Below are positions 1-64,000 of a stretch of DNA of 64,000 nt, one piece after another. The stretch covers positions 1-64,000 of the forward strand of contig JAFQYG010000002.1 in the NCBI GenBank assembly GCA_017406565.1, read 5' to 3'. The notes beneath the pieces are model-generated. The model worked only from the letters and a program-made list of their open reading frames with translations. It had not been told where the DNA came from and searched no databases. The translations under genes were made by a program, and so were the position numbers. The DNA comes from Candidatus Saccharimonadota bacterium. Lineage in GTDB: Bacteria > Patescibacteriota > Saccharimonadia > Saccharimonadales > Saccharimonadaceae. The first letter of the stretch is position 1. Each line of letters opens with the position of its first letter.

Positions 1-228
1 AGGACCGAGATGGACGAATCTCTAGTGTACCGGTTGTGGTCACCTACTGCATCGCCGGGTAGCTATGTTCGGAAGAGATAAGCGCTGAAAGCATATTAAG
101 CGCGAAGCCCACTCCAAGATAAGGATTCCCTAGGAGACTCCAGAAAGAAGATCTGGTTGATAGGCTATAAGTGGAAGCATGGTAACATGTGGAGCTGAGT
201 AGTACTAATATGGTCCATCGCCTTTTTA
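1..228 (+). rRNA. rrl: 23S ribosomal RNA, 3' end (partial)
   Basis: The window opens inside the sarcin-ricin loop: the first bases AGGACCGAGATGGAC are the universal continuation of the AGTACGAGAGGACC element. The rest follows the conserved 3' domain of 23S rRNA (GTTGTGGTCACCTACTGCATCGCCGGGTAGC region replaced by a slightly divergent version, then the tail ending near GGTCCATCGCC). The 3' end is estimated from the loss of conserved sequence near 228. Bases 229-336 are an AT-rich transcribed spacer with no tRNA before the 5S gene. Confidence 0.93.
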
Positions 229-336
229 TGCCCTGGACTTAGCTAGCAACCGACGTTGGATTGACGTCGTGACGCTTTAAAATCTTTGTTCACCTTATGG
301 ACATCAATAGTAATAATTAGCGTCTAGTTATTACGA

Positions 337-446
337 TTTGGTGCCCATAGCGCTGGGGAAATACCTGTTACCATTCCGAACACAGAAGTCAAGCCCAGTA
401 GCGCCGATTATACTGCAACAGCGGGAAACTAGGAAGGTGCCAAATT
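337..446 (+). rRNA. rrf: 5S ribosomal RNA
   Basis: About 110 nt starting TTTGGTGCCCATAGCG and ending AAGGTGCCAAATTA, so the two ends pair to form helix I. The internal signatures CCTGTTACCATTCCGAACACA and AAGTCAAGCCC are the typical 5S loop B/loop C sequences. It follows the 23S gene by about 110 bases and precedes a hairpin terminator, as expected for the last gene of an rRNA operon. Exact ends are uncertain by a few bases. Confidence 0.93.
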
Positions 447-453
447 ATCAATT

Positions 454-480
454 AGCCATCCTTTACAGGGTGGCTTTTTG
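454..480 (+). terminator. Rho-independent terminator of the rRNA operon
   Basis: The stem AGCCATCC / GGGTGGCT closes over a short loop and is followed by TTTTTG. It sits just downstream of the 5S gene, and the next promoter (TATAAT at 485-490) starts immediately after it. Confidence 0.85.
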
Positions 481-538
481 TTGCTATAATGGTTACAGAT
501 AGTTCGACTTGTATTATTGGAAAAGGAGGGGTTTAATA

Positions 539-1021
539 GTGGTCGGAAGTACATTACCTATTTGGATGGCGATATTGTTAGCGGGAACGGTAATCATAGT
601 GATGGTGGGATACTGTAACTATTATGTTCCGAAAGATCAAAAAGCTAAAGCAGAGTACTTCCGTAATCACCCTGAAGTGGATGGGCAAGACAGCTCAATT
701 TACTTTGGAAAACGTGTTGACGAGATAGTTTATTTAGTGATTGCGGTGGTAATAGTGATTTTGACTTCGATATTCTTTTTCTTAGATGCTTACCCAGTGA
801 TAGTAAAGAGAATACCGGATTTTGGTTTTTTGGGGATAATAATTAGTGCTTTTGGGTATCTACTTGTATTTTTTGCGACAGTGCTGTTTTTATTTATGTT
901 AGCAGTAGCTAGTGAAAGTGAAGCAATGAAAGGAATACAAAAATACTATTGGGGGCATTATCAAGTACCAGTTTTAGATGCTAGCAAAATTGAACCATTC
1001 TTAAGAAAATATCCCCGCTAA
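539..1021 (+). CDS. Small multi-pass membrane protein, unknown function
   Basis: I do not recognise this 160-residue protein. It has about three hydrophobic segments: one at the N-terminus (roughly residues 5-26), one near 65-85 and one near 95-130, separated by a charged loop with NHPEVDGQDSS. A GTG start at 539 is preferred over an upstream in-frame TTG at 509 because AGGAGGG (524-530) lies 8 bases before it. A TATAAT at 485-490 directly after the rRNA terminator is the likely promoter. The stop codon lies inside the loop of a terminator hairpin (1011-1034). It stands alone between the rRNA operon and an unrelated secreted-type protein, so context gives no function. Confidence 0.7.
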   Translation: MVGSTLPIWMAILLAGTVIIVMVGYCNYYVPKDQKAKAEYFRNHPEVDGQDSSIYFGKRVDEIVYLVIAVVIVILTSIFFFLDAYPVIVKRIPDFGFLGIIISAFGYLLVFFATVLFLFMLAVASESEAMKGIQKYYWGHYQVPVLDASKIEPFLRKYPR

Positions 1022-1034
1022 GTGCGGGGATTTT
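1011..1034 (+). terminator. Terminator overlapping the stop codon of the upstream gene
   Basis: ATCCCCGC and GCGGGGAT pair around the TAA stop codon and are followed by TTTT. The hairpin therefore includes the last codons of the membrane protein gene. Confidence 0.8.
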
Positions 1035-1083
1035 GCTTGGCAAATGTTATAATGAGACTAAGCATAAACAAGGACAGACTAGA

Positions 1084-1800
1084 ATGGATAATAATGAAGG
1101 CACTCAAAACTATCAACCTCAATCTGGACCACAAGTGGTTCAACAGCCTGAAGTATCACCAACTTCACAACCTTCTTTTGGCACACAAAATACGTCTACC
1201 CCATTGAATGACAATCAACCGACAAAAAAGAATAATTCAAAAAATCTTGTGGTAATTATTGCGGTAGCGATTGCACTTGTAATTGTGTCAGTCGTGATGG
1301 TTGTATTGATGAATGATGGTGATGGAAATACAAGTCAACGTAATAATGGAAAAGTGTCGCAGGATAATCCAGAAAGACAAAGCGACGATAACGCTATTTC
1401 TATGATGCAAAGAGATACTCAACGTCGTGATGACACATCTCGATTTATTTCGCAGCTTAATCAATATCAGGCTAATAATGGTGGTCAGGTGCCACATACA
1501 GTTTCAACTGGTGATGAGATAGAAGCATACGATTCATTTATAGATGAATACATGAAATATGGTGGGGATACGTTTTCTGACCCTTTGACTGGAGAGGATT
1601 ATGAAGTAGTGCGATTTGTTAAATGTACTAGTGATGGATGTGTTGATTCTGGGGCGGATGAAAATATAGAGGCAGGTAAAATATTGGTTTATAGTAATGC
1701 AAAGTGTTTTGATGGGATCCCTACGTTTATTAAGGGTGAGCGCAAAGTGGCTGTTACTATGACACTCGAAACTGGAGGAATATATTGTTCAAACAATTAA
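1084..1800 (+). CDS. Membrane-anchored protein with a pilin-like globular domain
   Basis: This 238-residue protein has a Gln/Asn/Pro-rich N-terminal tail (residues 1-50), one membrane helix (about 54-75), and an extracytoplasmic domain beginning with RDTQRRDDTSRFISQLNQY followed by ANNGGQVP. That stretch resembles the first helix and turn of type IV pilin-like proteins common in candidate phyla bacteria, where R-x-x-x-R plus an NNG turn precedes a small beta sheet. Four cysteines near the C-terminus could form disulfides. There is no prepilin peptidase site, so it is not a classical pilin. The ATG at 1084 is chosen because TATAAT at 1048-1053 excludes the upstream TTG at 1033; AAGGA lies at 1070-1074. 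Function is unknown. Confidence 0.75.
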   Translation: MDNNEGTQNYQPQSGPQVVQQPEVSPTSQPSFGTQNTSTPLNDNQPTKKNNSKNLVVIIAVAIALVIVSVVMVVLMNDGDGNTSQRNNGKVSQDNPERQSDDNAISMMQRDTQRRDDTSRFISQLNQYQANNGGQVPHTVSTGDEIEAYDSFIDEYMKYGGDTFSDPLTGEDYEVVRFVKCTSDGCVDSGADENIEAGKILVYSNAKCFDGIPTFIKGERKVAVTMTLETGGIYCSNN

Positions 1801-1826
1801 AATAATCCCCGAATGGGGATTATTTT
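1801..1826. terminator. Bidirectional terminator between convergent genes
   Basis: AATAATCCCC and GGGGATTATT form a 10-bp stem with a 4-base loop, with T-rich sequence on both sides. It separates the plus-strand gene ending at 1800 from nusA, which converges on it. Confidence 0.88.
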
Positions 1827-1836
1827 AATTGTTTAA

Positions 1837-2943
1837 TTATTCTTCACTGGCTTCTTCGATAGCGGAGAGGAGAGAATCTTCAACGTTTTGTTTCTTTTTC
1901 TTTGGAGTAGATTTTTGCAAAACGATGTCGATTTCGTAGCCAGTGAGTTTGGAGGCTAAGCGGACATTTTGACCTTGTTTGCCGATAGCAATAGATTGTT
2001 GGTCTTCTGAAACGTGAACTTTGGCTTTTTTGTCGTCGATTTCAACTTTGATGACTTCGGCTGGGCTTAAAGCTTCGCGGATATATTCGGAAGCGTTGTC
2101 GCTCCAGTTGATAATATCGATTTTTTCTTTTTCACCGATTTCATTCATGACTGCACCGACGCGGATACCGCGACCACCGACAAAAGTACCAACTGGATCG
2201 ATGCCTGGTACGGTAGACATGACAGCGATTTTGGTGCGGCGACCAGCTTCTCTAGCGATGCCTTTGATTTCGACAGTGTGATTTTCAAGTTCAGGGACTT
2301 CTTGGCGGAAGAGACATTCGACGAATTCTGCAGAACCGCGGCTAAGGATTAATTGAGCACCGCGTTCGCCACGTTCGATTTTTTTGATGAGAACTTTGAT
2401 ACGATTACCGACGGTATAATATTCACCATCGATTTGTTCGGAACGAGGCATAATACCAGTAGCGCGACCAAGATCAACTCGGACGAGTTTGGGTTCGACA
2501 CGAGCTACGGTACCAGTTACGATAGTGCCGATTTTGTCTTCAAATGCAGTGAGTACGGCGTCATTTTCCGCTTCACGGAGACGCTGAATGACAACTTGTT
2601 TGGCGGTGCCAGCAGCAACGCGACCAAATGAAGTGACTTTGTGTTTTTCTTCGACGATGTCGCCAATTTTGGAGCCTTTTTTCGCTTCTTTCAATGGTAT
2701 CTCAGTGGATGGATTGTAGGCTAAATCATCTTCAATAACTTCACGTGCGACAAAAACATCGGCTTCGCCAGTCTTGGTATTAAGGACGGCGCGGACGTTC
2801 ATTTCGCGATCACCATTGTCTTTACGCCAAGCAGCGGCGATAGCTTGTTCAATAACATTTAATACGGTATCTTTTGGCAAGCCTTTTTCTTCGGCAATGA
2901 TATCTACCATAGTAGACATTTGTTTCAAATCTAAATTTTCCAT
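1837..2943 (-). CDS. nusA: Transcription termination/antitermination factor NusA
   Basis: NusA binds RNA polymerase and nascent RNA and tunes pausing, termination and antitermination. The 368-residue product matches the short Gram-positive form (about 370 residues) that lacks the C-terminal acidic repeats of enterobacterial NusA. Visible order: N-terminal polymerase-binding domain (1-125), S1 domain (about 135-200, with GTVARVEPKLVRVDLG), KH1 with VGGRGIRVGAV (about 255-262), and KH2 with AIGKQGQNVRLASKLTG (about 320-337). The C-terminal tail is lysine then glutamate rich. The ATG at 2943 has AGGAGT a few bases upstream. TACAAT preceded by TGn (3001-3006, minus strand) is a likely promoter. 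It is not next to rimP or infB here, unlike in most bacteria. Confidence 0.96.
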   Translation of the reverse strand: MENLDLKQMSTMVDIIAEEKGLPKDTVLNVIEQAIAAAWRKDNGDREMNVRAVLNTKTGEADVFVAREVIEDDLAYNPSTEIPLKEAKKGSKIGDIVEEKHKVTSFGRVAAGTAKQVVIQRLREAENDAVLTAFEDKIGTIVTGTVARVEPKLVRVDLGRATGIMPRSEQIDGEYYTVGNRIKVLIKKIERGERGAQLILSRGSAEFVECLFRQEVPELENHTVEIKGIAREAGRRTKIAVMSTVPGIDPVGTFVGGRGIRVGAVMNEIGEKEKIDIINWSDNASEYIREALSPAEVIKVEIDDKKAKVHVSEDQQSIAIGKQGQNVRLASKLTGYEIDIVLQKSTPKKKKQNVEDSLLSAIEEASEE

Positions 2944-3000
2944 TATACTCCTTTATATTAAAACAACCGGCCTTACGGTCGGTTAAATCTGTATGTAGTT

Positions 3001-3006
3001 ATTGTA
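3001..3006 (-). promoter_or_regulatory. Extended -10 promoter of nusA
   Basis: On the minus strand the sequence reads ATGCTACAAT, an extended -10 (TGnTACAAT). The leader to the nusA start is about 57 nt and holds an AGGAGT ribosome site, so nusA mRNA is not leaderless. Confidence 0.6.
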
Positions 3007-3063
3007 GCATATTTGGGAAAAAAAGTAAATAAAAAAAAGTTGACTCATTTATTGTTCTTATGG

Positions 3064-3069
3064 TAAAAT
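3064..3069 (+). promoter_or_regulatory. Leaderless-type -10 element (TGGTAAAAT)
   Basis: TGnTAAAAT ends exactly 6 bases before the ATG at 3076 and no ribosome site lies between, so the transcript should begin at or next to the start codon. Confidence 0.6.
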
Positions 3070-3075
3070 TTTCTT

Positions 3076-3693
3076 ATGGAAGAAGGTGTTGTCATAAAAC
3101 CGGCGGAAGCTGGGGGTAAATCAAAACTGTGGGTTTTGATTACTATTTTAATAGTATTTTTGATTACAATTATAGGGTTGGTGATTTGGATTACTCATAA
3201 TAATTCGAACACTGAGGAACAAAAGGAGACGTCTTGCGAGGAAAAGACGGATGAATATGAGGTAATTTCCTGTTTGAGTCGCGAGGAGCCTGGTGAAGAA
3301 CTAAATCAAAGATATGATGCTATTGTAGAAAAAGCGTTCGAAGAAGAGAATTATGAATTCTTTGAAGCTGTTATCTTTGATCGGACGACGGGTTTGGTCG
3401 CGGGTGGAGATTGCAAAACTTCTTTTAATTGGCTGGAGACACTTGAGAAAAAATATGTTGCAGAATTATCAATTTTGGATCAATATGGGTTCTATGTAAG
3501 TGGAATGAATACGGCTCTGGAATGTGATGACTCGGAAAAAAATACTTATTATCAAGAAAAAATAAATGCAATTCTTTCTAGCAAGGAATATAGTGAAGCT
3601 ATATCAAATAATGACTATCGTGTATATGGTGTAGATATTCCTGAGGAAGGGCAGGAAGATTTTGAAGAAGAGGAGAGTGAAGATGAAGAGTAA
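3076..3693 (+). CDS. Single-pass membrane protein with acidic C-terminus, unknown
   Basis: I do not recognise this 205-residue protein. It has a short cytoplasmic N-terminus, one membrane helix at about 18-40, and an acidic extracytoplasmic domain rich in Glu with cysteines at SCEEKTDEYEVISC, GGDCKT and ALECDD, probably disulfide-bonded. It ends in a Glu/Asp-rich tail. It is the first gene of a two-gene unit: its end overlaps the next start (ATG 3683) by 11 bases, so translation is probably coupled to the 1102-residue secreted protein. The two may act together at the cell surface; this is inference from overlap only. Confidence 0.75.
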   Translation: MEEGVVIKPAEAGGKSKLWVLITILIVFLITIIGLVIWITHNNSNTEEQKETSCEEKTDEYEVISCLSREEPGEELNQRYDAIVEKAFEEENYEFFEAVIFDRTTGLVAGGDCKTSFNWLETLEKKYVAELSILDQYGFYVSGMNTALECDDSEKNTYYQEKINAILSSKEYSEAISNNDYRVYGVDIPEEGQEDFEEEESEDEE

Positions 3694-6600
3694 AATTAAT
3701 AAGAAAAAACAGCCACTAATTGTTTTATCGTTTGTTATTTTTGCAATATGTTTTGGTGGGTTATTTGGACATACGGCATATGCTGATAGTGGTGACGGTA
3801 GTGGTTCTAGTGGTGTTTGTACAAGCGATTGCGGTAAACCTAGTTGGTGGGGTGTCTATCCTTACGATGAACCTGGTAAAGGTGGTATTAGCTGGAAGAT
3901 GTTTAGAACTAGGGATTCGTATTATACTTTATATAAGTTATATAAAATAGATGACTACGATCAAGGCCCAGTGTATTGTAAGGATAAATCTAGACAGGAA
4001 TCACAGGGATGTACTGGTGCTAAAGTGATTGGTGGTTTGAGAAAAGGTGGTTACGATAGATCTTTGGCGACAAAATGTAACAAAGCTGGATATGATTGGT
4101 ATGCGGTTCTGGCTTTTGATGGTTTTCATGATGAAGATATAAAAACTACTATTAGATATTTTGGTCCTTCAGCGGTAGGGGCTACTTATGAGGCTAGCAG
4201 TGGAAATGATTTAGATCTTTATAGACCGAAAACTATCCAAACGCATAATATGCTTAGTAAAAGTCAAGCTTTAACTGCTTTACGTAATGGGACTCTTCCG
4301 ACTGGATCTCGAGTAGATGAAGCTACGGTAAGATACTTTTGTGCGATGGATACAATGGGCACATGTGCAAGCTATACGAATGAAAGCCACTCTTTACCTG
4401 ATGGCCTTGGGTATGTTTGTGTGAGAGATAATGAGTGGCAGGCTCAATCTGTTTTATCTGGTGATGCAAGCGCTACGGCAGGTTATTCTAAAGAGACGGT
4501 CTCGCGAACTGGTTTTATTAGTAACTGTAGTTCTACTAGTGGATGTAATGTGACTTTTACGCATAGAATTAAGCGCACGAGTGGTAATGATACTACTACG
4601 TATACAGTAAGTCGCACTTCTAATTTAACTAAGAGCGATGATTCTGTTAAAGGTATTAATAATGATAATAATGTGGCGAGTGGTTCTTCAAATGCTGATG
4701 GCTCAGCAAAAAAGGTTAGCACGAATTCATTTACTCTGTATCCGGGTATGATTGTGTGTGAGAGAATTACTTATGTATCCATACAAAATAATCCAGCTGT
4801 TTACTCAGAAGTATGCGCCTCAGCATTAGGTAAAGCACAGCCAAATGATCCATCACCTGATACACCAGAAAATCCTGATTCACCATCAGGTGACTCCTCA
4901 TTCATAAATATTAAAGTTAGGAATAAATCGGTTGCTGCATATAATAAATATATGCGGTCAGTCTATGCAAAACCAACTGATAGGATAAAATATCGCTTAG
5001 TTTATAATCCTAAGTTGCAATATACCTATAGGCTTAAAACAACTGTAGGTAGAATGCAGATGAAGGTTAATGGTGGGGGCGCTTATGCTGGTAATAATAC
5101 GTCTTTGGGTTCGTTATTTAATGCCAATATAAACCCAGATTGGAATAATGATTATGCGGTTAGTAATAACTTTGCTACTTCGGATAGGGCTTTACAGCAT
5201 AGCGTAAATAATACTCCTGGTGATATCTCATCAAAGTCAGAAGAAATTCCTGATTCAGGTAGTACTGATTATGTAGTGACAAGCTCAAACGTAGGACATT
5301 CGTTAGATGAGACAGCGACACTTAATAATGGCGTGGTACAAACGCGAAATGGTGGTACCAACGATAATAAAACAACACCATCGCAAGTTGAGTTTACTGC
5401 ATCTGGCGATACTGTTTCAGTAGCTAACGTAACAACTTCTCCTGCTCCGTCTAAGACAGCAAGCGTATTGGTACCATACAACTATGTCAATGAAGCAAAA
5501 GTCACAAACACTAATGAATTTGTCTATGCAGGTGATAATTTCACTGTGTCACATAATTATATTATTAAACCTAAAACTAACAGTCTCACGAGTCCAAGTA
5601 CACCATATATTACAAGTATTGGTGATCCGAGGTGGAAGATACATTTGAGGATAGAAGGAGGAGATTCTTGGTGGTCATCTATCCATAAACCTGGTGAAGA
5701 TGATGACAGCTTCATTGTTTCAGACGATGAAATGTATGGCACCAAAACAATAAGTAAACAAAACGTAATTAATGTTCCGGATATTGCAGCTGGTAGGCGA
5801 ATCTGTGTGCAGACAGCGGTTTATCCAAAAGATAGCTATAGCGACGGAAACATAAATGCGAATGCGTATGATATTAATAATGCCAACTCTTGGTCATACT
5901 CTCCAGAAGTATGTTTCACTGTTGCTAAAAAACCAAGTCTACAGGTTTGGGGTGGCAACATATTCTCACGCGGTAAGATTACAACAGTTAATAGTACTAA
6001 GCGTAGTTTAGCTGGGTATGATGCATATAAGTATCAAATAGAAGGTAATAATAGCATTCATGTATTTGGTTCCTTTGGTGAACTTGGCATAATTGCAAGT
6101 GGCCAAGTAATAGGATTATCTAGTGCTGCAAGTACAGGTTATGGCAATAATAATGGTGGGGTTCTATCGCCTAATCCATTTGGTGTAAATAATGCTTCTA
6201 ATACACCTAACCCTGGTGGTAGTTCAACTAATAGCTTGTGTAAACTTAGCCAATTGTCCTTTGCAAATACTTCATGTAGTGAGGCAGTAGGAATGCTGGG
6301 CAAAACCTCAACTACCACTAACTTAGAAGAAGACAAAAACAACATTCTAGGTAAATTCATCAAAGAACTAGATAGTCCTAACACTGATTCACATGTAGTA
6401 TTAAATGATCGCAATAAAGCTCAAGCTGATGGTACCTACTATTATTATAGTGATAATGACTTAGAAGTAGGTAATAATGCTGCTGAAGTTAGTGTAGCTA
6501 GCTCTACTGTCCAAATGGTGCATTCTGATAACACAGTATACGTTAGAGGCAATATAGTATATGGTGATACATATAAGAAATACTCAGAATTGCCTAAGTT

Positions 6601-6991
6601 AGTACTATATGGTAAGAATGTAGTAATAGACTGTAACGTAACTAGGATTGATGCCCTTATCATTGCTGATGAGAAAGTTGTAACGTGCAATAACTTTAGT
6701 AACCCAAGTGGCGGTAATAATGTGAACGATGGTAACTTAGCAAAGTACGCTAGAAATCATATTAATGATGCAGCTAACTCACAACAACTAAAGATCAACG
6801 GTGCTGTAGTTGCTAAAACCCTCATTGCTAATCGTACTTATGGTGCTGCTACTGGTGCTAACTCTATTGTTCCTGCTGAAATCATTAACTATGATCCTAC
6901 TCTTTATATGTGGGGTGGTCTTGGTAATGAAGAAGGTAGTGATGGTGACCTTGAAGTTACTTTGATGAAAGAAATGGCGCCTAGGAAATAA
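3683..6991 (+). CDS. Very large secreted surface protein
   Basis: This 1102-residue protein starts with a basic signal peptide (about residues 1-35, hydrophobic LIVLSFVIFAICFGG, likely cleavage after AYA). The body is Ser/Thr/Asn/Gly-rich with scattered cysteine pairs, as in secreted adhesins. Around residues 975-1090 a conserved-looking module includes KLVLYGKNVVIDCNVTRID, ALIIADEKVVTC, LKINGAVVAKTLIANRTYGA and a final YMWGG. I recall similar C-terminal modules in proteins encoded near type IV pilus genes in candidate phyla bacteria, but cannot name a family. ATG 3683 is preferred over TTG 3662 because AGGAGA (3671-3676) sits 6 bases before it. Codon use in the last third is richer in CTA, CCT and ACT than neighbouring housekeeping genes. 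No membrane anchor is evident at the C-terminus. Confidence 0.75.
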   Translation: MKSKINKKKQPLIVLSFVIFAICFGGLFGHTAYADSGDGSGSSGVCTSDCGKPSWWGVYPYDEPGKGGISWKMFRTRDSYYTLYKLYKIDDYDQGPVYCKDKSRQESQGCTGAKVIGGLRKGGYDRSLATKCNKAGYDWYAVLAFDGFHDEDIKTTIRYFGPSAVGATYEASSGNDLDLYRPKTIQTHNMLSKSQALTALRNGTLPTGSRVDEATVRYFCAMDTMGTCASYTNESHSLPDGLGYVCVRDNEWQAQSVLSGDASATAGYSKETVSRTGFISNCSSTSGCNVTFTHRIKRTSGNDTTTYTVSRTSNLTKSDDSVKGINNDNNVASGSSNADGSAKKVSTNSFTLYPGMIVCERITYVSIQNNPAVYSEVCASALGKAQPNDPSPDTPENPDSPSGDSSFINIKVRNKSVAAYNKYMRSVYAKPTDRIKYRLVYNPKLQYTYRLKTTVGRMQMKVNGGGAYAGNNTSLGSLFNANINPDWNNDYAVSNNFATSDRALQHSVNNTPGDISSKSEEIPDSGSTDYVVTSSNVGHSLDETATLNNGVVQTRNGGTNDNKTTPSQVEFTASGDTVSVANVTTSPAPSKTASVLVPYNYVNEAKVTNTNEFVYAGDNFTVSHNYIIKPKTNSLTSPSTPYITSIGDPRWKIHLRIEGGDSWWSSIHKPGEDDDSFIVSDDEMYGTKTISKQNVINVPDIAAGRRICVQTAVYPKDSYSDGNINANAYDINNANSWSYSPEVCFTVAKKPSLQVWGGNIFSRGKITTVNSTKRSLAGYDAYKYQIEGNNSIHVFGSFGELGIIASGQVIGLSSAASTGYGNNNGGVLSPNPFGVNNASNTPNPGGSSTNSLCKLSQLSFANTSCSEAVGMLGKTSTTTNLEEDKNNILGKFIKELDSPNTDSHVVLNDRNKAQADGTYYYYSDNDLEVGNNAAEVSVASSTVQMVHSDNTVYVRGNIVYGDTYKKYSELPKLVLYGKNVVIDCNVTRIDALIIADEKVVTCNNFSNPSGGNNVNDGNLAKYARNHINDAANSQQLKINGAVVAKTLIANRTYGAATGANSIVPAEIINYDPTLYMWGGLGNEEGSDGDLEVTLMKEMAPRK

Positions 6992-7064
6992 AAAAAGTTT
7001 ACTTTTTACGTATAGTTTGGTATAATAATAGTACTGCTTAATACTTGTAATAAAAAGGAAACTT

Positions 7065-9206
7065 ATGAATTTAAAAGAAGAAGAGCGTCGTGCCCGGCTC
7101 TTAAAATCGCGGGCTGAGAGGTTGCCAGATATCAAGCGACAGTTTGAAGAGGCACAAAACCGTAATTTTAATTCGAATTTTAAACCTGGTGGTAAAGATG
7201 CTGCGCTTGTAGTTAACAAATCTAAGAATAATGTCACTGTAAAAAAAGTTGCCAAGAAAAAAACTGTTAAAACTGCGAAAAATACAGCGAAATCTGCAAA
7301 ACAAGCTGAAGCTGAACAACGCAAAGTTAATTTGTCTGTGTCTGTGAAAAAAGGCGATATGGTACATCATCAACGAATGCTTTCACAGGATGTTAATGCA
7401 CAAGCAACACAGCATATTATTGGTGTGCCAGTAAATAAATCACGTTATAACGGTTATAATGGCGAACAAGCCACTAATGCAAAATTAAAACAAATGCGAC
7501 CCGATCCAGAAGCGGTACGCATAATTCCGATTGGTGGTTTAGGCGAATTTGGCATTGGTAAAAATATGACAATCATTGAGTACAAATCCGAAATGATTGT
7601 GATTGATATGGGCGTTTTGTTTGCTGGTGAAGATTATCCTGGAGTTAATTATTTAATTCCGGATATAAAATATCTTGAAGACAATATGGCTAAAGTGAAG
7701 GCAATTTTGTTTTCACATGCGCATCTTGATCATATTGGAGCTTGCCGACATTTGTTGCCGAAATTTTCGAATTTAACTCCGATTTATGGGACGGACTTTA
7801 CGCTCGGAATGATTAAAAAACAAATGTCAGAATTAGAAGATGTGCCAGAAATGAATTATATTGCTGTAGATCCATTTAAGCATGAAAAAATTCAAGTATC
7901 GGAACATTTTTCAGTAGAATTTATTCATACTTTACATTCAATTCCTGGAAATACTGCGATAGTAGTGAGGACGCCGAACGGTTTGATTTATCTGTCAGGC
8001 GACTGGCGTCATGAAGAACGACCCATGGGTATACAAACGGACTATGAACGCATCGATGAAATTGTAAAAAATGAAGGGGTGGATTTGATGTTAAACGAAT
8101 CGACTAATATCGATTCGCCTGGTAAGCATCCTCATTCGGAATATGATGTAGGTGAAAATTTAGGGCGCGTGATGGATCATTATGCTAATGGACGGGTGAT
8201 TATCTCGTGTTTTTCATCACAGATTTCGAGAATTGAGTTGATTTTGAAAGAGGCGGCGGCAAGAGGGCGCAAAGTAGCGTTTTCTGGGTTTTCAATGATT
8301 AATAACGTAGAAGTTGCGTTACGTGCAAAAGCAATCAAGGTTCCGAAAGATACGATTGTGAAGATGGAAGACATTATCAAACTTCCAGATGAAAAAGTAT
8401 GTATTGTCTGTACTGGGTCGCAGGGGGAATTGAATGCGGTACTGAATCGGATGGTGACTGGAGCGCATAAATATATCAAAATTAAACATACTGATACGAT
8501 TGTGTTTTCTTCGAATCCAATTCCTGGGAACGAGCCACATGTAGTGTCAACCGTAGATGGACTTCTGCGTGAAGGTGCGCAAGTAATTCAAAATGGTAAA
8601 ACACACTTAACGAATATCGGACCTTTGCATTTGTCTGGGCATGCATACTATGAAGATCATGTGGAATTTGTGACTAGATTACACCCAACTAATTATATGC
8701 CATACCATGGTGAATTTTATATGCTCGAGCATAACGCAGAAATGGCTGAGAATGTGATTGGAATTCCACACGATAGAATTCTGCTTGCGGATGATGGTGA
8801 TATGGTAGAATTATTACCTAATAAGACAATTCGTAAAGCTGGTAGAATTCACGTTGGTAACAAACTCTATGATGATGCAGACCAATTAGTACATGAAGCG
8901 GTTGTGAAAGACAGAATTCATATTTCGCGAGAAGGGATTTTTGTAATTGTACTTACTTTAAATAAGAAGACTGGGCATTTAATGAAGACACCAGATATTG
9001 TGTCGAGAGCGTTTATATATTTGGATAATTCAGAAGAATTGATTGGAAAAATTAGACATTATCTCAGACAAAAAACGGACAAATCAATTTCGACTGATCC
9101 AGAAATGAAGGTTTTGAAAGAAGAGATTAAGGAAGACATTACGCACATTTTGTTTGATGCAACGGGGCATACGCCGATTGTGATACCGGTGATAAATAAG
9201 GTATAA
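7065..9206 (+). CDS. rnj: Ribonuclease J
   Basis: RNase J is a metallo-beta-lactamase/beta-CASP nuclease that combines endonuclease and 5'-3' exonuclease activity in mRNA decay and rRNA maturation. The 713-residue product carries the metal motif SHAHLDHIGA (about residue 217-226), GDWRHEERP, LNESTNID, the beta-CASP signatures FSSQISRIELI, TGSQGELNA and SSNPIPGNE, and the late HLSGHAYYEDH and MPYHGEFYML motifs. The canonical HxHxDH is present as HAHLDH. It is longer than the usual 550-560 residues because of a ~145-residue N-terminal extension rich in Lys, Ala and Asn with no predicted fold. TATAAT at 7021-7026 and AAGGA before ATG 7065 indicate a leadered mRNA. Its stop codon lies within the -10 element of the following trxB-like gene. 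Confidence 0.95.
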   Translation: MNLKEEERRARLLKSRAERLPDIKRQFEEAQNRNFNSNFKPGGKDAALVVNKSKNNVTVKKVAKKKTVKTAKNTAKSAKQAEAEQRKVNLSVSVKKGDMVHHQRMLSQDVNAQATQHIIGVPVNKSRYNGYNGEQATNAKLKQMRPDPEAVRIIPIGGLGEFGIGKNMTIIEYKSEMIVIDMGVLFAGEDYPGVNYLIPDIKYLEDNMAKVKAILFSHAHLDHIGACRHLLPKFSNLTPIYGTDFTLGMIKKQMSELEDVPEMNYIAVDPFKHEKIQVSEHFSVEFIHTLHSIPGNTAIVVRTPNGLIYLSGDWRHEERPMGIQTDYERIDEIVKNEGVDLMLNESTNIDSPGKHPHSEYDVGENLGRVMDHYANGRVIISCFSSQISRIELILKEAAARGRKVAFSGFSMINNVEVALRAKAIKVPKDTIVKMEDIIKLPDEKVCIVCTGSQGELNAVLNRMVTGAHKYIKIKHTDTIVFSSNPIPGNEPHVVSTVDGLLREGAQVIQNGKTHLTNIGPLHLSGHAYYEDHVEFVTRLHPTNYMPYHGEFYMLEHNAEMAENVIGIPHDRILLADDGDMVELLPNKTIRKAGRIHVGNKLYDDADQLVHEAVVKDRIHISREGIFVIVLTLNKKTGHLMKTPDIVSRAFIYLDNSEELIGKIRHYLRQKTDKSISTDPEMKVLKEEIKEDITHILFDATGHTPIVIPVINKV

Positions 9207-9207
9207 T
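9202..9207 (+). promoter_or_regulatory. Leaderless-type -10 element (TATAAT) of the trxB-like gene
   Basis: TATAAT overlaps the rnj stop codon and ends exactly 6 bases before ATG 9214. No ribosome site is present. Confidence 0.6.
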
Positions 9208-9213
9208 ATTAGT

Positions 9214-9981
9214 ATGAAATATGATGTTGCAATTATTGGTGCCGGAATGGCGGGGCTTACAGCTGGGATTTATGCTAGTCGAGCTGGTAAATCAGTGTTA
9301 ATATTTGAGTCTGGTGCGATTGGCGGACAGATTATCACTGCGCCAAGCGTTGAAAATTGGCCTGGAAGTTTTAGGATTTCGGGTGCTGATTTGATGCAAG
9401 ACATTAAGAATCAGGCGGCTGAACTTGGAGCGGAAATTAGATATGAAGAAGTAGTTGAAATTGCAAAAAAGGATAAAACGTTTTTGGTGACGACAGACGA
9501 AGATGAGTATATCGCTGGAACGATAATTGTGGCGATGGGCACAGAACCAAGAAGGCTAAGTGAAAAACAAGCAAAGGACGCTGGAGACAGAGCGATTTCT
9601 TACTGTGCGACTTGTGACGGAGCTCTTTATAAAGGTAAGCCAGTAGTAGTGGTTGGGAGTGGTAATACAGCTAAACAGGAAATGGCGTATCTCAAAAATA
9701 TTGCTTCAAAAGTTTATCATATTCATCATGATGATCCAATTCCGGAGGATGCGGAGGCAGTGTTTGTAGCGATTGGGAGAGTGACTAATACTGGGTTTTT
9801 GAAGGGATTAGTTGATTTGGATGACAATGGATACGTGATTGCAGGAGAGGATTGCGTAACTTCTTGTCCTGGTGTATTTGTAGCAGGGGATTGTCGTGTA
9901 AAGGAGGTGAGACAATTAGTAACTGCAGCGGCGGATGGTGCTGTGGCGGCCGAAGCGGCAGTAAGTTATTTGAGTGAGTAA
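9214..9981 (+). CDS. trxB: Thioredoxin reductase-like flavoprotein with shortened NADPH domain
   Basis: Thioredoxin reductase passes electrons from a reductant through FAD and a CxxC pair to thioredoxin. The FAD-binding GAGMAGLTAGIYASRAG (residues 9-25), the redox motif SYCATCDGALY (about 130-140), a GSGNTA dinucleotide turn (about 152-157) and the C-terminal FAD motif PGVFVAGDCR are all visible. The protein is only 255 residues against about 310-320 for typical TrxB. The gap falls between VYHIHHDD and AEAVFVAIGR: roughly 55 residues are missing, including the HRRxxxR motif that holds the NADPH phosphate. The reading frame is open throughout, so this looks like a real compact form, possibly using another electron donor (ferredoxin- or NADH-dependent relatives exist), or a partner-dependent enzyme. 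Confidence 0.85.
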   Translation: MKYDVAIIGAGMAGLTAGIYASRAGKSVLIFESGAIGGQIITAPSVENWPGSFRISGADLMQDIKNQAAELGAEIRYEEVVEIAKKDKTFLVTTDEDEYIAGTIIVAMGTEPRRLSEKQAKDAGDRAISYCATCDGALYKGKPVVVVGSGNTAKQEMAYLKNIASKVYHIHHDDPIPEDAEAVFVAIGRVTNTGFLKGLVDLDDNGYVIAGEDCVTSCPGVFVAGDCRVKEVRQLVTAAADGAVAAEAAVSYLSE

Positions 9982-9987
9982 TATTTT

Positions 9988-11214
9988 CTATGTAATATTT
10001 AGGAATTTGAGTAGAGCATATAGTGCAGCATAAGCTACTAAACCTATCGTTATCTCGAAAATTCTCCTTTTAGCTTTGGTGGTTTGTTGTTCATTGTCTT
10101 TGGCAGTGAGGTAAGTAATGCCAGAGATTGAAATGCCAATAACAGCTGCAATACCTATACCATAAGTTAGAATATCTAGTATGAGGCCTAGAACGTTTTT
10201 TACTCCATTTTCGGGGTCATCACAAAAACTTTTTAATATGACTGCACAGTCTTCTTTGGATTCATTATTGCTATCCTTATTCCCATCGCTGTTGTTTTTA
10301 TCATTGTTGACGTTATTATTGCTATCGTTACCTTTATCATTTTTGTTATTATCTTTACTGCTGTCGTCGGCTTGATACTTGAGATCGATTCCATATTTAG
10401 CAAACACTGATTGTTTAACTTTATAATACCTTGTCCGATAGCCCCAAACTCCATGGCCATTTTTATTTCTTATTGCAGCGTATAGAAGATATACATCACC
10501 ATTTTTATCAAACGATATGTCTTCAATCTCTCCTGGATAACCACCCGAGACGCTTTTAATGACACCTGTTGGTATGTAGAATATTTTTATAAGTTTTGAT
10601 TTTTTATATACATATATTTTACCGTCGTGATAGTTGGTGCTACTATCGTTATCATACCACCACAATTGCATTGTATATTCGCCTCTTTGAGCTCTTCCTT
10701 GGGGGCGCCATGTTGTGCTATGTTTCCCATTTTTCCCTTCCTTATTTTTATTATGGTAAGTTGGATTTTTAGAAGCGCATTTATAATTTTTGCCTCTTAT
10801 TTTTATATTTTTTGCTTTGCCATTTAATCCTACAATGCATCCAGTTACATCCGAATTGTTTCCAGTTATTATTGCTTCACCTTTGCCCCAATCATACAAA
10901 AAGGTATTCATATGCCCTAGGTTTTTCGTGTTAATTGTATTAAGTTTTTTACCAGTTTTTCTATCTACTATATGGATTTGACCTTTTGAATCACTCGTAA
11001 AGCTTGAAAAAATAAAGTATTTTTCAGTGATGATTCCTCCCTGTGCATGAGAGCTTCCTTCGTTATAGCTATCTGAGAAATCTTTTACTAAAGATATTTG
11101 ATTTTTTTTGATTGTAACTGTTTCAACCCCAAAAGCATTTTTAGATAAGAACAAAAAAGGAATTAGTATAATTGACGCCGATATATACTTGAATAATTTG
11201 GGTAATTTAACCAT
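9988..11214 (-). CDS. Secreted propeller-like protein with C-terminal type IV secretion pilin-type anchor
   Basis: This 408-residue protein has a signal peptide (about 1-29, ending NAFG), a beta-rich domain of about 230 residues with short repeated strands (for example KGQIHIVDRKTGKKLNT and GDVYLLYAAIRN) suggesting a propeller-like fold, an Asn/Asp/Lys linker (about 280-320), and a C-terminal pair of membrane helices around GIAAVIGISISGITYLTAKD and ITIGLVAYAALYALLKF. The pair resembles TrbC/VirB2-type pilins of type IV secretion systems (T4SS_pilin), with the charged turn KDNEQQTTKAKRRIFE between helices. The same module occurs in the protein at 32085-33188. The gene stands alone, convergent with trxB; a TGTTAAAAT element ends 9 bases before its start. 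The ligand of the N-terminal domain is unknown. Confidence 0.75.
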   Translation of the reverse strand: MVKLPKLFKYISASIILIPFLFLSKNAFGVETVTIKKNQISLVKDFSDSYNEGSSHAQGGIITEKYFIFSSFTSDSKGQIHIVDRKTGKKLNTINTKNLGHMNTFLYDWGKGEAIITGNNSDVTGCIVGLNGKAKNIKIRGKNYKCASKNPTYHNKNKEGKNGKHSTTWRPQGRAQRGEYTMQLWWYDNDSSTNYHDGKIYVYKKSKLIKIFYIPTGVIKSVSGGYPGEIEDISFDKNGDVYLLYAAIRNKNGHGVWGYRTRYYKVKQSVFAKYGIDLKYQADDSSKDNNKNDKGNDSNNNVNNDKNNSDGNKDSNNESKEDCAVILKSFCDDPENGVKNVLGLILDILTYGIGIAAVIGISISGITYLTAKDNEQQTTKAKRRIFEITIGLVAYAALYALLKFLNIT

Positions 11215-11223
11215 CTTGTTATT

Positions 11224-11229
11224 ATTTTA
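11224..11229 (-). promoter_or_regulatory. Extended -10 (TGTTAAAAT) of the pilin-anchor gene
   Basis: On the minus strand TGnTAAAAT ends 9 bases before the ATG at 11214, with no ribosome site between. The transcript would have at most a few leader bases. Confidence 0.5.
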
Positions 11230-11334
11230 ACATAAGCTTGAAGTCTTTATAGTAATAACTAATTTTTTGTCGATTAGCTGTAAATTATTATTATGCTATA
11301 ATGGTTATGTAAAAGGTATACAAGAATATAGTCT

Positions 11335-13098
11335 ATGCTCAAAAAGAAACATATATTAATTGCTCCACTAGGGCTAATTAGTTTAACTGTCCTTTCTGGA
11401 GCCTTTTTGATATCTCCTTATTCTTACGCTACTGATGATAATGCCATAGACAATGTTTCTGTTAATGTACCAGTCTCATGTACTATGTCTGGTACTGGGA
11501 TGAATAGCCATAACGTCAATATAGTAAATGGTACTTATCAAGCAGATATTGGCTCTACTACGCTTAAGGCATTCTGTAATGACAATAATGGCTTTGCTAT
11601 CTATGCCATAGGTTTCACTGATGATGAATATGGAAAGACTGTACTAACTAATACTACACTAGGTTCTACTTACAATATAGCTACCGGAACAGCTACAAGT
11701 GGTAGTACATCTAACTAGGCGATGAAACTAGCCACTAATACAAATGCTACCTATGCCCTAACTCTAGATAATGGATTTGGTAGTTATAGTTCAGTACCAG
11801 CAACTTATACTAAAGTCGCACATAGAGATAGTGGCACAGATACAGGTACTAGTGCCACTGGCTCAGAACTAACTTCAACCTATGCAGCTTATATGAATCA
11901 AACTCAACCTGCTGGAACTTATACTGGACAAGTGAAATACACTTTAGTCCATCCATCTAATGAAGAACCATTACAGCCTCAACCAGCTACAGCCGGATGT
12001 ATTAATTATTTCGCTAATGCTAGCACATCTATTGGAGAAATGGGCTGTCAATCTGCATCAAACAATGCATCAGTAGATCTCTGGGCAAGCAATTTCAAAC
12101 GAGATGGCTATGGCTTCGCTGGTTGGAACGATAAATACGACTACTCTGGTACCAACTACGGCCCTAACCAAACCATCACCGCTCCAGCTGACGTACAGAC
12201 AAACGGTCTATCCCTCTATGCTGTCTGGATCAAATCAGCTGGGACTATACAGAACTGGAATGGTTGTACTAATCTCACTCAAGCCCCAACAGATGGAACC
12301 GCTACTCTTTCTAGTGTTACTGCTCTTACAGATGAAAGAGATAGCAACACTTATGCGGTAGCTAGGCTTGCTGATGGTAAATGCTGGATGATAGAAAACT
12401 TAAGGCTAGACAATAATCCAGAATTATCAGCTTCCAACACCCATAACCCATCTCTCCCACTTAACAATTCATGGTGGTATAGTGCGGACAATGATAGTAA
12501 TACTATACCAATTTCTAATCATCTCTCAATTACCACAGACCCAGCTCAAACCACTTGGTGTACAACAGACTCATCCAACTGTGATGACCAATCCATGCTA
12601 GCCACCAATAACACTACTCTCTTTACTGGCAACTCTTCCGCTAGCTACAGTGCATCAAGTAATGTATATAGCTATGGAAATTACTACAACTGGTACTCAG
12701 CTACAGCAGGACATGGTAAATATGGCTCTAATTATGATAATGGCTATCACGCTCCAGGAGATATCTGCCCAGCTGGTTGGCACTTACCTACTGGTAGTGG
12801 TGATACTTCCGCAGAATATCGAATCCTAGATACATCTATGGGGGGTACTGGCACAAGTCAATATATCCAAGAAGCTACTAACAAATGGCGTTCATTTCCG
12901 AATAATTTTGTCTTTTCTGGTAACGTAAGCGGCGTGTCAATACAAGATAGAGGCAACTACGGAAAGTATTGGTCCTCTACCGCAAGTGCCGATAACACTG
13001 TTCATAGTTTGGGTTTTCATAGTAGTTATGTTGGTCCCGGGAGAAACACTGCAAATAAAAATGATGGGAGAATGGTGCGTTGCGTCGCTGGCGTGTAG
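11335..13098 (+). pseudogene. Large secreted surface protein interrupted by an in-frame amber codon
   Basis: Two segments in the same frame are separated only by TAG at 11716-11718: residues 1-127 (signal peptide ending YSYA, then a beta-rich domain) and a 458-residue remainder from 11722. The sequence across the stop reads TSTSN-stop-AMKLATNTNATYAL; SNWAMKL-like sequences would be natural, so a TGG to TAG change is the simplest explanation. Downstream domains are a Listeria-Bacteroides-type repeat (FKRDGYGFAGWNDK ... LYAVWIKSAG) and a Fibrobacter succinogenes-type paralogous domain (LADGKCWMIENLRLDNN, ICPAGWHLPTGSG, ending RMVRCVAGV). The gene at 44102 is a paralogue with the same order. TATAAT lies at 11297-11302. 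Codons are richer in C than in neighbouring genes. Either a nonsense mutation, a readthrough site or a sequencing error. Confidence 0.75.
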
Positions 13099-13137
13099 AA
13101 TTTTCCTAAAGGCTCAAATAATAGTACGTTGCAGATT

Positions 13138-13166
13138 AATACCGCTGGGCAATTCCCAGCGGTATT
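13138..13166. repeat. Perfect inverted repeat downstream of the broken surface protein gene
   Basis: AATACCGCTGGG and CCCAGCGGTATT flank CAATT. The 12-bp stem would make a strong hairpin 40 bases after the stop codon, but the T-run expected of an intrinsic terminator is poor. It may still end or stabilise the surface protein transcript. Confidence 0.65.
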
Positions 13167-13239
13167 GGATATCTCTTATTATTAATGCTTATTATTACTC
13201 TATTTCAGCTATTGCAAGAAGTAACTGTTCTAAAACACA

Positions 13240-13285
13240 AAAATTACCCCTGCTCAAGGGTTAGTTTTTGTGACACGCCACGAAA
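13240..13285 (+). repeat. Left copy of a direct repeat flanking the G5-gene segment
   Basis: The left copy contains TTACCCCTGCTCAAGGG, then TAGTTTTTGTGACACGCCAC. The right copy at 14787-14832 has TACCCCTGTTAGGGGTGA followed by TTTTTTGTGACACGCCAC. The two share about 35 of 42 positions in the same orientation. The left copy looks like a decayed terminator hairpin; the right copy is a good one. Confidence 0.65.
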
Positions 13286-13297
13286 ATGATTTTCGTG
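13279..13297. repeat. Short palindrome next to the direct repeat
   Basis: CACGAAAATGATTTTCGTG is a perfect inverted repeat with one central base. It lies between the direct repeat and the 20-base inverted repeat at 13304. Role unknown. Confidence 0.5.
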
Positions 13298-13303
13298 CCA
13301 ATG

Positions 13304-13323
13304 TTATACATATTGGAGTGTCA
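13304..13323. repeat. Left 20-base inverted repeat of the G5-gene segment
   Basis: TTATACATATTGGAGTGTCA is the exact reverse complement of 14740-14759. The pair encloses the two tandem arrays and the G5-domain gene, like the ends of an inserted element. Confidence 0.8.
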
Positions 13324-13328
13324 TATTC

Positions 13329-13433
13329 TGCCGTCCATTTTAAGTGTACGCAAAATTCTTGCCGTCCAAAAATAGGTGTACGCAAAAACACTGCCGTCCA
13401 TTTTTACTGTACATAATAAGCATTATCGTCCAT
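13329..13433 (+). repeat. Left tandem repeat array (three and a half units of 31-32 bp)
   Basis: Units begin TGCCGTCCA and end GTGTACGCAA, at 13329-13353, 13360-13385, 13392-13416 (decayed end TGTACATAA) and a half unit TATCGTCCAT at 13424. The shared core GTGTACGCAA is the reverse complement of TTGCGTACAC in the right array, so the arrays face each other. Multiple inward-facing repeats at each end are typical of transposase binding sites in IS21-like or Tn7-like elements. Confidence 0.8.
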
Positions 13434-13439
13434 AAAAAA

Positions 13440-13467
13440 GAGTTATGCAGACGTGTCTGCATAACTC
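13440..13467 (-). terminator. Strong palindrome acting as a minus-strand terminator
   Basis: GAGTTATGCAGAC and GTCTGCATAACTC form a perfect 13-bp stem with a 2-base loop. On the minus strand it is followed directly by TTTTTTA, the usual intrinsic terminator layout, so it would stop transcription running leftward. No minus-strand gene is visible upstream of it, so it may shield the array or be a relic. Confidence 0.65.
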
Positions 13468-13534
13468 AGAAATAGTAAGTGGTTATTGAGGATTAAGTAT
13501 CAGTAATGCTTTATCTACCAAATTTAGTTAAGAG

Positions 13535-13558
13535 ATCCATCAATTCTGGTGGATTTTT
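13535..13558 (+). terminator. Terminator just upstream of the G5-gene promoter
   Basis: ATCCATC and GGTGGAT pair (one G-T) over AATTCT, followed by TTTTT. The next promoter TATAAT begins at 13561, so the element gene appears insulated from upstream transcription. Confidence 0.7.
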
Positions 13559-13588
13559 GTTATAATAGAAGAAATAGTGTGAAACATT

Positions 13589-14545
13589 ATGGTGAAAAAG
13601 AAAGCAAAAGCGAAGTCAAACAAGACTTCGAAAAATAAATCTAAGAATACAAAACAAAGAACATCCTTTAAGGATTGGTTCAAGTCACATAAGAAAAGGA
13701 TACTATTAACATCTTACTATTCTGGTGCCGCCATCGTTATAGCTTCATCAATTTATGTTATTATGAGTAATCTTACTAAGACGGAAGATGTCACGCGCGA
13801 CGAACCAATTTCTTTTATAACAGAATATGTCGATACTGATGAATTAGAGCTAGGTACAGAGGAAGTAGAACGTGAGGGCGAAGACGGAGTAAAAAAAGTA
13901 ACATATAGAGAGAAGTCATATCTACTCAGTGGCAAGGTCATAGATAGTTTTCAGATAGACTTTGAAACAACTAAAGAGCCAGTTAGTAAACTTGTCAAAC
14001 GAGGTACTAGGCGATGGCAGTATATGATTTGCTCGGATGGCGGTTGGATGTTTTATAGTGACGAGCAATTTAAGGATAAAAATGTTGGTTTTACGCATGC
14101 TTCAGAAGACGCTTGTGCGAAAGATGGTAAAGGTACAGCGGTCGCCCTTGCTGATTCCCCATCCTCTTCAAGCCCTACGGTCAGTTCATATTCTGGGAGT
14201 AGTGGGAGTGGCCTAACAGATGATTATGTTAGAGCAATGGAAATTATAGCAGAGCGCGAGCGTGAATTGAGAAATAACGAGACCAACAATGTCTCTGGCA
14301 CCGAACCTTTTACGGGCTCTACGACAAATAGTGATCCGTTTGCCGAAGAAAGGGCTCGACAAGAAGCAGAGAGGCAAGCTAGATCGACGGCAGAAAGCAC
14401 TTGTCGTAGTCAAGCTGAAAGGGCTAGAGATAGCGCAAGAAGGCAACTTGGTGCTATGGGTGTTGGTGGTTCTGAACTAACAACTGTTCCGCAAGGAGCT
14501 TACGATTCGACCTACAGTAGTTGTATGCGAGGCTATGGATATTAA
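13589..14545 (+). CDS. G5-domain membrane-anchored surface protein
   Basis: The 318-residue protein has a very basic N-terminus (Lys/Ser/Asn, residues 1-35), one membrane helix (about 38-60), then a G5 domain (about 75-140) with the pattern ELELGTEEVEREGEDGVKKV ... KLVKRGT. G5 domains occur in surface and cell-wall proteins and bind N-acetylglucosamine-containing or zinc-dependent adhesive partners. A Trp/Cys-containing stretch (WQYMICSDGGWMFYSDEQF), a Ser-rich linker, and an Arg/Glu/Ala-rich coiled-coil-like segment (about 210-290) follow. TATAAT is at 13561-13566, 22 bases before the ATG; no ribosome site is obvious. It is the only gene in a segment flanked by transposon-like repeat arrays, so it may be cargo. 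Confidence 0.75.
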   Translation: MVKKKAKAKSNKTSKNKSKNTKQRTSFKDWFKSHKKRILLTSYYSGAAIVIASSIYVIMSNLTKTEDVTRDEPISFITEYVDTDELELGTEEVEREGEDGVKKVTYREKSYLLSGKVIDSFQIDFETTKEPVSKLVKRGTRRWQYMICSDGGWMFYSDEQFKDKNVGFTHASEDACAKDGKGTAVALADSPSSSSPTVSSYSGSSGSGLTDDYVRAMEIIAERERELRNNETNNVSGTEPFTGSTTNSDPFAEERARQEAERQARSTAESTCRSQAERARDSARRQLGAMGVGGSELTTVPQGAYDSTYSSCMRGYGY

Positions 14546-14622
14546 AGCAAAATGATCTGATTCTGTCATGAAAAAACTTTCGTGTTAATACTATAGCATA
14601 GACTAGTTTTCATCCCTGTAAA

Positions 14623-14715
14623 TGTCGCATCGCTAGTATATTGCGTACAGGGGGGTGTCGCATCGCTGGTCGGTTGCGTACACCTAGGTGTCGCATCGCT
14701 GGTCAGTTGCGTACA
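14623..14715 (+). repeat. Right tandem repeat array (three 33-bp units)
   Basis: Three 27-base units starting TGTCGCATCGCT and ending TTGCGTACA sit at 14623, 14656 and 14689, each followed by 6 bases, giving an exact 33-bp period. Each unit is itself partly palindromic (GGTGTCGCA against TGCGTACACC). The end motif is the reverse complement of the left-array core. The spacers are too short for a CRISPR array. Confidence 0.85.
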
Positions 14716-14739
14716 CCTTCTTTTTATGATTAAGAAACG

Positions 14740-14759
14740 TGACACTCCAATATGTATAA
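14740..14759. repeat. Right 20-base inverted repeat of the G5-gene segment
   Basis: TGACACTCCAATATGTATAA is the exact reverse complement of 13304-13323. Confidence 0.8.
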
Positions 14760-14786
14760 TATTGAACTCGGATTGTTTGAAACAAT

Positions 14787-14832
14787 AAAAAATACCCCTG
14801 TTAGGGGTGATTTTTTGTGACACGCCACAAAG
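14787..14832 (+). repeat. Right copy of the flanking direct repeat
   Basis: This copy matches 13240-13285 in the same orientation. It overlaps the terminator hairpin at 14794-14808 and runs to GTGACACGCCAC, 10 bases before the tRNA-Leu gene. Confidence 0.65.
14791..14816. terminator. Bidirectional terminator beside tRNA-Leu
   Basis: ACCCCT and AGGGGT pair over a 3-base loop with A/T-runs on both sides. On the minus strand it lies just past the 3' end of tRNA-Leu(UAA) and likely ends its transcript. Confidence 0.75.
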
Positions 14833-14842
14833 ACGGTATTCG

Positions 14843-14927
14843 TGGTGCCCGAGATGGGACTTGAACCCATATGGAAGTTTCCATTCGATTTTAAGTCGAA
14901 CGCGTATACCAATTCCGCCACTCGGGC
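14843..14927 (-). tRNA. tRNA-Leu (anticodon UAA)
   Basis: The minus strand folds as a class II tRNA: acceptor GCCCGAG / CTCGGGC, discriminator A and an encoded CCA, D arm GTGGCGGAATTGG, anticodon loop CTTAAAA giving UAA, a long variable arm, and a TTCAAGT T-loop. Confidence 0.95.
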
Positions 14928-14966
14928 ACTCTATTATTATACCATATTTTGTAATTATCTAAATGA

Positions 14967-14972
14967 TATAAT
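14967..14972 (+). promoter_or_regulatory. Leaderless-type -10 element (TGATATAAT)
   Basis: TGnTATAAT ends exactly 6 bases before ATG 14979, with no ribosome site. Confidence 0.6.
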
Positions 14973-14978
14973 AGTGGT

Positions 14979-15806
14979 ATGAATATTTTGTATTGTGGTG
15001 ATAAGGGAATTTCACGAGGCGTGTTGGTATCAATCTTGTCGCTTTTGATGCGAGGTAAAAAGAACAATATATATAATATATATATAATGACAATAAAGTA
15101 TGAGGGGGTAAATCCGTTTGAAGAGAAGACGGCAAAGTTTTTGGATGGAGTGGTAAAAAAATATAATAAAAAGAGTTTCGTAAAGTTGATTGACGCGACA
15201 GATGTTTTTACAAAGAATTTGCCTAAGAAAAATATGGGTTCTTATTTTACGCCATGTTCGATGTTGAGATTATATCTCGACCAAGTGTCTGAATTAAAAA
15301 AGTTGGATAGGATATTATATTTGGACTATGACGTGTTAGCACGAGGCGATATCAAAGAATTTTATGATACGGACCTGAACGCGGTGCAAGCGGCAGGCGT
15401 ATTGGATATTTATGGAAAGAATTTTTATCATTATCACGGCTTGTTTAATTTTGATTATATGAATTCGGGTGTGATGTTGTTTAATGTACCAGAATGTATA
15501 AAAACTGGGATGTTCGAAAAGGCGGTTTCTTTGTGTGCGAAACGTTGGATGATGTTGGCAGATCAAGCGGCGTTAAATAAATCGATTGAATGTCGTAAAT
15601 TGATGCCACGAAAATATAACGAACAAGCTGAAAGGCCAAAAGCAGATACAGTTTTGCATCATTTTAGTAACAATTTTAAATTTTGGCCTTATTTTAGAGT
15701 GCAAAAAGTGAAACCTTTTGAAATTGAGAAAGTGCATGAAGTGCTGAGAATAAATGAATACAATGATATATTTGACGAATATAATAAACTAAAGGATAAT
15801 TTATAA
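14979..15806 (+). CDS. Glycosyltransferase family 8 protein
   Basis: Family 8 glycosyltransferases move glucose or galactose from UDP-sugars with retention of configuration, often to lipids, glycans or wall polymers. The 275-residue protein shows the metal-binding DxD-type motif as YLDYDVLARGD (about residue 113-123), the acceptor-side NSGVMLFNVPECIKTG (about 163-178), and DQAALN (about 194-199), all in the expected order. It is soluble with no signal peptide. It starts a three-gene unit with a PlsC-like acyltransferase and a second family 8 enzyme (2-base gap to the next gene), which suggests synthesis of a glycolipid or lipid-linked surface glycan. Acceptor unknown. Confidence 0.85.
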   Translation: MNILYCGDKGISRGVLVSILSLLMRGKKNNIYNIYIMTIKYEGVNPFEEKTAKFLDGVVKKYNKKSFVKLIDATDVFTKNLPKKNMGSYFTPCSMLRLYLDQVSELKKLDRILYLDYDVLARGDIKEFYDTDLNAVQAAGVLDIYGKNFYHYHGLFNFDYMNSGVMLFNVPECIKTGMFEKAVSLCAKRWMMLADQAALNKSIECRKLMPRKYNEQAERPKADTVLHHFSNNFKFWPYFRVQKVKPFEIEKVHEVLRINEYNDIFDEYNKLKDNL

Positions 15807-15807
15807 T

Positions 15808-16638
15808 ATGGCAAAAGCAGAATTGTTTCAAAAAGATATTCCGAAAGAAGAGCGAGTGTTTTATTATGAGTCGGAAACCGATGATCCAATTAAAACGAAA
15901 GAACAAGAAAAAGGTCAGGAAGTAAGATTGCCAGAAGGATATCAATTTATTCCCAAAAATCCGTTTGTGAGAATGTATTCGGCAATATTGTTTAGAATAT
16001 TTAAATTGTTCGGACGTTGGTATGAAAAACGTTATTGGCAGGCGAAATTTTATGGGCGTGAAAAACTAAAAGAAGCTAAAGGTTCTGGCTACGTAATGTA
16101 TGCAAATCATACTAATCCATTTCATGATGTGTTTGGTCCGGCAATTGCGGCGGATAGAAGAATTTTTACGATTATTAGTCCTGTGAATTTGAAAGTGCCT
16201 GGGATTGGGAAATTTTTGCCATATATTGGTGGGTTGCCGCTTGGTAAAACTCCTGAAGAGAAGAAGGCTTTTCACAAAGCGGCAGACGAGAGACTTCGGC
16301 AAGGGAATTGTTTGGTGATTTATCCTGAAGCGCATCTTTGGCCGTATTATACAAAAGTGCGAAAGTTTCCAGCGGGAGATAAATCGTTTACTTATGCAGC
16401 GCGTAATAATTTGCCGATATTTACGATGACGACGACTTATCATAAACGAAAAGATAAAAAACACGGTGATTTGCCAAGAATGGATATATATGTGGATGGT
16501 CCATTTTATCCAGATGATAAAAAATCTGAAGATGAGAATCGAGCAATCTTGGCGGAAAAAGCTTATGATTCTATGGTAAAATATAGTAAGAAAAATAGCT
16601 ATGAATATTTTGAGTATAAGAAAAAATCAAAGAAATAA
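15808..16638 (+). CDS. PlsC-like lysophospholipid/glycerolipid acyltransferase
   Basis: The 276-residue protein matches the LPLAT/PlsC superfamily, which acylates lysophosphatidate or related lipids at the membrane. The catalytic HxxxxD motif is NHTNPFHD (about residue 96-103), and the acceptor motif is YPEAHLWPYYTKVRKFPAG (about 172-190), in place of the usual PEGTRS. The 60-residue charged N-terminal extension and the Lys-rich tail are unusual. It sits 1 base after a family 8 glycosyltransferase and 15 bases before another, so its product is probably further glycosylated. The divergent second motif makes the substrate uncertain; it need not be PlsC itself. Confidence 0.8.
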   Translation: MAKAELFQKDIPKEERVFYYESETDDPIKTKEQEKGQEVRLPEGYQFIPKNPFVRMYSAILFRIFKLFGRWYEKRYWQAKFYGREKLKEAKGSGYVMYANHTNPFHDVFGPAIAADRRIFTIISPVNLKVPGIGKFLPYIGGLPLGKTPEEKKAFHKAADERLRQGNCLVIYPEAHLWPYYTKVRKFPAGDKSFTYAARNNLPIFTMTTTYHKRKDKKHGDLPRMDIYVDGPFYPDDKKSEDENRAILAEKAYDSMVKYSKKNSYEYFEYKKKSKK

Positions 16639-16653
16639 AATTTGGAGCAAACG

Positions 16654-17613
16654 ATGAGTATTTTTAACACAGGTAAGAGTTTTTTAAAACAAACCAAAGT
16701 AGTGCCGGTGTTTTATACGATTACAGATGATTACGCAAAATATGCAGCGGCATCAATTTCGTCATTAATGCGCAACTCTAATAAAAAGCGTTTTTATCGT
16801 GTGATAATTATGTATGATAAATTGAAGTTGAGAAACCGTTGGCGGTTGAGAAATATGGTGTCGAAAAATGTGGCGATTGAATTTCATAAGATGAAATACA
16901 ATTTGTATATGCAGATTATTATGCGGTATTCGGCTAAACGGTCTGGATCAGCGGATTTTTATGCGCGACCGGTTTATTATTACCGGGCGTTTATTCCGCG
17001 AATTTTCTTCCAATATGATAAAGGGATTTATATCGATTCGGATACGATTTTGAAAGATGACGTGGGGAAATTGTACGATATTGAATTGGGCGAGAATGCG
17101 GTTGCAGCGCGAGTAGATCCAAAAGTTCAAGCTGTGCCGGATTTTGTAAATTACGTAGAAAAGGCGCTAGGCATATCGGCGAATGATTATGTGAATTCTG
17201 GTGTTTTATTAATGGATTTGAAAAAACTTCGTAAATTGCATTATATGACGCAGATGACAGATTTGATAAAAAAAGATGCTGATTTAGTGGCTCCAGATCA
17301 AGATTATTTGAATGTGATTTTGAAAGGGCAAATTATGCATCTTGCTCCGGAGTGGAATTTACAACCGGAGGGCGAAGATGGGAAGGGTGCAAAATTACTA
17401 CACTTTAATCTGTCAAAAAAGCCGTGGCATTTTGATGATGTAAATTGTAGCGAAGATTTTTGGCAAGCAGCAAAAGGTACTGGGTTTTATGGAGATCTGA
17501 TGCGGGAAAAAGAACAATATACGGAAGAACAAGCGGCAGAAGATGCAGAGAAAATTCGGGCTTTGATTGAAAAGGCTGCAAAGTTGGCAAAAGGTAAAAA
17601 GATTTTTGAATAA
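16654..17613 (+). CDS. Glycosyltransferase family 8 protein
   Basis: A second family 8 enzyme, 319 residues from ATG 16654 (preferred over TTG 16642 because GGAG lies 6 bases before it). The motif KGIYIDSDTILKDDV (about residue 126-140) holds the DxD, followed by NDYVNSGVLLMDL, DQDYLNVIL and LLHFNLSKKPW, where the His aids metal binding. A Lys/Glu/Ala-rich tail of about 45 residues follows the catalytic domain. It completes the glycosyltransferase-acyltransferase-glycosyltransferase unit. UDP-glucose for it could come from the GalU-type enzyme encoded at 59278-60108. Acceptor unknown. Confidence 0.87.
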   Translation: MSIFNTGKSFLKQTKVVPVFYTITDDYAKYAAASISSLMRNSNKKRFYRVIIMYDKLKLRNRWRLRNMVSKNVAIEFHKMKYNLYMQIIMRYSAKRSGSADFYARPVYYYRAFIPRIFFQYDKGIYIDSDTILKDDVGKLYDIELGENAVAARVDPKVQAVPDFVNYVEKALGISANDYVNSGVLLMDLKKLRKLHYMTQMTDLIKKDADLVAPDQDYLNVILKGQIMHLAPEWNLQPEGEDGKGAKLLHFNLSKKPWHFDDVNCSEDFWQAAKGTGFYGDLMREKEQYTEEQAAEDAEKIRALIEKAAKLAKGKKIFE

Positions 17614-17617
17614 AAAA

Positions 17618-17691
17618 TGGAGGTGCCTACCGGAATTGAACCGGTGTACGCGGTTTTGCAGACCGCTGCGTAACCACTCCGCCAAAGCACC
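17618..17691 (-). tRNA. tRNA-Cys (anticodon GCA)
   Basis: The minus strand gives acceptor GGTGCTT / AGGCACC, discriminator U (the identity base for tRNA-Cys) and encoded CCA. The anticodon loop CTGCAAA gives GCA, and the T arm is CCGGTTCAATTCCGG. Confidence 0.95.
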
Positions 17692-17724
17692 GCCTGGATT
17701 AATTATAACATAGATTGAGTTTTT

Positions 17725-18648
17725 CTACATTTGTAATAATATAACACCAATTACTACGAGCATGGTAGCGACGAGGTGAACGAGGACGGTTTTTTTGTTG
17801 AGTTTTTCACGACCGAAACGTGGCCAAATGAGAGTGAGTAATAATCCTAAGAAGAAGATGACGATAGGCTCGGCAGAATCAGAGGCGGCAGAAGCGACTG
17901 CGACAGCTGGTGCAGTGATAAGAGCGGCACGATAAGTGAATTGTTGAACGCCGCCTATTATAGCATTGATAGTGAGGGGGATAAGTACTTTGCGATGACT
18001 GGATTTGTATACTGCAAAAAAACGTTTGCGATACTTTGGGTTACCATAGGCGACGATGAAATCTGCGATGGACTTACCGATAAGTACTAGACCGATGGAG
18101 GTTGAGAATTGAGCATTCTCAGGATTTACTTTTACGAATAGTATATTACCAATGACAGCGATTACTACATATAATAATGCATAAAAAACTGCTTGTAGTT
18201 TGACTTTGCGGCTTTTTTTGCGAGCAGTAAGTACGATAAGCAGAGGTGCAGCAAGAATGACAACAAACGCAATTAATTGCATCGGTGAAAATGATTGATC
18301 AAGGAAGAACCAGCCTAGTATTAGATAAAAGACTGGAGCTAATTGATTAAAAATGCCAATATTAGTTGACTCATCAAGCTCGAGTGCGTGAAAGTAGGGA
18401 ACACCAGCAAAGCCGTGGAGTATACCGGAAAAAATAATAAGTAGCGCTGTAGAAAGAGTGATATTGTCAAAATCGAATCCTGAGAAGCTAAACATGATTA
18501 GAGCGACAACAATGAGAGAGTATGCATTGAAAAGTTTTTGGGAGGCAGCGTTGCGCCCCTTAAAGAAAACGTCTGAGGTATAGTTATCAATAAAAATACG
18601 AAGGGAATCGGCGAAAACAGCAATGATTACAAAAAATAACCAGTTCAA
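17725..18648 (-). CDS. EamA/DMT-family transporter
   Basis: The 307-residue protein has about ten hydrophobic helices in two five-helix halves, the layout of drug/metabolite transporters that export or import small metabolites. Typical features are the early NAFFK-like region replaced by SQKLFNAYSLIVVAL, the mid-protein FNQLAPVFYLILGWFFLDQ and the late SAASDSAEPIVIFFLGLLL, each resembling the conserved P-x-x-x-x-x-x-G-x-x-x-x-x-E pattern. The TTG start overlaps the TGA stop of the upstream exchanger gene by four bases, so the two are co-transcribed and translationally coupled. Substrate cannot be told from sequence. Confidence 0.8.
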   Translation of the reverse strand: MNWLFFVIIAVFADSLRIFIDNYTSDVFFKGRNAASQKLFNAYSLIVVALIMFSFSGFDFDNITLSTALLIIFSGILHGFAGVPYFHALELDESTNIGIFNQLAPVFYLILGWFFLDQSFSPMQLIAFVVILAAPLLIVLTARKKSRKVKLQAVFYALLYVVIAVIGNILFVKVNPENAQFSTSIGLVLIGKSIADFIVAYGNPKYRKRFFAVYKSSHRKVLIPLTINAIIGGVQQFTYRAALITAPAVAVASAASDSAEPIVIFFLGLLLTLIWPRFGREKLNKKTVLVHLVATMLVVIGVILLQM

Positions 18649-19631
18649 GCTAGGGCTCCATATATTATATAACTATAGTAAATCGCAAAGATAACAAGCA
18701 TTAAAAATCCTTCAGAGCGACGAATCGTGCCACCTTTTCCATCTTCACCACGTTTTGCAACCATCCAGAGAATAGCAGAGGAACCAATCATCATGATGAT
18801 ATCAATTAACTCAAAACTACCTGGGGTGATAGTGCCGAAGATTGCTACTGGTAGACCAAGGACGATACAGATGTTGAAGATATTGCTGCCGATAATATTA
18901 CCAACTAGAAGTTCGTTTTCGTGGCGACGGGCAGCTGTAATGGTGGTGACAAGTTCTGGTAAGGAAGTACCGAAGGCTACTACGGTTAGAGCGATAATAC
19001 GATCGGAAATACCGACCATAGCGGCAAGGGTAGAGGCGGAATTTACGACTAATTGGCTACCACCTATGACGCCAGCTAGACCAAGAATGACAAAGAGAAA
19101 TGACAGACCAAGTTTGTATTTTGGTTTTTCGACCGCTTTTTTATCTTTGCGGTTTTGTTTAACCATATTGAGGATATAATAGATGAAAATAGCAAAGAGA
19201 AGTACACAAATAATAGCATCACCGCGTGAGAAGATATTTGCGTCTTCGCCGGCAATACCCATATCAAGGAAGAGAACCACCATAGCCGTAGAGATGAGAA
19301 GAAGTAACGGTAGCTCTTTACTAATAGTGGTTTTTTTGATGCTGATTGGATGAATGACGGCGGCAATTCCGATGAGCAGCAAAATATTAATGATGTTACT
19401 ACCCATAACGTTACCGAGAAGCATATCGGTGTTACCATTGATTAGTGAACTAATTGAGACGGCTAATTCTGGTGCACCTGTACCGAAAGCGACGATAGTA
19501 AGCCCAATTAATTGTTTTGATACTTTAAAATGCGAGGCGACTGATGAAGCGCCTGAAACTAGCCAATCGGCACCTTTGATAAGAAGGATGAATCCGACGA
19601 CTAAAAGTGTGATTTGTAATGCTATTTCCAT
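18645..19631 (-). CDS. Calcium/sodium antiporter, CaCA family (YrbG-like)
   Basis: This 328-residue inner-membrane protein has two homologous halves of five helices, each with an alpha repeat: TIVAFGTGAPELAVSISS and GNVMGSNIINILLLIG in the first, TVVAFGTSLPELVTTITA and GNIIGSNIFNICIVLG in the second. These GTxxPE and GSNxxN repeats carry the cation-binding Glu and Asn residues of Na+/Ca2+ exchangers. The start is ATG 19631: the in-frame GTG at 19670 lies upstream of TACAAT (19661-19666 on the minus strand), which is the promoter. It is the first gene of a pair with the EamA-type transporter. Confidence 0.92.
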   Translation of the reverse strand: MEIALQITLLVVGFILLIKGADWLVSGASSVASHFKVSKQLIGLTIVAFGTGAPELAVSISSLINGNTDMLLGNVMGSNIINILLLIGIAAVIHPISIKKTTISKELPLLLLISTAMVVLFLDMGIAGEDANIFSRGDAIICVLLFAIFIYYILNMVKQNRKDKKAVEKPKYKLGLSFLFVILGLAGVIGGSQLVVNSASTLAAMVGISDRIIALTVVAFGTSLPELVTTITAARRHENELLVGNIIGSNIFNICIVLGLPVAIFGTITPGSFELIDIIMMIGSSAILWMVAKRGEDGKGGTIRRSEGFLMLVIFAIYYSYIIYGALA

Positions 19632-19722
19632 TTTTGTCTTTTGATTAAGTTTATGTTTATATTGTAGCACGTTTAAGTATTAATTGCAAAGAAAAAAGCC
19701 CTTTTTTTTGGGATATAAAAAA

Positions 19723-19799
19723 TGGTGCGAGCGAAGAGACTCTAACTCTCGACCTCTTCCTTGGCAAGGAAGCGCTCTAAACAACTGAGCTACGCTCGC
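19723..19799 (-). tRNA. tRNA-Gly (anticodon GCC)
   Basis: Minus strand: acceptor GCGAGCG / CGCTCGC, encoded CCA, D arm TAGCTCAGTTGTTTAGAG, anticodon stem CTTCC/GGAAG with loop TTGCCAA, and T arm GAGAGTTAGAGTCTC with a variant T-loop (GTTAGAG in place of GTTCGA-type). The variant T-loop is worth noting. Confidence 0.93.
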
Positions 19800-19884
19800 A
19801 TCTTATTTAATTATAACACATTATTTGTATTTTTGTGAGAAATTATATGCTATAATGGTTATATAAAAAATAAGGAGATAATAA

Positions 19885-20463
19885 ATGGCACCAGGAATAA
19901 TAGCATTGATTGTCGTTGTCGTGGTCGTCTTTCTCTTAATTGGTTTCGTAGCTGGTATTTATAACAGCTTAGTGAAACTCAATGAGAGAGTGAACGAAGC
20001 ATGGTCTGACATCACTGTACAACTTAAATATCGTGCGGATTTGATTCCAAACGTAGTGGAAACTGTCAAAGGTTATGCAAAGCATGAAAAAGAAACCTTC
20101 CAGATGGTAACCGAAGCTCGTACTGCAGCGATGGGTGCTAAGACAGTAAAGCAGGCAGCAGAAGCTGAGAAAGAAATGCAAACTGCACTCGGCCGTATTT
20201 TTGCAATTGCAGAGGCTTACCCAGAACTTAAAGCAAATGAAAATTTCCAAACTTTGCAAACGCAACTGCAAGATGTTGAAGATAAAATTCAAGCAGCTCG
20301 CAGATTTTATAATGCGGGTGCGAAAGATCTTAATACTAAAATCAAGACTTTCCCAACTAATGTAGTTAACAGTATGATTGGTCATTTTAAGACTCGTGAC
20401 TACTTTGAAGTAGATGATGCTGAAAAAGCTAAAATTAAAGATGCTCCTGAAGTAAAATTCTAA
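19885..20463 (+). CDS. lemA: LemA family protein
   Basis: LemA proteins are small membrane-anchored helical-bundle proteins often encoded next to HtpX-type or TPM-domain genes; their biochemical role is unsettled. The 192-residue product has an N-terminal membrane helix (about 3-25), then YNSLVKLNERVNEAWSDI, VQLKYRADLIPNVVETVKGY and the characteristic AEAYPELKANENFQTLQTQL (about 112-131) and RRFYNAGAKDLNTKI. TATAAT at 19851-19856 precedes a leader with AAGGAGA seven bases before the ATG. A hairpin (20481-20505) and a new promoter separate it from htpX, the gene it usually pairs with. Confidence 0.95.
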   Translation: MAPGIIALIVVVVVVFLLIGFVAGIYNSLVKLNERVNEAWSDITVQLKYRADLIPNVVETVKGYAKHEKETFQMVTEARTAAMGAKTVKQAAEAEKEMQTALGRIFAIAEAYPELKANENFQTLQTQLQDVEDKIQAARRFYNAGAKDLNTKIKTFPTNVVNSMIGHFKTRDYFEVDDAEKAKIKDAPEVKF

Positions 20464-20480
20464 TTTAAGAGCAAGATAGC

Positions 20481-20505
20481 AACACTGGGTCTCTGGCCCA
20501 GTGTT
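20481..20505 (+). terminator. Hairpin between lemA and htpX
   Basis: AACACTGGG and CCCAGTGTT form a perfect 9-bp stem over TCTCTGG, followed by GTGTT. The T-run is weak, so termination may be partial and allow some readthrough to htpX. Confidence 0.65.
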
Positions 20506-20509
20506 GTGT

Positions 20510-20515
20510 TATAAT
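20510..20515 (+). promoter_or_regulatory. Extended -10 (TGTTATAAT) of htpX
   Basis: TGnTATAAT ends 9 bases before ATG 20525, without a ribosome site, directly after the lemA hairpin. Confidence 0.55.
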
Positions 20516-20524
20516 AGGGTTAGT

Positions 20525-21403
20525 ATGTATAAGCAAATTGCGGAGAATAAAAGACGAACTGTATATATTATTATTGGGTTCGTATTGATGGTGGGTGTAA
20601 TTGCCTCACTTTTTGCGTGGGCATATAATGATCCATTTATTGCTGTGTGGACAGTCATAGTGTCGATTGTTTATGCAGTAATTCAATATTATGCGGCTGG
20701 ATCACTTACTATGGTGATGACGGGTGCTAAGGAAATTACTAAAAAGGATAACCCGCGTTTTTATAATATTGTAGAAAACCTATCAATTACGACTGGGCTA
20801 CCTATGCCTAAGGTTTATATTGTTGATGATAAAGCTCCGAATGCTTTTGCAACTGGACGTGATCCAAAACATGCAGCAGTAGCAGCGACGACTGGTTTGC
20901 TCGATATAATGAATGATAAAGAAGTGACGGCAGTTATGGCACATGAAATGTCACATGTAAAAAATTATGATATTAGAGTATCAATGATTGTGTTTGGTTT
21001 AGTATGCGTGATTGGACTAATATCTGACTTGGCATTTAGAATGATGTTCTATGGCTCGAGGCGTCGTGATGAAGAAGGTAGTCCAGTTGGTTATTTATTA
21101 GTTTTGATTGCAGCGATATTGGCGCCAATTGTGGCAAGTATCGCTCAGATGGCGGTATCTAGGCAACGTGAATATTTGGCGGACGCTTCGGCAGTAAACA
21201 TTACACGTTATCCAGAAGGTATGATTGATGCTTTGAAAAAATTACAATCACACAGTGCTCCGATGAAAAGTCAAAATGTTGCAGCGGAGGCAATGTATAT
21301 TAATAATCCACTAAGAAAAGGTTTCTTTAGTAATTTATTCTCATCACATCCACCAATTGAAAAAAGAATTGAAAGATTAGAGCATGGCAAAAAAACATTC
21401 TAA
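20525..21403 (+). CDS. htpX: Protease HtpX homologue (M48 family)
   Basis: HtpX is a zinc metalloprotease of the inner membrane that degrades damaged membrane proteins. The 292-residue product has two N-terminal helices (about 14-60), the zinc motif HEMSH at residues 140-144, a second pair of helices (about 155-215) and the third zinc ligand region REYLADASAVNITRYPEG (about 218-235), then SSHPPIEKRIERL near the C-terminus, all hallmarks of HtpX. ATG 20525 is chosen over an upstream GTG at 20501 because that codon lies before the TATAAT. The end overlaps the next gene by 20 bases. Pairing with lemA is common in other bacteria. Confidence 0.95.
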   Translation: MYKQIAENKRRTVYIIIGFVLMVGVIASLFAWAYNDPFIAVWTVIVSIVYAVIQYYAAGSLTMVMTGAKEITKKDNPRFYNIVENLSITTGLPMPKVYIVDDKAPNAFATGRDPKHAAVAATTGLLDIMNDKEVTAVMAHEMSHVKNYDIRVSMIVFGLVCVIGLISDLAFRMMFYGSRRRDEEGSPVGYLLVLIAAILAPIVASIAQMAVSRQREYLADASAVNITRYPEGMIDALKKLQSHSAPMKSQNVAAEAMYINNPLRKGFFSNLFSSHPPIEKRIERLEHGKKTF

Positions 21404-22394
21404 AAAGTTTAAAAATTTTAAGAAAAAGCATTTTTTGAAAAACAAATATAAAAGCCCGCATAAATCATTTAAACGGTCTTATCGGGAAGATTATATTAGG
21501 GATACTAAAGTACCCGGTATAATGTACCACATCCTTAAGAGCTTTGGAATGATTTTTAAAAATTGGAAATTGTTTTTGCCACTTTTAATAATTGCGGTGT
21601 TGTTAAATGTATTTTTTGTGGGGCTAATGAGCGAATCGAATTATGTTCAGTTTCAGGATATTTTGGATGATACGAGCGAACAAGTAGCTGGCGGTAATAT
21701 TGGCAGTGTTGCGAAAGCTGGCTTAATATTGGTATCTACGATTTCAACTGGGGGATTGTCGGGTGAATCAAGTGAAGCGGCGGTGATGTTTGGCGTATTA
21801 ATATTTTTGATTATTTGGTTGACGACAATATTTTTGTTACGACATCTTATGGCGGGGCATAAGGTTAAATTACGTGACGGATTGTATAATGCGATGACGC
21901 CACTGGTATCGACATTTTTGGTGTTTGTTGTTGTGTTATTTCAATGTATCCCGATTTTCTTGTTGATAATTGCATATTCAGCAGCGGTACAAACTGAATT
22001 TTTGTCGACACCTTTTTATGCTTTGGTTTTCTTCGTGTTTGCAGCAGTGATGATTTTGATTTCGGTGTATTTGTTATCTTCATCATTAATGGCGTTTGTA
22101 GCAGTAAGTGCGCCTGGACTTTATCCGATGCGGGCACTTAATGCGGCTTCGGAAATGATGATGGGGCGAAGAGTAAGATTAATACTGAGATTAATTGCTT
22201 TAGTATTAACTCTCGGGATTGTGTGGGTAGTAATAATGATGCCATTGATTTTATTTGACATGTGGATGAAATCGTTTGAATGGACGGAGGGGATTCCGTT
22301 TATACCGATTTGTCTTACTATTATGACGTGCTTTACGAGTATCTATGTGACGACTTATTTATACTTATATTATCGATGGTTATTAGATAATTAA
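21384..22394 (+). CDS. Multi-pass membrane protein with basic N-terminus, unknown
   Basis: I cannot name this 336-residue protein. The first 40 residues are very basic (Lys/His/Phe-rich, KKHSKKFKNFKKKHFLKNKY), then about six to seven membrane helices follow (about 62-80, 115-150, 175-200, 210-240, 265-290, 305-330). The overall pattern, with a helix pair around ALNAASEMMMGRRVRLILR, resembles the membrane domain found in glycerophosphodiesterase-like or DUF975-like integral membrane proteins. It overlaps htpX by 20 bases and must be co-transcribed, so it may be linked to membrane quality control. That is inference from position only. Confidence 0.7.
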   Translation: MAKKHSKKFKNFKKKHFLKNKYKSPHKSFKRSYREDYIRDTKVPGIMYHILKSFGMIFKNWKLFLPLLIIAVLLNVFFVGLMSESNYVQFQDILDDTSEQVAGGNIGSVAKAGLILVSTISTGGLSGESSEAAVMFGVLIFLIIWLTTIFLLRHLMAGHKVKLRDGLYNAMTPLVSTFLVFVVVLFQCIPIFLLIIAYSAAVQTEFLSTPFYALVFFVFAAVMILISVYLLSSSLMAFVAVSAPGLYPMRALNAASEMMMGRRVRLILRLIALVLTLGIVWVVIMMPLILFDMWMKSFEWTEGIPFIPICLTIMTCFTSIYVTTYLYLYYRWLLDN

Positions 22395-22416
22395 TCAAGT
22401 TTGAGGACAGAAGTAA

Positions 22417-24465
<2,049 letters not shown>

Positions 24466-24473
24466 GCATATGC

Positions 24474-24479
24474 TATAAT
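24474..24479 (+). promoter_or_regulatory. Extended -10 (TGCTATAAT) of the hydrolase operon
   Basis: TGnTATAAT ends 8 bases before ATG 24488, just after the ligA stop, with no ribosome site. Confidence 0.55.
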
Positions 24480-24487
24480 TAAGTGGT

Positions 24488-25123
24488 ATGATAGAGATTA
24501 TTCGACAGCATAAAATAGCGGCTATGGTAGTAGTTTTGAATATACTTGCGATTTTAATTGCGGTTTTTATAATTGTGGCGCATAAAGCAACAAATGCTTC
24601 GGTAGATATATATGTGCTCCCCAGTGAGGCGACGATTGAATTGAATGGTAGGAAATATGATAATTTTTCATCGCATAATTTAATGCCGGGAGAATATCGT
24701 GTTAGGATTTCGATGGACGGCATGCAAACACGTGAATATGATTTAACTTTAGAAGATAATGGTTTTGAAAGGATTTGGAATTATTTGTTAAGTGATAATG
24801 GGGGTTTTGATTATTATATTAGTCATCCTGATGAGGCACCTTTATTGACAAAGTTTCGTGACAATGAGAACGTAAAAAAATTCATGGATTATCATGATAA
24901 AGTTGTGTCAATTAGGGATGCGTTGCCGCTTGAGTATTATGAACGTTCTGATCCCAATAACCAGATGGGTGTTTTTATTGAAGAAGACGGTGAAGAATGT
25001 AGTGGCGTGTTGTTATGTTTAGTGGTTTATGGTGGCGAACAGCATAAAAATATTGCATTAGATTTGATTAAGAATGCAGGATATAATCCAGATGATTATA
25101 GGATACGTTTTGAGGAAGGGTAA
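24488..25123 (+). CDS. Single-pass membrane protein with PEGA-like domain
   Basis: The 211-residue protein has one membrane helix (about 9-32) followed by a short beta-rich PEGA-like domain, with VDIYVLPSEATIELNGRKY and HNLMPGEYRVRISMDGM (about 38-80). PEGA domains are small surface beta modules. The remaining 130 residues are acidic with one cysteine pair (EECSGVLLCLVVYG). It is the first gene of a four-gene operon with the peptidoglycan hydrolase (3-base gap) and two further small membrane proteins, so it may help place or regulate that enzyme. No specific function can be assigned. Confidence 0.75.
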   Translation: MIEIIRQHKIAAMVVVLNILAILIAVFIIVAHKATNASVDIYVLPSEATIELNGRKYDNFSSHNLMPGEYRVRISMDGMQTREYDLTLEDNGFERIWNYLLSDNGGFDYYISHPDEAPLLTKFRDNENVKKFMDYHDKVVSIRDALPLEYYERSDPNNQMGVFIEEDGEECSGVLLCLVVYGGEQHKNIALDLIKNAGYNPDDYRIRFEEG

Positions 25124-25126
25124 AGA

Positions 25127-27613
25127 ATGATGAAAAGAATAATTAAAAATCTGTTTGTAGTATTTGCTCTTGTATTATCTGGGGTAATGGTTGGTGTTGG
25201 AAGTACATCTGCTAAGAGCAGTTTGACAGCTGATGATGAAGCTATGTTTTCACAGAATAACATTTTGTTTTATGAACCATGTGTTACGGGTGACTCTAGT
25301 CGTCCTTTGGGTGGTGAAATTAGTATTGCTGGATCAACTGCTGAAGAGAAGGTTTGGAGCGGATTAGCTAGTTTTCTTTCCGCTGAGCAAGCGGCGGGTA
25401 TTATGGGGAATATTGCTCAAGAAGATGGTAATTATAATCCATTAAGGCGTGAAGTTGGTCAAAGCGGAGGCCTTTATAATCGAGCTACACAAATGGGGCT
25501 TGGTTTGGTGCAGTGGTCTTTTGGGCGTCGTGTAGATTTATTGAATCGCGTCAAGGAGCGTGATTCTTCGCTATTAAAACATTTCGAAGACAATAGTTTG
25601 GCGCAAATAACTGGTGACGAGTTGATTAAAAAACTTGGTGACGACACCGTAAATAAGATTTATCAAATTGAAATAGAGTTCTTAAAATATGAGATTGATA
25701 AAAGTTATAAAGATTATTATAAACAAACCGTACCAGAAGACGCGGCGGTATGGTTTGAAGAGCATTTTGAGCGTGCGGGCGTGCCAAATAATGATTATAG
25801 AATGAAAAAAGCAAGAGAGGCTTACGATAAATATGCAGGAAAAACTATTACTGGGTCGAGTGGAGAAAGTGGTGAAAATGCTGCTTGTAATGCTTCACTT
25901 AAGGGAAGCAAGAATATTAATGGAGCGGCAGTGGCTTTGGCTTGGCCATTTGGCACTGACAAGGAAGTATGGGATTATAAGCAAGCGAATGGTTTGAACA
26001 GTTTTGATGCATATAATAATATAAGTAAATGGACAGGCGGGAAGGCGACGGATGCTTTTAATGCGGCGCTTGAGGATGTATATAAGGATCGTAACAGCTG
26101 GAGCCAATGTCCAAAAATTGGTGCTTCTTGTGATGTGTTTGTTGGTACCGTGGTACGTTATTCTGGATATGATTCAGGATGGCCACGAGGTTTAGGACAG
26201 CAGGATGATCGTGCAAAGGAGAAATCAGATTTGTGGGAAACCATTCACAATGCAAAAGGTTTAGATCCGCAACCTGGTGATATAGTGAACACTGGTAGTC
26301 ATACATATATTGTGGTGCAAGACGAAAAGGGAGATTTCTATCGTGCAGAGGCGGGTTTGTGCCATGCCTTTGGAAGGATTTCTAGAAAATTTAAAGGATT
26401 CGAATCTGGCGCTACGGTATTTAGAGCTAAAAGTGCGAATAATTCTACAATTGGTGTATCGGTAAAGGATGGTGTTTCGACTTCTTCGACTACCGGGACT
26501 ATTTCTGGTAATAGTACGAAAGGTAATTACGATATCGGCTCGACAGCTTTTTATTTTGCTTGGCCAGAAGGTGAATTTGAAAACCGAATGAAACCAGATT
26601 CAAAGGATGCTTGGTATGAAATGGTGAAAGAGAACTTAGGTCATTATCCAGATGAACATGTGACGGAAGGTGCTAGCTGTGTGGTATTTGTTTGGGGGGT
26701 GTTGCGTTATGCTGGATTGATTGATAATTTTAAAATTAGTGAAAGATTGGACGAAAAATTAGATGTTGATCCGAATTGGACTAAAGTACTAGACGGTAAT
26801 CTTAGTGAAGACACTTTGGAAGATGGTGATGTATTGATTCGTCGATGTTCAAGACATGGCAGCTCCAATTATCCATGTCACTATGGTATATATGCTGAAA
26901 AAGACGGCCAAGGGTATACGATTCAAGCTTCGAATCCAAGCGGTTGTAATTCAGATAATTCTGGCTGTGGGTATCGCTATCCGTGGGTTACTAAGGGTTA
27001 TGATAAAGGATTTACTGAAGCGTGGCGTAATCCAAATAACAAATCTGGTGGTGGTTTTTGCAATATTTGTGCTGGTGAAAGTGCAGCTGAAGCTGGTGAT
27101 GTGGCATTGAAAGATGGAGGGTTGACAATGGAAGAAGCTAAAAAATTAGTGGATATTTATAAAGGCTATGCGGGAGAGAATAATTTAAGAGGGAATACCG
27201 CTGTTGCAAATAAGTATTATATTAAAGTTGGTTGTCATGGTAATTTGTTCTTAAACTGTCCTTCATTTGTAAAATATTTCGTGAATCGTTACACTACTAA
27301 AAAGTGGACTTCTGGTTTGACGGGTGATGGTAAAGATACGTATAAATATTTAGCAAACGCTTTGGGTCTTAAGACTGGTTCGGAGCCACGGCCTTATGCA
27401 GTATTTAGCGATGATTCATATTCGCCTGGACATACTGGAGTGGTGTTGGGTGTAAATTCGGCTAAGGGCACAATGATTATTGGTGAGGCGGGTTGCAATA
27501 GTGGTTCTTCGACTCAGGCGGCCTATGATTTTATTGGTGCCCATGAGGTATCTATCAAAAAATATCATTTGTATACTTATCTTGATCCGATAATTAATTT
27601 AGCGGGGCAATAA
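25127..27613 (+). CDS. Secreted multi-domain peptidoglycan hydrolase (lysozyme-like plus three CHAP/NlpC-like domains)
   Basis: The 828-residue protein has a signal peptide (about 1-29, ending STSA), a phage tail lysozyme-like domain (about 72-235; AAGIMGNIAQEDGNYNPLRR and GLGLVQWSFGRR), and three cysteine-peptidase-like domains of the CHAP/NlpC type. Their nucleophile candidates are Cys335 in IGASCDVFVGTVVRYSGYD, Cys518 in GASCVVFVWGVLRYAG and Cys711 in NCPSFVKYFV; matching histidines are in SHTYIVV, CHYGIYAE and GHTGVVLG. Such domains cleave glycan strands and peptide stems of peptidoglycan. An AGGAAGG site precedes ATG 25127. In an epibiont it could remodel its own wall or breach that of a host cell. 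The first CHAP-like domain is close to that of the protein at 32085. Confidence 0.85.
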   Translation: MMKRIIKNLFVVFALVLSGVMVGVGSTSAKSSLTADDEAMFSQNNILFYEPCVTGDSSRPLGGEISIAGSTAEEKVWSGLASFLSAEQAAGIMGNIAQEDGNYNPLRREVGQSGGLYNRATQMGLGLVQWSFGRRVDLLNRVKERDSSLLKHFEDNSLAQITGDELIKKLGDDTVNKIYQIEIEFLKYEIDKSYKDYYKQTVPEDAAVWFEEHFERAGVPNNDYRMKKAREAYDKYAGKTITGSSGESGENAACNASLKGSKNINGAAVALAWPFGTDKEVWDYKQANGLNSFDAYNNISKWTGGKATDAFNAALEDVYKDRNSWSQCPKIGASCDVFVGTVVRYSGYDSGWPRGLGQQDDRAKEKSDLWETIHNAKGLDPQPGDIVNTGSHTYIVVQDEKGDFYRAEAGLCHAFGRISRKFKGFESGATVFRAKSANNSTIGVSVKDGVSTSSTTGTISGNSTKGNYDIGSTAFYFAWPEGEFENRMKPDSKDAWYEMVKENLGHYPDEHVTEGASCVVFVWGVLRYAGLIDNFKISERLDEKLDVDPNWTKVLDGNLSEDTLEDGDVLIRRCSRHGSSNYPCHYGIYAEKDGQGYTIQASNPSGCNSDNSGCGYRYPWVTKGYDKGFTEAWRNPNNKSGGGFCNICAGESAAEAGDVALKDGGLTMEEAKKLVDIYKGYAGENNLRGNTAVANKYYIKVGCHGNLFLNCPSFVKYFVNRYTTKKWTSGLTGDGKDTYKYLANALGLKTGSEPRPYAVFSDDSYSPGHTGVVLGVNSAKGTMIIGEAGCNSGSSTQAAYDFIGAHEVSIKKYHLYTYLDPIINLAGQ

Positions 27614-27614
27614 A

Positions 27615-28328
27615 ATGTTTAAGAATTTAATACAAAATTTAACAAAAAATCAAAAAATTGGAATTGCTGTGATTCTGCAAGTGATTGTTATTATATTCAT
27701 TGTAGCTTGTGTTCAGTGGGCGATTCAGCCTGAAACGCATATTGAAGTCGTAAATGAAAATGATACGTCGGTACCAGATGATAGGTGGAGGGGCATCAAG
27801 AATGAGATATGGCATTTGGTGAAAAACAATGTTGCGGATGTGCCACAATCTGCTATAGATGATGCCGTAATACGTGAAGGGACCTATGAAGAAACTACAA
27901 ATAACGATATAACAACAGCAACATTTTTGTTGGACATCGATTCACTGAAACAGACTTATGCTATTACTGTATCTTGGTCTGATAAGGAGGCTTTGTCTGA
28001 TTATGTGAAAGTAGATTGCCCACCTCAAAGTAAAATGAAGTATCCTGAGACGGTTTGTTATGGAATGTATAACAATACTTATTCGCTTAGCCTTTATTTA
28101 CCTTATGGTGTTTCTCCGGATGACGCTGAGGATGCTATGGCGGCACCGTATTATTATATTACGGGCGATGAAGATGAAAAAACTATTAATGTTATGGTGT
28201 CGGTTTGTGATGTTGAGAAATATAAAAAAGAAGCGATGGATTATTTAGAATCAACACCACTAAATTTAGAAAAATATACTATTAATTACGAAACAAATAA
28301 TATCGATGTGGAGTGTAAGAATGAGTAG
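27615..28328 (+). CDS. Single-pass membrane protein, unknown
   Basis: The 237-residue protein has a short Lys-rich N-terminus, a membrane helix (about 17-37) and an extracytoplasmic domain rich in Asp, Asn and Tyr with three cysteines (DCPPQSK, VCYGMY, SVCDVEKY). It follows the peptidoglycan hydrolase by one base and overlaps the next gene by eight bases, so all are one operon. No family is recognised. A structural or inhibitor role for the hydrolase is possible but not shown by sequence. Confidence 0.7.
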   Translation: MFKNLIQNLTKNQKIGIAVILQVIVIIFIVACVQWAIQPETHIEVVNENDTSVPDDRWRGIKNEIWHLVKNNVADVPQSAIDDAVIREGTYEETTNNDITTATFLLDIDSLKQTYAITVSWSDKEALSDYVKVDCPPQSKMKYPETVCYGMYNNTYSLSLYLPYGVSPDDAEDAMAAPYYYITGDEDEKTINVMVSVCDVEKYKKEAMDYLESTPLNLEKYTINYETNNIDVECKNE

Positions 28329-28782
28329 TAGCTATAGTCTTAAAAATCTTTTCGATAATGTTGGAAAAAAACAAATGATTGGATTTTTGTTGGCTGGTGC
28401 AGTAATTGTGATTTTATTAGCAGTCTTAGCAATGCTTTTATCATCTAATTCAATAAGTGATGAGAAGGAACAAGATGGTGGAGATGAAGTTACGCAAAAT
28501 GAGACACTTGTTAGCACTGAGTATAATCCAGAACATGAATATACTCTGAGTGATTATTTACCGTGGACATACTATGAATATCTGGAAGATAGAAGTGGCG
28601 TAGATGTAAAATATGATATTGTTGAGAACACGGCTATTCCAAAGGGAATTGTAGTAACAATTAATGGGTGCGATGAAGAAAACAATCGATTGAGTGCAAA
28701 TAAGTATTTGGGTACATTACCGATTGAACCTGGTGAGTATGAAATTACTTATATAGTAAAGGGTTGCGAGAGAAAATACTAA
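28321..28782 (+). CDS. Single-pass membrane protein, unknown
   Basis: The 153-residue protein has a short cytoplasmic start, one membrane helix (about 21-43), an acidic stretch (SDEKEQDGGDEVTQNE) and a small beta-like domain with two cysteines (NGCDEEN and KGCERKY). ATG 28321 is preferred over 28306 because GGAG sits 7 bases upstream. Its start overlaps the previous stop by eight bases. Last gene of the hydrolase operon. Function unknown. Confidence 0.7.
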   Translation: MSSSYSLKNLFDNVGKKQMIGFLLAGAVIVILLAVLAMLLSSNSISDEKEQDGGDEVTQNETLVSTEYNPEHEYTLSDYLPWTYYEYLEDRSGVDVKYDIVENTAIPKGIVVTINGCDEENNRLSANKYLGTLPIEPGEYEITYIVKGCERKY

Positions 28783-28794
28783 TAGTTAATGGCT

Positions 28795-28890
28795 TGGAGG
28801 GTGGCCGGGCTGCTGTTCTATTAGAATTGATTATATCATACTATTAAACTTGGCGATCTCGATGGGGTAGCCTTTGGCCCTCACTTCTCG
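28795..28890 (+). ncRNA. Candidate structured RNA between the hydrolase operon and a terminator
   Basis: A GC-richer patch in an AT-rich gap. GAGGG (28797-28801) can pair with CCCTC (28878-28882), and GGGCTGC (28807-28813) with GTAGCCT (28867-28873), enclosing an AT-rich 53-base apical region. A good terminator follows at 28905. No match to SRP RNA, tmRNA, 6S or RNase P signatures was found. It may be a small RNA or the 3' untranslated region of the operon; no promoter of its own is clear. Confidence 0.35.
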
Positions 28891-28904
28891 TTATCAATAA
28901 AAAT

Positions 28905-28927
28905 AAGACGCAAGCGTCTTCTTTTTA
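28905..28927. terminator. Bidirectional terminator between the hydrolase operon and tRNA-Glu
   Basis: AAGACGC and GCGTCTT pair over AA, followed by CTTTTT on the plus strand and by T-rich sequence on the minus strand. It serves the operon on one side and tRNA-Glu on the other. Confidence 0.85.
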
Positions 28928-28928
28928 T

Positions 28929-29003
28929 TGGTGATCTCGGCGGGAGTCGAACCCGCGTTGTCGGGATGAAAACCCGATGTACTAACCGTTATACTACGAG
29001 ACC
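28929..29003 (-). tRNA. tRNA-Glu (anticodon UUC)
   Basis: Minus strand: acceptor GGTCTCG / CGAGATC, encoded CCA, D arm GTATAACGGTTAGTAC, anticodon stem CGGG/CCCG with loop TTTTCAT giving UUC, and T arm GCGGGTTCGACTCCCGC. Confidence 0.95.
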
Positions 29004-29027
29004 GTGGATATATTATAACAGTTGTAA

Positions 29028-29486
29028 CTAATAATTGCAAGAGTAGGAAACTTCGTAATGGTAAGAAGTTTTTTCGTAGGGAGGGTCGATATAGAATGTG
29101 ACAGAAGTTTTATTTTCGTCGCAGTATTTGGTAACTTCTTTTTTATACTGATCGTTTTTGCGGTTATCGTATAATAATAATTGCCTGAGTTTGACTGGAG
29201 AGAAGCCATATTCGTGATATTTTGCCATGGCAGAATCGAGGTCGGTAATTTGTTGAAAACCCCTGGAAGAAGAGAAATTGGGGTAAAAATAATTTTCGTA
29301 ATAGTCTTTAGCCATCTTTTCGATGAGCGCTTCAGTTTGATTCTGATCTTTCAATAGTGTAACGGAAATGCTTGCAATAATAACTGCTAGTGATGCGATG
29401 GCGATAACGCCGAGAATGATTTTTTGAACAAGTGTAAAGGAGCGGCGACGAGTACGAACATTATTTCTTTTTTTCTTGTTATTCAT
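29028..29486 (-). CDS. Small membrane-anchored protein, unknown
   Basis: The 152-residue protein begins with a Lys/Arg-rich segment (NKKKRNNVRTRRR), a membrane helix (about 20-44) and an extracytoplasmic helical region with KMAKDYYENYFYPNF and YHEYGFSPVKLRQLLLYD. The last part is Tyr/Lys-rich with two cysteines (TKYCDEN and SYSCNY). Not recognised. A TGATAATAT element ends 7 bases before the start codon on the minus strand. It stands alone, divergent from pyk and downstream of no other gene. Confidence 0.7.
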   Translation of the reverse strand: MNNKKKRNNVRTRRRSFTLVQKIILGVIAIASLAVIIASISVTLLKDQNQTEALIEKMAKDYYENYFYPNFSSSRGFQQITDLDSAMAKYHEYGFSPVKLRQLLLYDNRKNDQYKKEVTKYCDENKTSVTFYIDPPYEKTSYHYEVSYSCNY

Positions 29487-29493
29487 AAGTTCT

Positions 29494-29499
29494 ATATTA
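29494..29499 (-). promoter_or_regulatory. Extended -10 (TGATAATAT)
   Basis: On the minus strand TGnTAATAT ends 7 bases before the ATG at 29486. No ribosome site is present. Confidence 0.45.
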
Positions 29500-29519
29500 T
29501 CATAATATTGAACTTATGG

Positions 29520-29525
29520 TAAGAT
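29520..29525 (+). promoter_or_regulatory. Leaderless-type -10 (TGGTAAGAT) of pyk
   Basis: TGnTAAGAT ends exactly 6 bases before ATG 29532. Confidence 0.55.
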
Positions 29526-29531
29526 ATTAAT

Positions 29532-30959
29532 ATGAGTAGACTATTTAAAAGAACAAAAATATTAGCAACGATTGGACCTGCAACGAATTCAGCTGAAAAA
29601 ATTTCTGAGATAATTATGGCGGGAGTAAATGGTTGTAGACTGAACTGTTCGCATGGCTCAAATGAAGAACGTGATCAACAAATAAAATGGATACGTGATG
29701 CTGCTGCGAAGAAAGGACGAAGTGTAGCGATTTTGCAAGATCTACAAGGACCAAAGATACGTTTAGGAGCCTTGAAGGATAATCGGTTGGATTTAAAAAA
29801 AGGCGATGAAGTTGTACTAGAATCGCAAGAATTTGAACACGATGGTGGGTTGACTGTACCGGTGCAATATAATTTGGCTGAAAAATGTCAGGTTGGGGAA
29901 CCACTGTCGATGTTTGACGGTAGAATTAAGGCAGAGATTATTGAAATTGTTTCTGAGACTGCGATAAAAGTGAGGATTTTAAATGATGGATATGTGATGT
30001 CGAAGAAAGGTCTGAATTTGCCCGATACGGATTTTGGTGGCGATATTCTTACCGAAAAAGATCTTTCAGATATTGAGTATGGTGCAGGTTGTGATTACGA
30101 TTATGTAGCATTATCGTTTGTGCAGACTGCGGAAGATATTTTGAAATTAAAACAATTATTATTGTCATATGGTTCAACAGCGAAAGTGATTGCTAAGATT
30201 GAGACTAAAAAGGCGATTGCTTCAGAAGCAAATCTTGAATCGATTGTAAAAGCGGCGGATGGGATAATGGTAGCGCGTGGCGATATGGCGGTGGAAGCTG
30301 GTGCAGAAGTAGTGCCGATGGTGCAGAGAAAACTGATTGCGCTTTGTCGTAAGCATGCGAAACTATGTATTGTAGCGACACAAATGATGGCTTCGATGGT
30401 AGATGAACCAGAGCCAACTAGAGCTGAAGTTTCGGACGTAGCAACTGCAGTGGTACAAGGTGCTGATGTGGTGATGCTTTCGGATGAAACTGCGAATGGT
30501 TCATATCCGGTTGAGACGGTGATGGAGATGAAAAAAGTAATATTGTTCACACAAAACCATTCAAAATTAGCACCGATAAAACGAAATGATGATGACAAGG
30601 AAGTTTATCCAGCCATTTCGAGTGCAGCGGCACGATTGGCCGAAGAAATTGATGCGGATGTGATTATCTGTCAGACGGCTTCTGGTGTAACTGCTACTAC
30701 TATGGCTGGTGAGAGACCGAATTTACCTATTGTGACGGTTACTTCGAATGTGCGAGTGGCGAATCAATTAGCGTTGATTTATGCGAATTCAGCTTTTGTG
30801 CGTCCATATTCAGAAGATTTTGGATATGACTTAGCCGTAGAATTAAAAGGTTCAGGATATTTGCAAACGCGTGAGGGCAATAAAGACTTAACTGCGGTGA
30901 TTGTATCGGGCGACAAAAACAAATTCGGTACGGATACAATAAAAGTTCGAAAAATCTAA
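29532..30959 (+). CDS. pyk: Pyruvate kinase
   Basis: Pyruvate kinase transfers phosphate from phosphoenolpyruvate to ADP, the last ATP-yielding step of glycolysis. The 475-residue product has the N-terminal TKILATIGPATNSAEKI and RLNCSHG, the central QDLQGPKIRLG, the B domain (about 70-168), the substrate and metal site with KIETKKAI, IMVARGDMAVE and the VATQMMASM loop ending RAEVSDVATAVVQGADVVMLSDETANG, and a C-terminal allosteric-type domain (about 340-475). The length matches the family. It converges on pgk with only one base between the stop codons and no evident terminator. Confidence 0.97.
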   Translation: MSRLFKRTKILATIGPATNSAEKISEIIMAGVNGCRLNCSHGSNEERDQQIKWIRDAAAKKGRSVAILQDLQGPKIRLGALKDNRLDLKKGDEVVLESQEFEHDGGLTVPVQYNLAEKCQVGEPLSMFDGRIKAEIIEIVSETAIKVRILNDGYVMSKKGLNLPDTDFGGDILTEKDLSDIEYGAGCDYDYVALSFVQTAEDILKLKQLLLSYGSTAKVIAKIETKKAIASEANLESIVKAADGIMVARGDMAVEAGAEVVPMVQRKLIALCRKHAKLCIVATQMMASMVDEPEPTRAEVSDVATAVVQGADVVMLSDETANGSYPVETVMEMKKVILFTQNHSKLAPIKRNDDDKEVYPAISSAAARLAEEIDADVIICQTASGVTATTMAGERPNLPIVTVTSNVRVANQLALIYANSAFVRPYSEDFGYDLAVELKGSGYLQTREGNKDLTAVIVSGDKNKFGTDTIKVRKI

Positions 30960-30960
30960 T

Positions 30961-32013
30961 CTACTGTTTGATTGCTGCGAGGCCGGGGAGTTTTTTGCCG
31001 AGTAAGAATTCTAATGATGCACCGCCGCCAGTGGATACGAGAGAATAGTGCAAGCTATCATGCTCTTTCATGAGGTTTTCGACGAATCCTGTGGTATCAC
31101 CACCACAAATAATGGTTTCAGCGCCTTGGTGCTCACCGATTAGTTCTGCTGCAATTGTGGATGAAGTGGCATAGGCTGGATCCTCAGCGTAACCTAAGAG
31201 TCCATTCCAGATGATAGTTTTAGCATCAGTGATTAAATTGGCGAGTTCGCCGGTACTGAGTGGGCCGATGTCGAGTTTTTCACCTTTTTCATTGGTGTCA
31301 AAATCACTAGCTACGATGATTTTTTTGTGAGAAGACTTATAACCATCTGCAGCAATTTTTCCACCGACGTATATATAGTCGGCTTGTTTTAGGAATTTAT
31401 CGATTAATGGTTGTTTGTCGTCAACTTTGGCACCGCCAATGATTAATAGGACTGGTGATTCTGGATTTTTGGTGACATTTTCGAGATTCTTAATCTCATT
31501 TTCGATGAGAAAGCCGGCATATACTGGAAGATGCTCTTTGATAGCGTCGGTAGAAGCATGGGCGCGATGTATTACTGCGAAACCATCTTGAACGTAAATA
31601 TCGGCGTTGACTGATTTGGCAATATTGGCAATAAACTCTGCATCGTTGGCTTCTTCACGTGGGTCAAATCTGAGATTTTCTAATAGAGCAATTTTGACTT
31701 TGCTGGGAATTTGGATTTGTTCGTCCTTTTTTGGTAAATCGTAGAATCCAATACTATGGTTAGGGAATAAATGCTCTAGTACTCCTATGGTTGGACGAAG
31801 TGAAAATTCTGATGAGGGTTTGCCTTCGGGACGTCCAAGATGGGAAATTAGAACGATACGTTTGGCGCCTTGTTCTAATAAATAGTTAATTGTTGGTAAA
31901 CTAGCGCGAATACGAAGATCATTTTCGACCTTACCATTTTTTAGTGGAACATTGTAATCGACACGAACTAAAATGGTTTTATTTTTAACATCTATATCTT
32001 TAATTGTTTTCAT
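30961..32013 (-). CDS. pgk: Phosphoglycerate kinase
   Basis: Phosphoglycerate kinase makes ATP from 1,3-bisphosphoglycerate. The 350-residue product contains RVDYNVPLKNG, RIVLISHLGRPEG, LLENLRFDPREEAND, DGFAVIHRAHAST, IIGGAKVDDK, IWNGLLGYAED, and the nucleotide loop GGDTTGFVEN with STGGGASLEFLLGKKLPG near the C-terminus. It is shorter than the usual 390-400 residues, mainly through trimmed loops; all catalytic motifs are present. ATG 32013 is chosen because AAGGAGAT lies seven bases upstream. It converges on pyk; one base separates the stops. Confidence 0.96.
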   Translation of the reverse strand: MKTIKDIDVKNKTILVRVDYNVPLKNGKVENDLRIRASLPTINYLLEQGAKRIVLISHLGRPEGKPSSEFSLRPTIGVLEHLFPNHSIGFYDLPKKDEQIQIPSKVKIALLENLRFDPREEANDAEFIANIAKSVNADIYVQDGFAVIHRAHASTDAIKEHLPVYAGFLIENEIKNLENVTKNPESPVLLIIGGAKVDDKQPLIDKFLKQADYIYVGGKIAADGYKSSHKKIIVASDFDTNEKGEKLDIGPLSTGELANLITDAKTIIWNGLLGYAEDPAYATSSTIAAELIGEHQGAETIICGGDTTGFVENLMKEHDSLHYSLVSTGGGASLEFLLGKKLPGLAAIKQ

Positions 32014-32072
32014 AATATCTCCTTTGAAAATCTTACTATAAAATGCTTTGATAAGCAAATTATTGAATATGC

Positions 32073-32078
32073 TATAAT
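32073..32078 (+). promoter_or_regulatory. Leaderless-type -10 (TGCTATAAT)
   Basis: TGnTATAAT ends exactly 6 bases before ATG 32085. Confidence 0.6.
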
Positions 32079-32084
32079 AAGCTT

Positions 32085-33188
32085 ATGAATAAACTAAGGA
32101 AACTGTCATTTGTCTTGTTTTTAGTTGTTGTGGCTACCTTTATTTTTTTTGGTCAATCAGTTTATGCAACCGATGGAGTTGTTGAGACGAACTTTTTTGG
32201 TAATATTGAAGACGACAATGAGGGTTGCGGTGTATTTATGATTCTGAATTCAGCCATAGATATAATATCTATGGGCATAGCAATACTCGGTGTTATAGGT
32301 GTGACAATCGTTGGTATTAATTATCTTACGGCGAAAGATAGTGAAGAAAAAACACGGAAAGCTAAAAACCGAATGTTTGAGATAGTGATTGGTCTGGCCG
32401 TTTATGCAGTTTTGTTTGTAGGAGCTCAATGGTTATTGCCTGGAGGCAGAATGAGCAATTCTTGTAATAAAATCAGTGATGATGAGATGGCTGCTATTAG
32501 GAAAAAAGAGCAGAGTGGTAAGCAGAGTTCTGCTAGTGGTACTGCAAGTAGCAAATCTAGTAAAAGTTCATCAAGTTCTTCATATAATAAGACAAAAGCT
32601 TATAAAACTTGTATGAAGAAAGCTTTATTTAAGGACAAAACAGTGAGAGACAAAGTCTGTCAATTAAAAAAAGGTTCAGAAAGAATAGCAAAAACTGCGG
32701 AGCTTTTGGCGGCATCATCCAAAAAAGCTTCTGTACAATGTTATCCTTTAACTTGGAAACCTAAAAAATGGAGTCAGTTTAAAAGATGTGCACCGACTAA
32801 ATATTTTCAATATGCGTACGATAAAGTTAGGCCTGATCATTGGAAAAAGTATACTAATTATGTGAAGAATGTGGTAAGAACTGGGGCCTCTTGTGACTAT
32901 TTTGTGGGAACTGTAGTGAGAGCTTCGGGATACGATGGTATAGGACTTAGCCATGATTCTATGCATAGTAATATGACTAAGGATACTAAAAAGTGGAAGA
33001 AGGTTAAAAAAGCTCAAAGGGGCGATATTTGCCAGAAATACTCTGGAAATGGTGCACATATTAAGATTTATTTAGGAAACGGTAAAATAGCTGAAGCTAG
33101 TAGCGGGCTTCAGACTGGAGATAAAAGATGGGGCGGCGTTACTAGTGGTGGCTGTGGCGGATATACGATTTATCGAGCGACAAAATAA
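32085..33188 (+). CDS. Type IV secretion pilin-type membrane module fused to a CHAP-like peptidoglycan hydrolase
   Basis: The 367-residue protein has a signal peptide (about 1-28), then two membrane helices around MGIAILGVIGVTIVGINYL and MFEIVIGLAVYAVLFVGAQ (about 62-115), joined by a charged turn TAKDSEEKTRKAKNR. This pair is a T4SS_pilin (TrbC/VirB2-like) module. A Ser/Lys linker (145-175) follows, and a C-terminal CHAP-like domain with Cys270 in TGASCDYFVGTVVRASGYD and a His in NGAHIKIYLGNGKIAEASS. The CHAP part is close to the first CHAP domain of the protein at 25127. The pilin-type helices presumably anchor or assemble the enzyme at the membrane, exposing it toward the cell wall or an attached host cell. 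Confidence 0.8.
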   Translation: MNKLRKLSFVLFLVVVATFIFFGQSVYATDGVVETNFFGNIEDDNEGCGVFMILNSAIDIISMGIAILGVIGVTIVGINYLTAKDSEEKTRKAKNRMFEIVIGLAVYAVLFVGAQWLLPGGRMSNSCNKISDDEMAAIRKKEQSGKQSSASGTASSKSSKSSSSSSYNKTKAYKTCMKKALFKDKTVRDKVCQLKKGSERIAKTAELLAASSKKASVQCYPLTWKPKKWSQFKRCAPTKYFQYAYDKVRPDHWKKYTNYVKNVVRTGASCDYFVGTVVRASGYDGIGLSHDSMHSNMTKDTKKWKKVKKAQRGDICQKYSGNGAHIKIYLGNGKIAEASSGLQTGDKRWGGVTSGGCGGYTIYRATK

Positions 33189-33263
33189 TTCATAGTTTAA
33201 AATGTAGGAACGTTATCATTAAATTAGGTGTATTAAAACTATTTACAATTATGCATGGTGTGA

Positions 33264-33269
33264 TATAAT
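33264..33269 (+). promoter_or_regulatory. Leaderless-type -10 (TGATATAAT) of the HTH-MurA gene
   Basis: TGnTATAAT ends exactly 6 bases before ATG 33276. Confidence 0.6.
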
Positions 33270-33275
33270 TTTTTT

Positions 33276-34826
33276 ATGAAAAAAATTCGTAATTATCAAC
33301 AGGTGATTGGTGAGACCGTAGAACATATGCGTCTTGAAAAAGGCTGGACGCAGAAAGAATTAGCTAAGGAAGTCGGTACTAGCCAGTCGGCAATTCATCG
33401 TATAGAAAAAGGTGGTCAGAATATTTCATTAGAGATGGTTAAGAAGCTTTCGGAAGTATTTGGCACGCAAATTCTCTCTATAAATGATTCGGCAAGTCAG
33501 AGTTTTCGAATACGCGGTGGGAAAGAATTAAGCGGTGAAATTACGATAAACACTTCGAAAAATGCTGCGGTAGGGTTGCTATGTGCAGCGTTACTTAATA
33601 ACGGGAAGACTGTTTTACATCGTGTAGCCAGGATTGAAGAAGTATTTCGAATTATTGAGGTTTTAGAATCTATTGGTGTAAAATGTCACTGGACGAATCG
33701 ACACCGTGATTTAGAAATTATATCACCGCGCGAATTAAAATTAGATGAAATGGATATAGAGGCAGCGCGTAAAACTCGTTCGATTATTATGTTTTTAGGA
33801 CCTTTGCTACATCGATTTAAAAAGTTTTCGATTCCATATGCAGGGGGATGCTCATTGGGTACTCGAACGGTAGAGCCACACCTTAAAGCTTTGGAAACTT
33901 TTGGGCTTGAAGTAGATGCTGAGTGTAATAGTGGTTTTTATGAAGTAGAAGTAGATCAAAAAATAATGAAAAATCGAGACGATAGATATATTGTGCTGAC
34001 TGAGCGTGGTGACACAGTGACAGAAAACGTACTAATGGCAGCTGCGATGAATGCTGGTAAGACGACAATCGTTGGGGCTTCTTCAAATTATATGGTGCAA
34101 GATATGTGTTTCTTTTTAGAAAAGTTAGGTGTGAAAATTGAAGGGATTGGTACTACTAGATTGACTATTTATGGGCGAGCTAAGTTTGATATGGATGTGG
34201 ATTATAATATTTCGGAAGATCCGATTGAAGCAATGTCGTTTATTGCTGCTGGGTTAGTAACAAATTCTGAAATAACAATTATGCGGGCGCCAATTGAGTT
34301 TTTGGAAATTGAACTTGAAGTGCTTAAGACTATGAATGCTGATATCGAAAAATCGGAAGAGTACTTATCAGCTAATGGACGAACTAGGTTAGTTGATTTG
34401 ACAGTTAAGAAATCAAAACTTGTAGCACCTGTTGACAAAATTCATCCAATGCCTTTTCCTGGGCTTAATATTGATAATCTACCGTTTTTCTCAATTATTG
34501 CGGCGGTAGCAGAAGGACGAACTTTGATTCATGACTGGGTATTCGAAAATCGTGCAGTTTATATTACTGAATTATCTAATTTGAATGTAAAAGTAGAATT
34601 ACTTGATGCACATCGTGTGTATATTGAAGGGCCAACGAATTTTAGACCAACAGAACTGGTTGCACCACAGGCTTTACGTCCAGCGGTAGTAGTACTAATC
34701 GGTATGTTGGCGGCACCTGGAAAATCGATTCTTAGAAATGTCTATACGATTAATCGTGGATACCAGGACTTTGCGGCGAGACTCCGACATCTTGGTGCGG
34801 ATATTGTACCATTGACCGGTATTTAG
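33276..34826 (+). CDS. murA: UDP-N-acetylglucosamine 1-carboxyvinyltransferase (MurA) with N-terminal XRE DNA-binding domain
   Basis: MurA catalyses the first committed step of peptidoglycan synthesis, adding enolpyruvate to UDP-GlcNAc. Residues 1-70 form an XRE-type helix-turn-helix (GWTQKELAKEVGTSQSAIHR, IEKGGQNISLEMVKKLSEVF). Residues from about 78 are MurA: SKNAAVGLL with the active-site Lys95, the catalytic loop GGCSLGTRTVEPH with Cys192, and PGLNIDNLPFFSI, with the C-terminal RALRPAVVVL-like region. MurA normally has about 420 residues; here 516, the excess being the DNA-binding domain. A fused DNA-binding domain on a wall-synthesis enzyme is unusual and suggests substrate-dependent regulation, perhaps of its own gene. 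The fold assignment of both parts is clear; the regulatory role is inference. Confidence 0.93.
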   Translation: MKKIRNYQQVIGETVEHMRLEKGWTQKELAKEVGTSQSAIHRIEKGGQNISLEMVKKLSEVFGTQILSINDSASQSFRIRGGKELSGEITINTSKNAAVGLLCAALLNNGKTVLHRVARIEEVFRIIEVLESIGVKCHWTNRHRDLEIISPRELKLDEMDIEAARKTRSIIMFLGPLLHRFKKFSIPYAGGCSLGTRTVEPHLKALETFGLEVDAECNSGFYEVEVDQKIMKNRDDRYIVLTERGDTVTENVLMAAAMNAGKTTIVGASSNYMVQDMCFFLEKLGVKIEGIGTTRLTIYGRAKFDMDVDYNISEDPIEAMSFIAAGLVTNSEITIMRAPIEFLEIELEVLKTMNADIEKSEEYLSANGRTRLVDLTVKKSKLVAPVDKIHPMPFPGLNIDNLPFFSIIAAVAEGRTLIHDWVFENRAVYITELSNLNVKVELLDAHRVYIEGPTNFRPTELVAPQALRPAVVVLIGMLAAPGKSILRNVYTINRGYQDFAARLRHLGADIVPLTGI

Positions 34827-34849
34827 TTGAAGAAGATTTATATGTAATA

Positions 34850-34855
34850 TATAAT
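34850..34855 (+). promoter_or_regulatory. Leaderless-type -10 (TATAAT) of the ABC exporter operon
   Basis: TATAAT ends exactly 6 bases before ATG 34862. Confidence 0.55.
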
Positions 34856-34861
34856 CAGGGT

Positions 34862-35566
34862 ATGATTAAGATTTCTGATGTCACAAAAAAATATGGGGAT
34901 AAAAAAGCTTTAGACAAAGTATCGTTTGAGGTAGGGAACGGAGAAATATTTGCTTTTATTGGCCATAATGGTGCTGGTAAAACTACTTTAATAAAAGCGA
35001 TTGTAGGAATACATGATTTTGATGAAGGTGAAATACTGATAAATGGCAAATCAATTACAAAAGAACCTGTAGCTTGCAAAAAAGAGATGGCTTATGTACC
35101 AGATAATCCTGAATTATATGAGAATATGCGGGCGATACAATTTATTAATTTCATTTGTGATATGTATGAGGTGGATTTAATACGTCGAGAAAAGAATATT
35201 AAAAAATATGCCGAAATGTTTGAAATAACGGCAAACCTTAATGATACAATTGATTCATTTTCACATGGAATGAAACAGAAGGTCGCTCTGATTGCGGCTT
35301 TGGCTCATGATCCGAAGATTGTGATTATGGACGAGCCGTTTGTAGGACTTGACCCTAAGGCAGTATTCGATATGAAAGAATTGATGCGTGAAATGACTAA
35401 AGCTGGAAAAACAATTTTCTTTTCTACACATATTCTGGATGTGGCAGAGAAGCTATGCACAAAAGTGGCGATTATTAAGAAAGGAAAAATTGTTAAAGTA
35501 GGGAGCATGAAGGAGATTAAAGGGGATAAGAGTTTGGAAAAGGTATTCTTGGAGCTGGAAAAATAA
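34862..35566 (+). CDS. ABC transporter ATP-binding protein
   Basis: The 234-residue subunit has the Walker A motif GHNGAGKTT (about residues 36-44), the Q-loop region KKEMAYVPDNPELYENM, the signature SHGMKQKVALIAAL in place of LSGGQ, Walker B IVIMDEPFVGLDP and the switch histidine in STHILDVAEKLC. It belongs to the type of export ATPases paired with 2-domain permeases (CcmA/EcsA-like). It is directly followed by its membrane partner with a zero-base gap. Substrate unknown. Confidence 0.93.
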   Translation: MIKISDVTKKYGDKKALDKVSFEVGNGEIFAFIGHNGAGKTTLIKAIVGIHDFDEGEILINGKSITKEPVACKKEMAYVPDNPELYENMRAIQFINFICDMYEVDLIRREKNIKKYAEMFEITANLNDTIDSFSHGMKQKVALIAALAHDPKIVIMDEPFVGLDPKAVFDMKELMREMTKAGKTIFFSTHILDVAEKLCTKVAIIKKGKIVKVGSMKEIKGDKSLEKVFLELEK

Positions 35567-37180
35567 ATGAGTAAGTTCTTCTCTCTATTAAAAGCATCAA
35601 TGTCGGAGGGGATGAATGTTTTTCGTGTATATGGGAAGAAACAATCCAAGTTAGTTAGAATTAGTTTGCCGATAGTTTTAGCTATCATCATTATGGTGTC
35701 GGTGGCTGGATATGCCGATATGATGATGGAGCCACTAGCAGAAGTGGGGATGGAATTTGTAGTTTTGACTTTATATATAATTATGGCTGCACTTTTTATT
35801 TTGGTGGAAGGAATATATAAAGCTAGTGGCTTGTTGTTCAATTGCCGTGATGATGATTTGATGCTGTCTTTACCTGTCAAAAAATCCACAGTGTTAACTA
35901 TTCGGGTATTGAAATTCTATTTATTCGAAGTAATGATAAATGCGATAGTTTTTATCCCAGCGATGGTTGTCTATGCTATGAGGGTTGGAGTGGGGCCGTC
36001 TTTTTATTTAGTTTCTTTGACGGCACTTTTAATTCTTCCGATTCTACCAATTGTGATTGCGTCGTTAGTTGGAGGAATAATAGCATTTTCGTCGGCGCAG
36101 TTTAAACATAAGAATATAGCCCAAATCATCTTAACAACTTTGTTGCTCTTGGTATTATTATTTGTTTCTATTAACATTAAAGATATATTACAAACTTTGG
36201 CGCAAAATGCAAAAAGCGTGAATGAAATAATTACTAAATTGTATTATCCAGCTGGACAATATATACATTTAGTATTGGATTTTAAGTTTGTGGATTATTT
36301 GATTTTTATCCTTACTAATGTTGGATTATTTACATTAATGTTGCTGACGTTAGGTAGTGTATATTATAAGATTAATTCGCGAGTAAAAATTGTAAAAACC
36401 GATACGGCTTTGCGTAGTTATACTTTGAAATACAATCGACCTTTAATGGCATTGTTTAAAAAAGAAATTGGAAGATTTGTAAGTTCGCCAGTTTTTTTGA
36501 TAAATGCTGGTTTTGGATTAGTGCTTTACGTGGTGGTTGTGATTTTAGTATGCGTAAATATGGACGGGACTTTAGATATGTTTTCTAAGATGGGTGCTGA
36601 AATACCTGTGGAGGCGATAATTAATTATATGCCGGCGTGTTTGTTTGGGTTGATTTTCTTTACGTCAATGATGACTTCGATTACGAGTTCGATGATTTCG
36701 TTGGAGGGAAAATCATTTAATATTTTGAAAAGTTTACCAACGAATCCGGTGACAATAATTATGGCAAAAGTTTTGGCAGCGGTGGCGGTGATGATACCGA
36801 TATTGTTAGTTGGTGATATTGTAATGTTTGTTAGGTTTGATTTTGATATTTGGCAAATTTTAATGATTGTATGCTCATCTATAATTATGCCGCTTGTGTC
36901 GGAAGTGGTTGGTATAGTGATTAATTTGAAGTATCCTAAAATGAATGCACAGGATGATACGGAAGTGGTGAAGCAAAGTATGAGTTCAATGGTTGCAGTA
37001 TTTGTCGGTTTTGGGTCTTCGATTATGATGATATATATAATATATAATACATTTAATAATGGTCTTTCTGCTTCGGGAACAGTTGGTGCTGGGTTGTTGT
37101 TTGGTGTAGCGGCTTTGGTGCTTTTGTTGATTTATCTTTGGAGACGGGGAATTAAAGATTTTAATAGTATCAATGTGTAG
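35567..37180 (+). CDS. ABC-type exporter membrane subunit
   Basis: The 537-residue protein has about 12 hydrophobic helices with a large cytoplasmic loop near 275-300 (SRVKIVKTDTALRSYTLKYN). The layout resembles putative ABC exporter subunits with two fused six-helix halves. It starts immediately after the ATPase gene, so the two form one exporter. Short segments such as FNCRDDDLMLSLPVKKSTVL (about 89-108), typical of this permease type, place the coupling helix. Cargo unknown; drugs, lipids or peptides are possible. Confidence 0.8.
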   Translation: MSKFFSLLKASMSEGMNVFRVYGKKQSKLVRISLPIVLAIIIMVSVAGYADMMMEPLAEVGMEFVVLTLYIIMAALFILVEGIYKASGLLFNCRDDDLMLSLPVKKSTVLTIRVLKFYLFEVMINAIVFIPAMVVYAMRVGVGPSFYLVSLTALLILPILPIVIASLVGGIIAFSSAQFKHKNIAQIILTTLLLLVLLFVSINIKDILQTLAQNAKSVNEIITKLYYPAGQYIHLVLDFKFVDYLIFILTNVGLFTLMLLTLGSVYYKINSRVKIVKTDTALRSYTLKYNRPLMALFKKEIGRFVSSPVFLINAGFGLVLYVVVVILVCVNMDGTLDMFSKMGAEIPVEAIINYMPACLFGLIFFTSMMTSITSSMISLEGKSFNILKSLPTNPVTIIMAKVLAAVAVMIPILLVGDIVMFVRFDFDIWQILMIVCSSIIMPLVSEVVGIVINLKYPKMNAQDDTEVVKQSMSSMVAVFVGFGSSIMMIYIIYNTFNNGLSASGTVGAGLLFGVAALVLLLIYLWRRGIKDFNSINV

Positions 37181-37211
37181 TTTGGATTAGCTGACAATTT
37201 GTTTTGTTTGT

Positions 37212-37217
37212 TATAAT
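37212..37217 (+). promoter_or_regulatory. Leaderless-type -10 (TGTTATAAT) of the helicase gene
   Basis: TGnTATAAT ends exactly 6 bases before ATG 37224. Confidence 0.6.
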
Positions 37218-37223
37218 GGTGTA

Positions 37224-39224
37224 ATGGATAAGATTTTTGAAGGGTTAAATCAGGCACAAAGAGAAGCGGTGGAAGATTTAGAAGGTCCCTTACTGATTTT
37301 GGCGGGGGCTGGGTCTGGTAAAACAAGGACTTTGACACACAGAATTGCGAATTTGATTACTCATGGGATAAAACCTTCTAGCATTTTGGCGGTGACTTTT
37401 ACCAACAAGGCGGCTAACGAAATGCGAAGAAGACTATGGAAGCTTTTATATGGTTCTAATGATGTACCATCACGATCATTTATGCCATATATGGGGACAT
37501 TCCATGGAATTGCAGTGCGTATTTTAAGGCAAGAGGCAGATGCGGTGGGGATAGACAAAAATTTTGTAATCTATGATATGGATGACCAGGTATCTTTGAT
37601 TCGTCGAATTATGAAAGCATTAAAGTATACGGATGATAAAAGCTTGAAACCAAAATCAGTTCAGGCAATTATATCAAACGAAAAAAATCAAGGACATGGT
37701 CCAGAGGAATACGAAGCGAATACTTATTATCCTAATCAAAAAAAGATTGCAAAGATATTTTATCGTTATGAAGAAGAAAAACAAAAAGCGGGAGCATTAG
37801 ATTTTGATGATTTATTGTTGTATGAATTGAAGTTATTTAAAGAACATTCTGAAGTGCGTAAGCGTTGGCAGGATAGGTTTGACCACATTTTGATTGATGA
37901 ATATCAGGACACAAATATAGTGCAATATAATATTGTGAAATCGTTAGTGAATGAAAAGAAAAATATTTGTGTAGTAGGGGATGATTGGCAGTCGATTTAT
38001 TCGTGGCGCGGAGCGGATTTTACAAATATTCTGAATTTTGAAAAAGATTTTCCTGGTGCGAAAGTAATTAAACTGGAGCAGAATTATCGTTCGACAGGAA
38101 ATATTTTGGAAGCATCACAAAAAATCATCAATGAGAACAAACAACGTACGGATAAGACGTTGTTTACTGAGGCGGGAAAAGGCGAGCCGGTAGATATTGA
38201 ATCATTGCAAGATGAAAAAGCGGAAGCAAATTTTGTGGCATTAAAAATTTTGAATATGCAGCGCGATTATCCAGATTTAGCGGATTTCGCGGTATTATAT
38301 CGAACTAATGCGCAGTCCTATGCATTTGAAAAAGCATTTATGGACATGCATATTCCATATAAAATCGTAGGTGGTGTAAGATTTTACGATCGAAAAGAAG
38401 TGAAGGATGTGCTAGCTATATTGAGATTAATCGTTAATCAGCGTGATAAAGTGAGTTTGGTGCGGGTGTGTGGTAATGTGATTTCGGGTGTTGGTGAAGT
38501 TTCTTTGGCGAAAATTTTGATGGTGATGGATGTAATAAAAGGTGCTCAGCCTTTGATGAACGAAGAAATAGTTGAGGTATTAAAATCGGCTAAAGCGCGA
38601 AATGGATTCGGTAGGTTGGTGGATTTTTTGAAATCAGTTGAGATTGATGAGAACCCTGGTGAGATAGTAAAACGTACAGTAGAGAGATTTGATTTTAAGA
38701 AGTTGACGGATGATGGTACACCTAGCAGTGAAGAGAGAATGAGAAACCTAGAAGTGCTTGGTGCACAAGCGGCGGAGTATGATAATTTGGATGATTTTTT
38801 GGCTGATGCTTCGCTAATGTCATCTGCAGACGAATCTTCTGCGAAAAATGCAGTGACGTTAATGACTTTGCACGCTGCGAAAGGTTTGGAATTTCCGGTG
38901 GTGTTTATAGTAGGGTTGGAAGAAGGGTTGTTTCCTGGAAGCCGTTCGTTGGAAAATCAAGAAGATTTGGAAGAAGAAAGACGTTTGGCGTATGTAGGTA
39001 TGACAAGGGCAATGCAAAAATTATTTTTAACTTATGCTTTATCTCGTTTGTCTTATGGTAATCGTAGTTATAACATGCCGTCTAGATTTTTGACAGAGTT
39101 AGGCTATAATCCATATGGTTCAGCTGGTTTTAAGGATAGTGATGGTGATGGGTTTACGGATTTTGATGATTATGGTGATTCGGACTTTGACCCATTTCCG
39201 GATGATGTGCCGGTATTTGAATAA
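37224..39224 (+). CDS. uvrD: UvrD/PcrA-type superfamily 1 DNA helicase
   Basis: This 3'-5' helicase unwinds DNA in excision repair, mismatch repair and clearing of recombination intermediates. The 666-residue product carries motif I GAGSGKTRTL (about 29-38), Ia AVTFTNKAANEM, II LIDEYQDTN, III VVGDDWQSIYSWRGAD, IV LEQNYRSTGNILEAS, V LMTLHAAKGLEFPVVFI and VI EERRLAYVGMTRAM. The tail (SGDGFTDFDDYGDSDFDPFPDD) is acidic, where PcrA has a Tudor-like RNA polymerase-binding domain, which appears absent. The overall length is slightly below the usual 720-740. Confidence 0.95.
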   Translation: MDKIFEGLNQAQREAVEDLEGPLLILAGAGSGKTRTLTHRIANLITHGIKPSSILAVTFTNKAANEMRRRLWKLLYGSNDVPSRSFMPYMGTFHGIAVRILRQEADAVGIDKNFVIYDMDDQVSLIRRIMKALKYTDDKSLKPKSVQAIISNEKNQGHGPEEYEANTYYPNQKKIAKIFYRYEEEKQKAGALDFDDLLLYELKLFKEHSEVRKRWQDRFDHILIDEYQDTNIVQYNIVKSLVNEKKNICVVGDDWQSIYSWRGADFTNILNFEKDFPGAKVIKLEQNYRSTGNILEASQKIINENKQRTDKTLFTEAGKGEPVDIESLQDEKAEANFVALKILNMQRDYPDLADFAVLYRTNAQSYAFEKAFMDMHIPYKIVGGVRFYDRKEVKDVLAILRLIVNQRDKVSLVRVCGNVISGVGEVSLAKILMVMDVIKGAQPLMNEEIVEVLKSAKARNGFGRLVDFLKSVEIDENPGEIVKRTVERFDFKKLTDDGTPSSEERMRNLEVLGAQAAEYDNLDDFLADASLMSSADESSAKNAVTLMTLHAAKGLEFPVVFIVGLEEGLFPGSRSLENQEDLEEERRLAYVGMTRAMQKLFLTYALSRLSYGNRSYNMPSRFLTELGYNPYGSAGFKDSDGDGFTDFDDYGDSDFDPFPDDVPVFE

Positions 39225-39268
39225 AAATAGACATAAAAATAAAGCAAGCTTCTTACTTGCTCTTCGTG

Positions 39269-39344
39269 TGGTCAGGGTGATCGGACTTGAACCGACGACC
39301 TCAGCGTCCCGAACGCTGCGCGCTACCAACTGCGCCACACCCTG
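39269..39344 (-). tRNA. tRNA-Pro (anticodon CGG)
   Basis: Minus strand: acceptor CAGGGTG / CACCCTG, discriminator A, encoded CCA, anticodon stem CAGCG/CGCTG with loop TTCGGGA giving CGG, T arm GTCGGTTCAAGTCCGAT. First of three proline tRNAs within 300 bases. Confidence 0.94.
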
Positions 39345-39351
39345 ATAAGTG

Positions 39352-39428
39352 TGGTCTGGGATAGGAGATTTGAACTCCTGACCTCACGCACCCCATGCGT
39401 GCGCGCTACCAGGCTGCGCCAATCCCAG
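39352..39428 (-). tRNA. tRNA-Pro (anticodon GGG)
   Basis: Minus strand: acceptor CTGGGAT / ATCCCAG, discriminator A, encoded CCA, anticodon stem CACGC/GCGTG with loop ATGGGGT giving GGG, and T arm AGGAGTTCAAATCTCCT. Seven bases separate it from the CGG tRNA gene. Confidence 0.94.
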
Positions 39429-39454
39429 AGTACCTATATTATATCATATTAGAG

Positions 39455-39486
39455 ATAAAAAAATCACTCAAATCAATGAGTGAAAA
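39455..39486 (-). terminator. Terminator between the proline tRNA genes
   Basis: On the minus strand CACTCA and TGAGTG pair and are followed by ATTTTTTTAT. It lies after tRNA-Pro(UGG), so that gene is transcribed separately from the other two. Confidence 0.75.
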
Positions 39487-39562
39487 TGGTCTGGGTGACT
39501 GGACTTGAACCAGCGGCCTCGACTTCCCAAAAGTCGCGCGCTACCAACTGCGCCACACCCAG
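39487..39562 (-). tRNA. tRNA-Pro (anticodon UGG)
   Basis: Minus strand: acceptor CTGGGTG / CACCCAG, discriminator A, encoded CCA, anticodon stem CGACT/AGTCG with loop TTTGGGA giving UGG, T arm CTGGTTCAAGTCCAG. Completes the set of proline anticodons CGG, GGG and UGG. Confidence 0.94.
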
Positions 39563-39627
39563 GTACTTCTATTATATCATATTTTGATGATTTGTGTGCT
39601 AAAATAGAAGGATAAAGGAGAGAAAAA

Positions 39628-41568
39628 GTGGCGGATAATCTACCAAAAAATATACCAAAAAAGAAACCTACGGGGCGGAACAATACTAATAACACTTCAA
39701 ATACGGTGCGGAGTATATTGTTTTCTTTTATTTTGATTTGTTTTGGTGCTTTTTTAATTACTAATGTGAGCTATCGGGAAGCCGAGAAAAAGGAAGTGCC
39801 GATTTCGGATGTGATTCAGAGAGCGAATAATCCAGATGGAAATATTTCTAAAATTACAGTTGTTGGCAGTACACTTGATATCACTTTGAAGGATAATGAT
39901 AAACCGACTGAAACATCCCGTAAAGATGGTGCGGGGACTTTATATGATCAGGGATTGGTCAATCATTGTGAAGGACTATCTGGAGATGATTTGAAGTCTT
40001 GTGAGGAAAAATACCCAGTTATTGAATATAAAGAAGATGTAAATGCCTGGGGGATTGTATTTGATGTAGCTTTGACAGTGTTGCCAATTATAGCGTTGGT
40101 GGTGTTCTTTATGTGGGTGATGAAGCAAGCTAATGCAGCGAATAACCAATCGATGTCATTTGGTAAGTCTCGAGCACGACTCTATGGTCCAGACAAGAAA
40201 AAAGTGACGTTTAAAGATGTGGCGGGTAATGAATCTGCTAAGCAAGATTTAACTGAAATAGTAGATTTCTTAAAGAGTCCAAAGAAATATGAGAAATTGG
40301 GTGCGAAAATTCCACGTGGTGTGTTGCTTGCCGGTGATCCTGGTACGGGTAAAACTTTGATGGCGCGTGCGGTAGCAGGTGAAGCAGATGTGCCATTTTT
40401 CTCAATTTCTGGCTCAGAATTCGCGGAGATGTTTGTGGGTGTAGGTGCATCTAGAGTACGTGACTTGTTTTCAAAAGCTAAGAAAAACGCTCCATCAATT
40501 ATCTTTATTGATGAGATTGACGCGGTAGCGCATAAACGTGATGCTAGGGGCGGTGCTGGTCGCGAAGACGAGCAAACATTGAACCAGATTTTAGTTGAAA
40601 TGGATGGTTTTGATAATGATAGTGGTGTGATTGTGATGGCGGCAACAAACCGAGTGGATATGCTTGATAAAGCATTGCTTCGTCCTGGAAGGTTTGACCG
40701 TCATGTGAATGTGACATTGCCAGAAAGAAAAGATCGATTAGAAATCTTAAAAGTCCATTTCAAAGGAAAACCGATTGAAGAAGATGTTGATCTTGAGGCT
40801 TTGGCTAAGAAGACGGCCGGTTCGTCGGGTGCTGATTTGGCTAACATTGCAAATGAAGCGGCAATTACGGCGGCACGTGAAGGGCACAAGGCAATTTCCA
40901 ATAGTGACGTAGTAGAGGCATTTGAACGAGTAGCGATTGGTCCGGAACGTAAATCGAAAGTAATGAATGAAAAAGAGCGTAAGATTACCGCTTATCATGA
41001 AGCTGGACATGCGATTGTAGGGCATGTGTTACCTGATTCAGATCCAGTACATAAAGTAACAATTATTCCGCGTGGAAGTACTGGCGGTGTGACGTGGTTC
41101 TTGCCGCCAGAAGATAGAAGTTATAAGAGTATTTATGAGCTAAAGGATATTTTGGCACGAGCGATGGGCGGACGTGTTGCAGAAAAGTTGATTTTTGGAA
41201 CGGATGCAGTCACGACTGGTGCATCTTCGGATCTTCGCAATGTAGCAGAACTTGCTAAGTCAATGATCGTCGAAGAAGGTATGGGTTCGGAGACGCGAAA
41301 CTTAGTATTCCCATCTGAAGCAACTGGTTATTATACGATTACAACTGGTAAGCCGTATTCGGAAAAAACTGCTGAAACAATTGATGGTGAAATCAAAAAG
41401 CTTTCTAGCGAAGCAGCCGCACGAGCTGAAAGCGTATTAAAAGCAAACAAGGCGGTACTCGATAAACTAGCAGAAGAATTATTAGCACATGAGACGCTTG
41501 AAGAAGCAGAGCTTGAGCCAATTCTAAAGAATACTAAACTGCCCGAAGCTGCAAAACTATATAAATAA
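39628..41568 (+). CDS. ftsH: ATP-dependent zinc metalloprotease FtsH
   Basis: FtsH is a membrane-bound AAA+ protease that removes faulty membrane and regulatory proteins. The 646-residue product has two membrane helices (about 27-46 and 150-172), an extracytoplasmic domain with two cysteines between them, AAA+ motifs (Walker [12 protein letters not shown], Walker [17 protein letters not shown], second region of homology [20 protein letters not shown]) and the zinc site HEAGH at 457-461. GTG 39628 is preceded by AAAGGAGAGAAAAA. A TAAAAT at 39600-39605 with TGn is the likely promoter. The aminopeptidase gene follows after 15 bases. Confidence 0.97.
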
Positions 41569-41583
41569 AGAAAGGAGTGAGTG

Positions 41584-44040
41584 ATGGAGAGGTTTTTAGA
41601 TTATTTTGTGCCCGAGAAATATGTACTTGACTTAGGTATTAATAAATTCAATAAAAAAATTGGTGGTGTAGTAGAGATTATCGGTGAAGCAAAAGAAGGA
41701 GTAATAAAGTTTCACGCGGTTGGGCTTGAAATAAAGCAAGTTTTTGCTGATGACAAAGAAGTGAAGTTTGAAGTGAAGGATGATGTTTTGACATTGTCTG
41801 ATGTGACGATAGGTAAAGTGACTATTACTATTAGTTATTTGGGGACTTTAAACGAGAATATGGAAGGGGCATATCTTTCAACTTATGATAATGATGGTGA
41901 GAAGGAAATCATTGTTGCAACGCAGTTTGAAAGTCATTATGCGAGACAGGCATTTCCGTGTATAGATGAACCGGCAGCAAAGGCAGAATTTGTTTTAAAA
42001 TTGACTGTGCCAGAAGTAGAAAACGAGTTGGTATTAGCTAATACACCGATAGCGGAAACAAAAAAATACTTTAAAGTGCCGGATGGTAAGTATACGATTT
42101 TTTACAATGATGATGGTAAAAAAGTTTCAGCAAAGTTTATAGAATATACTTTTGAAGACATGCCGAGAATGTCAACGTATTTATTGGCATGGGTAATTGG
42201 TAGATTGCATGGCAAAACTATTATAAATGAACATGGTGTAGAGATTACAACATATTGTGCTTTGAATCAGGATATCACTTGTGTAGATTACGCTAATGAG
42301 ATTGCGGCACGTAGTTTAGAATTTTATGATGATAATTTTGGTACGCCTTATCCATTGAAGAAATTAGATCAGGTGGCATTACCGGATTTTGAAGCTGGGG
42401 CGATGGAAAATTGGGGATTAGTCACTTATCGTGAATCAATGCTTTTGGCTTCGTCTGATGCAACACTAGGAACGCGAAAATCGGTAGCTTTAACTGTGGC
42501 ACATGAGTTATCGCATCAATGGTTTGGTGATCTTGTGACGATGAAATGGTGGGATGATTTGTGGTTGAATGAATCATTCGCTAGCGTAATGGAGTATTAT
42601 GCAGTAGATGCGATTCATCCAGAATATAAAATATTTGAATCATTCTTTACTGGTGATTGTTGTGCTGCATTACTACGTGATGCATATACTGGAGTGCAAT
42701 CAGTACATCAAGACGTGCATGATCCAGAGGAAATCGCGACTTTGTTTGATGGAGCAATCGTGTATGCTAAGGGTGCGCGATTGATGTTGATGTTGATTAG
42801 ATTAATGGGGTGGGAAGACTTTTGTAAAGGTATAACTGATTATTTTAAAAAGTTTGCATATAAAAATACCGTAGGAGATGATTTATGGGAGAGCCTTTCT
42901 CCTTATGCGAAGTTTGAACCAAAAGAATTAATGCATGCCTTTATTGATAAGCCTGGGTATCCGGTAATAACAAATTTGGAAGGAAATTTTGAAAAGTTTA
43001 GTCAGCAGAGATTCTTATTGGATGGTCCTTGTGTAGATGATGAGTGGCCGTTGCCTGAAGTATCGGAAGATATGAGCGGACATTATGTGTTGAATTTGAC
43101 GAGTGATGAATTTGAGAGCAGGCTTTCAAAGTTTAATGAACTCAAGTTAGAAGAAAAATTAAGATTATTGATTGACAGGGATTTAATTACGAAGGCTGGG
43201 TTGCAAAGTGCAGCGTCATTAGTATCACTTGCAAAAGAGTTTAAAAATGAAAACGCAGCAGCAGTTTGGAATAAAATTGCAGGATTAGTAGGGAACTTAA
43301 AAGTATATGTGGACGATGAATCTGTTGAAGAAAAGAACTTGAAAAAGTATGTATTTGATTTAGTCAATAGTAAACTGGCTGAAGTTGGAATGGTAACTAA
43401 TAAGGGTGATGATGAAAATATGATTCGGCTTAGAGCAAATTTGATGGCATTGGATTACTATGCTGAGGATGTTGATCGATTTAAACAATTAGTAGAAATG
43501 TATGATGATGATTACACTAAGATGGATGCAGAGATAAGGAGTGATATTCTGAGTGCGAAAGTTTATTTGGCGCCAGATGTGGTAAGTGATTTCTTGGAGA
43601 AATATAAGAAAATCGCCGACCCAGATGTGAGATTTGACTATTTAGCGGCGGCGACTATGGTGAAGGATAAAAAAGAATTAGACAGAATAATAGCGCTATT
43701 AGGTGAAAATGAGATTGTGAAACCACAGGATCAATTCTATTTGTTTATTTGGTTGTATCGTAATCCTAAATGTAGAGCGCAGGTGTTTGATTGGTTGACG
43801 AAAAATTGGGATTTAGTACGACGCATCAGTGGTGATAAATCTCTTGATAATTATCCAACTGCAATTGCACGTCTTGCACGTACAGAGGAAGAGTATGACA
43901 GATATCGTGAATTTTTCGAGCCGATGATGAATGATCCATCTTTGAAGCGAGCGGTGGAGATTGGTTTAAATGAAATCAAGGCAAGAATAGCGTTGATTTC
44001 TAAGTATGGAGATGAAGTGGTCGAAGCTTTAGCTGAATAA
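41584..44040 (+). CDS. pepN: M1-family aminopeptidase (aminopeptidase N type)
   Basis: M1 aminopeptidases remove N-terminal amino acids from peptides. The 818-residue product has the exopeptidase motif GAMENWGL and zinc site HELSH at residues 307-311 in VAHELSHQWFGDLVT, followed by the third ligand Glu in WLNESFASVMEYYA. ATG 41584 has AAAGGAG six bases upstream; a GTG at 41581 is the alternative. There is no signal peptide, so it is likely cytosolic and would help recycle peptides imported from a host or the medium. It follows ftsH by 15 bases and is probably co-transcribed. Confidence 0.96.
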   Translation: MERFLDYFVPEKYVLDLGINKFNKKIGGVVEIIGEAKEGVIKFHAVGLEIKQVFADDKEVKFEVKDDVLTLSDVTIGKVTITISYLGTLNENMEGAYLSTYDNDGEKEIIVATQFESHYARQAFPCIDEPAAKAEFVLKLTVPEVENELVLANTPIAETKKYFKVPDGKYTIFYNDDGKKVSAKFIEYTFEDMPRMSTYLLAWVIGRLHGKTIINEHGVEITTYCALNQDITCVDYANEIAARSLEFYDDNFGTPYPLKKLDQVALPDFEAGAMENWGLVTYRESMLLASSDATLGTRKSVALTVAHELSHQWFGDLVTMKWWDDLWLNESFASVMEYYAVDAIHPEYKIFESFFTGDCCAALLRDAYTGVQSVHQDVHDPEEIATLFDGAIVYAKGARLMLMLIRLMGWEDFCKGITDYFKKFAYKNTVGDDLWESLSPYAKFEPKELMHAFIDKPGYPVITNLEGNFEKFSQQRFLLDGPCVDDEWPLPEVSEDMSGHYVLNLTSDEFESRLSKFNELKLEEKLRLLIDRDLITKAGLQSAASLVSLAKEFKNENAAAVWNKIAGLVGNLKVYVDDESVEEKNLKKYVFDLVNSKLAEVGMVTNKGDDENMIRLRANLMALDYYAEDVDRFKQLVEMYDDDYTKMDAEIRSDILSAKVYLAPDVVSDFLEKYKKIADPDVRFDYLAAATMVKDKKELDRIIALLGENEIVKPQDQFYLFIWLYRNPKCRAQVFDWLTKNWDLVRRISGDKSLDNYPTAIARLARTEEEYDRYREFFEPMMNDPSLKRAVEIGLNEIKARIALISKYGDEVVEALAE

Positions 44041-44101
44041 GTATTCAAACTAGACATATTACCATAACTATGATATACTTATTTCGTAAGTAGGTTAATA
44101 C

Positions 44102-46084
44102 ATGAAAAAAACAAACACTTTTTTGAGAAATAGGGCAAAATATAGTTTGTTTTTGATTGCCGGTGTAGTGGTATCGTTTGTTATTACTAATAATGCTTTT
44201 GCTGATGATTATAGTCTCACCCTCACTTCCTCAGGTTCTCAAGATGTTAATATCTCAGCTAGTGCAGGTACAGCCATTAGTTCTGATTCTATTAATGTAT
44301 CTACTACATGTAGGTATGGCTATAACTTTACTATTAATACTTCAGTTAATAACAATAATCTATATCTCAATGGTAATAGCTCTAATAATGCATCAGGTAC
44401 TTACTTCTCACCAGTAGATGGTACTACTGCTCTGAATGCTTCCACTAATAAATGGGGCTATTATTATAATAGTAGTGCATCTAATACTCCAACTAGTACT
44501 AGTATCTTTTCACCAGTACCTACTCTAAATAATCCTGCTACGGTTAAAACTCCACTTACTACTCCAGCTTCTTCTGATATTAATGATAACTTTAATATCT
44601 ACTATGGTGTCTCATCATCTGATTCTATGCCTGTAGGTACTTATAAGATGATTCCTGATACTAATAATTCTAATAATGATGGTACTATTGTTTATACTGC
44701 TACGATTGCAGATACTTGCGTAAAATATACAGTACGTTTTAATGCTACTAGCACTTATGGTGGTATAGAATTGACTGGTAGCGGAACGATGAGTGATCAG
44801 TTAATATATGAAGGCGTGCTAACTTCTTTAAACTCCAATCTTTTTGTTGCGCCTAGTGGATATAAATTCAAAGAATGGAATACTTTGCAGGATGGAACGG
44901 GTGTTGCATATAAGGATGGGGTAGACGTTATGGATCTCGCTGTAGTAGGCAATACATTTAATTTATACGCTATTTGGGTACCGGTTTATACTATAAATTA
45001 TGATGGCAATAATGCCGATATCGGTATAACTATGGAGTCTAATCATTCTAACGTGGGGGAAGGTGATATAATAAACCTTTATCCAGCCAATTATAAACGT
45101 GATGGATATGGGTTTGCGGGTTGGAGTATGGAGCAATTAGATCCGGATGACAGTAATTTTCAGACAAGATTAGCTAGCGCAGTTAATAGCGGTAAGGTAT
45201 TTGGTCCTATGGCAACTATTGTTGCACCTCCATATCCAGGGTCCGATAGTGCTGTTTTGTATGCGATATGGGTAAAATCAGCTGGTGATATGCAAAATTG
45301 GTCTGGATGCTCTAACATGAATATTGGTGATGTTACTGCTCTTGAGGATATTAGAGATAATGATGTCTATGCTGTAGCAAAGCTTGATGACGGAAATTGT
45401 TGGATGATAGAAAACTTACGTTTAGATAATAATAGTATTAATCCAAATTGGGGAGATGATGATTTAAGTCAGGGTTTTGGTGGCGTATTCCATGGACTCG
45501 CTACTCCAGATCCTCCCAATTACTTTAATTATTCTACGGACTGGTCTAAACCTAATAGTTTGTATAGTATAGATGGTAGTACAATATATGTTGTCAGTGG
45601 TGGTATACGACTCCCGAGATTTGCTAATAGTAATACTGCGGATCCTGTGACATCACTTGGCAATACAAGAGCTGCTAGAATATATTCGTATGGTAATTAT
45701 TATAATTGGCCTGCTGCTGTTGCCAATACAACAAATACAAATAATCCATCTACTTCAATTTGCCCGAAAGGTTGGGAATTGCCAATTGGAGGCATTCAAG
45801 ACATAAATAAAAGTTATAATCATTTATTTGTTTCGATGGGATACACAGGGGATATAGGTCATTCTGAAGAATCTGAACAGTTTAGAGCTTATCCATATAA
45901 TTTTGTATATGCTAATACATTTGGTAATGCACTTGGAAAAATTGGTAAGTATTTTACGAGAACACAATTTAATTCTTGGAATATTTACGCATTATATTTA
46001 ACAGATGGGGAGGTAAGGGCAACTATTGCGCAGACCGATAACGTATATGATGGTTCGAGTGTTCGATGTGTTGTTGGCTCTTAG
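44102..46084 (+). CDS. Large secreted surface protein with repeat and Fibrobacter-type domains
   Basis: The 660-residue protein has a signal peptide (about 1-33, ending NAFA), a beta-rich Ser/Asn/Thr region, and two copies of a Listeria-Bacteroides-type repeat: PSGYKFKEWNTLQDGTG with LYAIW, and YKRDGYGFAGWSMEQ with LYAIWVKSAG. These are followed by a C-terminal Fibrobacter succinogenes-type paralogous domain (LDDGNCWMIENLRLDNN, SICPKGWELPIGG, ending SVRCVVGS). It is an intact paralogue of the interrupted gene at 11335. TGATATACT at 44070-44078 is a possible -10. It likely acts as an adhesin; the repeats are sequence units seen in Gram-positive surface proteins. Confidence 0.8.
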   Translation: MKKTNTFLRNRAKYSLFLIAGVVVSFVITNNAFADDYSLTLTSSGSQDVNISASAGTAISSDSINVSTTCRYGYNFTINTSVNNNNLYLNGNSSNNASGTYFSPVDGTTALNASTNKWGYYYNSSASNTPTSTSIFSPVPTLNNPATVKTPLTTPASSDINDNFNIYYGVSSSDSMPVGTYKMIPDTNNSNNDGTIVYTATIADTCVKYTVRFNATSTYGGIELTGSGTMSDQLIYEGVLTSLNSNLFVAPSGYKFKEWNTLQDGTGVAYKDGVDVMDLAVVGNTFNLYAIWVPVYTINYDGNNADIGITMESNHSNVGEGDIINLYPANYKRDGYGFAGWSMEQLDPDDSNFQTRLASAVNSGKVFGPMATIVAPPYPGSDSAVLYAIWVKSAGDMQNWSGCSNMNIGDVTALEDIRDNDVYAVAKLDDGNCWMIENLRLDNNSINPNWGDDDLSQGFGGVFHGLATPDPPNYFNYSTDWSKPNSLYSIDGSTIYVVSGGIRLPRFANSNTADPVTSLGNTRAARIYSYGNYYNWPAAVANTTNTNNPSTSICPKGWELPIGGIQDINKSYNHLFVSMGYTGDIGHSEESEQFRAYPYNFVYANTFGNALGKIGKYFTRTQFNSWNIYALYLTDGEVRATIAQTDNVYDGSSVRCVVGS

Positions 46085-46146
46085 TTTGAAGTGGGTTTGA
46101 CAATAGGATACTCTGCAATTAAATAATATTCAAACTATATAAGTAA

Positions 46147-46182
46147 CAAAAAATACGCCCACGGATGTGGACGTATTTTTAT
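46147..46182. terminator. Bidirectional terminator between surface protein gene and proS
   Basis: AAATACGCCCAC and GTGGACGTATTT form a stem with one mismatch, with A- and T-runs on either side. It serves both converging genes. Confidence 0.8.
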
Positions 46183-46189
46183 TGGTTAA

Positions 46190-47422
46190 TTATTTACATG
46201 ATTTCTTGAAATCTTTGAGTGAAACTAGTTTAGATTTGCCAGTCTTGCGGTCGGTGATTTCGACAGAATCTTTTTCAAGAGTCTTGTCGGAGACGATGAC
46301 GCGGTAAGGGATACCGATGAGATCGGCGTCGGCAAACTTTTCACCTGGGCGGAGATCGCGATCATCCATAATCATTAATTCTTCGTGACCTTTGTAGAGT
46401 TTTTCAGCGGCTTTGGCGCCTTTGTCGTCGATACCAATCAAGTAATACTTATAAGGAGCGACGGCTTCTGGCCAGTAGAGACCTTTGTCGTCAGAAAAGT
46501 ATTCTGCAAGTACACCTACTAAGCGAGAGATACCGATACCGTAGCAACCCATATAGATTTCACGACGTTCGTTATTTTCATCAGTATATTTGAGGTCTAG
46601 AGGTAAGCTAAATTTGGTACTGAGTTTAAAGATATTACCAACTTCGGCGGCAGTATCTTCGATGAGATCAGATTTCTTAATGCCAAATTCTTTTAATACT
46701 TCAGGAATGACGACTTCTTTGTTTAGGACAATAGCTTTGTTTTTAGTGTAATAAATCGTATCTTCTCCGACTGGGAGTAGAGTTTGAAATTCGTGAGAGA
46801 ATTTCGAGAAGATACCACCAGAAGCGAAACATGGGAAAGTCACATCGCCTAGGCCGAGACGTTCATATACGTTAATGTAGGCCTGAAAGACTTTGTCATA
46901 GAATTTGTCTAAATCTTCTTGGGAAGTATGAAAACTATATAAATCTTTCATTAGGAATTCACGACCACGCATGATGCCAGATTTAGCTCGTTTTTCATTT
47001 CTAAATTTGGTTTGAAATTGATAAATAGCGAGTGGAAGATCTTTATAACTACTAATGTATTCTTTCATCATGTTGGTAATTGGTTCTTCGTGAGTAGGAG
47101 CAAGCCCAACCATACCGCCACTAGAAACTTCAGTCTTAAACCAGATGTCGACTTCTTGATCGGACCAGCGGCCGGTTTTTTCCCATAGTTCGGGATTTTG
47201 AAGAGCAGTAAACTGCATTTCTTCGCAGCCGATTTTGTTAAGCTCGTCACGAACGATATCTTCGATATTATTAATGACGCGCATACCAAAGGGTAAGTAG
47301 TCATAGACACCGGCCATTTCTTTATGAATGAAGCCGGCACGAGTCAATAAGGCGCCATTTGTTGCTGTTTCTTCCTTGGGTGCCTCGCGCAAGGTTTTGA
47401 TAAAGGTTTTTGACATTCTCAT
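46190..47422 (-). CDS. proS: Prolyl-tRNA synthetase, short form without editing insertion
   Basis: ProS charges tRNA-Pro with proline. The 410-residue product has the class II motifs: motif 1 region YDYLPFGMRVINNIEDIVRD, motif 2 QFQTKFRNEKRAKSG with GREFLMKDLYSFH, motif 3 GIGISRLVGVLAEYF, and a C-terminal anticodon-binding domain (about 310-400). Bacterial ProS enzymes are commonly about 570 residues with an editing domain (INS) between motifs 2 and 3; here this insertion is absent, as in several alphaproteobacterial and CPR forms. Start ATG 47422 lies 9 bases after TATAAT (47432-47437, minus); ATG 47428 and 47416 are alternatives. Three tRNA-Pro genes lie 7 kb away. Confidence 0.94.
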   Translation of the reverse strand: MRMSKTFIKTLREAPKEETATNGALLTRAGFIHKEMAGVYDYLPFGMRVINNIEDIVRDELNKIGCEEMQFTALQNPELWEKTGRWSDQEVDIWFKTEVSSGGMVGLAPTHEEPITNMMKEYISSYKDLPLAIYQFQTKFRNEKRAKSGIMRGREFLMKDLYSFHTSQEDLDKFYDKVFQAYINVYERLGLGDVTFPCFASGGIFSKFSHEFQTLLPVGEDTIYYTKNKAIVLNKEVVIPEVLKEFGIKKSDLIEDTAAEVGNIFKLSTKFSLPLDLKYTDENNERREIYMGCYGIGISRLVGVLAEYFSDDKGLYWPEAVAPYKYYLIGIDDKGAKAAEKLYKGHEELMIMDDRDLRPGEKFADADLIGIPYRVIVSDKTLEKDSVEITDRKTGKSKLVSLKDFKKSCK

Positions 47423-47431
47423 AATCATATA

Positions 47432-47437
47432 ATTATA
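47432..47437 (-). promoter_or_regulatory. -10 element (TATAAT) of proS
   Basis: On the minus strand TATAAT ends 3, 9 and 15 bases before three in-frame ATG codons, with no ribosome site. Confidence 0.5.
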
Positions 47438-47495
47438 CCTTATATTGCGAGCTTGGTCAAATCTTGTTATAATGATAGTAAGATATGGAGGTATT

Positions 47496-48623
47496 ATGAT
47501 AAAAGTAAATTTCGAACCTAAAGTTGACATGGACAAAACAGCTGAGGTTTTGAAAGAAATTGCACATGATAAGATGGGGGGATGGTTTGACTTGCCACGA
47601 AAATTTGATATGGGGGAGTTCGCGAGAATTAAAGAGGCGGCAAAAAAGATTCAAGAGGAATCTGAGTATTTAGTATGTATCGGTATCGGTGGATCGTATT
47701 TGGGTCATCGAGCGATTATTGAAGCGTTGCACCCTCATTCAGAAACTAAGATTATTTATGCAGGAAACTCTTTGTCTAGGCGTGAGTTAGAGCGTGCAAT
47801 GGAGAAAGTGGGTGATCACGATTTTTCAATAAATGTAATCTCGAAATCGGGTACTACCTTGGAACCAGCAGTGGCGTTTGGTGAGTTTAAAAAGAAGTTA
47901 ATAGAAAAATACGGTGAGCAGGAAGCTTACGCGCGAATTTATGCGACGACTGACAAAAAGCAGGGAGCATTACATGATGAAGCGGTAGCTTGTGGCTATG
48001 CAAGGTTCGTGGTACCAGATAATGTTGGTGGGCGATATTCGGTGTTGACGGCTGTAGGATTGTTACCGCTTGCTGTGGCTGGAGTAGATGTGGATAAACT
48101 CCTCGAAGGTGCAGCGGACGCGGCCGAAAATGCAGTTGAACCTGCTACTAAATATGCATGGATGCGTTATGAATTAGGCCATAAGGGATACGATACGGAA
48201 GTATTTGCAAGTTTTGAACCATCAACGATGTATTTTAATGAATGGTTAAAGCAACTTTTTGGCGAATCGGAAGGAAAAGGTCGTCAAGGAATTTTCCCAG
48301 CTTCGGTAGTGTATTCGACCGATTTACATTCGTTGGGGCAGTTTATGCAAGATGGGCGTAGGAATCTATTTGAAACAATTATTGATTATCCGACAGACGA
48401 AATGAATGCGAAAGTTGTGCAAGCAGTGCGAGTAGCACATCTTGATGGTGGAATTCCAGTGCTCGATGTTGAAGTGCCGTCGTATGATGAGCAAGGATTT
48501 GGGGAATTGATTTATTTCTTTGAGCTATCTTGTGCGATTTCGGCAAAACTATTTGGTGTAAATCCATTTGATCAGCCTGGAGTAGAGGCATATAAAAGCG
48601 AACTTAAAAAACTGCTGGCGTAA
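47496..48623 (+). CDS. pgi: Glucose-6-phosphate isomerase
   Basis: Pgi interconverts glucose-6-phosphate and fructose-6-phosphate. The 375-residue product is short (usual 440-550) but has GIGGSYLGHRAIIEAL, VISKSGTTLEPAV (sugar phosphate loop), DNVGGRYSVLTAVGLLPLA, the glutamate in FGESEGKGRQGIFPA and the late LGQFMQDGRR. ATG 47496 is preceded by GGAGG; TATAAT is at 47468-47473. It is divergent from proS and ends in a terminator. With pgk, gpmI and pyk it covers much of glycolysis in this window. Confidence 0.96.
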   Translation: MIKVNFEPKVDMDKTAEVLKEIAHDKMGGWFDLPRKFDMGEFARIKEAAKKIQEESEYLVCIGIGGSYLGHRAIIEALHPHSETKIIYAGNSLSRRELERAMEKVGDHDFSINVISKSGTTLEPAVAFGEFKKKLIEKYGEQEAYARIYATTDKKQGALHDEAVACGYARFVVPDNVGGRYSVLTAVGLLPLAVAGVDVDKLLEGAADAAENAVEPATKYAWMRYELGHKGYDTEVFASFEPSTMYFNEWLKQLFGESEGKGRQGIFPASVVYSTDLHSLGQFMQDGRRNLFETIIDYPTDEMNAKVVQAVRVAHLDGGIPVLDVEVPSYDEQGFGELIYFFELSCAISAKLFGVNPFDQPGVEAYKSELKKLLA

Positions 48624-48671
48624 AAACCTTGTAACGCCGACTTTGTTAGCTAGAATAATGTCCTAGTTTTT

Positions 48672-48699
48672 AAAAACCCGGAGCTCGCTCCGGGTTTTT
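48672..48699. terminator. Bidirectional terminator of pgi and tRNA-Leu(CAG)
   Basis: AAAAACCCGGAG and CTCCGGGTTTTT form a stem over CTCG, with T-runs on both strands. It lies between pgi and the tRNA-Leu gene. Confidence 0.9.
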
Positions 48700-48710
48700 A
48701 TTTGCCTCTT

Positions 48711-48797
48711 TGGTGCCCGAGGCAGGACTTGAACCTGTACAGTATTGCTACTACTAGCACCTGAAGCTAGCGCGTCTACCAGTTCCGCCACTCGGGC
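48711..48797 (-). tRNA. tRNA-Leu (anticodon CAG)
   Basis: Minus strand: acceptor GCCCGAG / CTCGGGC, encoded CCA, anticodon stem CTAGC/GCTAG with loop TTCAGGT giving CAG, a long variable arm and T arm AGGTTCAAGTCCTG. A class II tRNA. Confidence 0.95.
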
Positions 48798-48818
48798 GCC
48801 CTATTATTATAACACGGT

Positions 48819-49757
48819 TTATTTAGAGACAATAGTGCCAGCGTTGCCCTTTAGAGCATCTTTGAGGTGGTCGATATCAGTAATAATACCGGTGCCACCT
48901 TTTTCAGCAAATTTAGTTGCAGCTTCAACTTTAGGTAACATCGAGCCAGCTTTGAAATAGCCATATTTTTTTAGATGGCTGATTTCTTTAGCGGAAATAT
49001 GCTCTAGGGCTTTTTGGTCTGGAGTACCGTAATTAATGAATACATTAGGTACAGCAGTGACTGATACGAAGATGTCGGCTTTGACTAGCTCAGCGAGTCT
49101 TTCAGCAGCATAGTCCTTATCAATGACGGCGTCAATACCTTTGAGACGTTTTAAAACTTTGGTACGTACTACCGGAATACCACCGCCACCGGCGGCGATA
49201 ACAATTACGCCATCTTTTACTAATTCTATAATTGATTTTTTCTCAACTATATCAATTGGCTTTGGTGAAGCGACAACACGACGCCAACCGCGGCCGGCAT
49301 CTTCTTTAACTACCCAGCCGTTTTTCTTGGCTAAATCTTTAGCGGTTTTTGCATCATAAAATTGACCGATGGGCTTGGTAGGATTTTTAAAGGCTGGATC
49401 GTCGCGACTAACGACGACTTGCGAGACGACGGTTGCAACCTTTTTGGATTTGTTTTTCTTGGCAAATGCGTTGTTGATTGCCTGAGTTAGCCAATAGCCG
49501 ATTTGACCTTGGCTCATAGCTACAGCAGTTTCAAGTGGCATTGCAGGAGCTTTTTCGGTAGAAGCTGTCTCTTCGTGAATAAGAATATTTCCCACTTGAG
49601 GACCATTACCGTGGGCGACGATTATTTCGTATTTATCAGCAAGTTCTGCAATAGCTTCGCCAACTTCTATTGCGACTTTTTTTTGGGCTTCGGCTGTGGC
49701 TTCGCCATTTTTTTGCAGAGCGTTGCCGCCGAGCGCTAAGACTACTCGTTGTTTCAT
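48819..49757 (-). CDS. arcC: Carbamate kinase
   Basis: Carbamate kinase transfers phosphate from carbamoyl phosphate to ADP, giving ATP, CO2 and ammonia; it is the energy-yielding step shared by the arginine and agmatine deiminase pathways. The 312-residue product has ALGGNALQ (residues 7-14), the substrate region VAHGNGPQVGNIL, MSQGQIGYWLTQAINN, the IAAGGGGIPVV nucleotide motif, GIDAVIDKDYAAERLA and the late GSMLPKVEAATKFAEKGG, all standard for this family. It is the only gene of the locus on the minus strand, divergent from arcB, and has its own leaderless-type promoter. No second copy is seen in the agmatine half. Confidence 0.97.
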   Translation of the reverse strand: MKQRVVLALGGNALQKNGEATAEAQKKVAIEVGEAIAELADKYEIIVAHGNGPQVGNILIHEETASTEKAPAMPLETAVAMSQGQIGYWLTQAINNAFAKKNKSKKVATVVSQVVVSRDDPAFKNPTKPIGQFYDAKTAKDLAKKNGWVVKEDAGRGWRRVVASPKPIDIVEKKSIIELVKDGVIVIAAGGGGIPVVRTKVLKRLKGIDAVIDKDYAAERLAELVKADIFVSVTAVPNVFINYGTPDQKALEHISAKEISHLKKYGYFKAGSMLPKVEAATKFAEKGGTGIITDIDHLKDALKGNAGTIVSK

Positions 49758-49763
49758 GCTTAT

Positions 49764-49769
49764 ATTGTA
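49764..49769 (-). promoter_or_regulatory. Leaderless-type -10 (TGATACAAT) of arcC
   Basis: On the minus strand TGnTACAAT ends exactly 6 bases before the ATG at 49757. Confidence 0.6.
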
Positions 49770-49835
49770 TCACAATGTGCTTGCGTTTTAAAAAAAATGA
49801 TATATAATTAACTTAAGCATAATGAAGGGCATCAA

Positions 49836-50837
49836 ATGAATTTTTACGGAAAAGATTTCTTAAGAATACTTGATTTTAGCGAGGAAGAGCTGCGTTATAT
49901 GTTGGCGATGGCTGCTAGATTCAAGGAAATGAAAAAAACGGGTCAAAATCATAAATTTTTCCCGAGTAAAAATATAGCAATTTTATTTGAGAAGACCTCT
50001 ACAAGGACAAGATGTTCGTTTGAGGTGGCTGGTTACGATCTTGGTATGGGCGTAACTTTCTTGGATCCGTCTGGTTCACAGATGGGCCATAAAGAATCAA
50101 TTGCTGATACTGCGCGAGTATTATCTAGGTTATATGATGGGATTGAATACCGTGGTTTTGATCAGAAGATAGTTGATGATTTGGCTAAATATTCAGATGT
50201 GCCAGTATGGAATGGTTTGACTGATGAATGTCACCCTACACAAGCGTTGGGTGATTTCTTGACTATTCAAGAACACTTTGGTGAGTTAAAGGGTTTGACT
50301 TTAGCATTCGTAGGTGATACTCGTAATAACGTAGCAAATTCTTTGATGGCAATGAGCGCTAAGATGGGTGTGAATTTCATAGCTTGTGGCCCAAATGAGC
50401 TTCGTCCTTCTGATAAAATTGTGAAGAAATGTAAACCAATCGCGGAAAAGAATGGTTCGACTATTACGATTACTTCAGATGTCGCATCGCTCAATGGGAA
50501 AGCAGATGTGATATATACAGATGTTTGGTTGTCACTAGGTGAGCCGCAAGAGAAGTGGGGTGAAAGAATTGAGCTTTTGAAGCCATATCAGGTAAATTCA
50601 GAAATGATGAGTGGTGCTAAAGATACAGCAATTTTCTTACACTGTCTCCCTTCGTTTCATGATCTTAATACATCAATTGCACGTGATGTAAATAAGGTGT
50701 TTGGGATTAAGGAAATGGAGGTTACGAATGAAGTATTTGAATCAAAGCGTTCATTAGTATTCGAGCAAGCGGAGAATCGCATGCACACAATTAAAACGGT
50801 AATGTTCTTAACATTATATAAAAAGGAGGATAAATAA
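49836..50837 (+). CDS. arcB: Ornithine carbamoyltransferase (catabolic type)
   Basis: In the arginine deiminase pathway this enzyme phosphorolyses citrulline to ornithine and carbamoyl phosphate. The 333-residue product has the carbamoyl phosphate motif FEKTSTRTRCSFE, the DECHPTQALGDF region, FVGDTRNNVANSLM and the ornithine-binding HCLPSFHD with DVWLSLGEP before it. AAGGG precedes ATG 49836; TATAAT is at 49803-49808. ArcA follows with a one-base overlap (TAATG), so the two are translated together. A paralogue at 53986 shows putrescine carbamoyltransferase features instead, so the two are not duplicates with the same role. Confidence 0.95.
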   Translation: MNFYGKDFLRILDFSEEELRYMLAMAARFKEMKKTGQNHKFFPSKNIAILFEKTSTRTRCSFEVAGYDLGMGVTFLDPSGSQMGHKESIADTARVLSRLYDGIEYRGFDQKIVDDLAKYSDVPVWNGLTDECHPTQALGDFLTIQEHFGELKGLTLAFVGDTRNNVANSLMAMSAKMGVNFIACGPNELRPSDKIVKKCKPIAEKNGSTITITSDVASLNGKADVIYTDVWLSLGEPQEKWGERIELLKPYQVNSEMMSGAKDTAIFLHCLPSFHDLNTSIARDVNKVFGIKEMEVTNEVFESKRSLVFEQAENRMHTIKTVMFLTLYKKEDK

Positions 50838-52066
50838 TGGGAAAATCGATTTCAAATTTTAGTGAAATCGCACCTTTGAAAAAGGTATTAATGCATCGTC
50901 CTGGTGAGGAGTTTTTGAATTTGACTCCGAATACTTTGGAACGGTTGCTTTTTGATGATATTCCATATCTCAAACAAGCACAAGAAGAACATGATGCGTA
51001 TGCAAATGCTTTGAGGTCGGAAGGGATTGAGGTTGTATACATTACCGATTTAGCTGCTGAAGCGATTGAGGCTGGCGGTAGGACTGTGCGTAAGAAATTC
51101 TTGGAGCAATTTATCAGCGAAGCTGGCGTGACTTCACCAAAAGTTGCAAAGCATTGTTTTGATTTTTTGAATTCGATTAAAGATACTCGTGATATGGTTA
51201 AGAAGTGCATTGCTGGTATTGATATTACGGAGCTGAAGAAACTTGGTAAAGTGTCAGGCTTTTATGCAACACGTGATACTGGTAAGATGATTATCGAGCC
51301 AATTCCAAATATTTTATTCCAACGCGATCCAATGGCAACAATTGGTAATGGTGCAACTGTGCACAAAATGTGGTCAGTAACAAGGACAAGGGAATCAATC
51401 TTTGCGGAATATGTTTTCCAATACCATCCGTTTTATGATCATACAAAGATTTATTATGATAGAGTTGAACCTTATTGTATTGAAGGTGGCGATATACAGG
51501 TATTGTCAAAGGAAGTTGTTGCAATTGGTATTTCACAACGCACTGAACCGGATGCGATTGCAGAATTTGCACGTAATTTGTTTAAGGATAAAAATGCTTC
51601 ATTTAAATATGTGCTTGCAATTGATATTCCAGATGAAAGAAGCTTTATGCACCTTGATACTGTGATGACTCAGGTTGATGTAGATAAATTTGCAGTACAA
51701 GAAGCTATTATGGATATTTCTACTATTTATGAAATATCACAAGGTCGTGGTGGAGAGATCGAGATTGTCGAAATCCATCAGAGTTTGCAGAAAGTACTGG
51801 AGAAATATTTGCATTTGAATCGCGTTGAGTTAATTAAATGTGGTAATGGCCGTAGAATTGATGCAGAGCGTGAACAATGGAGTGATGGCGTGAATTTACT
51901 CTGTATTCGTCCTGGTGTCGTTATGGCTTATGATCGTAATTTCGTAACAAATCAGGCGTTAAGACGTCATGGTGTCAAGGTAATTGAGATTCCGAGTTCT
52001 GAACTGTCAAGAGGGAGGGGCGGTTCACATTGTATGAGTATGGCATTAGTGAGAGAGGAGGAATAA
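50837..52066 (+). CDS. arcA: Arginine deiminase
   Basis: ArcA hydrolyses arginine to citrulline and ammonia. The 409-residue product has the N-terminal LKKVLMHRPGEEF, the central FQRDPMATIGN, EGGDIQVLSKEVVAIGIS, FMHLDTVMTQVD and the catalytic cysteine (Cys399) in GRGGSHCMSMALVREE, the usual five-motif set. It starts one base inside the arcB stop with AAAGGAGG upstream. The next gene is a YfcC-type transporter. Arginine deiminase systems are known in some host-associated Saccharibacteria and give ATP and acid resistance; here the arrangement supports that role. Confidence 0.97.
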   Translation: MGKSISNFSEIAPLKKVLMHRPGEEFLNLTPNTLERLLFDDIPYLKQAQEEHDAYANALRSEGIEVVYITDLAAEAIEAGGRTVRKKFLEQFISEAGVTSPKVAKHCFDFLNSIKDTRDMVKKCIAGIDITELKKLGKVSGFYATRDTGKMIIEPIPNILFQRDPMATIGNGATVHKMWSVTRTRESIFAEYVFQYHPFYDHTKIYYDRVEPYCIEGGDIQVLSKEVVAIGISQRTEPDAIAEFARNLFKDKNASFKYVLAIDIPDERSFMHLDTVMTQVDVDKFAVQEAIMDISTIYEISQGRGGEIEIVEIHQSLQKVLEKYLHLNRVELIKCGNGRRIDAEREQWSDGVNLLCIRPGVVMAYDRNFVTNQALRRHGVKVIEIPSSELSRGRGGSHCMSMALVREEE

Positions 52067-52124
52067 GCAGGCGATAGAATACTTTTATTAAAGGGGGATG
52101 ATATTAAATTTAAAAGGATAAAAA

Positions 52125-53927
52125 ATGTTTAGGAAGAAAAATCGTAGTAAAAAACGAAGTCGTGCGATGCTCTCGGCATACTCGATTATCATGATTTTGA
52201 TTATCTTGCTGGGTATTGTATCGCATGTATTGCCGAAGGCAAAATATATGGCCGCGCCACTCGAAGATGAGATGAGCGAGGAAGTAGATTTGGAAGAATC
52301 GGAAGATGAATTGTTGACTAGCGGTTCAACTGAACTTCAAAGCGCAGATTATGATGCTGGTGATGAATTTGCTGAATCGGAAGATGAATTGCTCGATTCT
52401 GAATTAAGTTCAGAAGTGAAAAATGAAGCTGAAGCAGAATCGGAAGAAGATGGCATCGTAGAATCTACTGGCGCCAGTTTGATTGCTGAGGAAGAAAATG
52501 AAGATGAATCAGAAGCTGCTTTAATAGCGACTGACGAAGAAGAGACTGAAACTTATGAAACACTTGAAGCCTGTGAAGAAGTGTACGGTGAAGAAGGGTG
52601 TGTTATTGTTGATGGTTCTGGTGTAGTTGGTGCAAAATTGTACCAAGTTTTAATGGCACCAATTCTTGGTTTTGAGAATGCTATTGATGTATGTATCTTT
52701 GTGATGGTGCTCGGTGGTTTTCTCGCAATGATGGCGAAGACTAAAGCACTTGAAACTGCAATTAAAATTTTGGTGAAGAAATTGCATGGTAAAGAATATC
52801 TTTTGATATTGCTTCTCATGTTTATCTTCTCGGTACTTGGTACAACTTACGGGTTCCTTGAAGAAAGTGTCGGTTTCTATGTACTTATTGCTGCAACCAT
52901 GTATGCGGCGGGCATGGATCCGTTAGTAGGTGTCGCAACGATTTTGCTTGGTGCTGGCTCTGGTGTGCTTGGTTCTACCATCAACCCATTTGCGACTGGT
53001 GTAGCCGTTTCGGCAATGAAAGATGCTGGAATTGAATTTAACCAAGGTACAGTTATCTTGATTGCTGTAGTACTATGGCTCACAACTTTGGCAATTTCAG
53101 CCTTCTTTGTGGTACGTTATGCAAAGAAAGTTCAAAGAGAAAAAGGATCAACATTCCTTAGCTTGCGTGAACAAGCTGTAGCTGAAAAGAAATACTCGAA
53201 GTTCTTGGATGCAAAATCAAGTACATTAAAGCTAACTGGAAAGCAAATCGCTTCACTCATCGTGTTTGGTTTGACTTTCCTCGTAATGATTATCGGATTT
53301 ATCCCATGGGGTGATTTCGAAATTACATTCTTTGATTCATGGACTGGCTGGCTCACGGGTGCTCCACTCGGTGCTTGGTGGTTCTATGAAGCAGCACTCT
53401 GGTTCTTACTTGCATCAATTTTGCTTGCAATTATCAACCGCGAAGGTGAACACGGTTTTGTGGACACCTTTATCGATGGCGCTGATGATATGATTGGTGT
53501 AGTTTTGGTCATTGCTGTTGCACGTGGTGTATCAGTATTGATGGGTCAAACTGCTCTCGATAACTTTATTATCTACAATGCGTCTGATTTCTTGGCAACT
53601 TTGCCAGAACTAGCATTTGTGCCATTGAACTATATACTGCATATTGTATTGTCAGTATTGGTGCCATCTTCGTCTGGTCTTGCGACGATTTCGACTCCAA
53701 TTATTGCTCCGGTGGCAGCCAATCTTGGTTACAGTACCGATGTAGCAGCAATGACAATTGTAGCTGCAAATGGTTTAGTCAATTTGATTACACCAACCTG
53801 TGGTGCGATTATGGCTGGTCTTGCACTTGCAAAAGTTGATTACTCAACTTGGTTTAAGTGGGGTATCCGTGTTGTAGGATGTATTGCGGTTGCAAATATT
53901 GTAGTACTTTGTCTATTCTCACTATAG
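52125..53927 (+). CDS. YfcC-family antiporter with an acidic extracytoplasmic insertion
   Basis: The 600-residue protein belongs to the C4-dicarboxylate/basic amino acid antiporter family (YfcC-like), whose members serve as arginine/ornithine exchangers beside arc genes. Typical segments include GGFLAMMAKTKALETAI, FSVLGTTYGFLEESVGFY, LLGAGSGVLGSTINPFATG and the later PSSSGLATISTPIIAPVAA. Between helix 1 (about 14-38) and helix 2 sits an insertion of about 105 residues, dominated by Glu, Asp and Ser with ESEDELL twice and two cysteines (EACEEVYGEEGC); close relatives have only a short loop here. The gene follows arcA by about 60 bases with AAAGGA before the ATG. Exchange of arginine for ornithine is the likely role, by context. 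Confidence 0.85.
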   Translation: MFRKKNRSKKRSRAMLSAYSIIMILIILLGIVSHVLPKAKYMAAPLEDEMSEEVDLEESEDELLTSGSTELQSADYDAGDEFAESEDELLDSELSSEVKNEAEAESEEDGIVESTGASLIAEEENEDESEAALIATDEEETETYETLEACEEVYGEEGCVIVDGSGVVGAKLYQVLMAPILGFENAIDVCIFVMVLGGFLAMMAKTKALETAIKILVKKLHGKEYLLILLLMFIFSVLGTTYGFLEESVGFYVLIAATMYAAGMDPLVGVATILLGAGSGVLGSTINPFATGVAVSAMKDAGIEFNQGTVILIAVVLWLTTLAISAFFVVRYAKKVQREKGSTFLSLREQAVAEKKYSKFLDAKSSTLKLTGKQIASLIVFGLTFLVMIIGFIPWGDFEITFFDSWTGWLTGAPLGAWWFYEAALWFLLASILLAIINREGEHGFVDTFIDGADDMIGVVLVIAVARGVSVLMGQTALDNFIIYNASDFLATLPELAFVPLNYILHIVLSVLVPSSSGLATISTPIIAPVAANLGYSTDVAAMTIVAANGLVNLITPTCGAIMAGLALAKVDYSTWFKWGIRVVGCIAVANIVVLCLFSL

Positions 53928-53941
53928 GGATGAATATGACC

Positions 53942-53970
53942 AAAAAATAGCCTTGCGGGGCTATTTTTTG
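53942..53970 (+). terminator. Terminator after the YfcC-type gene
   Basis: AAAAAATAGCC and GGGGCTATTTTTT pair over TTGC, followed by a T-run. It separates the arginine half from the agmatine half of the locus. Confidence 0.9.
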
Positions 53971-53973
53971 TGG

Positions 53974-53979
53974 TATAAT
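53974..53979 (+). promoter_or_regulatory. Leaderless-type -10 (TGGTATAAT) of the agmatine genes
   Basis: TGnTATAAT directly follows the terminator and ends exactly 6 bases before ATG 53986. Confidence 0.6.
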
Positions 53980-53985
53980 ATGCTT

Positions 53986-55002
53986 ATGGATAAATACACT
54001 CTTGATCATAAAACACCAACTTTAAAGGATTTTGTCGATACAGCTGATTTTGATCAGTCAGAGATTATGGATATTATTAATCTTTCACGAGTTGTTCGTG
54101 ATTGGATTAAAGGTGGAGGATATTTGAATTCTCTTTACCATAAATCTTTGGCTATGTTGTTTGAACAAAAATCTACGAGAACACGTGTTTCTTTTGAGAC
54201 TGCGATGACTCAATTGGGCGGACACGCATTGAACTTAGCACCTGGTGCAATTCAGCTTGGTGCTCATGAGACGATCGAAGATACTGCAGTTGTGCTTGGA
54301 CGTATGTGCGATATGATTATGTCAAGGGTTGACAGACATGAATCGATTGTAGCTTTAGCTAAATATGCAAATGTGCCAGTGCTGAATGGCATGAGTGATC
54401 GTGTACATCCTACTCAGGGTATTGGTGATATGATCACAGTGTATGATCATTGGCCAGAAGGTAAAGAAGCTAAAGATATTAAGTTCGTATTCGTTGGTGA
54501 TGCAACTCAAGTATGTAATACGCTTTGTGAAATTACAACCAAACTTGGTTTTAATTTCGTGCATTATGGTCCAGAGAATCATAAAATTTCCGATGAATGG
54601 CTAGAGATTGGTAAGAAGAATGCTGAACAATATGGCGGTTCATGTATGTGGTCTGAAGACCCTGCATGCTTAGAGGGTGCCGATTTTATATATACAGATG
54701 TTTGGTATGGTTTATATGATAAAGAGACACCAAAAGATGTGTACATGGCTGATTTTTATCCTAAATATCAAGTGAATGATGAATTGATGCAAGCGACTGG
54801 TAATCCGAATGTGAAATTTATGCATTGTTTGCCAGCGAATCGCAATGAAGAAGTGACTGATTCGGTTCTGGACGGTCCGAATTCTGCAGCATGGGATGAA
54901 GCGGAGAACCGCCTAACGGCACAGAGGGGGTTAGTATTATATTTTGGCGGGGTTGGACAATCCACGCTGGATTATATAAAAGAAAGAAAGGAGGCTAATT
55001 AA
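53986..55002 (+). CDS. ptcA: Putrescine carbamoyltransferase
   Basis: This enzyme splits N-carbamoylputrescine into putrescine and carbamoyl phosphate in the agmatine deiminase pathway. The 338-residue product shares the transcarbamoylase motifs FEQKSTRTRVSFETAM and HCLPANRNEEVTD, and stretches such as NLAPGAIQLGAHETIEDT, IMSRVDRHESIVALA, FVGDATQVCNTL and FIYTDVWYGLYD that I recall from the Enterococcus enzyme. It lacks the HCLPxFHD of ornithine carbamoyltransferases, having HCLPANRN. A C-terminal extension with YFGGVGQSTLDYIKE is present, as in putrescine enzymes. ATG 53986 fits the 6-base spacing. It precedes an APC antiporter and agmatine deiminase. Confidence 0.92.
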   Translation: MDKYTLDHKTPTLKDFVDTADFDQSEIMDIINLSRVVRDWIKGGGYLNSLYHKSLAMLFEQKSTRTRVSFETAMTQLGGHALNLAPGAIQLGAHETIEDTAVVLGRMCDMIMSRVDRHESIVALAKYANVPVLNGMSDRVHPTQGIGDMITVYDHWPEGKEAKDIKFVFVGDATQVCNTLCEITTKLGFNFVHYGPENHKISDEWLEIGKKNAEQYGGSCMWSEDPACLEGADFIYTDVWYGLYDKETPKDVYMADFYPKYQVNDELMQATGNPNVKFMHCLPANRNEEVTDSVLDGPNSAAWDEAENRLTAQRGLVLYFGGVGQSTLDYIKERKEAN

Positions 55003-56450
55003 TGCCTAAGAAGAAATATAAATTCAGGCTGTTTTCAGCTGTGCTTGCGACAGTCTGTATAATTTTGGTGGGAGATGCGGTAGCACCTACTGCGGCCATC
55101 GGTAATTCGATGTACGTATGGTGGGCAATTATGCTTATCGGTTTCTTCGTGCCTTACGCCTTGATTTCGGCGGAGCTTGGTACTCAATATCCGTCTGAAG
55201 GTGGTATGTATACCTGGATCAAGAAGGCGTTTGGTAAAAAATGGGCATCACGTGTAGCCTGGTTTTATTGGGTGAATTATCCTTTGTGGATTGCTTCGCT
55301 TGCTGATCTTATTACTACAATGTTGATGCAAATGTTTGGTATCGATATGGAAATCTGGATGGTATTAGCTATTCAAGTTGGCTATATTATTTTGATTACG
55401 ATACTTGGCATGCTTAGGATATCGCAGTCAGACTGGGTATCAAATATTGGCGCTGTCATTAAGATGCTCCTTTTATTAGGTATTGGCGTCCTAGGCTTCT
55501 ATGTGTTATTCACAAAAGGTACAGCAAATCCAGTGGAATCGTGGCATGACTTGGTGCCTCTAGCTTCCGCAGATGGGGGAATCGATTGGGCTGGCTTATC
55601 ATTTGTGTCGTTAATTATTTTCAATATGCTTGGCTTTGAAGTGGTTGGAACATTCTACGATGATATGGATAAACCTAAAAAACAAATACCTCAAGCAATT
55701 ATTCTTGGTGGTATTTTGATTGCGGTTTTCTACATTCTTCCATCGTTCGGTATGGGCGTAGGTACTGCGTTTGAAGATATCGAAACCAACACTGGTTTCT
55801 TGGATTCTTATAATGTATTAATGGCGAATGCAGGATTCACGGAAGCAGCAATCCAATCTATCACGATAGTGGCAGGTGGTTTGTTTATATTAACTTTGAT
55901 TTCGAATATTTCATCATGGAATTTCGGTGTTTATTCGGTAATTGCGTTTGCAGCAGAAGACGGGATGTTCCCGAAATCTTGGAAGAAACGCAATAAAGAC
56001 GGTGTGCCATATATGGTAGGTGTATGGACCGGCATAATCTCAATAATACTAGCTGTAGCAGGTATTGTTTTGGCTTATATATTCCCAGAATGGGAAGATT
56101 TGCAAAACATGTTCTGGGCATTCTTCGATTTGTCCCTAGTATGTCTACTATTGTCGTATATCCCAATGTTTGCGGCATTTATCAAGTTGCATAAAAAGGG
56201 ACAACAAGTCAAGAATGGCTATTGGGTCAAAGTTGGTCCAGTGATGCGATGGTTAATGGGTATTGTGCCATTATTCCTATTAGGTATTTCGTTACTCTTC
56301 ACTTGGGTACCAGAGTTTAACATGGAAGCTATTGAAGGTAATATGACTTTGATAGTAAGCTCTGTAGTATGTATTGTGATTGGTGAAATAATGGTTGCAA
56401 ATATGGTACGAAAAGATCGACGAAAGAAAGTAGCAAGGAAATCAAGATAA
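55002..56450 (+). CDS. aguD: APC-family amino acid/polyamine antiporter
   Basis: The 482-residue protein has about 12 membrane helices, with the APC-family N-terminal region (GDAVAPTAAIGNSMYVWWAI), PYALISAELGTQYPSEGGMY and VSLIIFNMLGFEVVGTFYDD. Position between putrescine carbamoyltransferase (one-base overlap) and agmatine deiminase makes agmatine/putrescine exchange the most likely function, as in the agu operons of Enterococcus and Streptococcus. AAAGGAGG precedes its ATG. The 3' end is Lys/Arg-rich (RKDRRKKVARKSR). It does not resemble the YfcC-type transporter, so each half of the locus has its own exchanger. Confidence 0.87.
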   Translation: MPKKKYKFRLFSAVLATVCIILVGDAVAPTAAIGNSMYVWWAIMLIGFFVPYALISAELGTQYPSEGGMYTWIKKAFGKKWASRVAWFYWVNYPLWIASLADLITTMLMQMFGIDMEIWMVLAIQVGYIILITILGMLRISQSDWVSNIGAVIKMLLLLGIGVLGFYVLFTKGTANPVESWHDLVPLASADGGIDWAGLSFVSLIIFNMLGFEVVGTFYDDMDKPKKQIPQAIILGGILIAVFYILPSFGMGVGTAFEDIETNTGFLDSYNVLMANAGFTEAAIQSITIVAGGLFILTLISNISSWNFGVYSVIAFAAEDGMFPKSWKKRNKDGVPYMVGVWTGIISIILAVAGIVLAYIFPEWEDLQNMFWAFFDLSLVCLLLSYIPMFAAFIKLHKKGQQVKNGYWVKVGPVMRWLMGIVPLFLLGISLLFTWVPEFNMEAIEGNMTLIVSSVVCIVIGEIMVANMVRKDRRKKVARKSR

Positions 56451-56456
56451 ATAGTA

Positions 56457-56492
56457 TATAATAGTAGTGGGTGGGGGGACCCACTACTTTTT
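56457..56492 (+). promoter_or_regulatory. Promoter running directly into a hairpin upstream of aguA
   Basis: TATAAT (56457-56462) is followed by the stem AGTAGTGGG / CCCACTACT over a G-rich loop and by TTTTT, so the first transcribed bases would form a hairpin of terminator shape. It may trim read-through from the upstream operon, give a short RNA, or protect the 5' end of aguA mRNA. GGAGG lies 5 bases before ATG 56508. Confidence 0.55.
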
Positions 56493-56507
56493 AATAATGG
56501 AGGTAAT

Positions 56508-57602
56508 ATGAAATTAAATTCGACTCCGAAACAAGATGGTTTTTATATGCCGTCGGAACTGTCGGAACATAAGTGCACTTATTTATTGTGGCCGGAAAGA
56601 CCGGATAATTGGCGTGGTGGTGCAAAGCCAGCCCAAAAGGCTTTTCGGGAAGTAGTTGAAAAAATTGCTAAGCATGAACCAGTAGTACTTGGTGTGAATT
56701 CGTCGCAATATGCACACGTGCTTGGAATGAATATGAAGAATGTTTCCGTGGTAGAGATTTCAAATAATGATTCATGGATTCGAGATACTGGCGCTACGAT
56801 GGTAGTGAACGATCAAGGCGAGATGCGTGCTGTGGACTGGGAGTTTAATGGTTATGGTGGTTTGGTGAATGGTATTTATTTTCCTTGGGACTTAGATGAT
56901 GCTATTGCTGCAAAAATGGCTGCAATTGAAAAAGTTGATAGATACAGGACAGAAGGATTTGTGCTGGAAGGTGGTTCGGTGCATAGTGATGGCGAGGGGA
57001 CATTATTGGTGACAGAAGAAACTTTGTTAGATGAAGGAAGAAATCCTGGTAAATCAAAGGAAGAGATCGAGAAATTCTTATTGGATTATTGTGGTGCAGA
57101 AAAAGTATTATGGATTCCTTACGGTATTTATAAAGATGAAGACACGAATGGACATGTGGATAATATTTGCCAGTTTGTAGCGCCAGGCAAAGTAGTGCTA
57201 GCATGGGAAGATAACGTGGATGATCCTCAGCATGAGCGTTCACAGGTTGATTATGAATACTTAGTCAATCAAACTGATGCTAAAGGACGTAGGCTTGAAA
57301 TCACTAAGATTCATGTTCCAAATGTGGTTACTATCACTAAGGAAGAATCTGAGGGCGTAGATGTAGTTGAAGGGACTTTCCCGAGGAATGAGGGGGACCG
57401 ATTACCTGCATCGTATATTAATTATTATAATTGTAACGGTGCTATTATTTTACCCGTGTTTAATGATCCACACGATGAAGAAGCAGTTAGGACCCTACAA
57501 GGTCTATTCCCGGATAGGGTGATTGAGACTGTATATGCACGTGAAATATTATTAGGTGGTGGTAATATCCACTGTATTACTCAACAAGTGCCTAAAGCAT
57601 AG
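56508..57602 (+). CDS. aguA: Agmatine deiminase
   Basis: AguA hydrolyses agmatine to N-carbamoylputrescine and ammonia. The 364-residue product has NNDSWIRDTGATM (about residue 84-96), EGGSVHSDGEGTLLVTEETLL, TNGHVDNICQFV and the catalytic Cys356 in LGGGNIHCITQQVPKA, all family signatures; length matches the usual 360-370. It ends the agmatine half and has its own ribosome site and a terminator. Together with the putrescine carbamoyltransferase and the APC antiporter it forms a complete agmatine deiminase route, missing only its own carbamate kinase, which arcC would supply. Confidence 0.97.
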   Translation: MKLNSTPKQDGFYMPSELSEHKCTYLLWPERPDNWRGGAKPAQKAFREVVEKIAKHEPVVLGVNSSQYAHVLGMNMKNVSVVEISNNDSWIRDTGATMVVNDQGEMRAVDWEFNGYGGLVNGIYFPWDLDDAIAAKMAAIEKVDRYRTEGFVLEGGSVHSDGEGTLLVTEETLLDEGRNPGKSKEEIEKFLLDYCGAEKVLWIPYGIYKDEDTNGHVDNICQFVAPGKVVLAWEDNVDDPQHERSQVDYEYLVNQTDAKGRRLEITKIHVPNVVTITKEESEGVDVVEGTFPRNEGDRLPASYINYYNCNGAIILPVFNDPHDEEAVRTLQGLFPDRVIETVYAREILLGGGNIHCITQQVPKA

Positions 57603-57617
57603 TATGTTGATTAGTTT

Positions 57618-57651
57618 AAAGAACTGGAGTTATGTTCCAGTTCTTTTTTTG
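57618..57651 (+). terminator. Terminator after aguA
   Basis: AAAGAACTGGA and TCCAGTTCTTT pair over a 7-base loop, followed by a T-run. Confidence 0.88.
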
Positions 57652-57676
57652 TCATGATGAAATAAAATGATTATGC

Positions 57677-57682
57677 TATAAT
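57677..57682 (+). promoter_or_regulatory. Leaderless-type -10 (TGCTATAAT) of gpmI
   Basis: TGnTATAAT ends exactly 6 bases before ATG 57689. Confidence 0.62.
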
Positions 57683-57688
57683 ATTTAT

Positions 57689-59281
57689 ATGGATAAACTA
57701 CAGTTTGATGGGCCTGTGGTGCTCGCAGTATTGGATGGGGTGGGATTAGCGCCAGATTCACCTGGTAATGCGGTCTCCAAAGCAAGGACTAGATTTTTGG
57801 GTGAAGCGGCAAGCAAGTACTTTCATGTAACTTTGGATGCGTCAGGCGAAGCCGTGGGGCTTTTGCCTGGACAAATGGGTAATTCAGAAGTTGGACATAA
57901 CACAATGGGTTGTGGACGAATTTTTAAGCAAGGTATTGCGCATATTGAAGAAGCTTTTAAGGACGGTGAAGTATTCAACTCTGAAGCTTGGAAAAGTGCG
58001 ATTACTAAAGTACGACATGGAGATAATGCAGTTTTGCATTTTGCAGGTATTTTTTCAGATGGAGGTGTACATAGTCATATTTCACATCTTGAACAAATGA
58101 TTAGCAAGGCTTACGATGAGGGGATACGAAAAATGCGTGTCCATGCAGTATTTGATGGACGTGATGTACCGCCGCAATCTGAACCCAAATATATTAAAAG
58201 ATTAGAAACTTATATTCAGCAGTTTGAGGGGGCAGATATTAAGATTGCTTCGGGCGGTGGTCGTATGGTTTGCATTTCAGATAGATATGAGAATGATTGG
58301 ACGGTGGTAGCTCGTGGTTGGGATATGATGGTGAATGGAGAAGCTGATTATTATTTCCAGTCGGCTGAAGAGGCGATTATGATGTTAAGGAGAATTGATC
58401 CAAATGTACAGGATCAGAATTTGCCGCCATTCGTTGTAGTTGATCATGATGAAAAACCAGTCGGAAGAATTAAGAAAGGTGATGCTCTAATATATTTTGA
58501 CTTTAGGGCTGATCGTGCGATTGAAATTGCACAGGCATTTACTTATTGGGATTTTCCACATTTTAATCGTGGCCATTATAAACCAGATGACGTGTATTTT
58601 GTCGGGATGACGGAATACAATTCGGACACACATGTACCAGAACATCGTTTAGTTGAGCCTATACATATTAGAGAAACTTTGAACCAGCTTTTAGGGCAGC
58701 ATGATATTTCTCAGCTTGCTATTTCGGAAACGGTAAAATTTGGCCACATTACTTATTATTTCAACGGTAATAGCTATGATAAGGCTAAGGGTGAAAAGTT
58801 TATAGAGATTAATTCGTATACGGAGCCTTTTGAAACACGCCCTTGGATGCGTTGCGCAGAAATTACTGATGCGGTGTTAAAACACTTATCGAATTATAAA
58901 TTTGTTCGAATTAATTTTCCTGGCGGAGATATGGTGGGGCATACTGCCGATATGGAAGCGACAATTGTCGCGATGGAATCGATCGATCTTAGTCTCAGGC
59001 GAATCTATCAAAAAGTTGCTGAACTAGGTGGATGCTTGATTATTGTGGCTGATCATGGCAATGCAGAAGAATTGTTAGATGCTTCAGGAAAACCAAAAAC
59101 TGCTCATACGACGAATAAAGTGCCATGTATTATTTGTGATGATACAGACAACCGAAAGAAATACCAAATAAATGATTTGCAAAATCCTGGATTATCAAAT
59201 CTTGCTGCTACAATAGCAATGATTTGTGGGGTTGAATGTCCACAAGATTGGAACCCTTCTTTGATTAAAATAGTTGGTTAA
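57689..59281 (+). CDS. gpmI: 2,3-bisphosphoglycerate-independent phosphoglycerate mutase
   Basis: GpmI converts 3-phosphoglycerate to 2-phosphoglycerate in glycolysis. The 530-residue product has the catalytic serine (Ser66) in GQMGNSEVGHNTMGCGR, the substrate region FSDGGVHSHISH, HAVFDGRDVPPQS, IASGGGRMVCISDRYENDW, DFRADRAIEI, FPGGDMVGHTADMEA and the metal motif IVADHGNAEELLD, all family hallmarks. Its stop (TAA) overlaps the stop of galU on the other strand at a TTAA, so the two genes end in each other. Confidence 0.97.
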   Translation: MDKLQFDGPVVLAVLDGVGLAPDSPGNAVSKARTRFLGEAASKYFHVTLDASGEAVGLLPGQMGNSEVGHNTMGCGRIFKQGIAHIEEAFKDGEVFNSEAWKSAITKVRHGDNAVLHFAGIFSDGGVHSHISHLEQMISKAYDEGIRKMRVHAVFDGRDVPPQSEPKYIKRLETYIQQFEGADIKIASGGGRMVCISDRYENDWTVVARGWDMMVNGEADYYFQSAEEAIMMLRRIDPNVQDQNLPPFVVVDHDEKPVGRIKKGDALIYFDFRADRAIEIAQAFTYWDFPHFNRGHYKPDDVYFVGMTEYNSDTHVPEHRLVEPIHIRETLNQLLGQHDISQLAISETVKFGHITYYFNGNSYDKAKGEKFIEINSYTEPFETRPWMRCAEITDAVLKHLSNYKFVRINFPGGDMVGHTADMEATIVAMESIDLSLRRIYQKVAELGGCLIIVADHGNAEELLDASGKPKTAHTTNKVPCIICDDTDNRKKYQINDLQNPGLSNLAATIAMICGVECPQDWNPSLIKIVG

Positions 59282-60108
59282 TTGTTGCAAACTACGTTAT
59301 TAGCATGGAGCCAACCCTCAACTGAACCACCATCGAGATATTCGCCAGTAGTTGGAGCAACACGCATAGTGCCACCATCTTTGATATATTCATCGATTGG
59401 GTCAGTAACCATATATTCTTGGTCTTTAGGGCCAAAATCGTGTTCGTCGACATACTTAACGATTCTTTGGAGTAAGTCTGGTGACATGATGTATTTAGAA
59501 ACGTTAATTAGATTTGATGGGGCTTCTTCTGGAGTTGGTTTTTCTATTATTCCAACGAGCTTGCCGTCTTTGGCGGAAAGAACGCCGTATTTTTCGACTT
59601 TGTCTTGGTTAATTTCGACACCAAGGATAGCAGAGTCTGTATCGTCTTTAATAGAATTGATGAGAGCTTCGGCAGCAGATTCGCCATTTGGATTCCAGAT
59701 GAAATCGTCGCCCATAAAAACTAAGATGGGTTCATTGAGATTATATTCTTCGACAACCATAGCAATAGGTACTGCAGTACCATATTTTCCAGCTGGATCT
59801 TGAATAGTGTAATGAATTGTAACGTCGTCTGGAAGAGTTTTGGCAAGCTTAAGGCGATCTTCTTTCCCACGATCAATAAGATATTGATTCAGCGCTAAAT
59901 TGTCTTTATAGAACTCTTGAACTTGGCAAGGCTCGACATTTGAGATAACCATATAAATATCTTTCACACCAGCTTTAATTAATTCTTGGACTGAATAATC
60001 AACTAGGGGACGATTACCGACAGGCAACATAGATTTTTCAATAATTTTGGTGATTGGTAGCCGTCGTGTTCCCCAGCCTGCTACCGGAATAATAGCTTTC
60101 GTAATCAT
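59278..60108 (-). CDS. galU: UTP-glucose-1-phosphate uridylyltransferase
   Basis: GalU makes UDP-glucose for glycolipids and surface glycans. The 276-residue product has the nucleotidyl-transfer loop IIPVAGWGTRRLPITKIIEK, KSMLPVGNRPLVDYSVQEL, QDPAGKYGTAVPIA, PILVFMGDDFIWN and GTMRVAPTTGEYLDGGS, in the usual order. The two family 8 glycosyltransferases at 15-17 kb are plausible users of the product. It is convergent with gpmI (stops overlap) and lies 12 bases downstream of the adenylate-forming enzyme gene; TAGAAT at 60118-60123 may be its own promoter. Confidence 0.95.
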   Translation of the reverse strand: MITKAIIPVAGWGTRRLPITKIIEKSMLPVGNRPLVDYSVQELIKAGVKDIYMVISNVEPCQVQEFYKDNLALNQYLIDRGKEDRLKLAKTLPDDVTIHYTIQDPAGKYGTAVPIAMVVEEYNLNEPILVFMGDDFIWNPNGESAAEALINSIKDDTDSAILGVEINQDKVEKYGVLSAKDGKLVGIIEKPTPEEAPSNLINVSKYIMSPDLLQRIVKYVDEHDFGPKDQEYMVTDPIDEYIKDGGTMRVAPTTGEYLDGGSVEGWLHANNVVCNN

Positions 60109-60117
60109 AATGTTACT

Positions 60118-60123
60118 ATTCTA
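60118..60123 (-). promoter_or_regulatory. -10-like element (TAGAAT) of galU
   Basis: On the minus strand TAGAAT overlaps the upstream stop and ends 9 bases before the galU ATG at 60108, without a ribosome site. Confidence 0.4.
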
Positions 60124-61824
60124 CATCTCGCGAGCGATTTTTTCAAGCTTCCTAAAATCGGTTTTATTGGCGCGAGTAAGTGGGAGTTTATCTAGAAAAA
60201 CGATTTTAGCAGGGAGTTCATAGGATTTTAGAGTGACACGTCGGCGGCCTAAATTGAATGGTTCTTGGACGGTTTGTAGGATTTGTTTACGGGTGTCATT
60301 ATTGTGTGGAACTCCTTCTTTAGTTACGATAAAAGCATATGGTGCTAATTTGAGATTTTTATCTGGCCCTTTAACTACATAACATTTATCAACTAACTCA
60401 GACTTCGATACGGCAGCGCGGACAACTTCATAATAAACTTTGGCTGGTAGATTATTGATGAAAAATGTGGCACGACCAACTAAAGTGACATAACCGGAAG
60501 GCGTAACGTAGGCTAGGTCTCCAGTGTTAATGAATTTTTTACCATGAATATTGATGATTTTTTCGTCATCGAGTTCGGGGCGATTATAATAGCGATTTAA
60601 TAGATGTTTGCCAGTAGCATATAGGATACCAGTCTTGCCGAAATCTAGTTCATCGCCAGTTTCTGCATCTAGTACCATAACATGAACTCCGGCTGGAACG
60701 ATTCCGACTGAATCAGGATTATAAGCTGAACCACCTACGGCGGTAGAAATTAAGCCTAGAGCTTCGCCTACACCGTAGCCATTGCTTATTTTAATATCCT
60801 TGATTCCGCGAGATTTGAAGAAATCAAGTGCAGCGAGTGAAGTGGCTTTTTCGAGGCGTTCTCCACCTGAGGCGAACATCTTAAGGTTAGAGATGTCAGT
60901 GGTTTCTTTTAATGTAGGCATGGTTTCAAGAAGCGTTGGGACACCAAAAATTGTATTAGGGTTTTTGCCGATGTAATAGTCAAGATTATCGTCATTAATG
61001 TCTGGAGTCATGATAACTTCGCCGCCGCCACAAATTGGTGCAAGCGTAGAGACGACTAATCCGTATGGACAATCAAGTTTGACGTAATCCATCCAAGTAT
61101 GGAGGTTTTTGTCCCACATTTTAACTTCGGAGGCAACTTTGGAATAAATAGCGGAAGCAATAAGGTTCTTATTAGTAAAAACCATAGGCTTAGGACCAGA
61201 AGTAGAGCCGGAAGTGAAAGAAATTAGGGCTTCGTTGTTGGGTTTAAAAGTATTCTTGGGCACACGACCACGGTGCTTGTCGGCGATAACAGAAATATTG
61301 GTTTTGCCAAGCCAGAATCCATCTAGTGCATGAAATTCAATATCTTCTTCTTGCGCATCATCGGGATCGGCTTCGTCGACAGTGCGTCCATCGAGATTGA
61401 TGACGTGCTTGAGGTTTTTAACGTCACGCTTAAGTTCATGGATGCGTTTTTCATTATACTTGTAAGTGATTAGTAATTTAGAATTGAATTCTTCAAGATA
61501 ATGTATTAGAGTATCGCGAGCAGTTTTTTCATCTAAATAACTTACAATCGCGCCGATGCGATTAGCGGCGATAAAAATCAAAATATTTTCATACATACTA
61601 CGACCGGTCGCAACAGTGATGATGTCTTTTTTCTTGATGCCGAGAGCTAAGAAAGCTTTTGCCAAGGTTTTGGCATCTTGTTTGAGTTCGCGACGAGTGA
61701 AGTCGAGTTCTTTTTGATTAATGACAATATCGTCCCAATGACGAAAGCTTGAAAGATTAAATAGTGTTGATATACTGATAGGCGGAACAAATGGATCGCG
61801 CTTCTGTCCTTTGATTTTTAACAT
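60121..61824 (-). CDS. AMP-binding adenylate-forming enzyme (acyl-CoA ligase-like)
   Basis: The 567-residue protein has the class I adenylate-forming fold: the P-loop SFTSGSTSGPKPMVFTNKNL (A3 motif), NGYGVGEALGL (A5) and NTGDLAYVTPSGYVTLVGRA (A7/A8), and a C-terminal Lys in LTRANKTDFRKLEK (A10). Such enzymes activate carboxylic acids to acyl-adenylates for transfer to CoA or a carrier. The substrate cannot be told; fatty acids, with the PlsC-like gene in the window, are a possibility. A TGCTATAAT promoter (61848-61853) and GAGGT lie upstream of ATG 61824. Confidence 0.85.
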   Translation of the reverse strand: MLKIKGQKRDPFVPPISISTLFNLSSFRHWDDIVINQKELDFTRRELKQDAKTLAKAFLALGIKKKDIITVATGRSMYENILIFIAANRIGAIVSYLDEKTARDTLIHYLEEFNSKLLITYKYNEKRIHELKRDVKNLKHVINLDGRTVDEADPDDAQEEDIEFHALDGFWLGKTNISVIADKHRGRVPKNTFKPNNEALISFTSGSTSGPKPMVFTNKNLIASAIYSKVASEVKMWDKNLHTWMDYVKLDCPYGLVVSTLAPICGGGEVIMTPDINDDNLDYYIGKNPNTIFGVPTLLETMPTLKETTDISNLKMFASGGERLEKATSLAALDFFKSRGIKDIKISNGYGVGEALGLISTAVGGSAYNPDSVGIVPAGVHVMVLDAETGDELDFGKTGILYATGKHLLNRYYNRPELDDEKIINIHGKKFINTGDLAYVTPSGYVTLVGRATFFINNLPAKVYYEVVRAAVSKSELVDKCYVVKGPDKNLKLAPYAFIVTKEGVPHNNDTRKQILQTVQEPFNLGRRRVTLKSYELPAKIVFLDKLPLTRANKTDFRKLEKIAREM

Positions 61825-61906
61825 ATTACCTCGCTTTGATTGAGATTATTATAGCATAGATTATGGTATAATGTAAGCATAAGTAAAAATGATAAGAAAG
61901 GGTTTA

Positions 61907-62578
61907 ATGAAATTGGATGATGTAGGAAATGATAAACATAATCAGGACGATGATGTTGCAGCAAAAGACAAAAAGAATGATTCTACGGAGTTAAATCAGA
62001 ATAAAGTAAAAGAGAATAGTGGTATTGTAGCCGTGATAATTTGTCTTGTGTTAATCGCGCTTGGTGGGATTGGGTTTGGTATGTGGGCAGTAACAGATGG
62101 AAATACTAAAGAAGCAAAATTAAAAGAAGAGATTAGCAAACTGAAGCAACAGGTTGATGGAGAAGATGGAATTGAGGATGAATCTGAAGACGAGTTTGCA
62201 GATGAAGAACTAGAATTTGGGAAGCCAGACTCTGCAGATCAAATTGAGGCTATTTATATCACTTATAATGACGATAGCGAAAGTATAGATGTATATGAGG
62301 ATGGAGTAGAATACTATGCTTTTAATGACGAGGGACTAATTGAAGAATCGGAACGCGAGATTGAAACGGACACTATGGAAATAAGACAATTTGTTTTTGA
62401 TAGTGGTGTAGATAATTTGACAGATGAAACTGTTCCAGATGATTACGATTGGTCGATTAAAGTAGATACTGCTGATAAAACTTGTATGAAGTTTGGCACG
62501 GGTGATTATCCAGATTGGTTTAAAAACATTTTGGATAAGTTGAATGTTTCCGAGAACGGTAATTATCTAAAAAAGTAA
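61907..62578 (+). CDS. Membrane-anchored protein with acidic domain, unknown
   Basis: The 223-residue protein has a hydrophilic N-terminal region (about 1-35, charged), a membrane helix (about 37-60, IVAVIICLVLIALGGIGFG), a short coiled-coil-like stretch (TKEAKLKEEISKLKQQVDG) and an acidic extracytoplasmic domain. One late cysteine (KTCMKFG) is present. ATG 61907 with AAAGGG upstream is preferred over ATG 61889, six codons earlier. TGGTATAAT lies at 61864-61872. Not recognised; it resembles the other small anchored proteins in this window in layout only. Confidence 0.7.
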   Translation: MKLDDVGNDKHNQDDDVAAKDKKNDSTELNQNKVKENSGIVAVIICLVLIALGGIGFGMWAVTDGNTKEAKLKEEISKLKQQVDGEDGIEDESEDEFADEELEFGKPDSADQIEAIYITYNDDSESIDVYEDGVEYYAFNDEGLIEESEREIETDTMEIRQFVFDSGVDNLTDETVPDDYDWSIKVDTADKTCMKFGTGDYPDWFKNILDKLNVSENGNYLKK

Positions 62579-62614
62579 TTATTTAGATAGTTAAAAACTC
62601 AACAAACAGATTAA

Positions 62615-62641
62615 TTAGCACTCTTGACATGAGAGTGCTAG
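62615..62641. promoter_or_regulatory. CIRCE operator for HrcA
   Basis: TTAGCACTC, nine bases, then GAGTGCTAG: the classic HrcA-binding inverted repeat, differing from consensus only at the last base. It implies heat-shock control of the gene that follows. Confidence 0.92.
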
Positions 62642-62652
62642 TTTTGTATAAT
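62624..62652 (+). promoter_or_regulatory. Consensus sigma-70-type promoter of clpC overlapping CIRCE
   Basis: TTGACA (62624-62629) lies in the CIRCE spacer and TATAAT (62647-62652) follows with a 17-base gap, the ideal arrangement. The ATG at 62662 is 9 bases after the -10. It is the only promoter noticed with a perfect -35 box. Confidence 0.85.
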
Positions 62653-62661
62653 GATTATATT

Positions 62662-64000
62662 ATGCAGGAAGAATTTAGCGAAATAATGAATAGATTATCC
62701 GAAAATGCGCGATTTGCGCTGCAAAAATCGGATTTTTATAGTAAGAGATATAACAATGGTTATATGGGGACAGAACACCTGCTACTTGGAATAATGTCGA
62801 TGGATAATTCAACGGGTGCGAAAATGTTACGAGAGGAAGGCGTAACGATGGAAGAAGTTGAAAAAGCACTAAATAAGGTAGCGGTGGAAGTACCTGGAAG
62901 TGATATGGCAATGATGTCATTATCCGAGGCGGTGATATTGACTCTGAGGATGGCGCAGAATTATACGCGTGAGCAAGGTTTAAAGGTAATTGGTACTGAA
63001 CATATTTTATATGCGCTTCTTAGTCAACCCAATTCACGGGCGTCTTTGATTTTAATTGGGCTAAAGGTGGATATAGAAAAAGTATTAGGTGAAATCGAAC
63101 ATTTAGTAGAAGAACAAACTAAAGATGAAAAGCTAAAAGCAGAAAAAGCTAAATATCTAAAAAAGACACCATTGAAGTTCCTTGGGCGCTATGGTAAAGA
63201 TTTAACTGAAGAAGCGAAGCAGGGCCATCTTGATACGGTGATTGGGCGTGAAAATGAGATTGAGCGAGTGGTGACAGTGTTAAGTCGTCGAACAAAATCA
63301 AACCCTGTATTAATTGGTGAAGCTGGTGTAGGTAAGACAGCAATTGTAGAAGGTCTTGCGACACGAATTGCAAATAATGAAGTGCCTGGTAATTTGATTG
63401 GCAAACATATTTTTCAAGTAGATTTGTCTTCGTTGGTAGCAGGTACGAAATTCCGTGGTGAATTTGAAGAGCGAATTAAAGGTGTAATTGATGAAGCGAT
63501 GGGAGATGACTCGGTATTGCTATTTATTGATGAAATACATTTGTTATGCGGAGCGGGTTCTGGTGAAGGATCGATGGATGCGGCAAATATTTTGAAGCCA
63601 GCGTTAGCACGAAATCAGATAAATTTGATTGGTGCGACGACTTTAGACGAATATCGTAAAACGGTTGAAAAAGATAAAGCTTTGTCGAGACGTTTTCAAA
63701 CGGTGATGGTAGAAGAGCCAAGTGCGGTGGTGACTCTAAGGATTTTGAAAGGTATCAAAGGTCACTACGAAAAACATCATGGCGTAGTGATACCAGATGA
63801 AATACTTGAGACAGCGATTACAATGGGTCAACGCTATATTAATGATAGATTTATGCCGGATAAGGTAATTGATATTATCGATGAAGCTTCGGCTATTTGT
63901 AAAGTTGCGGCAGACAAAAAGGGCGGTGGTAAATATAAGAAGATGAAAATTGAGATAGCAACATTAGAAAAGAAGATTGAAGAAGCTGCGGAAGCAGAGA
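62662..64000 (+). CDS. clpC: ATP-dependent chaperone/protease subunit ClpC (5' part)
   Basis: ClpC is an AAA+ unfoldase that feeds substrates to ClpP. The visible 446 residues cover the N-terminal double repeat ([13 protein letters not shown] and [15 protein letters not shown]), the start of the first AAA domain with [20 protein letters not shown], Walker [14 protein letters not shown], the pore-1 loop region [12 protein letters not shown], Walker [16 protein letters not shown], sensor TTLDEYRKT with [12 protein letters not shown], and the start of the middle helical domain ([10 protein letters not shown]). It runs off the window end. CIRCE upstream indicates HrcA control. ClpB is an alternative, but the repeats and sequence look more like ClpC. 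Confidence 0.92.

Follow-up and report, generated by a model that had tools for sequence, protein, structure and literature searches.

A gene in the window (the whole stretch of 64,000 nucleotides analysed) was read, from its sequence only, as MurA fused to an XRE-type DNA-binding domain, which raises the question of whether the enzyme through which UDP-GlcNAc is committed to peptidoglycan synthesis may also act on DNA, and in particular on the promoter of its own gene. The features which bear on this question are collected in Table 1.

One chain carrying two domains

A reading frame check confirmed that ORF 33276-34826 encodes one chain without an internal stop, and both Pfam domains are recovered within this single 516-aa ORF, so that the proposed fusion of an XRE-type helix-turn-helix (HTH) and MurA is borne out. 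Separate translation of the HTH and MurA parts, which the sequence-only reading had named as an outcome that would contradict it, is unlikely and was discarded because an internal start is not conserved: the window gene has no in-frame ATG, GTG or TTG between codon 54 and approximately codon 100, and no internal start is shared at codons 57-92 among 79 genes of the genus. A chimera or misassembly was ruled out, since 80 independent contigs contain a fused homologue of full length and the fusion is also present in nearly all Saccharimonadales genomes sampled. Upstream of murA, ORF 32085-33188 gives weak matches to T4SS pilin and NlpC/P60, and its product may be a cell-wall hydrolase that has a membrane segment at its N-terminus.

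Table 1. Positions of the fused gene, its domains and its promoter elements within the window
Feature	Position	Strand	Remarks
HTH-MurA gene	33276..34826	+	516 aa; sole EPSP-synthase-family gene of the genome
XRE/HTH_3 domain	33306..33473	+	residues 11-66
Recognition helix region	33381..33413	+	residues 36-46, SQSAIHRIEKG
MurA domain	33501..34811	+	residues 76-512
-35 element TTTACA	33242..33247	+	
Extended -10 TGATATAAT	33261..33269	+	5' part is the operator right arm
Predicted operator TATGCAT-GGT-GTGATATA	33250..33267	.	imperfect inverted repeat, 3-bp spacer

A predicted operator over the leaderless promoter

The murA gene of the window is preceded by a -35 element and an extended -10 (TGATATAAT), which is followed by 6 nt and then the ATG, with the Shine-Dalgarno sequence being absent; the leaderless promoter claimed for this gene is thus present, and the distance from the -10 to the start amounts to 6-7 nt in 78/81 genus loci. 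The motif TAT[TG]C[AG][CT]-N3-[AG]TGATATA[AT]T (TATKCRY-N3-RTGATATAWT) is located before the start in all 81 genus loci (81/81, window included), with almost no information further upstream or in most of the 6-7 nt before the start. The palindrome is imperfect in the window's own genus, where its arms are separated by a 3-bp spacer; its left arm lies in the promoter spacer and its right arm overlaps the extended -10, from which part of the right-arm conservation stems.

Beyond the genus a clearer palindrome, TATATCAY-NN-RTGATATA, is observed. Of 198 order genomes, 30 contain the exact 18-mer TATATCRYNNRYGATATA, nearly always as one copy, and it is positioned directly upstream of murA in at least 15 family-level genomes; a reversed control pattern gave 0 occurrences in the 198 order genomes. 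Operators were scored over 14 positions, with 12/14 or more being considered good, using start codons that were set by rule (by hand for L122 and L171), a few of which may be wrong. A score of at least 12/14 was obtained for 46/64 fused genes as opposed to 2/48 genes that are unfused, canonical or decayed (Fisher 5e-14), and covariation between the arms beyond the consensus reached 339 paired cells versus 325 ± 4.7 in shuffles (attained by 18/5000; examples are ATACC..GGTAT in L127 and ATCTC..GAGAT in L228), statistics which, considering that the sequences are related, serve as guides and not as strict probabilities. Genes in which the HTH has decayed (L173, L193) or has been lost (L175, L180) are devoid of the operator: one family contains both L170, with HTH and operator, and L180, with neither, and an intact HTH and the operator are jointly absent from family f45 (L173, L175, L193). 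A good site was not found for some fused genes with an intact HTH (L114, L120, L169). The guess that the promoter could itself be the operator is therefore strongly supported by comparative genomics, in the form of a conserved palindrome whose presence appears to depend on the HTH.

Two further arrangements were noted. In some f52 genomes (L174, L176, L178, L179) the fused murA is preceded by two palindromes, one of which overlaps or abuts the start codon. Moreover, the canonical murA genes of class family f27 (L153, L155, L158) share GTGATATCAT at approximately 60-80 nt upstream, which may be a promoter element.

The fusion, the catalytic residues, the invariance of the recognition helix, the promoter palindrome and its presence or absence jointly with the HTH are read from the sequences, and it is from these that we infer the binding, dimerisation, repression and catalytic activity of HTH-MurA. 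We consider it highly probable that HTH-MurA is a bifunctional, autorepressing trigger enzyme with its operator at its own leaderless promoter. The C-terminal domain, as the cell's only MurA, would convert UDP-GlcNAc and PEP to enolpyruvyl-UDP-GlcNAc, and the XRE domain, presumably dimeric, would bind the inverted repeat with its RTGATATA-type arms over its own extended -10, where bound HTH-MurA would exclude RNA polymerase and consequently repress murA. The location of the site over the -10 element argues for such repression by steric exclusion, and the symmetry of the operator points to dimeric binding, against which counts that MurA is generally regarded as a monomer. If both hold, the level of the enzyme which commits UDP-GlcNAc to peptidoglycan would be under negative feedback, and HTH-MurA very probably switches off its own production.

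The sequence-only reading had suggested that the enzyme could sense its substrate on DNA. This autorepression may in addition be ligand-gated, which we put forward tentatively: UDP-GlcNAc (or UDP-GlcNAc together with PEP) would close the MurA domain, alter its affinity for DNA and thereby report substrate supply to the promoter. MurA is an enzyme that closes upon UDP-GlcNAc binding, and in the structure model the linker which joins the HTH to MurA is predicted to be short (~10 residues), both of which favour gating. The same direction is indicated by trigger enzymes in general, which act as transcription factors when their substrate is absent, according to the part of PMC8249747 in which Commichau and Stulke 2008 is cited. 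Conversely, the linker varies in sequence across the order and is modelled with low confidence, and simple concentration feedback explains all of the data.

Control by HTH-MurA of a wider cell-wall regulon, or a role as global regulator, is improbable. A second exact operator (TATATCATGAGTGATATA) is present directly before murB in one genome (G090, genus g14; L242 8371-8388 and L294), the murB promoter of which scores 14/14 (p 0.003 versus shuffles), and the genome of the window holds one further exact match to the genus motif, before a hypothetical gene. However, a genome usually contains a single exact site, at murA, the scorable murB promoters of the same genomes, employed as a control, lack the operator except in G090, and the hypothetical gene is limited to 8/40 genus genomes. 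A murA/murB regulon was rejected because G090 alone has the operator among the scorable murB promoters, and a second target in the window's own genome because the downstream hypothetical gene is poorly conserved; other near matches inspected in this genome lie within a gene or before unrelated genes.

A further alternative, namely that the palindrome merely belongs to the promoter or is bound by a different regulator, with the HTH fulfilling another role, seems quite improbable. The overlap of the right arm with the extended -10, an element needed by all leaderless genes, would be accounted for in this manner, but the left arm in the spacer would not, since it is absent at the other RTGnTATAAT sites of the same genus loci (0/190); besides, the palindrome tracks both the presence and the integrity of the HTH on murA, and the HTH and the palindrome have both been retained in the actinomycete copies described below.

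The MurA and HTH domains

The Pfam EPSP_synthase domain matches residues 80-502 (E 1.9e-50), and among NCBIfam models the protein passes the MurA subfamily model NF006873 (328 versus a cut-off of 297 bits) and does not pass the equivalog TIGR01072 (307 versus a cut-off of 393 bits), which is indicative of a divergent MurA. Structure prediction, proposed as a check in the sequence-only reading, was performed with AlphaFold2 on 53 genus sequences (mean pLDDT 84), and returned a MurA fold for residues 69-516 and a four-helix HTH (helices 7-21, 26-33, 37-44 and 52-62; pLDDT of the block about 78-93). Superposition of the modelled residues 69-516 on MurA structures gave Z ~45 and 2.0-2.1 Å over ~410 residues, Z being much lower for AroA structures (37 or less). 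HTH-MurA has the fold and the catalytic residues in common with the MurA enzymes of E. coli (PDB 1uae) and C. jejuni (5ujs), at 28% identity, while differing from these by the added N-terminal HTH and by replacement of D369 and the S162-V163-G164 loop, and it differs from ordinary MurA in belonging to a separate, long-branched subfamily.

Alignment to E. coli K-12 MurA equates K95 with K22 and C192 with C115, and N23, R91, R120, D231, D305, R331, R371 and R397 of the E. coli enzyme are likewise kept (K95, N96, R168, C192, R197, D315, D400, R426, R468 and R494 being the kept residues in window numbering); the catalytic set K22/C115(or D)/R120/D305/R331/R397 is accordingly matched by K95/C192/R197/D400/R426/R494. 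The description of an apparently active MurA, based on Lys95 and Cys192, thus gains support from the remaining catalytic residues. D369 and the S162-V163-G164 loop (the UDP-GlcNAc loop), treated here as secondary features which do not define MurA, are replaced throughout the subfamily, for which reason activity on UDP-GlcNAc can be called likely rather than certain. A profile search retrieved a single PF00275 match from the 0.8-Mb genome, in which MurB is also present, and considering the kept catalytic residues HTH-MurA is very probably the cell's MurA. It is consequently very improbable that the MurA domain has lost its enzymatic function and merely senses UDP-GlcNAc on behalf of the HTH: the replaced D369, the altered loop and the score below the TIGR01072 cut-off would fit such a loss, yet the altered positions (Q/P/S/N at position 369 and mostly GDT in the loop) are replaced alike in fused and unfused members of the subfamily, the catalytic set is retained in full, and the genome encodes MurB and no other EPSP-synthase-family protein.

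At the position of Cys115, the canonical Patescibacteria MurAs checked (L142, L145, L197) carry Asp, a feature of fosfomycin-resistant MurA, and the divergent MurA subfamily, fused or unfused, keeps Cys.

Pfam HTH_3 matches residues 18-66 (E 4.9e-16, 58.9 bits versus a cut-off of 23), covering 4-52 of the 55 profile positions. This domain is shared with XRE/Cro-CI-type regulators, many of which bind a palindrome at their own promoter, whereas the HTH of HTH-MurA sits on a biosynthetic enzyme; the closest named HTH models are Y4mF/HipB-type antitoxins, and the closest in the PDB are SinR and HipB. Purifying selection within the genus is as strong on the HTH (dN/dS 0.057) as on the MurA part (0.052). 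Conservation in the genus reaches 99.5% in the recognition helix region versus 89% for the whole HTH, R19, T25, Q26, A30, Q37, S38, R42, E44, G46 and N49 are invariant in 68 fused proteins, and Q37, R42 and N49 are altered in the decayed HTH domains of f45. Invariance of the recognition helix combined with a low dN/dS is not expected of a domain without a fixed DNA target, and DNA binding by the N-terminal domain, on which the sequence-only reading depends, is made probable by this invariance together with the HTH-dependent palindrome. By eye, no correlation between residue 41 (H/N/A) and operator spacing was seen in the listed sequences. A vestigial HTH, or one with a purely structural role in dimerisation or stability, is hardly credible: even though sister-lineage MurA without an HTH (L180-L196) indicates that the HTH is dispensable for catalysis, conservation within the domain is highest at its DNA-contacting positions, and these differ only in lineages from which the operator is missing as well.

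Distribution, known systems and transfer

The closest relatives retrieved by homologue search belong to Candidatus Saccharibacteria, mostly from ruminant guts, with the HTH-MurA of Ca. Nanosyncoccus alces (L016) being 86% identical to the window protein. Matches were obtained in 286/295 sampled genomes of the class; for Saccharimonadales both domains are covered among the matches listed, with rare partial ones, and the fusion is an order-wide trait of Saccharimonadales, throughout which protein and predicted site have stayed together. In the sister orders of the class that were examined, MurA is of canonical length, without an HTH and mostly above the TIGR01072 cut-off. Elsewhere in the phylum the same MurA subfamily is fused in families f52, f67 and f150 and in one f106 genome and unfused in f78, f96, f56, f154, f102, f87, f61, f147 and a second f106 genome; in f45 the HTH has decayed or been lost. 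The search for the same fusion in other candidate phyla bacteria, as had been suggested, therefore yielded it throughout Saccharimonadales and in additional families of the phylum. In a FastTree phylogeny of the MurA domain the subfamily forms one long-branched clade, with unfused members at its earliest branches and also interspersed among fused ones; this distribution makes a single gain followed by several losses likely, with inner nodes being weak. A phage-borne fusion was rejected, as the phage matches listed cover the MurA part only, at ~30% identity.

Saccharibacteria are tiny bacteria which live on other bacteria and possess few regulators, and to our knowledge regulation in these and other CPR bacteria is almost unknown. 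If true, the proposed circuit, in which an enzyme-repressor present order-wide governs peptidoglycan synthesis at its first committed step, would be among the first regulatory circuits in this group for which protein, operator and promoter are all defined. It would also bring cell-wall synthesis into the range of trigger enzymes, and can be tested in E. coli without culturing a saccharibacterium. The open-access papers searched contained no earlier account of an HTH-MurA fusion. XRE-shikimate-kinase-like benzoate regulators (PRK08154), to which the HTH shows weak similarity, consist of an XRE domain and then a metabolic-enzyme-like domain which serves as the regulator's sensor, whereas the enzyme part of HTH-MurA looks active and is apparently the cell's only one. 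Five trigger enzymes with a DNA-binding domain are listed for E. coli, none of them a peptidoglycan enzyme; PutA has a single site of action, located at its own gene (PMC8249747). Like BirA, NadR and PutA, in which a metabolic enzyme and a DNA-binding domain are combined for control of the own gene or the same pathway (PMC8249747), HTH-MurA has an intact enzyme and a DNA-binding domain in one chain and, judging from comparative genomics, a probable operator at its own gene; the likeness is one of anatomy, and the HTH-MurA site differs in overlapping a leaderless promoter.

Outside the phylum, tblastn against the plasmid collection gave just two fused records, those of Streptomyces sp. BHT-5-2 and Nonomuraea gerenzanensis; HTH-MurA is full-length and 61% identical in these, and the two copies share 88% identity. 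HTH-MurA and the predicted operator are located at about 6000-7500 of the respective records (L227 and L228), with the palindromes ATCTCATATGTGAGAT and ATCTCATATCTGAGAT right before the start, in the same position. The G+C content of the two copies (67-68%) is somewhat below that of the flanks (71-76%), and both group with saccharibacterial family f1 (FastTree, support 0.99; placement at f1 level only). This grouping with one saccharibacterial family points to horizontal transfer, which under thin sampling the tree suggests to have proceeded from Saccharibacteria. Known saccharibacterial hosts are actinobacteria, and the actinomycete copies suggest a transfer of protein and operator between epibiont and host lineages. 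The full scenario, in which the epibiont's only MurA senses UDP-GlcNAc via its active site and gates its own leaderless synthesis as a portable module of enzyme-repressor and operator that has moved between Saccharibacteria and actinomycetes, is speculative and rather unlikely to hold in its entirety. Three matching places were detected by tblastn in the Nonomuraea record, where the fusion is thus probably an extra copy. In this record HTH-MurA is followed by an ORF at 7564-8472 that is, by eye, tyrosine-recombinase-like.
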